The position numbers and the translations under genes are program-made. 48,148 bases of DNA from Clostridia bacterium. Its GTDB lineage: Bacteria > Bacillota > Clostridia > Christensenellales > Aristaeellaceae. Shown piece after piece: positions 1 through 48,148 of this stretch. Below the pieces are notes generated by a model, which had not been told where the DNA came from, did no database searches, and saw only the letters and a program-made list of their open reading frames with translations. Each line of letters opens with the position of its first letter. Within the stretch, counting starts at the first letter, position 1. The stretch lies in NCBI GenBank assembly GCA_017481825.1, contig JAFUOR010000049.1, forward strand, positions 1 through 48,148, read 5' to 3'.

Positions 1-1322
1 TAGCGCAGCTCCGGGTCGGCAGGGAGGTCCTCGGTGATGGTGACCACCACGCCTGCGCCGCAGTTCTCGTAGATCCAGCGCGCGTCGGCCACGGTGAGGC
101 GGATGCAGCCATGGGAGGCCCGCTGCCCCAGCTTCTTGTAGCTGGAGGTGTTGAGCTTCATGGTGTCATAGTCGCTGTAAATGACGGAGTGGAAGGCGAT
201 GGAATCGTTGATCTTCGTCCAGAACTGAGCATGGCCGCCCCATTTGGGGAAGTCGCACCAGCGGGCAGTGCGGCCGGTGAGCACCCAGTCGCCCACATCG
301 CTGGGGGCGGATTTGGTGCCGGTGGAGCACAGCATCTGGCGCACGACCTTTGTGTATTGGCCGTTTTCGTCCAGTCCGTACACAGTGGTAACCTGGTTTT
401 GCACATCCACGGTGATGGCGTAGGGGACGGGCGTGGGCTCCGGGGTGGGCTTGGGGGCGTCATCTGCGGCGCGCACGTCGGGATCGTTGAAGAGCGCGTT
501 CCAGGTCATTTCGCCCACCACGCCGTCCACCTCCAGCGCGTTTTGCTGCTGGAAGGCCTTGACCGCATTGCGGGTGTTGCCCAGGAAGTTGCCGGAGATG
601 TTGCCGGAATAATAGCCCAGATCGGTCAGGCGCTGCTGGAGGGTCTTCACCAGCTCGCCCTTGGATTCATACTTGAGCTTCTTTTCATAGGCCACGGTAG
701 GCATGGGGGTGATCTCCACCTCCGCCACGATCACCATGGGCGGCGCGGTGGGGGTGGGGGAGGGCAGCGCGTCGGCGCTCTGGGCGTAGGTGATGGCGTC
801 CTCCTGGTACAGAAGCGTCAGCGTGTCCAGATCGGCCTCGCCCGTGGCGATCTCGCCGCAGGCCAGCTGGAAGGTGTACACCGCCGATTCGGTGGAGGGC
901 AGGTACGTGCCGGAGACGCTGCCCTCATAAAAACCCAGGGCCATGAGGCGCACCTGGAGCTGGCGCACGTCCTCGCCCACGCAGCCCAGGCGCAGCGGAC
1001 GGCGACTTGCCTCGCGGATGGCGTCCAGGGTGGCCTGATCGGCAATGCCCGTGCCCTCCAGGCCGAAGTCCCACTGGAAGGCCGATACCGCCGCTGCCGT
1101 CACCTCGCCGTAGCTGCCGGTGATATCGCCCGTGTAGTAGTACAGTTCGCTCAGCTTCGTCTGCAGCTGGGCCACCGCGTCGCCGGAGTCACCCACGGTC
1201 AGCCGCTCCTCGTGGGGGACGGCCTCGGCCTCCTCCTGCGGTACGTCCGCCGGGACGCTCTGCGCCAGCGCCGGCGCTCCCAGCAGGAGCAGCAGCATCC
1301 ACAATGTCAAAAAGCGTTTCAT
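1..1322 (-). CDS. Secreted L,D-transpeptidase (YkuD) with three peptidoglycan-binding repeats; 3' end outside window
   Basis: About 440 residues are visible before the window edge; no stop is reached. The start is the ATG at 1322, preceded by GAGGTGAG. A Sec signal peptide covers about residues 1-20. Three PG_binding_1-type repeats follow (about 37-100, 105-172 and 215-279), separated by Pro/Thr-rich linkers, and then a YkuD domain from about residue 300. The YkuD catalytic signature SHGCIRL is present near residue 405 with the nucleophilic Cys, and a His lies upstream in AFHS. The family forms 3-3 cross-links or anchors proteins on peptidoglycan outside the membrane. The long antisense frame over this gene is a GC-bias shadow. 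The family call is firm; the exact cell-wall role is not. Confidence 0.93.
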   Translation of the reverse strand, partial: MKRFLTLWMLLLLLGAPALAQSVPADVPQEEAEAVPHEERLTVGDSGDAVAQLQTKLSELYYYTGDITGSYGEVTAAAVSAFQWDFGLEGTGIADQATLDAIREASRRPLRLGCVGEDVRQLQVRLMALGFYEGSVSGTYLPSTESAVYTFQLACGEIATGEADLDTLTLLYQEDAITYAQSADALPSPTPTAPPMVIVAEVEITPMPTVAYEKKLKYESKGELVKTLQQRLTDLGYYSGNISGNFLGNTRNAVKAFQQQNALEVDGVVGEMTWNALFNDPDVRAADDAPKPTPEPTPVPYAITVDVQNQVTTVYGLDENGQYTKVVRQMLCSTGTKSAPSDVGDWVLTGRTARWCDFPKWGGHAQFWTKINDSIAFHSVIYSDYDTMKLNTSSYKKLGQRASHGCIRLTVADARWIYENCGAGVVVTITEDLPADPELR

Positions 1323-1462
1323 GCGCTCACCTCGTTATGTGTGTATCCTGTTTATTGTAGCCCCTTGCGGCGGAGAATGCAAGGGCTTTCACAGAATTTA
1401 CAAAAACAAGAGAAAAACATACGGTTTTGCTAAGTTTTTGATGAATCGCGAAAGAAAAGGGG

Positions 1463-1491
1463 TTGACAAAACCTCTGCCGCGTGCTATGCT
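1463..1491 (+). promoter_or_regulatory. Sigma-A-type promoter of the methionine transporter leader
   Basis: TTGACA at 1463-1468 and TATGCT at 1486-1491 are separated by exactly 17 bases, with a TG extension (TGC) just before the -10. Transcription should start near 1498, about 25 bases before the leader-peptide ATG and some 370 bases before the first transporter gene. Confidence 0.85.
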
Positions 1492-1522
1492 TTTTCTAAC
1501 ATCGAGGAAAGGGGAAGCGCAG

Positions 1523-1624
1523 ATGAAGCTGTTCAGCATCGCAAAGTCCATGATGATGATGCCCATGTGCATGTGCCGCATGAGCATGCGTTGCTGTGCT
1601 GATCTTCGCTGCGCTGATCAATAA
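1523..1624 (+). CDS. Met/Cys-rich leader peptide (33 aa), candidate attenuation sensor
   Basis: A short frame opens with ATG at 1523 after the purine-rich AGGAAAGGGG and ends with TAA at 1622-1624. Of 33 residues 9 are Met (positions 1, 10-13, 15, 17, 20, 22) and 5 are Cys (16, 18, 24, 25, 30); the core is MMMMPMCMCRMSM. Composition this biased, right after a strong promoter and before a terminator hairpin and a methionine ABC transporter, fits a classical translation-coupled attenuator: ribosomes short of charged Met- or Cys-tRNA would stall on codons 10-25 and let transcription continue. The peptide itself probably has no function. The reading is inferred; no SAM riboswitch or T-box could be recognised here. 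Confidence 0.75.
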   Translation: MKLFSIAKSMMMMPMCMCRMSMRCCADLRCADQ

Positions 1625-1667
1625 ACGCTGGCCGGTTCTCTGTCAGGGAATGTCCGGTACCACGCGG

Positions 1668-1715
1668 AGAATGAGGAAGCTGCATCGGAGAGATGGAGAC
1701 TTCCTCATTTTCTTT
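1668..1715 (+). terminator. Intrinsic terminator in the leader (attenuator)
   Basis: AATGAGGAAG (1670-1679) pairs perfectly with CTTCCTCATT (1700-1709). A small inner stem CATC/GATG lies in the loop, and the tract TTTTCTTT follows. The hairpin begins 45 bases after the leader-peptide stop codon and precedes the transporter by 150 bases. A competing helix is possible between 1635-1643 and 1664-1672 (six Watson-Crick and three G-U pairs), which would occupy the base of the terminator stem. Confidence 0.75.
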
Positions 1716-1868
1716 AACCCGAATCGATGTTGAAGGGAGGCAGATCCCCGTGCTGGATCGAGCCCATCTGATGGTACGATGCAACCGCGAGAGCCGGCGA
1801 ATGTGTCACGCATTCCGACCCTGACGGCTGCTGCACATACGCTACCAATTATGTAAGGAGAGATCATC

Positions 1869-2744
1869 ATGAAGAAGTTCCTGTCCCTGATCCTGGCTGC
1901 CCTGCTGGTTCTGTCTGCGACTGTCGCGCTGGCTGATGAGATCGTCATCGCCGTTCCCAACGACCCCACCAATGAGGGCCGCGCCCTGCTGCTGCTGGAG
2001 GCCAATGGCTACATCAAGCTGGATCCCGAAGCGGGCGTGACTGCCACCGCTGCCAATATCATCGAGAATCCCCTGGGCATCAAGTTTGAAGAGGTCGAGG
2101 CGGCCATGGTTCCCAACGTTCTGGCCGATGTGGACTATGCCATCATCAACAACAACTTTGCCCTGGACTACGGCCTGAATCCCGTGGAGAATTCCCTGCT
2201 GATCGAGAGCGCGGATTCCCCCTATGCCAACGTTCTGTGCGTGAAGGCCGGCAATGAGAACTCCGACGCTGCCAAGGCCCTGGCTGCCGCCCTGTACAGC
2301 CAGAAGGTCGCCGATTACATCACCGCCACCTACAACGGCGCCGCCGTGTCCGTCGTGGCCGAGCCCACCGATGGCTTTGACGCCACCGTCGATTACGAGG
2401 CGCTGGCCGGCACCACCATCACCGTGGCCGCTTCCCCCACGCCCCATGCCCAGATCCTGGCCGTTGCCGCCCAGATCCTGGCTGAGAAGAACGTGACCCT
2501 GGAGGTCATCGAGTTCTCCGACTACGTGCAGCCCAACATGGTCGTGGACGCGGGCGAGGTGTTTGCCAACTACTTCGCGCACATCCCCTATCAGGAGAAC
2601 TTCAACGCCGAGAACGGCACCCAGATCGTGATCGTCGCGCCCATCCACGTGGAGCCCATGGGTCTCTACGGCGGCCAGCAGGCTGATCTGTCCGCGCTGG
2701 GCGTTCCTCCCTTCGCCGTGACCGAAGAGGTTCCTGCTGAGTAA
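1869..2744 (+). CDS. metQ: Methionine-type (NlpA/MetQ) substrate-binding protein with circularly permuted lobes
   Basis: 291 residues, RBS AAGGAG. Binds methionine or a related amino acid outside the cell and hands it to MetNI. Ordinary MetQ has the lobe carrying FxDYVxPN, ANxFxHxPY and the EPMGLY-like segment first, then the lobe starting VAVPNDPTN. Here the order is reversed: after the signal peptide (1-22) comes the canonical second lobe (VPNDPTNEGRALLLL at 29-43, IENP at 65-68, DSPYANVL at 116-123, ending near YNGAAV at 155-160), a linker of about 20 residues, then the canonical first lobe (ITVAASPTPHA from 184, EFSDYVQPN at 215-223, ANYFAHIPY at 233-241, EPMGLY at 262-267). Total length is normal, so this is a permutation, not a fusion. 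The signal peptide ends ALA-DE with no lipobox Cys, unlike the usual lipoprotein. Codon use matches metNI downstream. Confidence 0.9.
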   Translation: MKKFLSLILAALLVLSATVALADEIVIAVPNDPTNEGRALLLLEANGYIKLDPEAGVTATAANIIENPLGIKFEEVEAAMVPNVLADVDYAIINNNFALDYGLNPVENSLLIESADSPYANVLCVKAGNENSDAAKALAAALYSQKVADYITATYNGAAVSVVAEPTDGFDATVDYEALAGTTITVAASPTPHAQILAVAAQILAEKNVTLEVIEFSDYVQPNMVVDAGEVFANYFAHIPYQENFNAENGTQIVIVAPIHVEPMGLYGGQQADLSALGVPPFAVTEEVPAE

Positions 2745-2762
2745 AGACAACCCTGCTTTTCA

Positions 2763-2794
2763 CACCGGCAGCCTGCGGATACGGGCTGCCGGTG
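2763..2794 (+). other. Strong intercistronic hairpin between metQ and metN
   Basis: CACCGGCAGCC (2763-2773) and GGCTGCCGGTG (2784-2794) form a perfect 11 bp stem with a 10-base loop. No U-tract follows, so it is probably not a full terminator. Its position after the binding-protein gene is typical of hairpins that stabilise or partially terminate the message, giving more binding protein than transporter. Confidence 0.6.
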
Positions 2795-2820
2795 TTCCCT
2801 GCGTTATGGAGGTACCCCCA

Positions 2821-3849
2821 ATGATCGAACTGCGCAACCTGTCCAAGAGCTTTGTGACCGCCGATGGCCCGGTGGACGCGCTCAAGAACGTCAACCTGAC
2901 GATCAACAACGGCGATATCTACGGCATCATCGGCATGTCCGGCGCGGGCAAGAGCACGCTGGTGCGCTGCATCAACATGCTGGAGCGTCCCACGGAGGGC
3001 TCCGTGCTCATGGATGGCCGCGACCTGGGCGCCATGAGCAAGAAGGAGCTGCGGGAGGTCCGCCACCGTGTGACGATGATCTTCCAGGGCTTCAATCTGC
3101 TGATGCAGCGCACCTGCGTGCAGAACATCATGCTGCCGCTCAGGCTCTCGGGCGTGAAGAAGGCCGACGCCATGAAGCGCGCCCTGGAGCTGCTGGAGGT
3201 CGTGGGTCTGCCGGATAAGGCCAATGCCTATCCCGCCCAGCTTTCCGGCGGCCAGCAGCAGCGTATTGCCATCGCCCGCGCCCTGGCCACCAACCCCGAC
3301 GTCCTCCTGTGCGACGAGGCCACCAGCGCCCTTGACCCCAAAACTACCCACGCCATCCTGGATCTTATCCGCGATATTAACGACAAGATGGGCATCACGG
3401 TCATCGTCATCACCCATCAGATGAGCGTTGTGCAGGAAATCTGCAACCGTGTGGCGATCCTGGAAAACGGCGCCGTGGTGGAGGAAGGCGAGGTTGCGCA
3501 GGTGTTTGCCAACCCCCGTGCGGAGGCGACGAAGAACCTCGTCTACCCCGAAATGGCGGATAACGCCGTCCTGGCGGACGAGCATGGACAGCGCGTGCGC
3601 ATCATCTTCAACGGCGCGCCCGCAGCCAAGAAGCCCCTCATTGCCAGCATGGCGATGGATATCGGCGTGGCGGCGAGCATCCTGGGCGCTTCCACCCGTT
3701 CGGTGGGCGACCGCGCCTATGGATACATCCTCCTGGAGATTCCCGGCGGCCCGGACGATCTGGCCCGGGCGGTCAACTACCTCAAGGAAACGCCTGACGT
3801 GACCGTGCAGGTCGAGGTCAGCTATGCAGCGAAGGAGGCGGAAGCATGA
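2821..3849 (+). CDS. metN: Methionine ABC transporter ATP-binding protein MetN
   Basis: 342 residues from ATG at 2821; an ATG at 2806 is rejected because it overlaps the GGAGG ribosome binding site. ATPase that powers methionine import with MetI. Walker A GMSGAGKS at 38-45, signature LSGGQQQ, Walker [14 protein letters not shown], and the switch His in VITHQM are all intact. The C-terminal NIL (ACT-like) domain, about residues 255-340, is the regulatory methionine-binding domain through which intracellular methionine inhibits the transporter in studied homologues. The stop overlaps the metI start (ATGA). Confidence 0.95.
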
Positions 3850-4556
3850 ACCAGTTTGCAAGAGCCTTTCAGCCCGATAAGCTGCAGGAGGCGTGGGAGA
3901 TCATCCTTGCGGATTTCCCCCAGGCCCTGTGGGACACGGTGTATGTAACGTTTTTATCGACCCTCTTTGCCATCATCATCGGCCTGCCGCTGGGCATGCT
4001 GCTGGTGGCGGGCGACGCCAAGGGCATCCGTCCCATGCCCGGCTGGCTGATGAAGGTCATCAACGTCATTATCAACCTGCTGCGCTCCGTGCCCTTCCTG
4101 ATCCTGATCGTCATGGTCATCCCGCTGACGCGCCTGATCGTGGGTACGTCCGTGGGTACGGTGGCCTCCATCGTGCCGCTGGTGGTGGCGGCCTTCCCCT
4201 TCGTGGCGCGCCTGGTGGAAAGCAGCCTGCGTGAGGTGAACCCGAACATCATCGAGACGGCCCAGTCCATGGGCGCCACCCCGATGCAGATTCTCCTCAG
4301 GGTGATGCTGCCCGAGAGCGTGCCGAGCCTGATCAACAACTTCACCCTGGCGATCACCACCATCATGGGCTACACGGCCATGTCCGGCGCCATCGGCGGC
4401 GGCGGTCTGGGCAAGATCGCCATCATGATCGGCTACAACCGGTATAAGTACGCCGTGCTGTACGCTGCGGTCATCGTGCTGGTGATCCTGGTGCAATTGC
4501 TCCAGTCCTTTGGCACCTGGCTGGCGGTCAAGAGCGATAAGCGGCTGAAGAAGTGA
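3846..4556 (+). CDS. metI: Methionine ABC transporter permease MetI
   Basis: 236 residues with about five membrane spans (roughly 28-54, 72-98, 102-125, 163-185, 203-225) and the BPD_transp_1 coupling (EAA) loop at about 130-160, with the conserved Gly in SMGATPMQI, which contacts MetN. Translationally coupled to metN by a 4-base overlap and followed directly by a terminator, so it closes the operon. Confidence 0.95.
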   Translation: MNQFARAFQPDKLQEAWEIILADFPQALWDTVYVTFLSTLFAIIIGLPLGMLLVAGDAKGIRPMPGWLMKVINVIINLLRSVPFLILIVMVIPLTRLIVGTSVGTVASIVPLVVAAFPFVARLVESSLREVNPNIIETAQSMGATPMQILLRVMLPESVPSLINNFTLAITTIMGYTAMSGAIGGGGLGKIAIMIGYNRYKYAVLYAAVIVLVILVQLLQSFGTWLAVKSDKRLKK

Positions 4557-4562
4557 TACGAC

Positions 4563-4601
4563 AAATCCCGCGGGGAGTGTGTTGCTCCCTGCGGGATTTT
4601 T
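4563..4601 (+). terminator. Intrinsic terminator of the metQNI operon
   Basis: AAATCCCGCGGGGAG (4563-4577) pairs with CTCCCTGCGGGATTT (4585-4599), one mismatch, followed by T residues; 7 bases after the metI stop. Confidence 0.9.
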
Positions 4602-4611
4602 GTGTGGGTAT

Positions 4612-5121
4612 TCATTCCAGCATGTCGTCGTAGAGGTGGTGCTCCACATAGTTGTCGCAGCGGTCGCGCAGGAAAACGGCCAGCCCCATGGAAATCAGAG
4701 CGATGCTTGCTGTCATGTCTGTCCGGCGGATGCCGATGGTGAGTAGTGTACTGCCGCAAAACACACCGATCAGTATTGCGATCTGCCAACGATGATCGGC
4801 CAGCCACTTTTCCTGCCAGTACTTTTTGCGATCCTGCAGCTGGAACGTGGCGTTCTCCTTCATCACCGCTGCCAGATTTTCCTCCGCCTTGGCGGGCAGC
4901 TCCTCCGGGGTCAGCCGTTCCCCGGCGACCAGCTCGTTTATGCTCACACCGTAGAGCTCCGACAGTGCCAGTAACATCTCCACCGGGGGCATGTACGTGC
5001 CGGTCTCCCACCGGGAGACCGTCTTGCCGCTCACATGGAGCTTTTCGCCCAGCTGCTCCTGGGTCAGCCACTGTTCCTTGCGCAGCGCTTGCAGGAATGT
5101 GCCCATCTTCGTCATGTCCAT
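4612..5121 (-). CDS. XRE-family HTH regulator with two C-terminal membrane spans
   Basis: 169 residues, RBS AGGAGG seven bases before the ATG. Residues 8-65 form a Cro/C1-type HTH (LTQEQLGEKLHVSGKTVSRWE). A charged linker rich in Glu/Lys follows, then two hydrophobic segments at about 112-130 and 135-152. The architecture is that of small membrane-anchored HTH repressors common in Bacillota, which are expected to respond to membrane-associated cues. It is divergent from uvrB and convergent with metI, with no clear functional link to either. A palindrome overlapping its own -35 suggests autoregulation. Its targets cannot be told from sequence. Confidence 0.85.
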   Translation of the reverse strand: MDMTKMGTFLQALRKEQWLTQEQLGEKLHVSGKTVSRWETGTYMPPVEMLLALSELYGVSINELVAGERLTPEELPAKAEENLAAVMKENATFQLQDRKKYWQEKWLADHRWQIAILIGVFCGSTLLTIGIRRTDMTASIALISMGLAVFLRDRCDNYVEHHLYDDMLE

Positions 5122-5146
5122 ATGCGTACCTCCTGTTTTCGCCTAT

Positions 5147-5176
5147 ATTATCGCATAATCGGGCCGGACATGTCCA
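5147..5176 (-). promoter_or_regulatory. Promoter of the membrane HTH regulator with palindromic operator candidate
   Basis: On the minus strand TGGACA (5176-5171) and GATAAT (5152-5147) are 18 bases apart with a TGC extension before the -10. The perfect palindrome GGACATGTCC (5166-5175) covers the -35 and is a plausible operator. Confidence 0.6.
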
Positions 5177-5225
5177 CCCCATAAACAGCGAATCGGGGGA
5201 AATGCAGGGATTTGCGCTGTTCCCC

Positions 5226-5270
5226 TTCACAACAGGGGCGGGGTGTGCTATCATAACAGAACAGTCATTC
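5226..5270 (+). promoter_or_regulatory. uvrB promoter with possible LexA site
   Basis: TTCACA (5226-5231), a 17-base spacer and TATCAT (5249-5254) with a TGC extension. GAACAGTCATTC at 5259-5270 sits at the expected start site and differs by one base from the Gram-positive LexA core GAAC-N4-GTTC. uvrB is a classic SOS gene, which makes LexA control plausible. Confidence 0.6.
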
Positions 5271-5293
5271 TATTGCGCGAGGTGAAGAGCAGC

Positions 5294-7321
5294 ATGTCAG
5301 AGCTAACCGGAAAGTTTGTCCTCAAGGCCCCCTACCAGCCCTCGGGCGATCAGCCCCAGGCCATCGAGGCCCTGGCGCAGGGCGTGCGGCAGGGGTTGGA
5401 GTCCCAGGTGCTGCTGGGCGTGACGGGCTCGGGCAAGACCTTCACCATGGCCTCTGTCATCGAGAAGGTGCAGATGCCTACGCTGGTCATCGCCCATAAC
5501 AAGACCCTCGCGGCGCAGCTCTGCTCGGAGCTCAAGGCCTTCTTCCCGGACAGCCGCGTGGAGTATTTCGTCAGCTACTACGATTATTATCAGCCCGAGG
5601 CGTATATCGCCTCCTCGGATACCTACATCGAGAAGGACGCCTCCATCAACGAGGAGATCGATCGTCTCCGCCACAGCGCCACCGCTGCGCTGCGCGAGAG
5701 AAAGGACGTGATCATCGTCGCGTCGGTCAGCTGCATCTATTCGATGGGTGATCCCAGCGAGTACGAGGGGCAGATGATCAGCCTGCGCCCCGGCATGGCC
5801 ATCGACCGGGATACGCTTTTGCGCCAGCTGATCGACATCCAGTATGAGCGCAACGACATCGAGTTTGCCCGCGGCTCCTTCCGGGTGCGGGGGGATGTGG
5901 TGGAGATCATTCCCGCCGGAATGAACGAGCACGGCCTTCGCATCGAGTTCTTCGGGGACGAGATTGACCGCATCAGCGAGATCGATGTGGTGAGCGGACA
6001 TGTGCTGTCCAGTCTGGAGCACGCGGCGGTGTTCCCCGCGACCCACTATGCCACGGACAAGACTCATCTGGATGAGAACATCGCCGTGATCGAGGAGGAT
6101 CTGCGCCAGCAGATTGAGCGCTTCACCCAGGAGGGCAAGCTCCTGGAGGCCGAGCGCATCGCCCAGCGCACGAATTATGATATCGAGATGATGCGCGAGA
6201 TCGGCTACTGCTCCGGCATCGAGAACTACTCCCGTTACTTTGACGGCCGCAAGCCCGGCGACGCGCCCTATTCCCTGCTGGATTACTTCCCCAAAGGGTT
6301 CCTGTGCATCATCGACGAAAGCCATGTCACCGTGCCGCAGATCCGCGCGATGTACAACGGCGACCGGGCGCGCAAGGAGCAGCTGGTGGAATACGGCTTT
6401 CGCCTGCCCAGCGCCTTTGACAACCGTCCGCTGCTGTTTGAGGAATTTGAACAGCGCATCGGGCAGACGATCTACGTCAGCGCGACGCCCGGCCCCTACG
6501 AGATGGGCCGCACTCAGCAGACGGTGGAGCAGATCATCCGTCCCACGGGTCTGCTGGATCCAAAGGTCGACGTCCGCCCCGCCACAGGCCAGGTGGACGA
6601 TCTGGTGGGCGAGATCGGGCGTGTGGTGAAGCAGAAGCAGCGCGTGCTGGTCACGACCCTGACCAAGCGCATGGCCGAGAGCCTGACGGAGTATCTGCGA
6701 GGCATGGAGATGCGCGTGCGCTACCTGCACTCGGACGTAACGACGATGGAGCGCATGGAGCTGATCCGCGGGCTGCGCCTTGGGGAATTTGACATTCTGG
6801 TGGGCATCAATCTGCTGCGAGAGGGCCTTGATCTGCCGGAGGTGAGCCTGGTGGCGATCCTCGATGCGGACAAGGAGGGCTTCCTGCGCTCGGAGACCTC
6901 GCTGGTGCAGACCATTGGCCGCGCGGCCCGCAACGTGGATGGCCGGGTCATCATGTACGCCGATGTGATGACGGACAGCATGATGCGCGCCATTGGCGAG
7001 ACGAATCGCCGCCGGGCGATCCAGCAGGCCTACAATGAGGCCAACGGCATCACGCCGGAGAGCGTACGCAACAGCGTGCACCAGGTGCTGGAGATCACCA
7101 GGAAGGTGGAGGAGGCCGCGCCGGTGCAGATGAACGAGGAGGAGCGTGCGGCGCTGATGCGGCAGGTGGAGGAGCAGATGCTCAGCGCGGCGCAGGAGTT
7201 GGATTTCGAGCGTGCGGCGAAGCTGAGGGATCAGCTGCTTGAGCTGCGCGGCGAGGCGCCGCAGAAGGACGACGTCCAGCGCAAGCGCCGCCGTACCCGC
7301 GAGAGCACAAGGCACCACTAA
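5294..7321 (+). CDS. uvrB: Excinuclease ABC subunit B
   Basis: 675 residues, the usual UvrB length. The ATG at 5294 ([10 protein letters not shown]) is chosen over an upstream in-frame ATG because it has GAGGTGAAG in front and starts at the conserved N terminus. DNA-damage verification helicase that receives DNA from UvrA and recruits UvrC in nucleotide excision repair. Walker A GVTGSGKT at 42-49, beta-hairpin tyrosines in [10 protein letters not shown] at 95-104, the DESH box, helicase motif [11 protein letters not shown] and a C-terminal UVR domain ([17 protein letters not shown]) for UvrC contact are all present. uvrA and uvrC are not adjacent in this window. The stop codon falls inside an inverted-repeat element. 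Confidence 0.98.
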
Positions 7322-7429
7322 GTAATCGCTGATTGATTCGGCGGCGACGCTGGCGATGCCTTTTCTGCCATTGCATCTGACGAACAATTCATTCGCCATC
7401 TCACCACCTGATTCAATCAGCGCTTACTT
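7320..7429. repeat. 110 bp inverted-repeat element, family with ATCGCTGATTGA core
   Basis: A 20-base left end (7320-7339) and right end (7410-7429) are inverted copies with two mismatches (AAGTAATCGCTGATTG... against ...CAATCAGCGCTTACTT). The left end includes the last bases of the uvrB stop codon. Elements with the same core occur at 9174-9222 and 32027-32079, so this is a dispersed palindromic family resembling a MITE or REP element. No transposase is nearby. Confidence 0.65.
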
Positions 7430-7567
7430 GAGACAAGCAGGAAAAAAGGTTCTTCACGGAAGCTGAGGGAAAAGAGTGGTCAAGGGAGTTCGAAGGGCCG
7501 TTGTAATCTCCGTCGGCCGCCGCAGGAGGTCGCCGCCTCTCATTACAGGAGTAGCGATGCTGAGTAT

Positions 7568-7750
7568 GGGCGACGCGAGAACTATGTGAACTTGTTCACA
7601 GAGTCGAACCAAAGCGAACATAACAAGGTTCAACAAATTTTCCTTCCCTCAGTACTCATGCATGAGCAGCTTGAAAGGAACGATCCCACCATATTGCAAA
7701 AAGGGTCAAGGGGTGAAATCCCTTGCAGGGTTCAGGGACAGAGTCACTGG
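7568..7750 (+). repeat. Diverged copy of the dispersed intergenic repeat; rest of the gap non-coding
   Basis: GGGCGACGCGAGA (7568-7580), CCAAAGCG, TAACAA, TTCCCTCA and TTGCAAAAAGGG occur in the same order as in the copy at 16036-16240, with substitutions and small insertions between. The gap 7430-7794 otherwise holds an inverted repeat TGTAAT (7502-7507)/ATTACA (7542-7547) around a GC-rich core and no supportable gene. Confidence 0.5.
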
Positions 7751-7794
7751 CCGTCGGAGACCTTCGTCTCCCTAACTTTCTGCGAAGAGCCCAT

Positions 7795-7831
7795 AAAAAA
7801 GGGAGACGCACTCATCCATGCGTCTCCCTTT
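7795..7831 (-). terminator. Intrinsic terminator of the HtrA gene
   Basis: GGGAGACGCA (7801-7810) pairs with TGCGTCTCCC (7819-7828). On the minus strand the hairpin is followed by TTTTTT, 13 bases after the protease stop codon. Confidence 0.9.
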
Positions 7832-7843
7832 GCTATGCCATTG

Positions 7844-9142
7844 TCACTGCTTCACGGTGTCGATCATGGCGAGGGTGACCTCCAGGTCGATGTACTCGCC
7901 GTCCTCGGGGATGGTGGTCAGGGTGTCCAGGTTGGCCATGCCTTCGGCGCGGAAGACCTTGATCTTGAGCACGTCGCCGGTGGTGTGCTTGGCAACCTCC
8001 GTCTGAAGCTCGCTGGTGGAGGTGACGATCACATCGTTGATCTCGACGATGATGTCACCCGCCTGCATGCCAGCCGCCTCGGCAGGGCTGCCGGGCTCAA
8101 CCTCGGCAACGTAAGCGCCCTTGGGCAGCAGACCGCCGGTGTAGGCGTAGAAGGAGGTGGTGAAATCGCGGATGGAGATGCCCATGCGGGGCTTGCCGGT
8201 CAGATCGGTGCCGGAGGAGGCGGTCTCCTCGGCGTCCTCAATCGGGGGCTCGGCGACGATGCGGCCGGAGAGCACATCCTCAATGAGGGGCTTCACGGCA
8301 TTGATCGGGATGCACATGCCGATGCCCTCCACGGTGGAGCCGGAATAGTAGCTGCCGGAGTACTTCAGGGTGGGGATGCCCATCAATTCGCCCGTGACGG
8401 AGAACATGCCGCCGCCGGAGTTGCCGGAGTTGATGGCCGCGTCCACCTGAATCATGGCGTTGGAGATGGTCTCCTTGCGGCCATAGCGGTCATAGGTGTC
8501 GGACTCCACAGCGCGGTTCAGGGCGGAAACGATGCCCGTGGTCTCGGTCTTGGTGAAGCCCAGAGGATTGCCGATGCAGATGGCCCAGTCGCCAACCATG
8601 AGGGTGTCGCTGTCGCCCAGGGACACGGCAGGCAGGGTGCACTTGGGCGCGTAGATGATGGCGGCGTCCAGGTTCTCGTCGTAGGCCACGAGGGAGGCGG
8701 CGTATTCCTCGGTTTCGCCCGCATCATTGGTCACGGTGACCTTCAGGGAGGAGGCGTCCTCCACCACGTGGTAGTTGGTGAGCACAAAGCCCTCGCCGAT
8801 CACCACGCCGGAGCCGGTGGAGGCCAGCTCCTCACGGGTTTCGGGCTCCTGATTGCCGCGGCCGTCGCCGTAGCCGTAGCCATAGCCGAAACCGAAGTAG
8901 AAATTGCCGTAGCCATTGCCGTAGGAGCCGTAGGTGACCTCCTGGTAATTGCTCACGCCCACGACGCTGTCGCGAACGCTTGCGATGGCCTGGGTGAAGG
9001 GACTGGTGTGCACCACGGTGACGGTCTGCTCCTCAGCGGACGCGTAGGGGTTGGTGGTCAGGGTGATGGCGGAGCCGATCATGATGCAGGCCATCGCCAG
9101 CGCGATGCAGCCCACAAGACGGCGGATGCGATCATTCTTCAT
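7844..9142 (-). CDS. htrA: HtrA/DegP-family membrane-anchored serine protease with PDZ domain
   Basis: 432 residues. Start ATG at 9142 is seven bases from AGGAGG; an ATG six bases upstream is too close. An N-terminal span (about 9-30) anchors the protein with the protease outside. The trypsin-like domain carries His125 (TNYHVV), Asp159 (ENLDAAI) and Ser242 (NSGNSGGG). One PDZ domain at about 318-400 follows. Homologues degrade or refold misfolded exported proteins under envelope stress. Odd: a Gly/Tyr/Phe-rich tract at 71-97 (repeats of YG and FG) between the anchor and the protease, in place of the usual Ser/Thr linker. It lies downstream of a two-component operon, as htrA does after walRK in Bacillus, but has its own promoter. 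Confidence 0.93.
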   Translation of the reverse strand: MKNDRIRRLVGCIALAMACIMIGSAITLTTNPYASAEEQTVTVVHTSPFTQAIASVRDSVVGVSNYQEVTYGSYGNGYGNFYFGFGYGYGYGDGRGNQEPETREELASTGSGVVIGEGFVLTNYHVVEDASSLKVTVTNDAGETEEYAASLVAYDENLDAAIIYAPKCTLPAVSLGDSDTLMVGDWAICIGNPLGFTKTETTGIVSALNRAVESDTYDRYGRKETISNAMIQVDAAINSGNSGGGMFSVTGELMGIPTLKYSGSYYSGSTVEGIGMCIPINAVKPLIEDVLSGRIVAEPPIEDAEETASSGTDLTGKPRMGISIRDFTTSFYAYTGGLLPKGAYVAEVEPGSPAEAAGMQAGDIIVEINDVIVTSTSELQTEVAKHTTGDVLKIKVFRAEGMANLDTLTTIPEDGEYIDLEVTLAMIDTVKQ

Positions 9143-9173
9143 AAGCATACCTCCTGGTTGATCAAGGTGTAAG

Positions 9174-9222
9174 GTCATCGCTGATTGATTCGCCATCGTG
9201 CGGCAGCATTCAATCATCGCTT
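9174..9222. repeat. Short inverted-repeat element of the ATCGCTGATTGA family
   Basis: CATCGCTGATTGATTCGCC (9176-9194) faces an imperfect inverted copy in 9201-9222 (GGCAGCATTCAATCATCGCT). It lies in the 5' untranslated leader of the HtrA gene, between its promoter and ribosome binding site, so it would fold in the mRNA. Confidence 0.55.
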
Positions 9223-9253
9223 GCCAAGGCCGGGTTCTTCCAGCGATGATCTT

Positions 9254-9282
9254 AGTATATACGCCTGATTTTGCAAAGTCAT
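9254..9282 (-). promoter_or_regulatory. Putative promoter of the HtrA gene
   Basis: Minus strand ATGACT (9282-9277), a 17-base spacer and TATACT (9259-9254). The -35 is only a 4 of 6 match, so a regulated promoter is possible. Confidence 0.45.
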
Positions 9283-9318
9283 GAACGACTTATGAACATT
9301 GGCATGAAAATTGAAAAT

Positions 9319-10611
9319 TCATCGCGCCAGATGCACCGCAGCTGCCAGCGCGCCCAGCAACAGGCCAAAGAGCAGCGTCAGCGGGGCGGGAAGCAGCGCC
9401 ATCACGCAGGGGATGGCAAGGAGCGAGGGCATCAGAGGCAGCCACCATCGCTTGCGGCGCACGCGCATGCGAAGCGTGAAGGCCGCCGTCATGCAGATGC
9501 TGATCAGTCCCGCGCAGGGGATGGCATACCCCGGCTGGGCGGCGCGCAGGAAGTGGAAGGCCGCGCCAAGCAGCAGCAATGGCAGCAGCGCACAGATGAC
9601 CGGCGGAGGGCCTTCGCGCCGGGGCGGTGCATCCACCAAAATCAGCGCGTTGATAAGGCCCGCCAGGAGCGCCGCTGCCATGGCCCAGGGGCTGCGGGAG
9701 ATGAGGCTACCTGCCATGGCCAGCGCGGTCAGCAGGCCGAGCAGCCTGCCGCGGCTGCGCAGCACCTGGCAGCGCGCGTGCAGCTGCATGAGCGGCGCGG
9801 CAAAGGCGCTCCCCACAGGGGCGGTGATGACCAGCGCGTCCGTGGTACCCTGGGGCGCGGGGGTGATGAGGATGCGCTCCGTGCCGTCGCAGGCGGCAAG
9901 GCCGGTGCGCTTTTGCAGCAGGGGCAGGCGGTCAGCCATGGGGCCCTGCGCGTGCAGGCGCACCACATGCCCAAGGCTTTGCAGCGCCTTGACCTCCGCC
10001 ATCGCATCGGCGCGCACGCCCTCGCCCAGGGCGATGAGTCCCAGAAACACGGGCGCGTCCGTCCCGGCGGCGGTGGCGTAGGCGATCACCCGGCCCTCGT
10101 CCCCGGCCATGGCAGATGCGGCGGCGAGGATGGCGGTGCGGTCATCCGCCGTGATGGGGCGGGGGCTGCCGTGCCAGATCGTGCCGCATTTTGTCGAAAT
10201 TTGCGAGGCGTCCCCCATCAGGTAGATGCGCTTTGCATGCCCGTCCTGCACGGTGAGGGCGGCGACGCCGTCCTGGTGGGTCTCGTGCAGGATGCGCTGG
10301 TGCGCCCGCAGCTTGTCGGGGCGGATGTGCAGCGCGGTCACCGCCTGCTCGATGGCCGCGCGGGCCTCATCGGGCAGGGCGGAGGCCAGCAGGGTCATGG
10401 CGGTGCCCAGCAGCAGCGCGCCGCTGCCCAGGCGCAGGGAGAGCGTCGGCGCTGCCTCCAGGGGCTGGGCGGCAGAAAGCAGGTGCAGCGGCTCCAGCAG
10501 GCAGGCAGCGTCCAGCGCCACGGCGGTGCACCGCGTTTCGCTCCTGTTGGGCGCGCGGGAAAAGTCCGACAGATCCTGCTGGAGCAGCCAGGCGGCAATG
10601 CGTTTGTCCAT
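9319..10611 (-). CDS. Membrane protein with degenerate P-type ATPase-like region (pseudo-ATPase)
   Basis: 430 residues, RBS GGAGG, last gene of a five-gene operon (6 bases after the preceding stop). Residues 55-75 form a hydrophobic segment; 100-240 are soluble and follow the order of a P-type ATPase nucleotide-binding/phosphorylation region: a KGA-like stretch (YLMGDASQI), GRVIAYA, FLGLIALGEGVRADAM (compare flGlv..DpxRxda) and a LHAQG segment where TGD normally stands. The phosphorylated Asp motif DKTGT and the hinge GDGxNDxP are absent. About six membrane spans follow (285-430), with INALILVDAPP resembling the transmembrane end of true pumps. It cannot be an active pump by sequence; a sensor or regulatory partner of the upstream kinase system is an inference. 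Family assignment is by motif order only. Confidence 0.6.
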   Translation of the reverse strand: MDKRIAAWLLQQDLSDFSRAPNRSETRCTAVALDAACLLEPLHLLSAAQPLEAAPTLSLRLGSGALLLGTAMTLLASALPDEARAAIEQAVTALHIRPDKLRAHQRILHETHQDGVAALTVQDGHAKRIYLMGDASQISTKCGTIWHGSPRPITADDRTAILAAASAMAGDEGRVIAYATAAGTDAPVFLGLIALGEGVRADAMAEVKALQSLGHVVRLHAQGPMADRLPLLQKRTGLAACDGTERILITPAPQGTTDALVITAPVGSAFAAPLMQLHARCQVLRSRGRLLGLLTALAMAGSLISRSPWAMAAALLAGLINALILVDAPPRREGPPPVICALLPLLLLGAAFHFLRAAQPGYAIPCAGLISICMTAAFTLRMRVRRKRWWLPLMPSLLAIPCVMALLPAPLTLLFGLLLGALAAAVHLAR

Positions 10612-10617
10612 GGGGCG

Positions 10618-12102
10618 TCAACCTCCTGTCAGTCCGGGGTTGTGCAGGAATTCGCCGTCCCAGCGCAGCGCCTGCCCCAGGTCGCTGACCGGTTCGGAGC
10701 CAAAGTAGATGCGCACGCGCTTCACGTTCAGGGCCTCGATGAGCGTCTCCGTCAGGGCGTAGGCCATCAGGCGCTGGTCAAGGCCGCTGTCCCGGATGAC
10801 CCCGGCATAGCGCTGGGAGAAGTTCACCAGCAGCGTATCGCCCTGGATGCCAAGGCCGAGGATGTCCGCATCCCCCAGATCGCGGGGCAGCGTGCCCCTT
10901 GCGGCCAGGGACAGCAGCAGCGCGCGGGGATCGCGGGCGCTGCGGTAGGGGAGGGCGGCGGTCTGCGCCGTGAGGCGGCTGTCCTGGGCGGCGTAGAGCG
11001 TGCTCTGGCCCATGAGGAAGGCCGCATAATCCGTGCGGCGGTGCAGCCCGCCGGGAAAGAGCAGCGTGCCCCAGCGGGTGTTATACAGGCTGGTCAGCGC
11101 CGAATCCCCGGTGAGGATGCATACCTGCTGCAATCCGGGGATGAAGGTGGTCAGCGTCTGCACCATGGCGGCAAAGCAGCAGGCGGGGTCGAGGCCCATG
11201 GCGGTGATGCGGTTCTTCACACCGGCGGAAAAATGGAGGGTGACTCGCTTGCCGCCGCTCTCCAGATCGCTCACAGCCGGGGAAGCCAGCATCATGGAGG
11301 CGAAATCCGGCATCTGTGCCGCGCCGGGGAGGGCGTCTGCGCCGTCCGCCAGGGCGGAGAGGAGCGTCAGCACCAGCTGCTGGGGATGCTGACCGGGAAA
11401 GGCCAGGCTGCGGGCCTCCGCCGCCACGCCCGCGCCGTCCTCCAGGGGGAAATACAGCGTTGCGTCCGCATACAGCGGCATCTGGCTGGGGTTCTCGCCC
11501 ACGGGGGTGCGCCGGGCGGTCAGCTGCTCCCATTGCAGCGTCAGCTCATGGCTGGCCGGGGCGGACAGCGTGCCCAGGGGCAGATAGCCGCCCACGTCCA
11601 TCGCGGCGGACTGTCCCGCCACCAGCACATTCACATGGCTCACGCCCTGCAATTCGCACAGCGTGGCGGCGATGGACAGGCAGGCGGTGTAGAAGTCCTG
11701 ATGGCTCAATTGCAGCGCCGAGGCCGACAGGTTCACCGTGCACACGCTGCCGGAGAGCTCCACCGGGTCGGAGCCTGTCAGGGCCAGCGTCACGCCGCCG
11801 CCCAGGGACTGCACGCGATCGTTCCCCTCAAAGGCCAGCAGGGCGCGCAGCACCGCCTCCGCCGGATGCTGGGCGGCGGACATGGTGACGGGGGTATAAT
11901 AGGTCAAAAGCCGCTGCCCATCGGCAGAGGGCAGGTACAATACCGCCAGCCTTTCCCCGGATAGCCCTGCATCGCCTACGGGAGGCGTGTAAGGATCTGC
12001 AACCGGGGGGAGGGTCACGGCGGCGATGGTTTTGGGCGCGGCGGTGCAGCCCGTGAGCAGCAGCAGCGCAGCCATCAGGCAGAGCAGTCGCTTCATCTTC
12101 AT
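10618..12102 (-). CDS. GerMN-domain lipoprotein (two GerMN modules)
   Basis: 494 residues from ATG at 12102 (RBS AAGGAGG); upstream in-frame ATG at 12150 lies inside the previous gene. A lipoprotein signal ends LLTGC with Cys19. Two GerMN-like modules are visible, at about residues 55-195 and 205-360 (pattern: polar strand, P-A-E-A-V-L-R-A-L helix, GVTL...VNLS strand, V.HVNVLV), and a third partial one near 390-480 (DTLLVNFS, VKRVRIYFGSE). The GerMN domain occurs in spore germination protein GerM and in actinobacterial LpqB. It overlaps the preceding lipoprotein gene by four bases. A surface role modulating the neighbouring histidine kinase is inferred from the LpqB parallel. Confidence 0.8.
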   Translation of the reverse strand: MKMKRLLCLMAALLLLTGCTAAPKTIAAVTLPPVADPYTPPVGDAGLSGERLAVLYLPSADGQRLLTYYTPVTMSAAQHPAEAVLRALLAFEGNDRVQSLGGGVTLALTGSDPVELSGSVCTVNLSASALQLSHQDFYTACLSIAATLCELQGVSHVNVLVAGQSAAMDVGGYLPLGTLSAPASHELTLQWEQLTARRTPVGENPSQMPLYADATLYFPLEDGAGVAAEARSLAFPGQHPQQLVLTLLSALADGADALPGAAQMPDFASMMLASPAVSDLESGGKRVTLHFSAGVKNRITAMGLDPACCFAAMVQTLTTFIPGLQQVCILTGDSALTSLYNTRWGTLLFPGGLHRRTDYAAFLMGQSTLYAAQDSRLTAQTAALPYRSARDPRALLLSLAARGTLPRDLGDADILGLGIQGDTLLVNFSQRYAGVIRDSGLDQRLMAYALTETLIEALNVKRVRIYFGSEPVSDLGQALRWDGEFLHNPGLTGG

Positions 12103-13040
12103 GGGGCAGCCTCCTTCCGGCTGCTGAGCTGGCTGTATTCGATCTTCCACAGCCCGCGTTCCCGCATCAGGCGGAATACGCCCGCCGTTTCGCTGGCAGT
12201 GCCTCCGTCGGCGCAGTGCATCAGGGCGCTGAGGGTCGCACGGTCACCGCTGACGCTCCCGCCGGATACGGCCCATTGCGTCAGGTGGGGCAGACCCTCC
12301 ATCTGGGCGATGAACTCCGCCTCCTGGGGCCTTTGCTGCCCGGTGGCGGCGTCGGTGCGGGCCACGTAGCGATACAGGCGGGCAAAATCCCGGTCCTGCC
12401 AGCATTGCAGGATGGTCGAAAGGGTCGTGGTGGGGGTGAGCAGCAGCGATTCGTCGCGCTTGAGGGGCGCTGCGGGCGCGTCGCTGCCGGTGAGGTAGTA
12501 GCTCTCCTTGAGCCGCAGGCTGTCCGTCACCGCATCGCTTTGCTCCACCAGCACAATCACCGTGTCCACATCGCAGTTTTCCGTCACCGTCGCGGCGATG
12601 GACTGCATGGCCAGCAGGCGGCGCAAGCGGGATTCTGCGGTGTCGACGCCCTCTGTTTCGTCCGGATAGCGGTTCATGATCTGGCGCGACAGGGTCACGA
12701 AAAGCGTTCGCCCCTGGCGCGTGGTGGCCAGCACCCGCGTCCCCTGGGGGAAGAGCCCCTGCAGCTCCGATGCGGAGGCCGAGGGCCCTGCCAGGAGCGC
12801 CTCCAGCAGCGTCAGCTCGTAGGCCTTGGTGGGGGAGAGGTCAAGGCTGCGCTCTTCGGGGGCAAGCAGCGGCTCCTGATCAAAGCGGAACCACAGCGTG
12901 GCGGTTTCCTGCGTGGTGGCGGGGCTCTGGGGCGCGGGGATGGTCACATCCTCCGGGGCCGTCACGGGGGAGAGGGGAGAGCGCGCCGCGCAGGAGGAAA
13001 GCAGCAGCAGGCACAGCAGCAACGGTACGAGTCTGCGCAT
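12099..13040 (-). CDS. GerMN-domain lipoprotein (single module)
   Basis: 313 residues. Lipoprotein signal with LLSSC and Cys17. A GerMN-like module spans about 70-170 (ELTLLEALLAGP, GTRVLATTRQGRTLFVTLS, DTVIVLVEQ), followed by a C-terminal region (about 205-305) with the look of an NTF2/DUF4878-type cone-shaped domain (ILQCWQDRDFARLYRYV...GLWKIEYSQL). Its start overlaps the kinase stop (TGATG) and its stop overlaps the next lipoprotein start, so the set is translationally coupled. Likely an extracytoplasmic partner of the kinase. Confidence 0.8.
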   Translation of the reverse strand: MRRLVPLLLCLLLLSSCAARSPLSPVTAPEDVTIPAPQSPATTQETATLWFRFDQEPLLAPEERSLDLSPTKAYELTLLEALLAGPSASASELQGLFPQGTRVLATTRQGRTLFVTLSRQIMNRYPDETEGVDTAESRLRRLLAMQSIAATVTENCDVDTVIVLVEQSDAVTDSLRLKESYYLTGSDAPAAPLKRDESLLLTPTTTLSTILQCWQDRDFARLYRYVARTDAATGQQRPQEAEFIAQMEGLPHLTQWAVSGGSVSGDRATLSALMHCADGGTASETAGVFRLMRERGLWKIEYSQLSSRKEAAP

Positions 13041-14425
13041 CAGGCGTCCCCCTTTCTCACGGGCAGCGTGACCGTGAAGGTCGAGCCCTTGTCCGGTGCG
13101 GAGTCCACGGTGATGTCGCCCTGATGGAGCTGCACCATCTGCCGCACGATGGAAAGTCCCAGGCCTGTGCCGCCCGTGGCGCGGGAGCGGGCCTTATCCA
13201 CCCGGTAGAATCGGTCAAAGATGTGGCTGAGGTCATGGGCCGGGATGCCGATGCCCGTATCGGCGACGGTCAGCACCGCCTCGCGGCCATCAGGGGACAG
13301 CGTCACGTCAATCCGCCCGCCCTCGGGGGTGTACTTCACCGCGTTGTCGATCAGGTTGTACACCACCTGGGACAGCTTCGACTGATCGCCGTGGAGGGTC
13401 ACGCCCCCGGCGATATTGCTGTGCAGGGTCAGCCCGGCCTTTTCGGCGGCGGGCAGCAGGGCGTGCACCGTCTCACGGCACAGTTCGCTCAGATCAACGG
13501 CGGTGAAGCTTACCTTGGCCTCGTGGCTGTCCATCTGCGTCAGGGTCAGCAGATCGGTGATGATCCCTGTCAGCCGGTCGATCTCGTGGTTCATGTCCTG
13601 CATGAACTCCGCGCGCAATTCACCCGGCATGTCCGGCTGGTAGATGAGGTTCTCCAGCAGAATCTTCATGGTAGCCAGCGGCGTTTTCAGCTCATGGGAG
13701 GCATTGGAGACGAACTGGCTGCGGCTCAGGTCGAAGTGCTCGATCTTCTCCGCCATGGCGTTGTAGCTGTCCGCCAGCTCCTGCAGTTCGCCGGAGGCAT
13801 GCACGTCGGCGCGGGCGGATAGATCGCCCCGGCCCATGCGGCGGATGGTCTGGGTCAGCGCCTTCACGGGCCGCGTCAGGGTCACGGAGAAGATCAGCGC
13901 CGCCAGCATCGCCGCGCCTGCCACCACCACAAACACCGTCAGCAGCTGGCGCTCCACCTGCTCGATGGCGCTTTGCAGCTCCGTCACGGGGGTAGAGAGC
14001 AGCAGCGCGCCGATGATCTCCTCCCCATCGGTCATGACCGCCGCGATGAGGGCCGCCGCCTCGCCATCCTCCAGGGCATACACCTGATAGGCGTGGGATG
14101 CGCTGCCCGTGAGCACCCTGGCGACCTCCGCCGGGGCCGCATACGTGCCGTCCAGGTCGGAGAAGGTATCCAGGTGCACCTTGCCGTCCGGGGAGATGAC
14201 CAGGAGGCGTCCGCCCAGCTCGCTGGCGGCGGTGGAGAGGGTCTCGTAGAGCGCATCCGTCTCGCCGGAGGCAAAAAAAGGCGCAGCCGTCGCAGCCAGC
14301 TTCTCCATGGAGAGGCTGGCCTGGCGGGTGCGCTGTGCATAGAGGGTATGGCTGACCAGCCCGGTCAGCAGGGCCGCCATCATGGCGAAGGAGGCCCCGA
14401 TGATGACCAGGAACGTCAGCATCAT
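13040..14425 (-). CDS. Sensor histidine kinase (HAMP-HisKA-HATPase)
   Basis: About 461 residues from ATG at 14425. A longer form from an ATT codon at 14461, overlapping the regulator stop and adding RKWLTSIRWK, is possible and fits the usual N terminus better. Two membrane spans (about 4-26 and 161-183) flank an extracellular sensor domain. HAMP 183-235, phospho-acceptor His244 in SNASHELKTP, N box NLIDNAVKYTPEGG, G1 DTGIGIP and G2 GGTGLGLSIV are intact. It phosphorylates the response regulator encoded just upstream. No PAS domain, unlike Bacillus WalK. Confidence 0.93.
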   Translation of the reverse strand: MMLTFLVIIGASFAMMAALLTGLVSHTLYAQRTRQASLSMEKLAATAAPFFASGETDALYETLSTAASELGGRLLVISPDGKVHLDTFSDLDGTYAAPAEVARVLTGSASHAYQVYALEDGEAAALIAAVMTDGEEIIGALLLSTPVTELQSAIEQVERQLLTVFVVVAGAAMLAALIFSVTLTRPVKALTQTIRRMGRGDLSARADVHASGELQELADSYNAMAEKIEHFDLSRSQFVSNASHELKTPLATMKILLENLIYQPDMPGELRAEFMQDMNHEIDRLTGIITDLLTLTQMDSHEAKVSFTAVDLSELCRETVHALLPAAEKAGLTLHSNIAGGVTLHGDQSKLSQVVYNLIDNAVKYTPEGGRIDVTLSPDGREAVLTVADTGIGIPAHDLSHIFDRFYRVDKARSRATGGTGLGLSIVRQMVQLHQGDITVDSAPDKGSTFTVTLPVRKGDA

Positions 14426-14456
14426 TTTCCAGCGGATGCTCGTAAGCCACTTCCGC

Positions 14457-15149
14457 TTAATCCCTGTCGGTGAAATAGTAACCCACCTTCCACTTGGTAA
14501 AGATAAACTCCGGCTGGGAGGTGTCGCGCTCGATCTTCTCCCTGAGGCGGCGGATGTGCACATCCACCGTGCGCGCGTCGCCGGTGTAGTCGTATTTCCA
14601 GACGGTCTCCAGCATCTCCTGGCGGGAGAATGGCCTGCCGCGGTTGGTGATGAAGAGCTGCAGGAGGTCGAACTCCTTGGCGGTGAGGCGAACGTCCCGC
14701 CCGCCGATATTGACCGTGCGCTTGAGGAGGTTGACCTCCATGTCCCGCACGCGGATGACCTTCTTTTCCTCAGCCTGGGTGGCCTGGTTCGCCCGGCGCA
14801 GCACCGTGCGGATGCGCGCCCGCACCTCCAGAATGTTGAAGGGCTTGGTCATGTAATCATCCGCGCCATATTCCAGGCCCAGAATCTTGTCCATATCCTC
14901 GCCCTTGGCGGTGAGCATGATGATCGGCACATTCGAGTGCTCGCGAATGCGCTGACACACGCTCAGACCGTCCTGCTTAGGCAGCATCACATCCAGCAGC
15001 ACCAGGTCGAAGGGCCGTGCGAAGAATTTGTCCAGTGCCTCTTCTCCGTCCATGGCCAGATCAGTCTCGTACCCTTCCTGCTCCAGGGTATACTTCAGCC
15101 CCTTGAGCATCAGCGGCTCGTCGTCTACCAGCAGAATGCGCTTACCCAT
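14457..15149 (-). CDS. OmpR/PhoB-family response regulator
   Basis: 230 residues from ATG at 15149 (MGKRILLVDDEP), AAGGAG upstream. Receiver domain 1-118 with acidic DDE, phospho-acceptor Asp in LLDVMLP, Thr in MLTAKG and Lys in TKPF; winged-helix DNA-binding domain at about 130-228 (LTAKEFDLLQLF, ARTVDVHIRRLREKIE, VGYYF). Closest in feel to WalR/PhoP/MtrA regulators. First gene of the operon regulator-kinase-two GerMN lipoproteins-pseudo-ATPase. Confidence 0.94.
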   Translation of the reverse strand: MGKRILLVDDEPLMLKGLKYTLEQEGYETDLAMDGEEALDKFFARPFDLVLLDVMLPKQDGLSVCQRIREHSNVPIIMLTAKGEDMDKILGLEYGADDYMTKPFNILEVRARIRTVLRRANQATQAEEKKVIRVRDMEVNLLKRTVNIGGRDVRLTAKEFDLLQLFITNRGRPFSRQEMLETVWKYDYTGDARTVDVHIRRLREKIERDTSQPEFIFTKWKVGYYFTDRD

Positions 15150-15180
15150 ATTGAAACACTCCTTGTATCCTGATGGGTAT

Positions 15181-15209
15181 ATTGTACGACAAAGCGTGAA
15201 AAAAATCAA
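15181..15209 (-). promoter_or_regulatory. Promoter of the two-component operon
   Basis: Minus strand TTGATT (15209-15204), 17-base spacer, TACAAT (15186-15181), 31 bases ahead of the regulator start. Confidence 0.75.
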
Positions 15210-15275
15210 GCAGGAAGGAAATGAAAATGTCACATTTATTGTAAAACTTAACGGAACAGGAGACGCCTTCCAGCC

Positions 15276-15944
15276 TCACGCATCTCCCACCAGGCGTCCG
15301 TCGCGGATTTGCAGCTGCCGTCCGGCCCGCGCTGCCACCTTGGCGTCATGGGTGATCACCACCACCGTCCGCCCTTCGCGGTGCAGCTGATCCAGAAGCG
15401 CCAGCACCTCGCCGGTGGAGGCGGGGTCGAGGCTGCCGGTGGGCTCGTCCGCCCGGAGCACCGCAGGGTGCCTCGCCCGTGCCCGGGCGATGGCCCCCCG
15501 CTGCTGCTGGCCGCCGGACCGCTGGCTGGGTTTGTGGCGCAGCCGGTCGCCCAAGCCCACGCGCTCCAGCAGGGATTGCGCGCGGATGAGGCGCTCCTTC
15601 GCCTCCATGCCCTGGAGCACCATGGGCAGCGCCACATTTTCGATGGCCGTCAGCCGCGGGATGAGCTGGAACCCCTGGAACACAAAGCCGATCTCCTCCC
15701 CACGCACTTTCGCCAGCTCGGCGGAGGGCAGGGCCGATACATCCCGCCCGTGGAGGCGGTAGCGCCCGCTGGTGGGGCTGTCCAGGCAGCCAAGAATGTG
15801 CATCAGCGTCGATTTGCCCGACCCGCTGGGCCCGACGATGGCGGCGTACTCGCCCTCGCTGATATGCAGCGACACATTGTCCAGCGCCATCAGGACGCGT
15901 CCCTCCATCGGGTAGGATTTGGTCAGCCTCTGGGCATGGATCAT
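15276..15944 (-). CDS. MacB/LolD-type ABC transporter ATP-binding protein with altered signature motif
   Basis: 222 residues from ATG at 15944 (RBS GGGGGAGG). Walker [10 protein letters not shown]-loop [20 protein letters not shown] and the switch His in VVITHD are present. The signature reads [20 protein letters not shown] where the family has [20 protein letters not shown], and the strand before Walker B reads VLRADEPTG for (I/V)LLADEPTG. These four changes (L to R, V to G, L to R, L to R) are each explained by a single T-to-G change in the middle codon position (15520, 15496, 15478, 15454). The Leu-to-Arg in the signature would be expected to hurt ATP hydrolysis. No permease gene lies next to it. 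It is either decaying, specialised, or affected by sequence errors. Confidence 0.85.
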
Positions 15945-15965
15945 GGAAGCACCTCCCCCAATATA

Positions 15966-15994
15966 GAAAAATCCTGCCCGTAGTATGGGCAGGA
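15966..15994 (-). terminator. Intrinsic terminator between the dipeptidase and ABC ATPase genes
   Basis: TCCTGCCC (15972-15979) pairs with GGGCAGGA (15987-15994); on the minus strand the stem is followed by TTTTTC. It ends transcripts coming from the dipeptidase side through the repeat-filled gap. Confidence 0.8.
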
Positions 15995-16035
15995 AAGCGG
16001 GGCGGGATGCATGGATGGACGTTGGGCGCGTCTGC

Positions 16036-16308
16036 GGGCGACGCGAGACGACCGCAGGGGAGCCGAGCCAAAGCGCGCCTAACAAAGTCCCTGTAACTTT
16101 CGTTCCCTCAATCAGCACGCGCGCGCAACCCCAACCAAAGGAGCGCAAGCGCATTGCGAAAAGGGAGGGCGCGAGGGCATCGCGCCGGAACGCCTCCCCA
16201 GTGGGGAGTTCGCCAAAGACGAAAGTGACAAGCGATGTTGGAGCGAAGACCCTTTGGCAGGGGACAGGGGCAGCGCCCTGCCGGAGTCCGGGGGCAGCGC
16301 CTCCGGCG
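16036..16308 (+). repeat. Dispersed intergenic repeat, two modules; fills the 15995-16310 gap
   Basis: Module 1 (16116-16240) matches the reverse complement of 21858-21981 over about 125 bases: CGCGCAACCCCAACC, GCGCAAGC, GCGAAAAGGG, CATCG...CGGAACG, CTCCCCAGTGGGGA, GAAAG, GATG in the same order. Module 2 (16265-16308) is two tandem hairpins, CAGGGGCAGCGCCCTG and CCGG...CCGG joined by AGT, also present in the 21791-21836 copy. Upstream part 16036-16110 is shared with 7568-7660. No coding frame is supportable in this gap. Confidence 0.75.
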
Positions 16309-16310
16309 CA

Positions 16311-17216
16311 TCACCCAATCCGCTCATAATAGGCCAGCAGATTCTTCCCGGCGACCTTCTCAATGGCCTCGTCGTTGTAGCCGTAGCGGCGCAGGGCGTC
16401 GATGAGGTTGCCCATTTCGCCGGGGTGGCGGACGTCGTCGGGGAAGAGCTCGATGCCATCGAAATCGCTGCCGAAGCCGACGATGTCGATGCCGCCGAGC
16501 TGGGCGATGTGGTCGATGTGCTGGGCGATGGTAACGCTGTCAGCCTTCTTGTCCACGGAGAGGAAGGCGGGGTAGAAGTTGATGCCGATGAAGCCGCCGT
16601 ACTGGATCATGGCGCGGATCTGCTCATCGGTCAGGTTGCGGAAGTGATCGCACAGGGCGCGGCAGCAGGAGTGGCTGGCCATGGGCGGGCGGTGCCCCTT
16701 GCTGAACAGATCCCAGAAGCCCGCCTCGTTCAGGTGGCTCACGTCCACCGCCATGCCCAGGCGCTGCATCTCCCGGGCGACTTCGATGCCGTAGGGGGTC
16801 AGGCCGTCGTCGGCGTTGACCTTGGCGGGGGTGCCCAGGGTGTTGACGTTATTCCAGACCAGCGCGCCCATGCGGACGCCCCTTTCGCGCCAGAGCGCGA
16901 CGGCGGAAAGCCCCTTCTGGAACACCTCGCATCCCTCCAGGGAGAGCATGAAGCAGCTTTCGCCCGCCTTGGCCTGGCTGGGGTCGTCCACCTGGCGCAA
17001 TCCGGCGGCAGTCAGGTGGGCAACGGCATCCAGCTCCTGCTGGGCGATGCGCTCGTAATCTCCGGCGGTGCCCCTGGGGCCGCTCCACAGGGCGAAGGTC
17101 TGCAGCGTCACGCCGCCTGCGCGCAGGCGCTGGGCGGTGATGCAGGTGTCGGTGAACTGTTCTCCGTGCACGCCCATGTTGTAGAGCGTGTCGGAATGGG
17201 TATCGGCGATGTACAT
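16311..17216 (-). CDS. Membrane dipeptidase-type peptidase (M19 family)
   Basis: 301 residues, RBS GAGGTG. Zinc-dependent dipeptidase of the renal dipeptidase family, acting on L-D or L-L dipeptides. Metal ligands are recognisable: His and Asp in DTHSDTL (5-11), Glu in SLEGCE (about 93-98), His in DVSHL (about 160) and SHSC (about 182), and Asp in GSDFDG (about 248). The chain is a little shorter than the eukaryotic enzyme, as usual in Bacillota, and has no signal peptide, so it is probably cytoplasmic. It is 36 bases downstream of the glycosyltransferase-like gene and probably co-transcribed. Confidence 0.93.
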   Translation of the reverse strand: MYIADTHSDTLYNMGVHGEQFTDTCITAQRLRAGGVTLQTFALWSGPRGTAGDYERIAQQELDAVAHLTAAGLRQVDDPSQAKAGESCFMLSLEGCEVFQKGLSAVALWRERGVRMGALVWNNVNTLGTPAKVNADDGLTPYGIEVAREMQRLGMAVDVSHLNEAGFWDLFSKGHRPPMASHSCCRALCDHFRNLTDEQIRAMIQYGGFIGINFYPAFLSVDKKADSVTIAQHIDHIAQLGGIDIVGFGSDFDGIELFPDDVRHPGEMGNLIDALRRYGYNDEAIEKVAGKNLLAYYERIG

Positions 17217-17252
17217 GCGGATGCACCTCTTTCGTTATGTTGCATGGGGCGG

Positions 17253-18686
17253 TCAGTGCCGCAGCTCCGCGATCTGGGTAAAGAGCTGCCGCCTGACTGG
17301 CAGGGCCACGAGCTGGAACCAGTCCGGGTTCTCGCGGATGACGATCTCCCACAGTTCGTTTTCCGCAGGCAGCTGTCCGCGCTGGCCCAGGATGGTCAGG
17401 CAGCGGCCCTCCAGCTCCCGGGCAAGGCTGAGCACCAGATGATCCGGCACGGCGAACATCGTCGTGTCCGGCATGCCGTTTACCATGGCCATGACGATGC
17501 GGTCGGTGCAGATGGCGTCCCAGTCCAGGGCGGCGCGGTCATAGACGGGATAACGGATGCAGTCCGGGTCGATCCAGACGTAGTGGCTGTGGGTGAGAAA
17601 CTTGTCCCGCGCCACGCCCAGGATGGCGGACTTCGACAGCCGGGTGATGACCTCAGGCGCATCCACCCTGAGCTCCATGCCGTAGCGGCTCTTGTATTCC
17701 AGGACGTTGGGGTGAATCTGCGATACGGCGCGCAGGTTCTGGGCGTCAGCGTAGACGAGGATGGCCATGTGGCGCAGATTCACCAGCTGCTGCAGCCAGC
17801 GGAGCTTCTCGTCCTCCGCATCGCCGGTGACGGCGGTGACGCACAGCGGCGTGACCTTCGAGCCCTGCAGCTGCCACTGGCGCACCTTTTCAGCCGCCTT
17901 GACCTGCAGGGGAACCTTGATGGAGAAGGTCATATCCTCGCTGTGCATGCCGCGCCGGGCGTGGGGAGAGAGCAGCCGTCCGGGGATGTCCACGCCGTAG
18001 AGGGCGCTGAAATCCGCCAGGGAGGGATCATCCGCCAGGGCGGTCTCCGGCGCGACCTCCGTCGCCCAGAGAAGCTCAATGAGCGGCTTGTGCAGCGTGT
18101 ACAGATCCCATCCGCCGCGGAAGGCCCGCAGGAACAGAGGTCCTTCCCCCTCTGCCGCCATGCGGAAGAAGCCCGCCGGGGCAAAGCAGAAGTCCGGGTG
18201 CAGGAAGGGCCCGCGCACGGGCGAGGCCGCATAGCGCAGGGGCGTGCCATGGTGGAAGGTCAGCGCGCCCGCATCGGTGAAGCCGTCCGCCGCCACGGGG
18301 CAGACCGTGCCCAGGGGATCCTCCCGCACGGGCAGGTAGCCGGTGAGGACATTTTTGAGCAGCTGGCCCATGGGACAGGCCCGCAGCGCCCGCAGAATCT
18401 CCTTGTCCCAGCCGCGGCTGAAGCGCATGGCGGGGTGGGCCAGGAGGATGTAGCCCTCGCCCTGCCAGAGCAGGGGAGCGGCGCGCCAGGGGTCGTCCCC
18501 GGGGCAGATGAACTGCGTCAGGCCCAGGGCGTTCATGGCCGCATGGGCGTCAGCGTCCGGCTCCTGGGTGAGCACGAGGCCGTAGGACAGGGCCTCGGGG
18601 AAGAAGGCGTTTTCCTTCGCGGAGAGAAGCGCCGCCTCCGCATCGGCATATTCGACGGTTTGCATGACCATGAGGATTCTGTCCAT
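17253..18686 (-). CDS. Two-part glycosyltransferase-like protein (GlcNAc-transferase-like plus HtrL/YibB-like)
   Basis: 477 residues from ATG at 18686 (GGAGG seven bases upstream; a GTG three bases earlier is less likely). The N-terminal half (about 1-215) recalls the bacterial/protist glycosyltransferase (GlcNAc) family: LLWQGEGYILLAHPAMRFSRGWD, VLTGYLP, and a PDFCFAPAGFF segment followed by GGWDLY. The family's Asp-Ser-His metal site appears here as LAHPAM, so activity is doubtful. The C-terminal half (about 240-477) resembles HtrL/YibB proteins: KSAILGVARDKFL and HYVWIDPDCIR. I know of no standard name for this combination. It is co-directional with the GGDEF/EAL gene 68 bases upstream. 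Confidence 0.55.
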   Translation of the reverse strand: MDRILMVMQTVEYADAEAALLSAKENAFFPEALSYGLVLTQEPDADAHAAMNALGLTQFICPGDDPWRAAPLLWQGEGYILLAHPAMRFSRGWDKEILRALRACPMGQLLKNVLTGYLPVREDPLGTVCPVAADGFTDAGALTFHHGTPLRYAASPVRGPFLHPDFCFAPAGFFRMAAEGEGPLFLRAFRGGWDLYTLHKPLIELLWATEVAPETALADDPSLADFSALYGVDIPGRLLSPHARRGMHSEDMTFSIKVPLQVKAAEKVRQWQLQGSKVTPLCVTAVTGDAEDEKLRWLQQLVNLRHMAILVYADAQNLRAVSQIHPNVLEYKSRYGMELRVDAPEVITRLSKSAILGVARDKFLTHSHYVWIDPDCIRYPVYDRAALDWDAICTDRIVMAMVNGMPDTTMFAVPDHLVLSLARELEGRCLTILGQRGQLPAENELWEIVIRENPDWFQLVALPVRRQLFTQIAELRH

Positions 18687-18754
18687 CACATGACCTCCAG
18701 GGGGAGCGTAGGGATACTGGATTAAGCGGCAGGGTGGGAGGATGGCGCTCCTGA

Positions 18755-21700
18755 TCAGTTGTTTTCCTCCCGCACGCGGGCCAGGGCGTACTCCCGCAGG
18801 GCGGCGGCGATCTCCTCGCGCACGCTCTGGGGGATGTCCGCAGGCTCATCCTGGGGACGGCCAAGGTAGTAGCCCTGCATGTAATCCATGCCAAAGGCGA
18901 CCAGGGTTTCCATTTCACTGCGGGTTTCCACGCCCTCGCTGAGCACGGCAATGTCCTTGCGGCGGGCGTAGGAGATGAGGTTCTTGACCAGCGCCTGCTT
19001 GTCCTGATCGCTGTCCACATCGCGCACGAAGGAGATATCCACCTTCACGATATCCGCGTCGATGAGCATCAGCGCCATCTCGGAGTTGTAGCCGGTGCCG
19101 TAATCGTCGATGGCCACCTGTCCGCCGTGGCTGCGGATGAAGCTGAGCTTGCGGCGGGTGTAGGCCATGTTGTTGTCCTCGCTCTCGGTGACCTCCAGGA
19201 CCACATTGGGCAGCAGATCGCCGAAGTGCTCCACCACGTACTCCTCCTCCTCGGGGTCGAGCACCTGGTTGGCGATGGAGTTGATGAAGATGCGGGCGTT
19301 GGGCGAAAGCAGCCCGCGGTCACGCATGATGCGCACGGCGCGCAGCGTGCCGTACCAGGTCAGGCGTTCGATGTGGTGCAAAAGGCCCTGGGCCTTGGCC
19401 AGGCGCATGACGGCCATGGGGTTGCGCAGCTCCGGCACATCCGGGCGCATGAGCATCTCGTAGCCGAAGAGCTGGCCCGTGCGCGCATCGACGATGGGCT
19501 GGAAGGCAAAATGCGCCAGCTGCTTTTCGATCATCTGGTTGAGGGCCTCGCGGGCGTTGATGAGGTAGGCGTCCTCGGTGTACACTTCGCGGTCGAAGTA
19601 ATCCAGCACGCCCTTGGAGCCCTGCTTGACCTTGTACATGGCAAAGTCCGCATAATGGATGAGGGTCTTGAGATCCGTGGCGTCATCGGGGTACCAGGCC
19701 ACGCCGCCGGAGCAGCGGAAGCGGTAGAAGGAGCCGTCGGGCAGCTGAATGCCCTGCTCCATGATGCGGTGCCAGCCCTCGCTGATGACGGCGCGGCATT
19801 CCTCCTTGCTGTCAAAGCCGTAGAGCAGCACGTAGAATTCGTCGCCCGAGCGGCGGCCGCACACCGCATGGCCCAGATTCGCGTTCTCCGCCAGCGCCCG
19901 GGCGAAGGACTGGATGTAATTATCACCGCAGTCATGGCCGTAGGTATCGTTGACGAATTTCAGGTTGTCCAGGTCCATCATGAGGATGGCGCCCACCTTG
20001 AGCTGATCGCGGCGGCGGGTGAAGAGCTCCTCGGTGATGCGGGAGAAGGCGCGGCGGTTGAGCAGCCCTGTGAGGATGTCGTAATCGCGCTCGTGCTCGA
20101 TGCGGCGGCGATCCTCCATTTCGCTCGTCACGTCCATGACCGCGCCCAGCAGGCTGTAACGGTGCTGCAGCTGCACGCGGCGGATGTAGCGCTCCCGGCC
20201 CGTGCGGCTGCGCAGGAGCCACACGTCCTCGTCCACCTGATCGGTCAGCTTCTCGCGCATGATGCGGTACAGGGTGGTCTTGGGCAGCGTCTCGCCGTCG
20301 TGGGCCACGTCCTCGCAGTCCAGCAGCTGGAAGAAGCCCGAGGAGCAGTAAGCGATGTTGCTCTCGCGCTTGATCTCAAACACGCCCACCGCCATGCCCG
20401 TCAGCTGCAATATCGTGGACAGGCGCGAGGCGGATTCATACACATCGCGGGACAGCCGCTGGATGGATTCGCCCAGCTCGTCGATCTCCACCATGCCCGT
20501 GGGGGTGATGGTCAGCTCCGCCATTTCGCTGCGGCGGCGCACCTGCTCCACCATGCGCAGGATGGGCTGGGTCATGCCCCGGCTGGTGATGATCGCCACG
20601 CCCAGGCACATGAGCATCGACGTCACGCCGCCCACGATCATCAGCGTCGTGAAATGGCGCGAGAAGGTCAGCAGTGACTCCTCGCTCTGCAGGCCGATCA
20701 GCACCCATTTTTCCCCGGAATAGGCCGTTGTGGTGGGGTAGAGGTTCATGTCGATCACCGTGCCGTACACGCGCTTGCCGCTGCGGGGGCCCATGAAGGA
20801 CACGCTGTTGCCATCCGCCCATTCGTCGATGGTCATCGTGGTCTGATCCTGCCGGAAGTGCTGCTTGTAGGTCTGGCCGCTGGTCACGCCGATGCGGATG
20901 GTATTCTCCGCCATCGTGCCCAGCACGTAGCAGCCCGGCACCCGGCGGGCAAACTCGCCCTCGTTGAGCAGGCCGGAAAGGTATTCGCTGCTCAGCTCAA
21001 TGCCCACCACGCCCAACACATCGCCCGATGCGGCGAACACCGGCAGCGAGTAGGTCAGCACGCTGTCCGTATCCTCCGCCGTCATGCGCAGGGGCATCGC
21101 CCAGTAGCCGTAGTACCGCGCCTGCGTGGAGGTACCCTGCCGGGCCGCCTCCAGGGGCTTGAAGTAGTAATCCGTGTTCAGCTCCCTGGAGAAGGTGAAC
21201 GCCGCCTGCCAGGCCGTATCCAGCGGCACATCCAGCTTGCTGGACAGCGGCGGAAGCCCGCGCAGCAGTAGCAGATCGCGGTTGTTGGACGCATCCGACG
21301 TGGGATCGAAGTCCCGCAGGTGAATGCCCGCGTAGGAGTCCTTCTGTCCCGCTACGCCCTGGCCGTCCAGGATGAAGAACATGCCCGTTGTCTCCAAAGC
21401 GCGGAATTCCGAAATCAGGAAGGTCGACGCGTCCTCGACAATCGCCGCGTTGAGTCCTGCATCCGTGCGGATGGCGGAGGCATTGGCGCCCTCCAGCTGC
21501 AATCTCGCCTGGATGATCTCCGTCAGCTCCGTGCTCACGTTGGCCATCTCGTCCCACAGGTGCAGCAGATCATCCTCAAAGGGCTGCTGCTTGTTCTGCG
21601 TGCGCTCATCCAGCGTATCCAGCGCGTTCTTCTGCAACGTCGTAAACGCTCCGCCAACGGAAAGCATCACAAACAAAGCCGCCATCTCTGCTACCGCCAC

Positions 21701-21769
21701 CAGCAGCATCGGCAGCAGCAGGCGGATAAAGATGGAGCGCCGTTTCACTTGTTTCGTACGTGTGGACAT
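18755..21769 (-). CDS. Membrane Cache-HAMP-PAS-GGDEF-EAL cyclic di-GMP protein
   Basis: 1004 residues from ATG at 21769 (RBS AGGAGG). Span about 15-38, extracellular double-Cache-like sensor about 50-365, span 375-398, HAMP-like linker, PAS domain about 450-550, GGDEF domain about 560-715, EAL domain about 745-985. The GGDEF motif is SGDEF, a departure at the first Gly, and no RxxD inhibitory site precedes it. EAL residues are complete: ExLxR as EMLMR, the Asn in INSIAN, Glu in EVTES, DDYGTGYN, VKVD and SEGVET. It probably breaks down cyclic di-GMP in response to an external ligand; cyclase activity is uncertain. It lies 236 bases downstream of a solute-binding protein gene. Confidence 0.93.
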   Translation of the reverse strand: MSTRTKQVKRRSIFIRLLLPMLLVAVAEMAALFVMLSVGGAFTTLQKNALDTLDERTQNKQQPFEDDLLHLWDEMANVSTELTEIIQARLQLEGANASAIRTDAGLNAAIVEDASTFLISEFRALETTGMFFILDGQGVAGQKDSYAGIHLRDFDPTSDASNNRDLLLLRGLPPLSSKLDVPLDTAWQAAFTFSRELNTDYYFKPLEAARQGTSTQARYYGYWAMPLRMTAEDTDSVLTYSLPVFAASGDVLGVVGIELSSEYLSGLLNEGEFARRVPGCYVLGTMAENTIRIGVTSGQTYKQHFRQDQTTMTIDEWADGNSVSFMGPRSGKRVYGTVIDMNLYPTTTAYSGEKWVLIGLQSEESLLTFSRHFTTLMIVGGVTSMLMCLGVAIITSRGMTQPILRMVEQVRRRSEMAELTITPTGMVEIDELGESIQRLSRDVYESASRLSTILQLTGMAVGVFEIKRESNIAYCSSGFFQLLDCEDVAHDGETLPKTTLYRIMREKLTDQVDEDVWLLRSRTGRERYIRRVQLQHRYSLLGAVMDVTSEMEDRRRIEHERDYDILTGLLNRRAFSRITEELFTRRRDQLKVGAILMMDLDNLKFVNDTYGHDCGDNYIQSFARALAENANLGHAVCGRRSGDEFYVLLYGFDSKEECRAVISEGWHRIMEQGIQLPDGSFYRFRCSGGVAWYPDDATDLKTLIHYADFAMYKVKQGSKGVLDYFDREVYTEDAYLINAREALNQMIEKQLAHFAFQPIVDARTGQLFGYEMLMRPDVPELRNPMAVMRLAKAQGLLHHIERLTWYGTLRAVRIMRDRGLLSPNARIFINSIANQVLDPEEEEYVVEHFGDLLPNVVLEVTESEDNNMAYTRRKLSFIRSHGGQVAIDDYGTGYNSEMALMLIDADIVKVDISFVRDVDSDQDKQALVKNLISYARRKDIAVLSEGVETRSEMETLVAFGMDYMQGYYLGRPQDEPADIPQSVREEIAAALREYALARVREENN

Positions 21770-21790
21770 CACTGGTCTTTCCTCCTGTTG

Positions 21791-21981
21791 TGCCAGAGGC
21801 TCTGCCTCTGGACTCCGGCAAGGACGCTGCCCTTGCATCCCGCTTAGGGGCGCTACTCAGCATCGTCCTTCGCTTTCACCTGCGGTGAATTCCCCACTGG
21901 GGAGCCGTTCCGAACGATGTCCCCGCGAACCCCTTTTCGCGATCTTGCTTGCGCACCTTCGGTTGGGGTTGCGCGCGTGGG
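21791..21981 (-). repeat. Inverted copy of the dispersed two-module repeat
   Basis: Tandem hairpins CCAGAGG/CCTCTGG and GCAAGG/CCTTGC (21791-21836) followed by the module at 21858-21981, which matches 16116-16240 in reverse complement (TTCCCCACTGGGGA, CCCCTTTTCGC, GGTTGGGGTTGCGCGCG). It occupies most of the gap between the solute-binding protein and GGDEF/EAL genes. Confidence 0.75.
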
Positions 21982-22004
21982 AGCGCCCTTTGTGCAAGGG
22001 GTGA

Positions 22005-23471
22005 TCAATCTACCGATCTGCTCAGCGCATCCTTGAACTCTTCGTACCACCTGGAAAACGCCTCGTCATTGGTCAGCATGTCCACGGCCTCGGCGCGGCT
22101 CATGCCCTGGGCCACCAGGCGGTCACGCTGGGCCACGGCGGCGGTGGCGGCATTTTGCATGTGGGTGTCCACCACGCGGCGGGCGGCGTAGCTGCTGTCA
22201 AAGGCGTCGGAGGTGTACAGGGTGTAGGTGGTGGTCATCTCCGCGCTGGTGATGAGACTGTCGCGCAGCAGGGGTGAAACGCCCTGCCACACCAGCTCCT
22301 GATCGAGGCGGGCGACGCTGTTGGCGCTCTTCTTCACCGGCAGGTACGCGCTGCCCACGGCAAAGGACAGGTTGTTCGCCTCGCCCGTAAACCACTTGAG
22401 GAACACCGTAGCGGCGTATTCCCGCACCTGCGTGTCAGCCACCACCGCCATGCCCGCGCCCTGCTGGGCGGCGTAGGGCTCCGTGCCCTCAAAGCAGGGG
22501 AGGGGCAGGCATTCGCCGGCGATGGTGTAGGTTGTGCCGTCCGCGCGGGTCACGGCGGTGGGGAAGTACATCGCGCCCGAGGTGGAGCACACGATGGCCG
22601 CCAGCCGTCCGGTCTTCACATCGTCCGAGCGGAAGGTGCCGTAGGCTGCGAAGTGTCCGCTGACGTAGGGCACCATGTAGTTGTCCCACAGCCTGCGCAT
22701 CACGGCGGCGTCCACGTTCAGCGTCAGCTGGCCGTCATGCACCTCAAAGATTTCCACGCCCAGCTGGCGGGAACCTACGATCATGTAATTGGCAAAGGCG
22801 TCCCGGCCAAAGAAGGCCCTGCCGTCATCCGGCACATCGGGGGTCAGGCTGTCCGTCCATTCGTAGTATTGCCCTGCCAGCTCCGTCACGCCCTCCCAGG
22901 TGGACAGCTTGTCTGCGTCCGCCCCGGTGGCGCTGGAGAACAGGTACCACTCCGTGCGGTTGAGCATGAGGATCTCTGTCGACTTGGCGATGGGGAAGAC
23001 CATCAGCGCGTCGTCGCCGCTCAGGTGGCCCTCCTCCAGGTAGTCCGCGATGTAGCCCGACAGCTCCTCCTGGGTGAAGTAGGGGGCCAGATCAGCCAGG
23101 GGTACCAGCTTGTTGACCTCATAGGCCGTATCCGCATAGGCGGCGAACATATCCGGCATGGGGTCCGCACCGAAGGCGCCCTGGGCGGAGGCGATCAGCG
23201 CGTCCGTCAGGTCGTTGACGCTGCCCTTGCTCTTGGCCTCAATGATGATGCCTGTCTCCACGCCCACGGTCTCGTTGAACTCCAGCACCAGACGGTCGAA
23301 GGTCTGCTGCTGGGCGCCGTTGTAGTAATGCCAGATGGTCAGAATCTGCGGCTCGTCCGGGGAAAGCTGATCGGCCACGGTTTTCTCCGTCTGCTTGGGC
23401 ATGAGGAACAGGCCCACCGCCGCGGCGGCAAGCAGCACGATGCAGATCAGCACGATCATCCAGCGTCTCAT
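22005..23471 (-). CDS. Family 1 extracellular solute-binding protein, membrane-anchored, orphan
   Basis: 488 residues from ATG at 23471 (RBS AGAGGTG); an upstream GTG at 23489 is less likely. A hydrophobic segment at about 5-24 acts as signal anchor; there is no lipobox Cys. The mature part has the SBP_bac_1 layout (ILTIWHYYNGAQ, FDRLVLEFNE, MPDMFAAYAD, FPIAKSTEILMLNR, AAQQGAGMAVVAD, FLKWFTGEANN). These proteins usually bind sugars or related compounds for ABC importers, but no sugar permease is here. It follows the Zn/Mn-type permease by 30 bases and precedes a Cache-GGDEF/EAL receptor. A sensory role feeding the receptor is a guess from position. Confidence 0.85.
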   Translation of the reverse strand: MRRWMIVLICIVLLAAAAVGLFLMPKQTEKTVADQLSPDEPQILTIWHYYNGAQQQTFDRLVLEFNETVGVETGIIIEAKSKGSVNDLTDALIASAQGAFGADPMPDMFAAYADTAYEVNKLVPLADLAPYFTQEELSGYIADYLEEGHLSGDDALMVFPIAKSTEILMLNRTEWYLFSSATGADADKLSTWEGVTELAGQYYEWTDSLTPDVPDDGRAFFGRDAFANYMIVGSRQLGVEIFEVHDGQLTLNVDAAVMRRLWDNYMVPYVSGHFAAYGTFRSDDVKTGRLAAIVCSTSGAMYFPTAVTRADGTTYTIAGECLPLPCFEGTEPYAAQQGAGMAVVADTQVREYAATVFLKWFTGEANNLSFAVGSAYLPVKKSANSVARLDQELVWQGVSPLLRDSLITSAEMTTTYTLYTSDAFDSSYAARRVVDTHMQNAATAAVAQRDRLVAQGMSRAEAVDMLTNDEAFSRWYEEFKDALSRSVD

Positions 23472-23501
23472 GGTCACACCTCTGTGCACAGTATTGGGAA
23501 G

Positions 23502-24341
23502 TTACCGGACAAACTGCCTTGCCCCCAGGGAGATGAAGTAGGCCGCCGCCGCGTAGAGCACGATGGCCGCGCCGGCGGAGGTGTCCCAGGCATAGGCGCT
23601 CAAAAGGCCCGCGACGCCGCAGACCATGGCGATTGCGACGCTCCACACCGCATGCTGGCGGCTGGAGCGGGCGATGTTGCGCCCCGCCGCCGCAGGGAGA
23701 ATCAGCAGCGCGTTAATGAGCATCACGCCCACCCACCTGATGGCCAGCATCACCGCCACGGCTACCAGCACCACAAACAGGCATTCCACCGCCTGCACGC
23801 GGATGCCGCGGGAGCGCGCCAGAGAGCCGTTGATGCCCGAGAGCAGCAGCTGGTTGTACATCAGCGCCCACAGCGCCGTGCCGCAAATCAGGGCGATGAG
23901 CAGGTAGGTCAGATCGTTGGGGGTCACGGCCAGCACATCGCCCACCAGGAGGGTCGAATACTTTGCAAAGCCGCCGCCCTTGGATAGGATCAGCAGTCCC
24001 GCCGCGATGGAGGTGGAGGAGAACACGCTGATGACCGTATCGGTCGATGCAGCGCCGGTCTGCTTGATGCGGCAGATGAGGATGGCCCACACGATGCCGA
24101 ACACCAGCATCGCCGCCAGGTCGCTGGATACGCCCAGCACGATGCCCAGGCCAATGCCCGTCAGGGCGCTGTGGCCCAGCGCGTCGGAGAAGAAGGCCAT
24201 CTGCTGGTTCACCGCCATCGTGCCCAGCAGGCCCAGCAGGGGCGTGAGCAGCAAGATGGCGAGGAAGGCGTTCTTCATGAAGGTAAACTGCAGCGCCTCA
24301 ATGGGCAGGAGGGTATCGATGATCTGATAGATAATCTCCAT
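23502..24341 (-). CDS. Zn/Mn-type ABC transporter permease (ZnuB/MntB family)
   Basis: 279 residues from the ATG at 24341, which overlaps the ATPase stop (TAATG). Eight or so hydrophobic segments in the ABC-3 family pattern, with FFSDALGHSALTGIGLGI near the N terminus, RWVGVMLINALLILPAA and SAYAWDTSAGAAIVL near the C terminus. Moves zinc, manganese or iron across the membrane together with the ATPase. The cognate cluster A-1 metal-binding protein is not in the window. Confidence 0.9.
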   Translation of the reverse strand: MEIIYQIIDTLLPIEALQFTFMKNAFLAILLLTPLLGLLGTMAVNQQMAFFSDALGHSALTGIGLGIVLGVSSDLAAMLVFGIVWAILICRIKQTGAASTDTVISVFSSTSIAAGLLILSKGGGFAKYSTLLVGDVLAVTPNDLTYLLIALICGTALWALMYNQLLLSGINGSLARSRGIRVQAVECLFVVLVAVAVMLAIRWVGVMLINALLILPAAAGRNIARSSRQHAVWSVAIAMVCGVAGLLSAYAWDTSAGAAIVLYAAAAYFISLGARQFVR

Positions 24342-25150
24342 TACGCATCGCCCTCCGTTTCGCCCGATACGCGGGGGTTCCACCGCTCCGCGCCGTGGTG
24401 CCGCCGGGAGGTGAGGTTGCGCGCTCCCACGCCGAACACCCTCTGGAACTCCGGCGAGGCATACACCGCATCCGGCGTGCCCTGCACCAGCACGGTCTTG
24501 TCCAGCAGCGCCACATGATCGGCGTACTGGCGCACCAGGTTCAGGTCGTGGGAGACGAGCAGGATCGCCATGTGGTGCTGCTCCTTGAGGCGCACCACCG
24601 TATCCAGGAACATTTTCAGGCCATTGTGATCAACGCCCGAGACCGGCTCATCCAGCACCAGCAGGTCGGGCGCGGGGGTGATGGCCAGCGCCAGCAGCAC
24701 CCGCTGCATCTCGCCCCCCGAACAGCGCCCCAGGGGACGCTTCGCCAGCTCCTCGCCCTGCACGCTGCGCAGCGCGGCGAGCACCTTCTCCCGCGTGCGG
24801 CGGCTCACGCCCGTCCACACCGGACGGCGCGTGAAGGCCGCGGCGAGGAAGTCCTCCACCGTCACGGGCATTTCCTTGTCAAAATCGAGGTGCTGGGGGA
24901 CGTAGCCCGTGCGCAGCCGCGGCACGATGCGGTCCTCCCCATCCTCGTGGCGGATGGCACCGCCGTGGGGCAATTCCCCCAGCAGCGCGCGGATCAGCGT
25001 GGTTTTGCCCGCGCCGTTCTGACCGATGAGCACGGTCAGCTGCCCGCAGTGGATGTGCATCGATACATCCTGTAAAAGCACCTGCCCGCCCCGCGTCACG
25101 GACACCTTGTCCAGCGCGATGCGGCACAGGGAACAGCCATTATCTGCCAT
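24341..25150 (-). CDS. Zn/Mn-type ABC transporter ATP-binding protein (ZnuC family)
   Basis: 269 residues, RBS AAGGAGAG. Walker A GQNGAGKT at 43-50, Q-loop YVPQHLDF, signature CSGGEMQRV, Walker B LLVLDEPVSGVD and the switch His in VSHDL. Cys-containing N terminus (NGCSLC) and a His-rich C-terminal tail (SRRHHGAERW) are unusual extras that might touch metal. First gene of the transporter operon, divergent from the rpiB-like gene. Confidence 0.92.
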   Translation of the reverse strand: MADNGCSLCRIALDKVSVTRGGQVLLQDVSMHIHCGQLTVLIGQNGAGKTTLIRALLGELPHGGAIRHEDGEDRIVPRLRTGYVPQHLDFDKEMPVTVEDFLAAAFTRRPVWTGVSRRTREKVLAALRSVQGEELAKRPLGRCSGGEMQRVLLALAITPAPDLLVLDEPVSGVDHNGLKMFLDTVVRLKEQHHMAILLVSHDLNLVRQYADHVALLDKTVLVQGTPDAVYASPEFQRVFGVGARNLTSRRHHGAERWNPRVSGETEGDA

Positions 25151-25186
25151 TGAAACTCTCCTTACAAATGGACACAGTCATACAAG

Positions 25187-25198
25187 AATATTATACCA
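25187..25198 (-). promoter_or_regulatory. Extended -10 promoter of the metal transporter operon
   Basis: Minus strand TATGGTATAAT with a perfect TATAAT (25195-25190) and a TGG extension; no good -35 at 17 bases. No Zur- or MntR-type palindrome was recognised. Confidence 0.55.
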
Positions 25199-25291
25199 TA
25201 GCAAGTCAAGGCTTTTTGGCCGATTCAGCAGGAGTTCGCTAATTTTTCGCGTATTTATTATATATGGAAATCAATTGGGGAGGGCAAAACG

Positions 25292-25738
25292 ATGATCGCA
25301 CTGGCATGTGACCACACCGGTATTGAGATGAAGAAGGAGATCATGAAGCTCCTGGACGAGATGGGCCTGGAATGGAAGGACTTCGGCACCAACGAGGCGG
25401 TTTCCTGTGATTACCCCGTGTACGGCTACCGCGCGGCCAGGGCTGTGGCGGAGGGGGAGTGTGACCGGGGCATCCTCATCTGCGGCACGGGCATCGGCAT
25501 CAGCATCGCCGCCAGCAAGGTCAAGGGCATCCGCGTGTGCACCTGCTCGGATGTGTACAGCGCCGAGCTCTCCAAGCGTCACAACAATTCCCAGATTCTG
25601 GCTATGGGTGCCCGCGTCGTGGGCGTCGATCTGGCCAAGATGATCGCCCGGCACTGGCTCACCGCCGAGTTTGAGGGCGGCCGTCACCAGCGCCGCGTGG
25701 ATATGATCACCGCCATCGAGAACGGCGAGGAGCTCTGA
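25292..25738 (+). CDS. rpiB: RpiB/LacAB-family sugar-phosphate isomerase
   Basis: 148 residues, RBS GGGGAGGG. Interconverts ribose 5-phosphate and ribulose 5-phosphate (or a related aldose/ketose phosphate) in the cytoplasm. Family landmarks: ACDHTGIEMK at the start, the catalytic Cys in ICGTGIGISIAASK and the His in KRHNNSQILAMGARV. Standard length. RpiB versus allose- or galactose-phosphate isomerase cannot be told from sequence. Single-gene unit with its own terminator. Confidence 0.93.
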   Translation: MIALACDHTGIEMKKEIMKLLDEMGLEWKDFGTNEAVSCDYPVYGYRAARAVAEGECDRGILICGTGIGISIAASKVKGIRVCTCSDVYSAELSKRHNNSQILAMGARVVGVDLAKMIARHWLTAEFEGGRHQRRVDMITAIENGEEL

Positions 25739-25773
25739 GCAGCTGCCGCTGACCTTTAGGAATTCAGAAATAT

Positions 25774-25810
25774 AACAGGCGATATTCGTTATGGGTGTCG
25801 CCTGTTTTTT
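25774..25810 (+). terminator. Intrinsic terminator of rpiB
   Basis: AACAGGCGA (25774-25782) pairs with TCGCCTGTT (25798-25806), followed by TTTT; 35 bases after the stop. Confidence 0.88.
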
Positions 25811-25903
25811 CCATTGGAGCGCCAGGGGACGATTTTTGATTGTTTTTTCGGTGAACCGTTCGTACAAAGCGGACATTTCCTGCCCAAATCCGCCATCTGG
25901 CGC

Positions 25904-25932
25904 TTGATTTCACTGCGTAATAATGGTAGAAT
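25904..25932 (+). promoter_or_regulatory. Promoter of the exopolysaccharide operon
   Basis: TTGATT (25904-25909), 17-base spacer, TAGAAT (25927-25932) with a TGG extension. The leader to the first start codon is only about 50 bases, too short for a cyclic di-GMP riboswitch. Confidence 0.75.
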
Positions 25933-25990
25933 TAAAATGACGCGCTGTGACGAATCATCCGGCGCCCAGCACACCAGAAGGAGAACACCT

Positions 25991-27301
25991 ATGACCAAGC
26001 GCAAGCGTTCGTCCTCGTTGGATTTCCGACGATTTTCCAATGTGGCCGATTTCGCCCAGGTGATGCTCAACTATCACTTTAAGGATGCCCAGCGCCACTT
26101 TGATCATGTCAAGCACATCACCAAGCTGCTGTGCCTGCAGTATAACGACATGCACCGCGCGCATCCGCTGCCCGAGCATGATCTGATGCTGATCTTCGCC
26201 GGTGCTGCCCTGCATGATATCGGTCTGATCTCCATCCCCGACAGCATGCTCAACCACAAGGGCCCCCTGACGCCCGAGCAGCGTAAGCTCTACGAGGAGC
26301 ATGCCCGCACCGGCGCGGCGATCATCGATCAGATGGCGGGTATCTACCGCCTGTCCAGGCATGAGAAGGAAATCCTCCGCAACATCTGCCTGTACCATCA
26401 TGAGCGCTACGACGGGGGCGGCTATCCCGAAGGACTCAAGGGGGACGAAATCCCGCTGTATGCCCAGATCGTCTCCATTGCGGAGGTCTACGATTCTCTC
26501 ACCGCGGACAATTACAGCGAGCCCCGCTCCCACGAGGAGGCGATGAACCTCATCCGCCGGGGCGAGTGCGGCGCCTTCAACCCCATGCTGCTGGAGTGCA
26601 TGGAGCGGGCCTCCTGCGATATGCAGGCCCTGCTGGAATGCGCCACCAACGATGAGCGCATCACCCTTTTGCAAAACACGTACAGCATCAACCGGCGCTC
26701 CTACTGGATTCAGAAGCGGATCCTGGATGTGACCGTCTCCGCGCTGGCCCTCGTGGTGCTTTCACCCCTGCTTTTGCTTATCGCCCTGGCTGTGTTCATC
26801 GATGATCCCCACGGCAGCCCCATCTTCTGCCAGACGAGGGTCGGGCGGCATAAAAAGCTGTTTACCATCTACAAATTCCGCACCATGCATGTGGATGCGG
26901 AGGAGCGCCGGGCGGAACTGGAGACGCTCAATGAGAAGGACGGCCCGGTCTTCAAGATCGCCAACGATCCGCGTATCACGCGGCTGGGAGGCTTCCTGCG
27001 CCGCACCAGCCTGGATGAACTGCCCCAGCTCTTCAACGTCCTCAAGGGGGATATGACCCTGGTGGGCCCCCGCCCGCCCCTGCCCAGCGAGGTGGCCCAG
27101 TACAGCCGCTATGCCGAGATGCGCCTGAGCGTCACCCCGGGGCTGACCTGCATCTGGCAGGTGCAGCCTCACCGCGACGACATCCGCTTTGACCAGTGGG
27201 TGGATATGGACATCGCCTACATCGGCACCCGGTCCATGCGCCATGACCTGAAGCTGCTGTTTCAAACGGTGATGGCGGTGCTGCGCCGCTCGGGCTCCTG
27301 A
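25991..27301 (+). CDS. HD-GYP domain fused to initiating sugar-phosphate transferase (WcaJ/PglC type)
   Basis: 436 residues from ATG at 25991 (AAGGAG seven bases upstream); longer in-frame starts lack an RBS. Residues 15-215 are an HD-GYP domain: HFDHV (36-40), HD at 75-76 (ALHDIGLISIP), HH at 136-137, and DGGGYPEGLKGDEIP (141-155). HD-GYP proteins hydrolyse or bind cyclic di-GMP. Residues 238-436 are a polyprenyl-phosphate sugar-phosphate transferase: membrane segment 247-270, KFRTMH (295-300), LDELPQLFNVLKGDMTLVGPRP (341-362). This enzyme puts the first sugar on undecaprenyl phosphate at the inner face of the membrane. First gene of the operon; the fusion puts the cyclic di-GMP domain directly on the committing step. 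Both halves look intact. Confidence 0.92.
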   Translation: MTKRKRSSSLDFRRFSNVADFAQVMLNYHFKDAQRHFDHVKHITKLLCLQYNDMHRAHPLPEHDLMLIFAGAALHDIGLISIPDSMLNHKGPLTPEQRKLYEEHARTGAAIIDQMAGIYRLSRHEKEILRNICLYHHERYDGGGYPEGLKGDEIPLYAQIVSIAEVYDSLTADNYSEPRSHEEAMNLIRRGECGAFNPMLLECMERASCDMQALLECATNDERITLLQNTYSINRRSYWIQKRILDVTVSALALVVLSPLLLLIALAVFIDDPHGSPIFCQTRVGRHKKLFTIYKFRTMHVDAEERRAELETLNEKDGPVFKIANDPRITRLGGFLRRTSLDELPQLFNVLKGDMTLVGPRPPLPSEVAQYSRYAEMRLSVTPGLTCIWQVQPHRDDIRFDQWVDMDIAYIGTRSMRHDLKLLFQTVMAVLRRSGS

Positions 27302-27346
27302 TGTTTCTGCTGAATCAACAAACTTGTATTGTGGAGATATGGTGAA

Positions 27347-28918
27347 ATGAGTAAGGTTTTTCTTGCCGCCGTGTTTGTCTTTGTCCTGTGTGGCGCGCTG
27401 CTGATCGCCATGGCGCCGGATGTGATTTCGCTGCTGTTTGTGGTGGTCATGTGCGTGATCGTGCTGCTGGGCCTTGTCTTCGGCCTGCTGCCCTGCTCCA
27501 ATTTCGGCCAGGGCTTCAAGCAGGGCCGCAGGAGCGTGCGCCGCATCGGCGGGGTCACCTCCAACGACCACTGGCTTGTGCTGCAGCAGTCGGAGCGCCT
27601 CTTTCACTACCAGCCCCTGGCGGAGCTCTTTAAGGATTACATGGAGAAGGCCAACCGCCAGTACGCCCAGGAGGAGATCATCAGCGATATCGACACCATG
27701 ATCAATGAGGACTCCCTGGCCGTGCGCTGCTGGCACAGCGCGTGTCTGCAGATTCCCGGCACCCTGACCGGTCTTGGCCTGCTGGGCACCTTCCTGGGCC
27801 TGATCCTGGGTATCTCCAGCATCGGCTTCAGCTCCGTGGATGCGGCGCTCAACAGCGTGGAGACCCTGCTGGGTGGTATTGAGGTCGCCTTCTACACCTC
27901 CGTGGCGGGCGTGATCCTCTCCATCGTCTACAACCTGGTCAACAGGCTGCTGTGGAACACCACCGTGCGCGAGATGGAACTGTTCCTCTACGATTTCCAC
28001 ACCTACATCATGCCCTCGGCCGAGGAGCAGGGCCGCGCCTTCCAGCACAGGAGCATCAAGGCCATCCTGGAGCGCCTGGACCGCCTGCCCAAGAATGGCT
28101 TTGGCGCCGCTGCTGCGCAGGAGAACGCCAAGTCCGGCAACGAGCAGTCCGTCATGCTCAAGGTGCAGGACGCCATCCGCAATGGCGAGTTCTGCTTCTA
28201 CCTTCTGCCCCGCTGCAACCTCATGAGCCGTGAGATCGTGGGCGCGGAGGCGCTGATCCGCTGGAACCACAGCGAGATCGGTCTGCTGGAGCCCTCCTCC
28301 TTCATGGATGTGGTGGAGAAGAACGGCTTCATCGCCCGGCTGGATCAGTACATCTGGGAGGAGATATTCAAGACCATCCGCGGCTGGATTGACGCCGGCA
28401 TCCGCCCCCTGCCCGTGTCGGTGAACGTCTCCGGTACGGACGTGCTGGCCTTTGACGTGCCCGCCTTCTTCAAGAAGATGCTGGAGAAGTACCGCATCCC
28501 CCCGTGCTATATTGAAATTGAAATCAACGAGACGAGTTACCTGCGCAACGGCCGCATCATTCTGGAGGCCGAGGAGGCGCTGCGTGCCCAGGGCTTCCGC
28601 GTGGTGATGGACAGCTTCGACGGCGATTTCCTGGCCGTGAGAGCCACCGGCGCCAACCCCGACGCCTACAAGCTCAGCGTCGGCAAGCAGAAGGAGAACA
28701 TCGCCCAGGTCTTCGCCCACGCAAGGGCGCAGCACATCACCCTGTGGGCCAACCGCATCGAGTCCATGGAGCAGCTGACCGAGCTGCGCCGCGCGGGCTG
28801 TGCCGAGGGCCAGGGCTATGTGCTGCATGCGCCGCTGTCGGTGGATGATTTCCTCGAGGTGACCAAGCGCAGCAAGGGCGAGAAGACCAACGCGTCCCAG
28901 ACCGCGCAGGAGAATTGA
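27347..28918 (+). CDS. MotA/ExbB-like proton-channel subunit fused to a degenerate EAL domain
   Basis: 523 residues from ATG at 27347. Four membrane spans: about 5-25, 28-48, 133-157 and 176-198, with a cytoplasmic insert between spans 2 and 3, the MotA/ExbB/TolQ/ZorA layout. The hallmark region is PGTLTGLGLLGTFLGLILGI (137-156) and GGIEVAFYTSVAGVILSIVY (176-195). An EAL domain follows at about 272-505: EALIRW (301-306), Asn in NVSG, Glu in IEINET, Lys in YKLS, Glu in RIES and QGY are kept, but DDFGTG is DSFDGD (422-427), so a metal-binding Asp and loop 6 are lost. The domain is more likely a cyclic di-GMP receptor than an enzyme. Lies 45 bases after the HD-GYP fusion and 10 before its presumed stator partner. 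Confidence 0.85.
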   Translation: MSKVFLAAVFVFVLCGALLIAMAPDVISLLFVVVMCVIVLLGLVFGLLPCSNFGQGFKQGRRSVRRIGGVTSNDHWLVLQQSERLFHYQPLAELFKDYMEKANRQYAQEEIISDIDTMINEDSLAVRCWHSACLQIPGTLTGLGLLGTFLGLILGISSIGFSSVDAALNSVETLLGGIEVAFYTSVAGVILSIVYNLVNRLLWNTTVREMELFLYDFHTYIMPSAEEQGRAFQHRSIKAILERLDRLPKNGFGAAAAQENAKSGNEQSVMLKVQDAIRNGEFCFYLLPRCNLMSREIVGAEALIRWNHSEIGLLEPSSFMDVVEKNGFIARLDQYIWEEIFKTIRGWIDAGIRPLPVSVNVSGTDVLAFDVPAFFKKMLEKYRIPPCYIEIEINETSYLRNGRIILEAEEALRAQGFRVVMDSFDGDFLAVRATGANPDAYKLSVGKQKENIAQVFAHARAQHITLWANRIESMEQLTELRRAGCAEGQGYVLHAPLSVDDFLEVTKRSKGEKTNASQTAQEN

Positions 28919-28928
28919 GGGCTGAGCG

Positions 28929-30557
28929 ATGAAGAAAAACACTGAGGAGATCAGCTACTGGCAGTCATTTACCGATATTCTCTCGTCCCTCCTGCTGGTG
29001 GTCATGCTGGTGACCGTGCTGCTGATCCTGTATCTGATGCACGCCCCGGAGGAGGAATGGACGGGCTATGGCGACTATACCGCCACGCCCGTGCTGACGG
29101 TGACGCCCGAGTTTGGCGACGGCGACTTTGACGAGGGCGACGACGGCGATGGCGGCGGCTCCTGGCACACCCCCACGCCGGAAATGTGGGTCAGCCCCAC
29201 CCCCACTGTGACCATCACGCCCACGCCCACCCCCTATAACCCGGCGGGCGGCGGCTATGGCTACGGCTATGACGAGGCCAACAAGGCCGCGGTCTACGCC
29301 ATGATTGTGGACAACGAGACCGACCGCGTCATCCCCAAGGATGGCATCATCTTCGAGCTCTTCGACGTTTCCGACGTCCGCCAGACGCTCAATACCTACT
29401 ATCCCGAAAAGGTCTGGTACCACGAGTTCACCACCACCGAGGCCGGCACCTTCTTCCTGCCGGAGAAGGTGGCCATCAAGCAGTACTACTTCCGCGCGCT
29501 CAACGCCCCCGAGGGCTATGACGACGCTGAGGATGTGTACTTCACCCTCGATGAGGCCTACGACTGGCCCGCGCCCTATGTGGTGCGCATTCCCTTTGAG
29601 CCCTCCAAGAATGTCATCAACGTCCAGATGACCGACGCGGATACCGAGGAGAACGTCGGCTACGGCACCTTCCGGGTCGTGGCGGCGGAGGATATCATCA
29701 CTCCTGACGGCACGCTGCGCTACGCCAAGGGCGAGGTGGCGGACACCATCGTCTGCGATGCGGAGGGCAAGGGCCAGAGCATCGAGCTGTACCTGGGCCA
29801 GTACACCGTGATGCAGGAGACCATCCCTGACTACTACGCCGGCCTTGCCAGCAGCGATACCGTGGATGTGCGCAAGAAGGACGCGACCTTTGACACGGCT
29901 GTGTACCTGAATTACAGCTGCCGCAAGACCGCGATGATCCTCACCGCCCGGGACGAGCTGTATCCCAACCGGGTGCTGGAGGGCGCGGAGTTCGCCGTGT
30001 ACCGCGAGGGCAGCGAACTGAACGTCCAGACCATGACCACCGACGGGCTGGGCCAGCTGATCCTGACCGACCTGGAGAAGGACAGCGTGTACCACATCCG
30101 TCAGATTTCGACGCTGGAGGATTACAACTTCCCCGAGGAGGAATACACCTTCACCGTCACCGAGCGCGGCCATATCGACGAGCAGGCCGTATCCAGCATG
30201 GATGTGAACAACTACATCGTGCGCGTGGCCTTTGCCGCAGTGGATGCGCTGATGCGCAGCAGCTTCTCGGATATCAGCATGGGTCTGTACGATGAAGCGG
30301 GCAGCCCCGTGCAGCTGTGGACGACCAGCGCCATGCGCCAGACCCTGGAGGGCCTTGCCCCCGGCAGGTACTCCCTGGTGGTGGATGGCGACATGACCCA
30401 GCAGAAGTCCGTCACCGTGGAGGATGGCGCGCAGCTGCAGGTGTATGAGTACGCCCTGTGGTCCGGCACGGATACGATCATCGTCGTGTGCGCCGTGGCC
30501 GGCCTGTGCCTGCTGATCGCCATTGTGGTGCGCGTCCGCAAGGGCAAGAAAAACTGA
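28929..30557 (+). CDS. MotB/ExbD-like N-terminal span with extracellular Cna-B/SpaA-like domains
   Basis: 542 residues. The N terminus SYWQSFTDILSSLLLVV (9-25) closely recalls the MotB plug-span region (SWxxxYADILTLLL): Asp16 stands where MotB has its proton-carrying Asp. After the span (about 17-37) comes a Pro/Thr/Gly/Asp-rich stretch (43-115, repeats of PTP and YG), then three or four beta-sandwich modules of Cna-B/SpaA type (about 120-225, 228-325, 333-430, 432-508; typical phrases GTFRVV, GAEFAVYREG, LEGLAPGRYSLVV), and a second span (515-537) with a basic tail. It has no OmpA-type peptidoglycan-binding domain, so what it pushes against or touches outside is unknown. Partner of the preceding MotA-like protein by position and architecture. 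Confidence 0.75.
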   Translation: MKKNTEEISYWQSFTDILSSLLLVVMLVTVLLILYLMHAPEEEWTGYGDYTATPVLTVTPEFGDGDFDEGDDGDGGGSWHTPTPEMWVSPTPTVTITPTPTPYNPAGGGYGYGYDEANKAAVYAMIVDNETDRVIPKDGIIFELFDVSDVRQTLNTYYPEKVWYHEFTTTEAGTFFLPEKVAIKQYYFRALNAPEGYDDAEDVYFTLDEAYDWPAPYVVRIPFEPSKNVINVQMTDADTEENVGYGTFRVVAAEDIITPDGTLRYAKGEVADTIVCDAEGKGQSIELYLGQYTVMQETIPDYYAGLASSDTVDVRKKDATFDTAVYLNYSCRKTAMILTARDELYPNRVLEGAEFAVYREGSELNVQTMTTDGLGQLILTDLEKDSVYHIRQISTLEDYNFPEEEYTFTVTERGHIDEQAVSSMDVNNYIVRVAFAAVDALMRSSFSDISMGLYDEAGSPVQLWTTSAMRQTLEGLAPGRYSLVVDGDMTQQKSVTVEDGAQLQVYEYALWSGTDTIIVVCAVAGLCLLIAIVVRVRKGKKN

Positions 30558-30581
30558 TGCAACGATAGGGAGTGAGTGTTA

Positions 30582-32000
30582 GTGAACAGTTCTTCGTCCA
30601 TTCAGCTCCGCCTGGGCGATCTGCTCCATGCGATTGCGAAGAATAAAAAGATGATCCTGATGATGACGATCGCCGGTCTGGTCATCGGTATCGCGCTGTC
30701 CGCCCTTTCCTTCCTCCGGGGGGAGATGGCCAAGCAGTACCTGATCACCGCCTCCGCGGTCATCACGTCGGAAAACGGCGGCGGCAACTATCCCGCCAGC
30801 AACGCCAGCTATCCCCGCAATGAGGATATCACCATCGCCAACAACATGGTGGATTCGGCCATCTACGTGCTGCAGAGCGATCTGTCGCTCAACACCCTGA
30901 TCACCCAGATGGACCTCATCGGCATTACCCCCAAGGATATCAGCAACAACCTGGCCCTGAAGCAGTACGGCACGACCCGCATCATCGAGATGTCGCTGTA
31001 CTGGCGCAGCGCCGAGGAGGGCGTGAAAATCCTGCAGACCCTGACCGCCCAGGCCAAGGAGCTCTTCCAGGAGACCCTGGGCATCGGCGGCATGACCGTC
31101 ATCAACGAGCCCACCTCCAAGTACCTCATCGGCGGCAGCCTCAATGCCTCCATCTGGGTGTACATGACCATGATCGGCCTGATCCTGGGCGTGTGCATCA
31201 GCGCGCTGCAGATTCTCATCCAGCCCACGCTGACCAACGTGCGCGATGTGAACACCCTCTTTGGCCTGGAGACCCTGGGCACCATCCCCGATGATGCGGG
31301 CTGGTTCGGCCAGAGCAAGGTGTCCCTGACCTCCAGCGGCGCGGGGAGCGAGATCGTCGAGGAGCTCTCCTCCACGGCGCACATCCTGCGCAACCGTCTG
31401 GGCTCGGGCGTGCACAAGTGCATCTACGTCACCTCCGCGTCCCACAACGAGGGCAAGACCGTCGTGGCGGCCAACCTGGCCGTGGCCCTGTCCGACCTGG
31501 GCTATCGCGTGCTGCTGATCGACTTCGACTTCCGCAATCCCACCCTGGGCAGCATGTTCCTGGATACGGTGGAATACGAGCGCTCCCTCAACGCGCTCTA
31601 TCGCGGCGATATCAACGAGACCGAGGCCATCACCACCCTCACGGGCTATCTGGATCTGCTGCCCACGGTGGTGGAGCGCCGCGGCATCATGATGGACGAG
31701 ACGACCATGAACCTGGTCAAGCGTCTGGCCCAGAACTACGACTACGTGCTGATGGACACCCCGCCCGTGGGCATGGTGGCCGACGCCATGAGCCTGAATC
31801 AGGTGGCCGACAGCGTGCTGTTCGTCGTGCGCTATGACTCGGCAACCATCCCCGTCATCCGTGACGCCCTGGAGCGCCTGGACAAGTCCGGCACCCGCGT
31901 GGTGGGCTGCGTGGTCAACGGCGTCTCCACCTCCAGCCGTCGCAGCGAGGATGATACGGACGCCTCCGCCCGCAAGAACGCCAAGGGCAAGAAGAAGTAA
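30582..32000 (+). CDS. Wzz-type chain-length determinant fused to CpsD-like tyrosine-kinase ATPase
   Basis: 472 residues from GTG at 30582 (AGGGAG upstream; a GTG two codons earlier is too close). Spans at about 22-43 and 190-210 enclose an extracellular Wzz domain. The cytoplasmic ATPase has Walker A SHNEGKTVVAANLA, Walker A' LLIDFDFRNP and Walker B YVLMDTPPVG. In BY-kinases this module autophosphorylates on a C-terminal tyrosine cluster and controls polymer length and export. Odd: the C terminus is polar and Lys-rich (ends NAKGKKK) with no tyrosine cluster, so the phosphorylation cycle is probably absent or acts on another protein. Confidence 0.92.
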   Translation: MNSSSSIQLRLGDLLHAIAKNKKMILMMTIAGLVIGIALSALSFLRGEMAKQYLITASAVITSENGGGNYPASNASYPRNEDITIANNMVDSAIYVLQSDLSLNTLITQMDLIGITPKDISNNLALKQYGTTRIIEMSLYWRSAEEGVKILQTLTAQAKELFQETLGIGGMTVINEPTSKYLIGGSLNASIWVYMTMIGLILGVCISALQILIQPTLTNVRDVNTLFGLETLGTIPDDAGWFGQSKVSLTSSGAGSEIVEELSSTAHILRNRLGSGVHKCIYVTSASHNEGKTVVAANLAVALSDLGYRVLLIDFDFRNPTLGSMFLDTVEYERSLNALYRGDINETEAITTLTGYLDLLPTVVERRGIMMDETTMNLVKRLAQNYDYVLMDTPPVGMVADAMSLNQVADSVLFVVRYDSATIPVIRDALERLDKSGTRVVGCVVNGVSTSSRRSEDDTDASARKNAKGKKK

Positions 32001-32026
32001 ACTCCTTTTGCCCTGCAACTGATCAA

Positions 32027-32079
32027 GCCATCGCTGATTGTCATGAGGTGTGCATGCGCCCCGGGCAATCAGCGATGGC
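32027..32079. repeat. Perfect inverted repeat of the ATCGCTGATTG family
   Basis: GCCATCGCTGATTG (32027-32040) and CAATCAGCGATGGC (32066-32079) are perfect inverted copies around 25 bases. It lies inside the exopolysaccharide operon between the chain-length gene and the polymerase gene, ending 17 bases before the polymerase start, so the hairpin could mask or tune translation. Same core as 7320-7429 and 9174-9222. Confidence 0.6.
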
Positions 32080-32096
32080 GTCAAGAGGGGATGTCC

Positions 32097-33374
32097 ATGG
32101 AAGCACGCGCAAGCAGAAAACGCAGCGCTATTGACCTGATCATTATCTTCATATTCCTCAACAGCCTTGGTTTCCCCGGCAACTACACCCGCGTCTTCGG
32201 CGAATGGCTGGGCACGGTGGTGGATTACTGCGCCTTCCTGCTGATGATCGCCGTGATGTTCATGACCAGCGCCAACAACGTGATGGATGTGGTCGTGCTG
32301 GACCTGAGGCGCAAATACATGTCCATCTATCTGCTGGTGGTGGTGCTCTTTGTCAGCTCCATGCTGGTGTCCGTCAGTCCCAGCAAACAGATCATCACCT
32401 GTGTCCGCTTTTCGGTCACGGTTTTATTCACATTGTGGCTGTGCAACCAGTTTTCATTGCAGAGCGTGCTGGAGCGCGTCTATTACGCCCAGATCATCTT
32501 CGTGGCCCTGACGCTGGTGTTCGTGCTGATTTTCCCCGCCTATGTGTACAGGGAGAGCGCCGCCTACGCCGGGGACTTCGTGGGCCTGTACTCCGCCAAG
32601 AACGGCGCGGGTACCGAGCTGGCCTTCGGCGTGATGGTGCAGGTGGTGCTGCTGCGCATGTATGCCCAGCAGAAGGCGCCTGTGTCCCGCCTGTTCATCA
32701 TCTTCCTGGGCCTGCAGACGGTGCTGCTCTTCCTGACCCACAACACCGGCTCGCTGTTCTGCCTGATGGTGCCGGTGGTGTACCTGCTGCAGCTCCAGCC
32801 CAAATGGGGCGTGTCGGGCCGTCTGCCCCTGGGGTGGATGTACGTGGTGGGCAGCGTGGGCTTCCTGATCTTCGCCCTGACCATCATTCCGCTCTTTGAG
32901 CCCCTGCTCAATGCCATCGGCAAGGACGCTACGCTCACCGGCCGCGTGCCTCTGTGGGAGGCGGCCCTGGAGCTTATCATGGGCAACAACACCATCACCG
33001 GTTATGGCTATGCCATGTTCTGGCGCGATGAGGCCGCGGTGGATCTGCTCCACAGCGCCTTTGACGAGTATTCCTTCATGGCCAGCCAGACCTCCGGCGC
33101 GCACAATGTGATTGTCGAGATGCTGCTCAATTCGGGCGTGCTGGGCGTGGGCGTGTTCTTCCTGACCACCCTGGATTCCCTCAAACGCATCCAGGAGCTG
33201 CAGGAGAACCGCTACCTGTGGTGCAGCGCGTTCATCCTCTTCTTCATGGTCTACGGCCTGACCGAGCGCGCCTTCTCCACCCATGAATTCATGACCATGT
33301 TCCTTTTCTTCGCTCTGGGCACCGCCTGCTGCAGGGAGGACGACCAGCCTGCGGAATTCCAGCATCAGGCGTAA
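32097..33374 (+). CDS. O-antigen ligase/Wzy-type polysaccharide polymerase
   Basis: 425 residues; ATG at 32097 is six bases from AGAGGGG, while the ATG at 32091 touches it. About ten to twelve hydrophobic segments and a large extracellular loop with GRVPLWEAALELIMGNNTITGYGYAMFW, the pattern of the Wzy_C/O-antigen ligase superfamily. Joins repeat units exported by the flippase into polymer outside the membrane. Sequence divergence is normal for this family, so polymerase versus ligase rests on context; no LPS genes are present. Confidence 0.85.
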   Translation: MEARASRKRSAIDLIIIFIFLNSLGFPGNYTRVFGEWLGTVVDYCAFLLMIAVMFMTSANNVMDVVVLDLRRKYMSIYLLVVVLFVSSMLVSVSPSKQIITCVRFSVTVLFTLWLCNQFSLQSVLERVYYAQIIFVALTLVFVLIFPAYVYRESAAYAGDFVGLYSAKNGAGTELAFGVMVQVVLLRMYAQQKAPVSRLFIIFLGLQTVLLFLTHNTGSLFCLMVPVVYLLQLQPKWGVSGRLPLGWMYVVGSVGFLIFALTIIPLFEPLLNAIGKDATLTGRVPLWEAALELIMGNNTITGYGYAMFWRDEAAVDLLHSAFDEYSFMASQTSGAHNVIVEMLLNSGVLGVGVFFLTTLDSLKRIQELQENRYLWCSAFILFFMVYGLTERAFSTHEFMTMFLFFALGTACCREDDQPAEFQHQA

Positions 33375-33389
33375 CAGGGGGGATTCGAT

Positions 33390-34895
33390 TTGAAAAAGCT
33401 GCTGCGAACCATGCTGGTCACAGGCGCCGCCTTCGTGGTGAACTACATGATCACGCTGGTTCTGACGCCGTTCATCACCCAAACCGTGGGCACTGCGGCC
33501 TATGGCTTTGTTTCCCTTGCCAAGAATCTGGCGCAGTATGCCACCATCATTACCCTGGCGCTCAATTCCTTTGCATCCCGTCACATCGCGGTGGCCTATC
33601 ACAACGGGGAGATGGAAAAGGCCAACACCTATTTCAGCTCCACCTTCTTTGGCGATGTACTGCTGGGCGGCGGCGTGCTGGTGGGCGCCTGCGTGGCGAT
33701 TGTGTACCTGGACCGGCTTTTCGTCATTCCGCCGGAGATTCTCTCCGATGTGCAGTGGCTGTTCCTGATCGTCTTTGTCAATTTTCTGCTGGTGACCATC
33801 TTCACGGTGTATGGCGCGGGGGCGTATATCGCCAACCGGCTGGATATCGTGGGGCTGTTCAAGCTGATCTCCTATGTGGTGGAGGCGGTGCTGCTGCTGG
33901 TCATCTACCGCCTGCTGGAGGCGCGGGTGGCCTATGTGGGCTTTGGTCTGATGGCGGCCTCGGGGGTGGTGATAGCCTCCAACGTGTGGATCACCCGCCG
34001 CTTTACGCCCCAATTGCGGGTGCGCCGCACCTCCTTCCGCCGCCAGGCCGTGAAGAAGCTCGTTGCCGACGGCGTCTGGTCCTCCGCCAATGATCTGGGC
34101 GCGCTCTTGCACAACGGCCTTGACCTGGCCATCTGCAACCTGATGCTCACGCCCCTGGCCATGGGTCAGCTGGCCATCGCCAAGAGCATCGATCTGATCT
34201 TCCACAGCCTCTATCATCTGGTGGCTCAGACCTTCCAGCCCATCTTCCTGCGCTCCTACGCTGAAAACAAGATTGACAAGCTGATGCGGGAGCTCAAGCT
34301 GTCCATGAAGCTCTCGGGCATGATGGCCAATCTGGCCTTTGCGGGCTTTGCAGCCCTGGGCATGGCGTATTACCGCCTCTGGATTCCTGGGGAGGATATC
34401 GCCCTGGTCTACCGTCTGACCGTCATCACCGTGCTCACCAGCGTGGCCAGCGGCTCCATGAAGCCCCTGTACTACATCTACACCCTCACCGTGAAGCAGA
34501 AAATCCCCTGCATGGTGACCATCGTCACCGGTGTGATGAACGTGCTGGGTATGGTGGTGCTGCTGCGTTTCACGGACATGGGCATCGATGCGGTGGTGTG
34601 GACCACGGCGGTGCTGGTGGGCTTCATCAACGTCGTTTCCAACCCGGTCTATATGGCGCATGTGCTCCATCAGCCCCTGCGTACATTCTATCCCAACATT
34701 TTGCGCAACGTGCTCTCCTGCGCCGTGCTGACGGGCCTGTTCATGGGCCTGTCCCGGCTTTACATGCCCGCTTCCTGGCCGACGCTGATCCTGTGCGTCA
34801 TTCTCTATGCCGGCATTGGCATGCTGGTGCACTTCGCCGTGGTCTTCACCCCGGAGGAGTGGCGCGAGGTGCTGCGGCCATTCAGGAAGAAGTGA
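33390..34895 (+). CDS. Wzx-type polysaccharide flippase (MOP superfamily)
   Basis: 501 residues, starting at TTG 33390 after GGGGG; no in-frame ATG is available at the conserved N terminus. Twelve to fourteen hydrophobic segments with the family's N-terminal pattern (VNYMITLVLTPFITQTVGTAAYGFVSLAKN). Flips undecaprenyl-linked repeat units to the outer face for the polymerase encoded just upstream. Confidence 0.9.
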   Translation: MKKLLRTMLVTGAAFVVNYMITLVLTPFITQTVGTAAYGFVSLAKNLAQYATIITLALNSFASRHIAVAYHNGEMEKANTYFSSTFFGDVLLGGGVLVGACVAIVYLDRLFVIPPEILSDVQWLFLIVFVNFLLVTIFTVYGAGAYIANRLDIVGLFKLISYVVEAVLLLVIYRLLEARVAYVGFGLMAASGVVIASNVWITRRFTPQLRVRRTSFRRQAVKKLVADGVWSSANDLGALLHNGLDLAICNLMLTPLAMGQLAIAKSIDLIFHSLYHLVAQTFQPIFLRSYAENKIDKLMRELKLSMKLSGMMANLAFAGFAALGMAYYRLWIPGEDIALVYRLTVITVLTSVASGSMKPLYYIYTLTVKQKIPCMVTIVTGVMNVLGMVVLLRFTDMGIDAVVWTTAVLVGFINVVSNPVYMAHVLHQPLRTFYPNILRNVLSCAVLTGLFMGLSRLYMPASWPTLILCVILYAGIGMLVHFAVVFTPEEWREVLRPFRKK

Positions 34896-34910
34896 AAGGA
34901 AGGAATACCT

Positions 34911-36041
34911 ATGCGCCTTGGAATTCTGGTGACCATCGTCAGCGGCTTTGGCAAGAAGGGCTTCTATCACTCTCAGGAGATCGGCCTGGGCAAGGCGCTG
35001 GTGGCCCGGGGCCATCAGGTGACCATCTACAAGTGCGTCGCCAAGGATAAGCCTGCAGACCGCCAGACCATTGCCGAGGGCATCGAAATCCGTTACATCC
35101 CCGTGCCGGCCCTGGGCGTGCATGGCATGCTGCGGGCAGGGGAAATCGATCCCCGGCTGGACGGCCTGCTCCTCTTTGCCGATACGCAGCTGTTTCTGCC
35201 CCATATTGAGCGCTTCTGCCGCCGCCATGGCATTGCCTTTGTGCCCTACATCGGCATTGCCCACAGCGCCCAGCGGAATTTCAAATCCCGCCTGATGGAT
35301 ATCGCCTTTGCCCTGGGCACGCTGCGCATCTACAAGCGCCTGCCGGTGATCGCCAAGTCGAAGGCTGTGCAGGAGGAGCTGCGCGCCCTGGGCGCGGCGG
35401 ACTGCACCATCGCCCCGGTGGGCCTGGATGAATCCGAGCTCAAGACCGATTACGCTGCCCATGACCGCAGCGCGCTGCGCGCCCGCTATGGCTACGGCCC
35501 CGATGATGTGATCGTGAGCTTCGTGGGCCGCCTCAAGCCGGAGAAGCATCCGGTGGAGGTGGTGGAGCTCTTTGCCCGGGCCTGCCAGCGCAAGCCCATG
35601 AAGCTCCTGATGGTGGGCGAGGGCTACCTTAAAGAGAAGGTCGAGGCGCGCGCAGCCGAGCTGGGCGTCGCCGACCGGGTGCAGCTCATCGAGCGCGTCC
35701 CCTACGAAAACATGTGGGAGATCCACTGGATCGCCGATTTCTTCCTGAACCTGTGCACCCGCGAGATCTTCGGCATGGCGCTGATGGAGGCCGTGTACTA
35801 CCGCTCCTCGGCGGCTGCCTTCCACGCGCCGGGGCCGGACGCCATCCTCACGGGAATGGCGGGCCACTATCTGTGCGATACCTTCGATCAGGCTGCGGAC
35901 TGGGTCTGCGGCGACAAGCCCGATGACGCGGTTCTGGCGGAAAGCTCCCGGGCGCTCATCGAGCGCTTCTCCTGGCGCATCTGTGCCGATCACTTCATCC
36001 AACTGACCCAGGAGGCCCGCGATGATCAAAAGAAAGCTTAA
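34911..36041 (+). CDS. Glycosyltransferase family 4-type protein
   Basis: 376 residues, RBS AAGGAAGG. GT-B fold expected: N-terminal acceptor domain (GFYHSQEIGLGKALVARGHQVTIY) and a C-terminal donor domain with SFVGRLKPEKHPVEVVELF (about 202-220), LLMVGEGYLK and an EIFGMALMEAVY motif in the place of the ExFGxxxxE signature. Adds a sugar to the lipid-linked repeat unit in the cytoplasm; donor not predictable. Its end overlaps the deacetylase start by 20 bases. Confidence 0.9.
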   Translation: MRLGILVTIVSGFGKKGFYHSQEIGLGKALVARGHQVTIYKCVAKDKPADRQTIAEGIEIRYIPVPALGVHGMLRAGEIDPRLDGLLLFADTQLFLPHIERFCRRHGIAFVPYIGIAHSAQRNFKSRLMDIAFALGTLRIYKRLPVIAKSKAVQEELRALGAADCTIAPVGLDESELKTDYAAHDRSALRARYGYGPDDVIVSFVGRLKPEKHPVEVVELFARACQRKPMKLLMVGEGYLKEKVEARAAELGVADRVQLIERVPYENMWEIHWIADFFLNLCTREIFGMALMEAVYYRSSAAAFHAPGPDAILTGMAGHYLCDTFDQAADWVCGDKPDDAVLAESSRALIERFSWRICADHFIQLTQEARDDQKKA

Positions 36042-36702
36042 GGCGCTGTATCTGCGGCTGCTTTTCCTGCTGCCCCACGATAACATCTACGCCTTCCATA
36101 ACCTCTCCAGCCATCCTGCGCTGGAGCTGACGGGCCGCAAGCTGGATACGCAGGCCTTCTACGATTTCGTGCGCCGCCACGGCCCCTATGTCTCCCTGAC
36201 GGATATCCTGGCCTCCGGGAACCTCTCGAGCAAGGCGGCCATCACCTTCGACGATGGCCTGGAGGACGTCTACTCCATCGCCTATCCCTTCCTGACGGGG
36301 CAGGGGATCCCCTTCACGGCCTTCATCCTGACCGATAAGCTGGATCAGCCGGGGTACCTCACCACCGCGCAGGTGGTGGAGATGGCGCAAAATCCCCTGG
36401 TGACCATCGGCTCCCACGGCACGGATCATACCCGGCTGTCAGCGGCATCGCCTGAGAAGCAGCGCCATGAGCTGCATGCCTCCCGGGAGAAGCTCCAGGC
36501 CCTGCTGGGCAGGCCCTGCACGCTCTTTGCCTACCCCTTTGGCGCCTATAACCAGACGACCCTTGCGCTGATGAAGGAGTCCGGCTATCGCCTGGCCTGC
36601 GCGGTGAAGGGCCGCCCCCTGCTGCGGGGCAACCATGATGATCCCTACACCATTCCGCGCCTGTCCATCGACGATACGACCCTTGACCTGTACGATTACT
36701 GA
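36022..36702 (+). CDS. Polysaccharide deacetylase (NodB/CE4 family)
   Basis: 226 residues. CE4 motifs: ITFDDGLEDVY (about 74-84) with the catalytic and metal Asp pair, SHGTDHTRLS (His-x3-His metal ligands, about 132-141) and YPFGAYN. Removes N- or O-acetyl groups from a sugar polymer or intermediate. There is no signal peptide beyond a weak hydrophobic N terminus (LKALYLRLLFLL), which might anchor it. Starts inside the previous gene, so expression is coupled. Confidence 0.9.
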   Translation: MIKRKLKALYLRLLFLLPHDNIYAFHNLSSHPALELTGRKLDTQAFYDFVRRHGPYVSLTDILASGNLSSKAAITFDDGLEDVYSIAYPFLTGQGIPFTAFILTDKLDQPGYLTTAQVVEMAQNPLVTIGSHGTDHTRLSAASPEKQRHELHASREKLQALLGRPCTLFAYPFGAYNQTTLALMKESGYRLACAVKGRPLLRGNHDDPYTIPRLSIDDTTLDLYDY

Positions 36703-36721
36703 TGAATAAGAGGGAAGCCCC

Positions 36722-37381
36722 ATGCCCGTTTTCATGATCTGCGCCTTTGTCCTGTGCGCGTATATGATATCCCTGCAGATGCTGGCGGATAACCCGCGCG
36801 TTGGCGGCACGCCCTCCCAGCGACGGGTGCTGTTGCTGGCGGTGACCGGCGTGCTGCTGGGTGTGCTGCTGATGTGCTGCCATGCCCTTGGCAGCTCTGA
36901 CGAGGTGCTGATGCTCCTGACGCTCCTCCTGCCCTGCGCGGCGGTGTATCTGGGCCTGCAGGGCCTGCGCCGCCATGCGGATGCCCTCAACCGCCCCATG
37001 ACGGTCCTGTTCATCCTTTCGGTGCTGGCGGTGTGCGTGGTGACGCTTTTCAGCCGCGACGGCACCAGCAGCACCAAGGTGCTCTTTGGTTTGTACAAGG
37101 TGCAGCAGGCCATCGCCACCGGCTCCTTGCAGCCCCTGGGGCATGTGGTGCAGAACATTGTGCTGTTCCTGCCCTTTGGCTTCCTGCTCACGGCGGCCTG
37201 CCCCGGCAAGCGCGGCATGCTGCTGATGGTCGTGGCCTACGGGCTGCTGTTCTCCACGGCCATTGAGTCCCTCCAGTACCTGCTGAGCATCGGCGAATGC
37301 GATCTGGAGGATATCCTGGCCAATGTCCTGGGCGCGGCTGCCGGCAGCGGTCTCATGCGCCTGTTTGTCCGAACCCGATGA
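36722..37381 (+). CDS. VanZ-like membrane protein
   Basis: 219 residues, RBS AGAGGG. Five or six hydrophobic segments; the second half carries the VanZ pattern NIVLFLPFGFLL, an Glu-Ser-x-Gln (ESLQYLL) and DLEDILANVLGAAAG. VanZ-like proteins occur in many polysaccharide clusters; their biochemical role is not settled. Confidence 0.85.
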   Translation: MPVFMICAFVLCAYMISLQMLADNPRVGGTPSQRRVLLLAVTGVLLGVLLMCCHALGSSDEVLMLLTLLLPCAAVYLGLQGLRRHADALNRPMTVLFILSVLAVCVVTLFSRDGTSSTKVLFGLYKVQQAIATGSLQPLGHVVQNIVLFLPFGFLLTAACPGKRGMLLMVVAYGLLFSTAIESLQYLLSIGECDLEDILANVLGAAAGSGLMRLFVRTR

Positions 37382-37396
37382 AGGGAGCGTGATCCC

Positions 37397-37870
37397 ATGT
37401 CCCAGCGCAGGAAGAAGGTGGCCTTCATCGCCTCCTCCGGCGGACACCTGGAGCAGCTGCTCATGCTCAGGCCCCTGATGGCCCGCTACGACAGCTGCCT
37501 CATCACCGAAAGGACCGATTACAAGGCGCCCAGCGCGGATCAGAAGACCTACCATCTTTCCCAGGTGAACCGGCACGAGGCGCTCTTTCTGCCCAAGATG
37601 ATCGGCATCGCCTGCAAATCCCTGTGGATTCTCCTGAAGGAACGGCCTGATGTGGTCATCACCACCGGCGCGCTGTGCGTGGTGCCCTTGTGCCTGATGG
37701 CGAAGGTGCTCTTTGGCAAAAAGCTGGTGTACATCGAATCCTTCGCCCGGGTCACCTCGGGCAATATCACCGGCAAATTCCTCTACCGCTTTGCCGACCG
37801 CTTCTATGTGCAGTGGGAGAGCATGCTCAAGGTCTACCCCAAGGCGCTGTATCTGGGAGGGATCTACTGA
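37397..37870 (+). CDS. Alg14-like glycosyltransferase membrane subunit
   Basis: 157 residues. Matches the Alg14/EpsE-CpsF family: ASSGGHLEQLLML at the start, KMIGIACKSLWILLKERPDVVITTGALCVVPLC and YIESFARV. It anchors and completes the catalytic Alg13-like subunit encoded next; the two genes overlap (TGATG). Together they form one GT-B enzyme, usually adding the second sugar. Confidence 0.92.
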   Translation: MSQRRKKVAFIASSGGHLEQLLMLRPLMARYDSCLITERTDYKAPSADQKTYHLSQVNRHEALFLPKMIGIACKSLWILLKERPDVVITTGALCVVPLCLMAKVLFGKKLVYIESFARVTSGNITGKFLYRFADRFYVQWESMLKVYPKALYLGGIY

Positions 37871-38349
37871 TGATCTTCGTAGCCCTGGGTTCTCAGAAAT
37901 TCCAGTTTGACCGCCTTTTGAAGGCGGTGGATGAGCTGGTCGCATCGGGAGAAATCACCGAGGAGGTCTTTGCCCAGAGCGGCAGCAGCACCTATCAGCC
38001 CCGCCACTATCCCTGCGAGCCCTTCCTGGATGCGGAGCGCTTCGCTGATTGTATGGCCCGGGCGGATATCGTCATCACCCATGGCGGCACGGGCGCGATC
38101 ATCCGCGCGGTGAAGCTGGGCAAGCGGGTGATCGTGGTGCCGCGCCTGGCCCGCTATGGTGAGCATGTGGACGATCATCAGCTGCAAATTATGTCGATGT
38201 TTGACGAATTGCAGCTGGCGCTGCCCTGTGAAGACCTGACGGAGCTGTCCCAGCAGCTGGTGCGCATCCGCAGCATGACCTTCCGCACCTATCAGTCCAA
38301 CACGCAGACCCTGATCGATTCCATCGACGGCTTCATTCAGAGTCTGTGA
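37870..38349 (+). CDS. Alg13-like glycosyltransferase catalytic subunit
   Basis: 159 residues from ATG at 37870. MIFVALGSQKFQFDRLL start and ADIVITHGGTGAIIRAVKLGKRVIVVPRL, the UDP-sugar binding motif of family 28 C-terminal domains. Works with the Alg14-like subunit upstream. Expected donor is a UDP-hexose or UDP-N-acetylhexosamine. Confidence 0.92.
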   Translation: MIFVALGSQKFQFDRLLKAVDELVASGEITEEVFAQSGSSTYQPRHYPCEPFLDAERFADCMARADIVITHGGTGAIIRAVKLGKRVIVVPRLARYGEHVDDHQLQIMSMFDELQLALPCEDLTELSQQLVRIRSMTFRTYQSNTQTLIDSIDGFIQSL

Positions 38350-38374
38350 GCACAAGGGAAGGGGAGTATCCGCC

Positions 38375-38992
38375 ATGTCCAAGGGCAAAGAAATCCTCAG
38401 CCTGCTGCGCCAGCTGACGCGCAGCACCTGGTTCTACCTGCTGCCTCTGGCGCGAAACCGCCGCAACTACATCCTGCGCCATCAGGTGTTTGACGCCTGC
38501 GGGGAGAATCTCTTCTGGCAGCCCCGCAAGCTGCCCTCCGACCCCAAATGCATCCGGCTGCACAACAATGTTGTCGTGGCGGCGGATGTGACCTTCATCA
38601 ATCATGATGTGATCTACCTCCTGGCCAACCGCATGGGGCGGGGGCACTGCTGCGAGCATCTGGGCTGCATCGAGGTGATGGACAATGTTTTCATTGGCCA
38701 CAGCGCCCGGATTCTCCCCGGGGTGCGCATCGGCCCCAACGCCATTGTGGCGGCGGGCAGCGTCGTGACCCATGACGTGCCGCCCGGCAGCGTGGTGGGC
38801 GGCGTTCCCGCCCGGGTGATCGGCTCCTTTGATGATGTGATTGCCCGGCAGATGGAGGAATCCCAGCACGTCACGGTGGACGATCGGTTCGACGCGCGCC
38901 GCATCCGCCAGGCCTGGGAATGGTTTGAGCACAAGCATCAGGCGGAGCCCTCCGCCGAATGTCCCGCACCGCGAAAGGAGTCAGCGCTATGA
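38375..38992 (+). CDS. Hexapeptide-repeat acyltransferase
   Basis: 205 residues, RBS AAGGGGAG. Left-handed beta-helix repeats are visible at about 60-150 (NNVVVAADVTFINHDVIY, IEVMDNVFIGHSARILPGVRIGPNAIVAAGSVVTHDVPPGSVVGGVPARVIG). His in INHD and the GHSA segment form the usual active site of O-acetyltransferases. Likely acetylates a sugar of the polymer. Its stop overlaps the dehydrogenase start (ATGA). Confidence 0.9.
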   Translation: MSKGKEILSLLRQLTRSTWFYLLPLARNRRNYILRHQVFDACGENLFWQPRKLPSDPKCIRLHNNVVVAADVTFINHDVIYLLANRMGRGHCCEHLGCIEVMDNVFIGHSARILPGVRIGPNAIVAAGSVVTHDVPPGSVVGGVPARVIGSFDDVIARQMEESQHVTVDDRFDARRIRQAWEWFEHKHQAEPSAECPAPRKESAL

Positions 38993-40311
38993 GCCTGTAT
39001 GAAAAGATCGTATCCGGAGAAGAAATGCTGTCGCTGGTGGGCCTGGGCTATGTGGGCATGCCCATTGCGGTGGCCTTTGCCCGCAAGGGCGTGAAGGTCA
39101 TCGGCTTTGACCTGAACCGGGAGAAGATCGCCACCTACCTTTCCGGCAAGGACCCAACCCATGAGGTGGGCGACGAGGCCATCCGGGACACGACGGTCAT
39201 GTTCACCGCCGATGAAAGGGAGCTGCGTAAGGCCCGCTTCCACATCGTGGCGGTGCCCACGCCGGTCAATACCGACCATTCGCCCGATCTGGCCCCGGTG
39301 GAGGGCGCATCCCTGATCGTGGGCCGCAACCTGACCCCGGGCTCCATCGTGGTGTATGAATCCACGGTCTATCCCGGCTGCACGGAGGATGTGTGCATCC
39401 CCATCCTGGAGCGGGAGTCGGGCCTGAAATGCGGTGTGGACTTCAAGGTGGGCTATTCCCCCGAGCGCATCAACCCCGGCGACCCCGTGCACCGGCTGGA
39501 GAACATTGTCAAAATCGTCTCCGGTATGGATGCGCAGTCCCTGGAGGAAATCCGCCAGGTGTACAACCTGGTCATCGAGGTGGGCACCCATCCCGTCTCC
39601 AGCATCAAGACCGCCGAGGCCATCAAGGTGGTGGAAAACAGCCAGCGCGATGTGAACATCGCCTTCATGAACGAGCTGGCGATGGTCTTTGACCGCATGG
39701 GCATCGACACCAACGAAGTGGTGGACGGCATGAACACCAAGTGGAACGCCCTGGGCTTCCGCCCCGGTCTGGTGGGCGGCCACTGCATCGGTGTGGACCC
39801 CTACTATTTCACCTACGAGGCGGAGAAGCTGGGCTATCACAGCCAGATCATCCTCAACGGCCGCATCGTCAATGATAACATGGGCCGCTTTGTGGCTGAC
39901 GCTGCCATCAAGAAGATGATCCTCGCCGGGCATACCCCCAAGACGGCCCGGGTGGTCATTCTGGGCCTGACCTTCAAGGAGAACTGCCCCGACACCCGCA
40001 ACAGCAAGGTGGAGGACATCCTCATCCGCCTGAAGGAGTACGGCATCGTGCCTCAGGTGGTGGATCCCTGCGCCGACCCTGCCGACGCCATGCGGGAATA
40101 CGGCGTGACCCTCACGCCCATGGAGGAGATCAGTGATGCAGACTGCGTCATCGTGGCGGTGGCGCACCGGGCCTTCCGCGCGATGACCGTCGCCGAGCTG
40201 GCCCGCCTGTTCAGGCCGGACGCCGGCAGGAGCAGCGTGCTCATCGACGTCAAGGGCCTTTACAGCATCGCCGACGTGGAAGCCGAGGGCCTCAGCTGGT
40301 GGAGGCTCTAA
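38989..40311 (+). CDS. Nucleotide-sugar dehydrogenase (UDP-sugar to UDP-uronic acid)
   Basis: 440 residues from ATG at 38989 (RBS AAAGGAG). NAD-binding start LVGLGYVGMPIA, middle domain with KTAEAIKVVENSQRDVNIAF, catalytic Cys in GGHCIGVDPYYFTY, and C-terminal LGLTFKENCPDTRNSKVEDIL. It oxidises C6 of UDP-glucose, UDP-GlcNAc/GalNAc or a similar sugar with two NAD; the GVDPYY form is typical of the WbpO/TviB-like branch. So the polymer probably contains a uronic acid and is acidic. Confidence 0.93.
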   Translation: MSLYEKIVSGEEMLSLVGLGYVGMPIAVAFARKGVKVIGFDLNREKIATYLSGKDPTHEVGDEAIRDTTVMFTADERELRKARFHIVAVPTPVNTDHSPDLAPVEGASLIVGRNLTPGSIVVYESTVYPGCTEDVCIPILERESGLKCGVDFKVGYSPERINPGDPVHRLENIVKIVSGMDAQSLEEIRQVYNLVIEVGTHPVSSIKTAEAIKVVENSQRDVNIAFMNELAMVFDRMGIDTNEVVDGMNTKWNALGFRPGLVGGHCIGVDPYYFTYEAEKLGYHSQIILNGRIVNDNMGRFVADAAIKKMILAGHTPKTARVVILGLTFKENCPDTRNSKVEDILIRLKEYGIVPQVVDPCADPADAMREYGVTLTPMEEISDADCVIVAVAHRAFRAMTVAELARLFRPDAGRSSVLIDVKGLYSIADVEAEGLSWWRL

Positions 40312-40312
40312 G

Positions 40313-41509
40313 ATGAACATCCTCATTTACACCCATCACTACCCCTCGCCCAAGGAGCTGGGGCTGGTGCCGGATACGAAGGTTGTGCACTACTTTGCCC
40401 GCATGCTCCTGGAAAAGGGCCACCGGGTGCAGGTGGTTCACGTGGCCTACTGGGCGGTGAAGGAGATATCCCCCGCGCGCTTGCGCCACATCTGGCCGTC
40501 CTGCCGCAGCTACACGGTGGAGGGCGTGCCCGTGCGGCTGATCCGCTTCCAGATGCTCACGCCCCGCCGCGTCTATCCCGAGGGCTTCCAGGCCCGCATC
40601 ATCAACCAGCAGCTGCGGCGCATGAAGAAGGAGCTGGGCTGGCGTGCGGATAAGGTGTTCGTCCATTTTCCCACGGTCTTTGCGGGGCTGACGGAGATCT
40701 TCGCCGATACCCCCGCCACCCTGGGCGATTTTCATAACATGGACGTCATGCTCCTGAGGGAGCGGGACAGCCAGGGCCGCATCCTGCGCTTCATCCGCCA
40801 GCTGAACACCTGGGGCTACCGCAACAGGAACGTGCAGGAGTACCTCACGCAGCGCTGCGGCGGGGCGCCCGTACCGGTGTATACAGGGCTGGACGCTGCC
40901 CTCCTGGGCAGCCCGGAGCAGATCGCCCGCAAAAAGCAGCGCCCCTTTGATACGCTCCACCTCCTCTACGCCGGGCAGCTGATCCCCCTGAAAAACGTCG
41001 ATCACCTGATTCAGGCCCTGGCGCAGCTGGACTTCCCCGTGACGCTTACCATCGTGGGCGACGGCCCGGAGCGCCCCCGCCTGGAGGCCCTGGCCGCCGG
41101 GGATGCGCGCATCACCTTCACCGGCTGGCTTCCCCGCGAAAACGTGATCGATGAAATGAAAAAGGCTGACGCATTCGTCATGGTCAGCAGTCCCGAGACC
41201 TACGGCATGGTGTATCTGGAGGCGATGGCCCAGGGCTGTATCGCTGTAGCCAGCCGTGGCGAGGGCTTCGACGGCCTCATCCGCGACGGCGAAAACGGCT
41301 ATCTGGCGCTCCCTGGCCAGGTGGACGAGCTGGCGCAGATCCTGCGCCGTCTCCGCTCGCTGCCCCTGCCCACCCGCAGCGCCCTCATCGACCAGGCCTA
41401 CGCCCTGGCCTGCGCCATGACAGAGGATCAGACCACCGAAGGCTTTTTGCAGGCCAACAGCGGCGCAGCGCAGGAGAGCGCGCACAGCAGTGCGGCGCTG
41501 CAGGGGTAA
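40313..41509 (+). CDS. Glycosyltransferase family 4
   Basis: 398 residues; starts one base after the dehydrogenase stop. GT-B fold with N-terminal NILIYTHHYPSP and C-terminal LLYAGQLIPLKNVDHLI (about 222-238), TIVGDGPERPRL and ETYGMVYLEAMAQGCIAVAS, the family 4 ExxGxxxxE motif. Last gene of the operon, followed by a terminator. Sugar specificity unknown. Confidence 0.93.
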   Translation: MNILIYTHHYPSPKELGLVPDTKVVHYFARMLLEKGHRVQVVHVAYWAVKEISPARLRHIWPSCRSYTVEGVPVRLIRFQMLTPRRVYPEGFQARIINQQLRRMKKELGWRADKVFVHFPTVFAGLTEIFADTPATLGDFHNMDVMLLRERDSQGRILRFIRQLNTWGYRNRNVQEYLTQRCGGAPVPVYTGLDAALLGSPEQIARKKQRPFDTLHLLYAGQLIPLKNVDHLIQALAQLDFPVTLTIVGDGPERPRLEALAAGDARITFTGWLPRENVIDEMKKADAFVMVSSPETYGMVYLEAMAQGCIAVASRGEGFDGLIRDGENGYLALPGQVDELAQILRRLRSLPLPTRSALIDQAYALACAMTEDQTTEGFLQANSGAAQESAHSSAALQG

Positions 41510-41526
41510 AATACGGAATACAAAGC

Positions 41527-41555
41527 AAGGCTCCCCGTTTACAGGGGAGCCTTTT
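41527..41555 (+). terminator. Intrinsic terminator of the exopolysaccharide operon
   Basis: AAGGCTCCCC (41527-41536) pairs with GGGGAGCCTT (41544-41553), then TT; 18 bases after the last stop codon. Confidence 0.88.
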
Positions 41556-41570
41556 GGATGTCCACTTACT

Positions 41571-41611
41571 CAAAACCTTCCCGCCACCGGGCGCCCGGTT
41601 CTGAGGAAGGT
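41571..41611 (-). terminator. Possible terminator of the small regulator operon
   Basis: On the minus strand ACCTTCC (41611-41605) and GGAAGGT (41581-41575) enclose an inner palindrome CCGGGCGCCCGG, followed by TTTTG. It is about 100 bases after the stop at 41708; the stretch between (41612-41707) shows no gene. Confidence 0.45.
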
Positions 41612-41707
41612 GGGCCCGTGGAGCAGGTCGAAGACCCCGCGGCGTGGTCGGAGGAGGTCCTCCCCGCAGCAGGCTCGATTATGCGCAAGGCAGTGCGCTG
41701 CGTCGCC

Positions 41708-42061
41708 TTACAAATCCACCCGCAGCCGGAGCCCCTCCGCGGTCTCAATGGAGACCAACGGCAGGCCGTGCATCAGGTACTTGGCGTCCTTCAGGGCGGT
41801 AAACAGCTCCCGGGCCTGCTCCTCGGTGATGGGCGGGGTCAGGCGCTCGGCGGCCTCCACGTCATCCATGGAGATCAGATCGTCCATGGCGTCGCCGGAG
41901 GACTTCCACATCTCGTCGATCTTCTTGTCATACTCCTTGCGCGCCTGGGAGGACATCATCTTCGCGGCGAAGTACATGCCCACCTTGGTGAACAGGAAGC
42001 CCGTGGGGATCCACAGGTTCTTTTCCGAGTCCTTTTCCGGGTTGTAAATGCGAATCTTCAT
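41708..42061 (-). CDS. Small protein with SHOCT/YvlB-like C-terminal motif
   Basis: 117 residues from ATG at 42061 (GAGGTGA five bases upstream; a GTG at 42070 overlaps that site). N-terminal strand KIRIYNP, then NLWIPTGFLFTKVGMYFAAKMM, an acidic middle and a C terminus ITEEQARELFTALKDAKYLMHGLPLVSIETAEGLRLRVDL, which resembles the end of small Bacillota regulators of the SHOCT-like/YvlB type. The same strand pattern ends the HTH protein encoded just upstream, so the two probably evolved and work together. No catalytic motif is visible; function unknown. Confidence 0.6.
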   Translation of the reverse strand: MKIRIYNPEKDSEKNLWIPTGFLFTKVGMYFAAKMMSSQARKEYDKKIDEMWKSSGDAMDDLISMDDVEAAERLTPPITEEQARELFTALKDAKYLMHGLPLVSIETAEGLRLRVDL

Positions 42062-42071
42062 GTCTCTCACC

Positions 42072-42596
42072 TCACTCCGTCCAGATGGTCAGCTTCTCGC
42101 CGTCGTCCTCAAGATCCAGGAGCTTGCCGGATACGCCGGTTTCGATCATCTGCACCATGGTCGAAAAATCCCTGTTGCGCAGCAGCTTGGCCTGCTCGTT
42201 TACGTCAAACTCACCGTTTTCGCCGTGGAAGGACACGCTGATCATCCCGTGGCGCACCAGCAGCCGGAACACGGTGAAGGGCAGATTCAGGCCCAGGCGG
42301 CTTCCGTCGGCGTCGGCAAAGGCCATGCGTACGATCAGCTCCTCGGGCTTGCGGGAGGCAGGGATGGGGGAGGCCGCGCTGCTCTCGCCCGTCAGCAGCG
42401 CATCGACGCTCGTGCCCAGCGCTTGGGCCAGACGCGGCAATGCCATGATGTCCGGGCAGGACTGGTCGTTCTCCCATTTGCTCACCGCCTGTGCGCTCAC
42501 GCCCATATGCTCGGCCAGCGCCTCCTGGGTCATGCCCTGCTGCTTGCGCAGCGCCTGGATGCGGCGGCCAAGGGTCAAATCTTTCAGGTTCAGCAT
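42072..42596 (-). CDS. XRE-family HTH regulator with SHOCT/YvlB-like C-terminal domain
   Basis: 174 residues, RBS AAAGGAG. HTH at about 9-65 (GMTQEALAEHMGVSAQAVSKWENDQSCPDIMALPRLA), a Ser/Pro linker (70-82), and a C-terminal domain (85-174) with LGLNLPFTVFRLLVRHGMI and ending SGKLLDLEDDGEKLTIWTE. The last part matches the pattern of the next protein. Ten bases separate the genes. Repeated GGTTGAG motifs upstream may be its operators. Confidence 0.85.
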   Translation of the reverse strand: MLNLKDLTLGRRIQALRKQQGMTQEALAEHMGVSAQAVSKWENDQSCPDIMALPRLAQALGTSVDALLTGESSAASPIPASRKPEELIVRMAFADADGSRLGLNLPFTVFRLLVRHGMISVSFHGENGEFDVNEQAKLLRNRDFSTMVQMIETGVSGKLLDLEDDGEKLTIWTE

Positions 42597-42656
42597 GGTG
42601 TGCTCCTTTCAGCGGATGGTCGTCCATCAACGCGGCTTAACCATAGCATAATGGCT

Positions 42657-42684
42657 GGTTGAGTGGAAGCGACCAACGGTTGAG
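42657..42684. promoter_or_regulatory. Direct GGTTGAG repeats upstream of the HTH regulator
   Basis: GGTTGAG at 42657-42663 and 42678-42684 are 21 bases apart (two helical turns), each followed by T/GG. A third and fourth copy in inverted arrangement form the hairpin at 42706-42744. The region lies 60-90 bases upstream of the HTH gene start, where operators are expected. Confidence 0.4.
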
Positions 42685-42705
42685 TTGGGGAAAATCGGAT
42701 GATAC

Positions 42706-42747
42706 AGCGGCTCAACCGGTGGTTGGATAACCGGTTGAGCCGCTTTT
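42706..42747. other. 15 bp perfect hairpin between the GH3 and HTH genes
   Basis: AGCGGCTCAACCGGT (42706-42720) and ACCGGTTGAGCCGCT (42730-42744) pair perfectly around 9 bases. A TTT tract follows on the plus strand, but no plus-strand gene precedes it. On the minus strand it lies 39 bases after the GH3 stop and could end or protect that message. It also carries two GGTTGAG motifs, so it may double as an operator. Confidence 0.55.
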
Positions 42748-42782
42748 ATGGTCGGAATATATGCCGTGCAGGACAAGTTTGA

Positions 42783-44852
42783 TTACATATCCACCGTCAG
42801 GGTGTAGGCCGCCGCGCTGCTCTGGCCCACGGCGATATCGCACACGCCCTCGGGCTCCACGGCCTTGCCCTGCGCGTCATACATGCGCAGCATATCGGGC
42901 GTCACGGTGAAGCGCACCTGGCAGCTCTCGCCGCTGGCAAGGGATACGCGCTGCCAGTCCAGCAGGCGCTTGTCGGGACGGATGAGCCTGCCGTGACGCA
43001 TGCGCCCGTAGAGCTGCACCACGGTTTCGCCAGCCACGCTACCGGTGTTGACGACCTTCACCGTCACCACATTGCCCTCGGCCGACGCCTCCATGGCGAA
43101 GGTCGTGTAGCTCAGGCCGAAGCCGAAGGGGAAGAGGGGGAAGTTCGACTCGTCCTTGTAGCGGTTGACGTAGACGGCGCCTTCCACCCACGGGCGGGCG
43201 CTGCTGAGGCGGTCATGATGGATCGGCACCTGACCCAGGGCGCGGGGCATGGTCATGCTCAGGTGGCCGGAGGGATTGCGGTCACCCATGACCAGCGCGC
43301 GGATGGCGTTTGCACCCTCGGTGCCGGGGAACCACACGTTCAGCACCGCGCTGCACAGGGGGAGCGCATCGGTGATGATCAGCGGGCGTCCGCAGAAGAG
43401 CAGCAGCACCACGGGCTTGCCCAGGGCGTTGAGGGAATGCAGCTCTGCCATCTGCTCGCTTGTCAGGGAGGGATGGGCCTTGGAGCAGTCCTCGCCCGTG
43501 TCGGACTGATTCTCGCCCGTGGCCAGCAGGATCACATCCGCCTCCTCGGGGGATACGAGGGTGATGCGCTCATCCTCGCCAAAGCTGTCCAGCAATGTCT
43601 TGGTGGATTCGGTATCCGCATCCAGCGTCCAGCCGCCGAGGATGGCGTGCTCGTCCGCATGGCTGCCCACCAGGGCAACCTTGCAGCCCGTGCGCAGGGG
43701 CAGCGCGCCGTCGTTCTTGAGCAGCACGCAGCTCTTCACCGCCGCCTCCCAGGCCGCCTTGCGGATGCTCTCGCTGCCGCAGATCTCCTGCTGATAGGCG
43801 TTGGAATCGTTCTTGACGGGGTTATCAAACAGACCGAGGCTGTTTTTGAGCGCCAGCACATGCAGGCAGGCCTCGTCGAGCTTCTTTTCGTCCACCTTGC
43901 CCTCGCGCACCAGATCGGCCAGGCAGTTCAGGTGGGCAAAGCTCATCATATCCATGTCCAGACCTGCCTCCAGGCACAGCTTCGATACCTCGCGCAGGTC
44001 CTTCGCTACGCCGTGGTTGATCAGCTGGCGGGGGTCGTCCCAGTCGGAGATGACCATACCCTCAAAGCCCATGCGATCGCGCAGGATATCCTTGAGCAGC
44101 CACTCGTTGCACACGCAGGGCACGCGGTCAATGCCCACAAAGGCGGGCATCATCATGTCCACGCCCGCGTCGATGCAGGCCTGGAAGGGCGGCAGATAGG
44201 TGTTGTAGAGCTCCGTGCGGCTCACGTCAATGGGGGCGTAATCCTGGCCTGCCTGGCTGATGCCGTAGCCCACAAAATGCTTGGCGCAGGCCGCAAGGCG
44301 GTCAGGGGCGGCAATATCATCACCGCGGGTGCCGCGCACCATCGCCGCGCCCATGCGCCCGCACAGCAGGGGGGATTCGCCGGGGCTTTCCATCACGCGG
44401 CCCCAGCGGGGATCGCGCACCACGTCCACCATGGGGGCAAAGGTCACATGGGTGCCGGAAACAGCGCCCTCCAGCGCACCGCAGCGGCCCATATCCTCCG
44501 CCACGCCCTCGTCAAAGGTGGAGCCGATGGCCAGGGGGATGGGGAACATGGTCTGATGGCCGTGAATGACGTCCTTCATCACCAGCGGGGGGATGTGATG
44601 GGGCTGCAGGGCAGTGATATCCCGCACAACCTTGGCGCAGTCCTCCGCCTCGATCTTGCGCACAGCGATGACGCTGCCGCTCAGGGCAATCTGCTCCGGG
44701 GTGAGGTTCATCTCCGCCATGGGGCCGGTGGGTTCGGTCACGCCCTCCATGCAGGCGCTGATCGGGATCTGGGCCAGCTGACCGGCCTTCTCCTCGATGG
44801 ACATATCCGATAGCAGGGCCAGGAGCTGTTCGTGGGTCAGTTTGGTTGACAT
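42783..44852 (-). CDS. Glycoside hydrolase family 3 (beta-glucosidase-like)
   Basis: 689 residues, RBS CGGAGGAA. GH3 N-terminal barrel (about 1-330) with the nucleophile Asp270 in MVISDWDD and KHFVGYG; alpha/beta sandwich domain (360-560) with the likely acid/base region in TGENQSDTGED; fibronectin type III-like domain (580-689, starting around FPFGFGLSYTTF). No signal peptide, so it is cytoplasmic and would cut imported oligosaccharides or glycosides. Beta-glucosidase is the default reading, with beta-xylosidase or others possible. Only 54 bases downstream of rqcH and perhaps co-transcribed. Confidence 0.93.
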   Translation of the reverse strand: MSTKLTHEQLLALLSDMSIEEKAGQLAQIPISACMEGVTEPTGPMAEMNLTPEQIALSGSVIAVRKIEAEDCAKVVRDITALQPHHIPPLVMKDVIHGHQTMFPIPLAIGSTFDEGVAEDMGRCGALEGAVSGTHVTFAPMVDVVRDPRWGRVMESPGESPLLCGRMGAAMVRGTRGDDIAAPDRLAACAKHFVGYGISQAGQDYAPIDVSRTELYNTYLPPFQACIDAGVDMMMPAFVGIDRVPCVCNEWLLKDILRDRMGFEGMVISDWDDPRQLINHGVAKDLREVSKLCLEAGLDMDMMSFAHLNCLADLVREGKVDEKKLDEACLHVLALKNSLGLFDNPVKNDSNAYQQEICGSESIRKAAWEAAVKSCVLLKNDGALPLRTGCKVALVGSHADEHAILGGWTLDADTESTKTLLDSFGEDERITLVSPEEADVILLATGENQSDTGEDCSKAHPSLTSEQMAELHSLNALGKPVVLLLFCGRPLIITDALPLCSAVLNVWFPGTEGANAIRALVMGDRNPSGHLSMTMPRALGQVPIHHDRLSSARPWVEGAVYVNRYKDESNFPLFPFGFGLSYTTFAMEASAEGNVVTVKVVNTGSVAGETVVQLYGRMRHGRLIRPDKRLLDWQRVSLASGESCQVRFTVTPDMLRMYDAQGKAVEPEGVCDIAVGQSSAAAYTLTVDM

Positions 44853-44906
44853 GGCTTGTTCCTCCGTCTTTCGATCAATTCGGCATTCGTTCCCATGGGG
44901 CGCTTT

Positions 44907-46649
44907 TCAGCCGTCCACCAGCTCGATTTTCTTCACATCGCTCTCGCTGACGGTCATGTACAGGGTTTTCTGATTGGTGTAGATCACCATGCCCGGGGCG
45001 CTGCCGCCGGGCTTTTTGACATAGCGCCGGAGTGTGTAATCCACCGGCACCATCGACGAGTGCTGGCCCTTGGAGTACCATGCTGCCAGCGTGGCCGCAT
45101 CCGCCAGGGTCGCATCGGGGATGTCCCCCTCGCGCTTGATGATGACGTGGCTGCCGGGCATGTCCTTGGCGTGGAGCCAGGTTTCGTTCGGCCGCGCATC
45201 GCCGGTGAGGCGCTCGTTCTGGGCGGCGTTCTTGCCCACCAGGATATCGACGCCGTCGGCGCTGCGGTAGTGGTAGGGCTTGGATTTGGGCAGCGCGCGT
45301 CTCTGGCGGCGGTTGGCGCTCCTTTTCAGATAGCCTGTGCGCTGGAGCTCCGCGCGGATCTCCTCCAGCTCGCTTTCGCCCACGCATTTGCCCACATCCA
45401 GCAGCATTCCCTCCAGGTAGTCCAGCTCCGCCAGGGTGGCGGTGCGCTGCTCCGCGGCCATCTCCCGGGTCGTGCGGGCCTTCTGGTACTTCTTGAAGTA
45501 CCGCTGGGCATTTTGCACAGGGGTCAGCTGAATGTCGAGGGGGATGGTGATCATGGCGCCGTTTTCGTCGTAGAAGTTGGGCAGCACGGCCTCGGTCTGC
45601 CCCTTTTTCAGCTGCCAGAGGTTGGCGTTGATGATCTCGCCCATCAGGCGGTATTCCTCCAGCTTGGCGGCGTTGCTCAGATCCTCCTCCTGCTGGGCCA
45701 GCTTCTTTTCGCAGCGCTCCACATGGTTTTTCAGCAGCTTTACCATGCTGGCGCTCTTCTGGGCCAGGCGATCCGCCTGATCCCTTGCGCCAAAGTACCT
45801 CTCCAGCGCTGCGCTGACCGTCGGGCAGGGGAGCTGCGCATCCAGCGGATGCATCAGGTAGGGGAAGGCGAACACGTCCGCCGCCTCGCCGCCCTCGTCC
45901 ACCAGCACGCGGGGATCGGTCATCTCCGGCAGGCGATGCAGCAGATCCGCCAGTCGCGCAGCTGTGGACGGCAGATCATCGCTGCGGTCACACCCGCGAT
46001 CCAGCACGCGGAAGGCCAGCTCCCTGGCAGCGGGCATCGACATGCCCGATACGCTCCCCGCCAGGGCCTTGAACAGCGGCACATCCCCCGCCGCCTCCAG
46101 GCGTGACAGCAGGTTTTCCGCCGTCGCTTTGGCAGGGTCGAGCTTGTCCTGGGCAGGCGGCGGCAGATAGGGGAGCCCCGGCTGCACCTGGCGCACGCGG
46201 CTCATGTCCAGGCTGACGTGGCGCGCCGCCTCCAGGATGCGCTCCTGCCCGTCTACCAGAATGAGGTTGGAGTGCCGCCCCATGATTTCCAGAATCAGCC
46301 GCCGCAGCACATGGTCGCCCATGTCGTCCACCGTGTCGATATCGATGTGCACGACCCGGTCGCCGCCGATCTGGCTGACCGCCAGCACCCGTCCGCCCAG
46401 CAGCTGCTTTCTCAGCAGCATGCAGAACATCGGGGGCTCCAGCGGGTTGGAGAAACTCATATTCGTCAAATGGCACCGCGCGTTGTTGGGCGATGCGCAA
46501 AGGAGCAGCTTGTGATTCTGCGCCCCCGCGCGGATAAGCAGGATGATGGTATCCTTCTCCGGCTGGGTGACCTTATCAATCCGTCCCCCGGCGAGGATGG
46601 CGTGCATCTCCCGTGCCGCAAAACCGAGGGTCAGGCCGTCCATGGGCAT
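44907..46649 (-). CDS. rqcH: Ribosome quality-control protein RqcH (NFACT family)
   Basis: 580 residues. The RqcH/Rqc2 protein binds stalled 50S subunits carrying peptidyl-tRNA and adds C-terminal alanine tails that mark the chain for destruction. NFACT-N start (MDGLTLGFAAREM), the conserved Asp-Arg pair in IGGDRVVHIDI, helix-hairpin-helix-like middle, coiled coil (about 285-400: ALERYFGARDQADRLAQKSASMVKLLKNH...), and NFACT-R domain with ILVGKNAAQNERLT and ETWLHAKDMPGSHVII near the end. Also annotated as a fibronectin-binding protein in older work. Either of two near ATGs (46649 or 46643) could be the start. Confidence 0.95.
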   Translation of the reverse strand: MPMDGLTLGFAAREMHAILAGGRIDKVTQPEKDTIILLIRAGAQNHKLLLCASPNNARCHLTNMSFSNPLEPPMFCMLLRKQLLGGRVLAVSQIGGDRVVHIDIDTVDDMGDHVLRRLILEIMGRHSNLILVDGQERILEAARHVSLDMSRVRQVQPGLPYLPPPAQDKLDPAKATAENLLSRLEAAGDVPLFKALAGSVSGMSMPAARELAFRVLDRGCDRSDDLPSTAARLADLLHRLPEMTDPRVLVDEGGEAADVFAFPYLMHPLDAQLPCPTVSAALERYFGARDQADRLAQKSASMVKLLKNHVERCEKKLAQQEEDLSNAAKLEEYRLMGEIINANLWQLKKGQTEAVLPNFYDENGAMITIPLDIQLTPVQNAQRYFKKYQKARTTREMAAEQRTATLAELDYLEGMLLDVGKCVGESELEEIRAELQRTGYLKRSANRRQRRALPKSKPYHYRSADGVDILVGKNAAQNERLTGDARPNETWLHAKDMPGSHVIIKREGDIPDATLADAATLAAWYSKGQHSSMVPVDYTLRRYVKKPGGSAPGMVIYTNQKTLYMTVSESDVKKIELVDG

Positions 46650-46685
46650 GGGTATTCAGCCCTTTCTTGTCAGATGTTTGCTCTT

Positions 46686-46714
46686 ATTATAAAGGATATG
46701 CGCCGGAAATGCAA
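46686..46714 (-). promoter_or_regulatory. Promoter of rqcH
   Basis: Minus strand TTGCAT (46714-46709), 17-base spacer, perfect TATAAT (46691-46686), 36 bases before the start codon. Confidence 0.8.
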
Positions 46715-46836
46715 CGGGGAGGAGGCCTTTTGCAGGGCACGTGATCGGTGTGTATGCCATTGTCCCCACCATGCATATCCGCTCTCTCCGGCACATAACC
46801 TTCACCAGCCCACCAACGCACAAGGAGGCGACCCAT

Positions 46837-47916
46837 ATGAAACTCCCTGATTTCCTCAAGAACATCAACCTGCCGAAAATGCGGCTGCCCCGCCGCGTCG
46901 ACCTCGAACGGCTGCTGATCGTGTCCAGCGCGGCGCTGGTGGTGGTGCTGGCGCTGCGGGGCGGCGGCGAGGCACAAACCACCATGGTCTACGAGGAACC
47001 GCCCCTGACCACCCAAACCGCTGCCGTCTCTGCGCTGGACGATATCGAGATGGTCTCCACCGTCTGCTGGTATGAGGATGGCGACGGCTACCTCGTGCCC
47101 GTCACCCGGCAGATTCCCATGCAGGACGGCATTGCCAAGGCGACCCTCGCCCTGATGGTGGAGTCCGCCGAAAACGACCTCGCTGCCGCCCGCATGGGGC
47201 TGACCAACGTCATCCCCGAGGGCGTGACTATCGACCTGGACATCTCCGGCGGCAAGGCCCGCGTGGATATGAGCGCCCAGGCCCTCAACTGCGCCAACGC
47301 CGAGGAGGAGCTCCTCATGGTGCAGGGGACCGCCGCGGCTCTGTGCTGCTTTGAAACGGTGGAGGAGGTCACCTTCCTCTTCGATGGGCAGAAGCGCTCC
47401 CAGCTGACCCACGGCACGGATGTATCCGGCGTCTTCACCGCCGATTCGGTGAATGTAGAGAGCGTCGCCACCCTGGCGCAGAGCGATTATGCCGACGCCG
47501 TGCAGCTTTATTTCCCCTCCGCCTCAGGCCGCATGCTCGTCCCCGTGACGCGCACGGTCTTCTCGCCCGCCGATTTGTCCACCGCCATTCTTGAACTGAT
47601 GAAGGGCCCCAAAACCGACTCCGGCCTGGAGAGCCCCGTCCCCGGCAAGTGCGGCGTCAAGTCCGTGACGGTCAAAAACGGCGTCGCCACCATCGACTTC
47701 ACGGAGGAGTTCGCTCAGATCGCCCAAAACAGTGATGGCGGCCATCAGGCGGTACAGGCCGTGCTCTTCACCGCCAGCCAGTTCCCCGGCGTGGAGAAGG
47801 TCTCCATCCTGGTGGAAGGCAAGCCCTTCCATCAGGAGCCGCAGACGGCCACTACCTGGGTCAACCTTGCTGACGAGGTCATGGCGCAGTATCCGGGTGT
47901 GATCGAGATTGATTGA
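46837..47916 (+). CDS. Membrane-anchored protein with two GerMN domains
   Basis: 359 residues from ATG at 46837 (RBS AAGGAGG). A basic N terminus (LPKMRLPRRVDLERLL) precedes one span at about 25-44; there is no lipobox, unlike the two GerMN proteins at 10618-13040. Two GerMN modules follow at about 75-200 and 220-340, with IPMQDGIAKATLALMVE / TVFSPADLSTAILELMKGP helices, GVTIDLDISGGKARVDMS / GVATIDFTEEF strands and VEEVTFLFDG / VEKVSILVEG ends. GerMN proteins act outside the membrane in germination or signalling; here the role is unknown. Divergent from rqcH. Confidence 0.85.
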   Translation: MKLPDFLKNINLPKMRLPRRVDLERLLIVSSAALVVVLALRGGGEAQTTMVYEEPPLTTQTAAVSALDDIEMVSTVCWYEDGDGYLVPVTRQIPMQDGIAKATLALMVESAENDLAAARMGLTNVIPEGVTIDLDISGGKARVDMSAQALNCANAEEELLMVQGTAAALCCFETVEEVTFLFDGQKRSQLTHGTDVSGVFTADSVNVESVATLAQSDYADAVQLYFPSASGRMLVPVTRTVFSPADLSTAILELMKGPKTDSGLESPVPGKCGVKSVTVKNGVATIDFTEEFAQIAQNSDGGHQAVQAVLFTASQFPGVEKVSILVEGKPFHQEPQTATTWVNLADEVMAQYPGVIEID

Positions 47917-47953
47917 GGAGACGCCCAAAGGCTCCCCACCCCAACTTCCGTAG

Positions 47954-47972
47954 GGGCGACCATTGGTCGCCC
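47954..47972. repeat. Short palindrome GGGCGACC-ATT-GGTCGCCC
   Basis: A perfect 8 bp inverted repeat in the gap after the GerMN gene. Short palindromes of this GGGGCGACC...GGTCGCC type are a common intergenic repeat in high-GC Clostridia (general knowledge); only one copy is in this window. Confidence 0.45.
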
Positions 47973-47987
47973 TCCTCCTCCGCCTGC

Positions 47988-48012
47988 GCCTTCCCCCCGG
48001 GGAAGGCTTTTT
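47988..48012 (+). terminator. Intrinsic terminator after the GerMN gene
   Basis: GCCTTCC (47988-47994) pairs with GGAAGGC (48001-48007) around CCCCGG, followed by TTTTT. Confidence 0.85.
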
Positions 48013-48105
48013 CACATGGACACAAAAAGCCGCCTCCCGGCAGGAATCCCGGCCGCCGTGTCGAATCCATACAGCAAAATATGACCACTCAGGAGGAATC
48101 ACTCC

Positions 48106-48148
48106 ATGAACCGCACCTATCCGAATTATTTCGAGCGCATCGGCGTAA
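48106..48148 (+). CDS. Start of an unidentified gene (window ends)
   Basis: ATG at 48106 follows AGGAGG with a nine-base gap. Fourteen codons are visible (MNRTYPNYFERIGV). No family can be named from this. Confidence 0.6.
   Translation, partial: MNRTYPNYFERIGV

Follow-up and report, generated by a model that had tools for sequence, protein, structure and literature searches.

A putative ion-driven stator pair with a degenerate EAL domain and a Wzz/BY-kinase-like neighbor in a polysaccharide operon of a Clostridia bacterium

Introduction

Wzx/Wzy polymers are known to be controlled by cycles of tyrosine phosphorylation. To our knowledge, there is as yet no settled account of what pushes these polymers out, what sets their length, and which energy source pays for it. 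We analyzed 48,148 nucleotides of DNA (the window) from a Clostridia bacterium; Clostridia are taken to lack an outer membrane. In the window, two adjacent genes within a polysaccharide operon resemble the two parts of an ion-driven membrane machine, and one of them is fused to an EAL domain. What would such a machine do beside genes for a surface polymer? An earlier note, made from the sequence alone, proposed a proton-driven pair gated by cyclic di-GMP (c-di-GMP) and knew of no described system of this composition. Our searches of open-access papers (bioRxiv aside) listed none either.

Results

A MotA/ZorA-like protein and its MotB/ZorB-like partner

Gene 1 (27347..28918, + strand) starts with an ATG at 27347 and encodes 523 amino acids. 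Gene 2 (28929..30557, + strand) follows after 10 bases and encodes 542 amino acids. Both open reading frames lie where the earlier note had drawn them. Gene 1 consists of a four-helix channel part (residues 1-230) and an EAL domain (about residues 265-500). It scores above the cut-offs of Pfam's MotA_ExbB (E = 3.9e-8; 33.5 bits, where 22.9 are required) and EAL (E = 1.3e-34) families, and residues 22-202 match the ZorA1 profile of PADLOC (E = 1.1e-17). MotA_ExbB was also matched in the relatives L044, L091, and L092. An AlphaFold single-chain model of gene 1 (mean pLDDT 81.0, pTM 0.52) has long helices at residues 3-21, 26-68, 136-157, and 164-220, followed by an EAL-type fold. The predicted four-span layout of the MotA/TolQ/ExbB/ZorA proteins, with an EAL domain attached, is borne out by these results, including the proposed check against the MotA_ExbB profile. 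The matches listed by Foldseek for gene 1 (the best 50) were EAL structures throughout, and the putative channel half is identified by sequence, not by fold search.

Gene 2 has an N-terminal transmembrane helix with Asp16, a linker rich in Pro, Thr, and Gly (about residues 40-118 in the model), prealbumin/Cna-B modules (about residues 119-510; Pfam SpaA and model), and a C-terminal transmembrane helix with a basic tail (residues 513-540 in the model). Residues 3-39 match ZorB1 (E = 1.5e-6), and PADLOC's ZorB profiles cover only about residues 2-42. The match to SpaA has E = 4.9e-18, and the AlphaFold single-chain model of gene 2 has pTM 0.58. The C-terminal membrane helix is conserved (20/20), and gene 2 is anchored in the membrane at both ends. 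In Pfam, even at E ≤ 1, gene 2 matched no OmpA-type family that would indicate a peptidoglycan-binding domain. Thus, the MotB-like helix with Asp16 and the Cna-B-type ectodomain in place of a peptidoglycan-binding domain both stand as first described.

We also considered a sortase-anchored pilin or adhesin and rejected it: no LPXTG-type sorting signal was found in gene 2, the NPQTN sorting signal gave only a sub-cut-off match (E = 0.026, 14.3 against 24.5 bits), and visual inspection of C-termini among gene 2 homologs revealed no sorting signal.

The earlier note had related the pair to MotA/ExbB and MotB/ExbD. The superfamily is right, but the closest matches are ZorA and ZorB, not the flagellar MotAB or ExbBD. 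When we compared a 13-row MotA profile to the sequences in the PDB, there were 6 matches at E ≤ 0.01 (best E = 8.5e-16), of which four are named ZorA and two are named "MotA/TolQ/ExbB proton channel domain-containing protein". Given these similarities, it is very likely that genes 1 and 2 encode a stator of the MotA/ZorA plus MotB/ZorB kind.

The unit has three genes

The predicted channel residues are conserved. Asp16 of the MotB-like protein is kept in 21/21 loci, and T148 and S185 of gene 1, the predicted polar pore residues in spans 3 and 4, are invariant in the 18 aligned rows and are also present in L091 and L092. The MotB-like gene adjoins the MotA-like gene in all 21 loci, as the idea of a conserved pair demands. 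The pair is only part of the unit, though: a Wzz-ATPase gene comes next after gene 2 in each of the 20 loci with enough sequence to show it. The conserved unit is therefore three genes, which encode a MotA-like protein, a MotB-like protein, and a Wzz/BY-kinase-like ATPase.

In the window, the third gene (30576..32000, + strand) encodes a fused Wzz/BY-kinase-like ATPase, of the kind that sets how long surface polysaccharides become, without a C-terminal tyrosine cluster. It matches AAA_31 (E = 1.9e-13) and, weakly and below the cut-off, Wzz (E = 0.005); its match to the eps_fam tyrosine autokinase (E = 1.8e-28) is also below the cut-off of that profile. Most partners have lost kinase features. 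The tyrosine cluster after the ATPase core is missing (no stretch of 20 residues has more than 1 Tyr) in 18 of the 19 complete copies, and 16 of those 18, including the window's, have no Tyr at all after the core. The exception is the partner in L091, with 4 Tyr within 20 residues just past the ATPase core, so tyrosine phosphorylation may persist there. The Walker A lysine is kept in 13/19 partners, including the window's, and is replaced in the other 6 (by Arg in 5 and by Val in 1). Asp16 is invariant while this lysine varies.

Homologs of the MotA-EAL fusion were found in 19 other genomes from 5 genera, and dN/dS was 0.04-0.33 for five pairs, so the fusion is not a chance occurrence. We ran class-wide searches with the MotA and MotB profiles separately, on largely overlapping samples of genomes. 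The MotB profile matched 2/340 other genomes over most of its length; in 4 further genomes, the match was confined to a part of the ectodomain. The MotA profile matched 2/335 other genomes, and these are the two that the MotB profile had matched over most of its length (G581 and G887). Phylum-wide, the MotB profile matched 0/347 other genomes. The fusion profile matched 14/296 other genomes of the order at E ≤ 1e-60 (own copy excluded), but the matches listed start at profile position 206 or beyond, that is, in an EAL domain without the channel. A scan of a genome collection with gene 1 found one locus (L033), on the same contig as that of G276, and hence no independent case.

The proteins of the unit have diverged in step (Mantel r of 0.83-0.96 across 16 loci, with 0/999 permutations reaching r), which also fits plain vertical descent. 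The conserved adjacency of the Wzz-ATPase may reflect co-expression only.

Three features go beyond the earlier description: gene 2 ends in a second membrane helix, the unit includes a third gene, and the EAL domain is an add-on.

The EAL domain appears to be a worn enzyme

The earlier note had seen that an aspartate of the DDFG motif was lost, and residues 422-425 of gene 1 indeed read DSFD. The second Asp of DDFG is missing in all 18 aligned fusion proteins (Ser in 4, Gly in 14). It is kept in 40/40 EAL loci that the same searches returned and that served as controls, although one gene is counted twice among these (L002 and L070) and, as high-scoring matches, they are biased towards canonical domains. 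Also, the Glu of EGVE is replaced by Asn in four of the fusions (the window's and its 3 close relatives), and the active-site Glu392 is Asp in three. Because of these three, the binding of c-di-GMP may vary among the fusions. An active EAL phosphodiesterase is improbable from these residues, since the full metal-binding and catalytic set is missing (second DDFG Asp in 0/18, Asn in EGVE in 4/18, Asp at Glu392 in 3/18).

For the ligand, we used the FimX-type contacts given in PMC3527489 and mapped them by our own residue spacing. E301, L303, and R305 (the ExLxR motif), D333, and E472 are kept in 18/18 fusions, and position 491 is Tyr or Phe in all of them. Judged by these positions, the EAL domain of the fusion family is a worn enzyme that keeps receptor-type residues, much as first suggested, and it probably acts as a receptor for c-di-GMP.

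Outside this family, the EAL domain is absent from L091 and is eroded in L092, where only the Arg is kept among six contact positions. Because of these two loci, any control by c-di-GMP lies outside the conserved core, with the EAL domain as an add-on. The proposal of a c-di-GMP-gated pair thus holds, as far as a receptor-type EAL goes, for the main lineage but not for the core of the system. The window's genome has 5 GGDEF matches over the cut-off, two of them apparently in one protein. Rfam gave no match of any kind at the gathering threshold in the window or in 5 other loci, and hence no c-di-GMP riboswitch there.

The neighborhood

The setting in a polysaccharide operon is supported by Pfam matches on both sides of the unit. 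Directly upstream of gene 1 is a fusion of an HD-GYP-type domain and an initiating sugar-phosphate transferase (25814..27301, + strand, with the true start perhaps at the ATG at 25991; HD_5, E = 4.7e-25, and Bac_transf, E = 3e-65). This protein has the HHE..DG.GYP motif, and the Lys after HDIG is replaced. Downstream of the unit are a Wzy-type polymerase (32043..33374, + strand; Wzy_C, E = 6.9e-11) and a Wzx-type flippase (33390..34895, + strand; Polysacc_synt, E = 8e-11). A match to Wzy is found downstream in 15 of the 16 loci with enough downstream sequence. At L091, there was no sugar gene among six further neighbors that we compared to Pfam, and two of the six resemble a two-component system; because of this, some lineages may use the unit for a cargo other than a Wzx/Wzy polymer. 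The GC-rich DNA here is rich in long antisense open reading frames, which confounds automatic mapping of neighbors.

Discussion

One of the closest known systems is the Zorya core, ZorA5B2 (PDB 8QYD and kin), which has the same four-helix ZorA core, the GTF motif in the third span, and the single-Asp ZorB helix. In Zorya, ZorB carries a domain that binds peptidoglycan, and the cytoplasmic tail of ZorA is long (PMC11890865). Here, gene 2 instead has Cna-B modules and a second transmembrane helix, and gene 1 has an EAL domain.

Agl is a motor of the MotAB/TolQR type, and we know of no EAL fusion or Cna-B modules in it. With Nfs, it transports the polymer of the Myxococcus spore coat (PMC3858216), so it too is a motor that serves a surface polysaccharide. 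However, Agl/Nfs has many Glt/Nfs partners, and the system described here has three genes and is found in Clostridia.

The third gene resembles Wzc, the CpsC-CpsD co-polymerase with its BY-kinase, and EcpK, a BY pseudokinase (PMC12004946 describes pseudokinase variants). Unlike Wzc or CpsC-CpsD, it lacks the tyrosine cluster in all but one of the complete copies and has a stator pair as fixed company; such company is not reported in the papers that our searches listed. The accessible part of a paper on twisted-stalk genes (PMC8250860) mentions no motor.

The EAL domain is similar to those of FimX, LapD, and PdeB of Lactobacillus, which have lost catalytic residues and kept ExLxR and other ligand contacts; PdeB, from an exopolysaccharide operon, is a degenerate EAL protein that is described as a c-di-GMP receptor (PMC6123363). 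In contrast to these, the EAL domain here is fused to an ion-channel subunit. c-di-GMP also acts on MotA via the brakes YcgR and MotI (PMC12564702), but these are separate PilZ proteins, whereas here the MotA-like chain itself includes the putative receptor.

Our tentative reading, which we hold at slightly less than even confidence, is that an ion-driven stator energizes or gates a Wzz-type co-polymerase and is switched by c-di-GMP where the EAL domain is kept. Homology predicts a ring of five MotA-like subunits around two MotB-like helices. Ions would pass at Asp16 and a ring of Ser/Thr residues, and the MotA subunits would together rotate or flex against the MotB pair. This pair would not grip peptidoglycan but would hold a row of Cna-B-type modules outside the cell, and its second helix would pin it in the membrane. 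The motion would be passed to the always-adjacent Wzz/ATPase, with the motor taking the place of, or aiding, the cycle of tyrosine phosphorylation by which classical Wzc is assembled and taken apart. The outcome might be to drive or to gate the growth of polymer chains and their release at the cell surface. For the main lineage, the EAL domain on each MotA-like tail would be the c-di-GMP receptor that switches the motor. The coupling of the stator to Wzz or the polymer is itself a proposition on which we lean marginally towards doubt. A stronger version is doubtful: that a proton- or sodium-driven motor, switched by c-di-GMP, directly powers a Wzz-type co-polymerase in single-membrane bacteria, having replaced tyrosine phosphorylation, with a doubly pinned Cna-B ectodomain as its output arm.

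The complex might instead work from the outside in, with the Cna-B ectodomain sensing the wall, the polymer, or a surface, the core relaying a mechanical signal inward, where the EAL domain and the Wzz-ATPase would receive it, and ion flow powering or conditioning the sensing, not export. A long linker and a modular ectodomain would suit a tether or strain gauge, a degenerate EAL domain fits signaling, and the proposed trigger of Zorya is contact of ZorB with peptidoglycan (PMC11890865). But the ectodomain is tethered at both ends without an evident free binding tip, and loci with no EAL domain (L091) or an eroded one (L092) still have the other parts of the unit, so we consider a sensor to be unlikely. 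The tethering also argues against a motor for surface distribution or cell movement that, like Agl-Nfs (PMC3858216), drags the ectodomain and polymer along the wall and does not act on Wzz. The Agl-Nfs precedent, the surface-type modules on the MotB-like protein, and the finding that only the window's gene and one ZorA-like gene match MotA_ExbB in this incomplete genome would fit such a motor, but no Glt/Nfs-type gene was recognized by Pfam among ten window proteins and the Wzz-ATPase is a fixed neighbor, which makes it quite unlikely.

A Zorya-like phage-defense module that lies in a polysaccharide locus by chance is very improbable, even though both channel parts match ZorA and ZorB best. 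The peptidoglycan-binding domain of ZorB was not found in gene 2, the EAL domain stands where ZorA has its long tail, Pfam recognized no ZorC/D/E-type gene among the ten window proteins (PADLOC covered five proteins, three of them from the unit), and the context is one of Wzx/Wzy genes, with Wzy downstream at 15/16 loci. The pair could also be a dead or idle channel that serves as a membrane scaffold for the EAL domain and Wzz without ion-driven motion. That the EAL domain is itself a worn enzyme speaks for this. Yet the positions that never vary include the channel residues, whereas the linker, the catalytic site of the EAL domain, and Walker A drift, so an idle channel seems rather improbable.

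If the reading of an ion-driven stator acting on a Wzz-type co-polymerase is correct, then an ion motor may drive or gate the export of the sugar coat. An ion motor together with a pseudokinase-like co-polymerase would be a second energy source, which could be tested by mutating a single Asp. It would extend the machines of the MotA/TolQ/ExbB type to the export of surface sugars in Clostridia, and it would be a case of a c-di-GMP receptor built into a stator subunit.

A MotA/ZorA-like EAL fusion paired with a MotB-like surface protein

The gene pair proposed in the earlier note (MotA/ExbB-EAL followed by a MotB-like Cna-B protein) is confirmed. Gene 1 (window 27347-28918, forward strand, 523 residues) matches MotA_ExbB (E = 3.9e-8, over the cut-off) and EAL (E = 1.3e-34) in Pfam. 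Ten bases further on, gene 2 (window 28929-30557, forward strand, 542 residues) matches prealbumin-like SpaA modules (E = 4.9e-18). For the channel parts of both proteins, the best PADLOC models are from Zorya: residues 22-202 of gene 1 match ZorA1 (E = 1.1e-17), and residues 3-39 of gene 2 match ZorB1 (E = 1.5e-6). In NCBIfam, whose scope is wider than defence systems, the channel part of gene 1 also matches ZorA models, at scores under their cut-offs; its matches at E ≤ 1 include none to a model for MotA, TolQ, or ExbB. A profile of the MotA part (13 rows) hit six distinct PDB sequences at E ≤ 0.01, of which four are named ZorA and two are named MotA/TolQ/ExbB proton channel domain-containing protein.

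The single-chain model of gene 1 (mean pLDDT 81.0, pTM 0.52) has long helices at 3-21, 26-68, 136-157, and 164-220, plus an EAL fold; that of gene 2 (mean pLDDT 79.9, pTM 0.58) has a helix at 10-37, a low-confidence stretch at 39-114, beta modules, and a helix at 513-540. With Foldseek, all 50 of the matches listed for gene 1 were EAL structures, the top one c-di-GMP-bound. The fold matches of gene 2 were mainly Gram-positive surface proteins and pilins.

Pfam gave no peptidoglycan-binding match to gene 2 in the window, in agreement with the earlier claim that Cna-B-like modules take the place of such a domain. All 20 complete copies of gene 2 (18 aligned, plus those of L091 and L092, two relatives from outside the family) end in a hydrophobic helix and a basic tail, and no sorting motif was seen in these proteins (by profile search in the window and by eye at the C-termini). 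In the predicted topology, both termini would be cytoplasmic and the Cna-B-type modules would lie outside, tethered at both ends. We know of no MotB, ExbD, TolR, or ZorB with such two-ended anchoring.

Asp16, the putative ion-carrying residue of gene 2, is retained in 21/21 proteins. T148 and S185 in the spans of gene 1 are invariant across 18 rows and are also found in L091 and L092. In ZorAB, the Asp of ZorB is reported to pack onto a ring formed by Ser/Thr residues in ZorA (PMC11890865). Across five locus pairs, dN/dS values of 0.04-0.33 were obtained for the MotA and EAL parts and for the MotB-like protein including its first 40 codons (Nei-Gojobori type, own script; rougher for the more distant pairs). 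The protein distance matrices agree (Mantel r 0.83-0.96, 16 loci, 0/999 permutations), as vertical descent alone would also give.

Distribution and gene order

Among the matches listed for a 300-genome sample of the family (own genome included), the fusion protein is present in at least 19 other genomes from five genera, and these 19 head the list when sorted by E-value. In two genomes (G189 and G226) it is interrupted by contig ends. The family loci are partly non-independent: L034 and L035 are close, as are L038, L040, L041, and L042. The neighbourhood of genes 1 and 2 is kept in homologues: a MotB-like gene follows gene 1 in all 21 loci whose contig is long enough (the window, 18 family loci, L091, and L092; L052 ends within gene 1). 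A third gene (window 30576-32000), encoding Wzz and a BY-kinase-like ATPase fused as one chain, follows in 20/20 loci; for this count the contigs of L042 and L052 are too short, and L039 carries only the start of the gene. A downstream Wzy match was found in 15 of 16 loci with sufficient downstream sequence, L051 being the exception. A VanZ-family gene (window 36722-37381) also recurs near the three-gene unit: beyond the window, 14 of the 19 family loci retrieved have a tblastn match to it (weakest 44 bits; opposite strand in L051).

Outside the family, the MotB profile matched 6/340 other genomes of the class sample at E ≤ 1e-25. Two matches were near-full-length (G887, profile positions 95-567 of 571, and G581, 115-568 of 571; their N-terminal helices were read separately from the sequence), and the remaining four covered part of the ectodomain only. 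The MotA profile matched 2/335 other genomes at E ≤ 1e-18 in a largely overlapping class sample, and these were G887 and G581 again. The MotB profile matched 0/347 other genomes in the phylum sample. In the order sample, the fusion profile matched 14/296 other genomes at E ≤ 1e-60, through the EAL part only among the matches listed.

The EAL domain and the supply of c-di-GMP

None of the 18 fusion proteins in the alignment keeps the second Asp of the DDFG motif: it is Ser in 4 and Gly in 14. In addition, the Glu of EGVE is Asn in four of the 18 (the window protein and three close relatives), and 3/18 carry Asp in place of Glu392. These positions are kept in 40/40 control EAL loci (picked by score from the same searches, with one gene counted twice). 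The Asp residues of DDFG are metal ligands (PMC7148300). We placed the c-di-GMP contacts reported for FimX (PMC3527489) on the fusions by our own spacing and motif alignment: L303, R305, D333, and E472, together with the motif residue E301, are kept in 18/18, and position 491 is always Tyr or Phe. Because catalytic positions are lost and FimX-type contacts are kept, the EAL domain of the fusions looks like a c-di-GMP receptor rather than an enzyme, in line with the receptor role suggested earlier from the window's DSFD motif. L092 retains only the Arg among the six contact or motif residues, and the MotA-like protein of L091, at 271 residues, lacks an EAL domain. The core of the system is thus broader than its link to c-di-GMP.

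The window's own genome (~91% complete) has six GGDEF matches, five of them over the cut-off and two of these apparently from one protein, which makes c-di-GMP synthesis plausible. A GGDEF-EAL protein of 1027 residues with SGDEF and DDYG motifs (window 18755-21838, reverse strand) is encoded near the operon, 5.5 kb upstream and on the opposite strand; it could supply or remove the operon's c-di-GMP. The operon's initiating sugar-phosphate transferase (window 25814-27301) is fused to a domain resembling HD-GYP-type c-di-GMP phosphodiesterases, which has lost the Lys after HDIG. This fusion is found in five loci (the window and L034-L037); in L040 and L041 an HD-GYP open reading frame stands by itself ~9 kb upstream, and in L039, L044, L048, and L092 the match is confined to the transferase part.

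Directly upstream of the EAL-less unit (L091:4895-12997) are a possible 7TM histidine-kinase gene, whose Pfam match falls short of the cut-off, and a gene for a LuxR-type response regulator. This pair may substitute for c-di-GMP control.

The only MotA_ExbB matches in the own genome are the window gene and a ZorA-like gene on contig 124, where it is paired with an OmpA-bearing ZorB-like gene (L053:9928-12530), so we found no flagellar stator in this genome at its ~91% completeness.

A possible stator for a Wzz-type co-polymerase

The Wzc octamer disassembles when its Tyr-rich C-terminus is autophosphorylated, and phosphorylation cycling is a proposed regulator of polymerisation and translocation (PMC8285477). 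Among 19 complete copies of the third gene, 16 have no Tyr after the ATPase core, and L048 and L051 have scattered Tyr (at most 1 per 20 residues). A Tyr cluster is absent in 18/19; the exception, L091, which lies outside the family, has four Tyr within 20 residues after the core. The Walker-A lysine is kept in 13/19 copies and is Arg in 5/19 and Val in 1/19. A BY pseudokinase variant, EcpK, has been described (PMC12004946). The ATPases of L048, L038, L040, and L041 also carry very long low-complexity tails of 390-495 residues, whose repeats are acidic in L048 and rich in Lys, Ala, and Pro in the other three.

We propose that the stator would replace or assist a Wzc-type phosphorylation cycle. 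The retained Walker-A lysine (13/19) and the Tyr cluster of L091 argue against a complete takeover everywhere.

Among the papers listed by our literature searches, none is on a MotA-EAL fusion or MotB-Cna-B protein, and by term search the text of a paper on MotAB evolution (PMC12505986) makes no mention of EAL, c-di-GMP, polysaccharide, or fusion. The two nearest functional precedents are Agl-Nfs (PMC3858216) and, from an EPS operon of Lactobacillus, a receptor with a degenerate EAL domain (PMC6123363). The earlier interpretation as a proton-driven machine was right in kind and incomplete: it lacked the Wzz-ATPase as a third gene, and the EAL domain is not universal. Our likeliest but tentative reading is that the three genes form a unit in which an ion-driven stator acts on a Wzz-type co-polymerase, and that control by c-di-GMP was added in one family.
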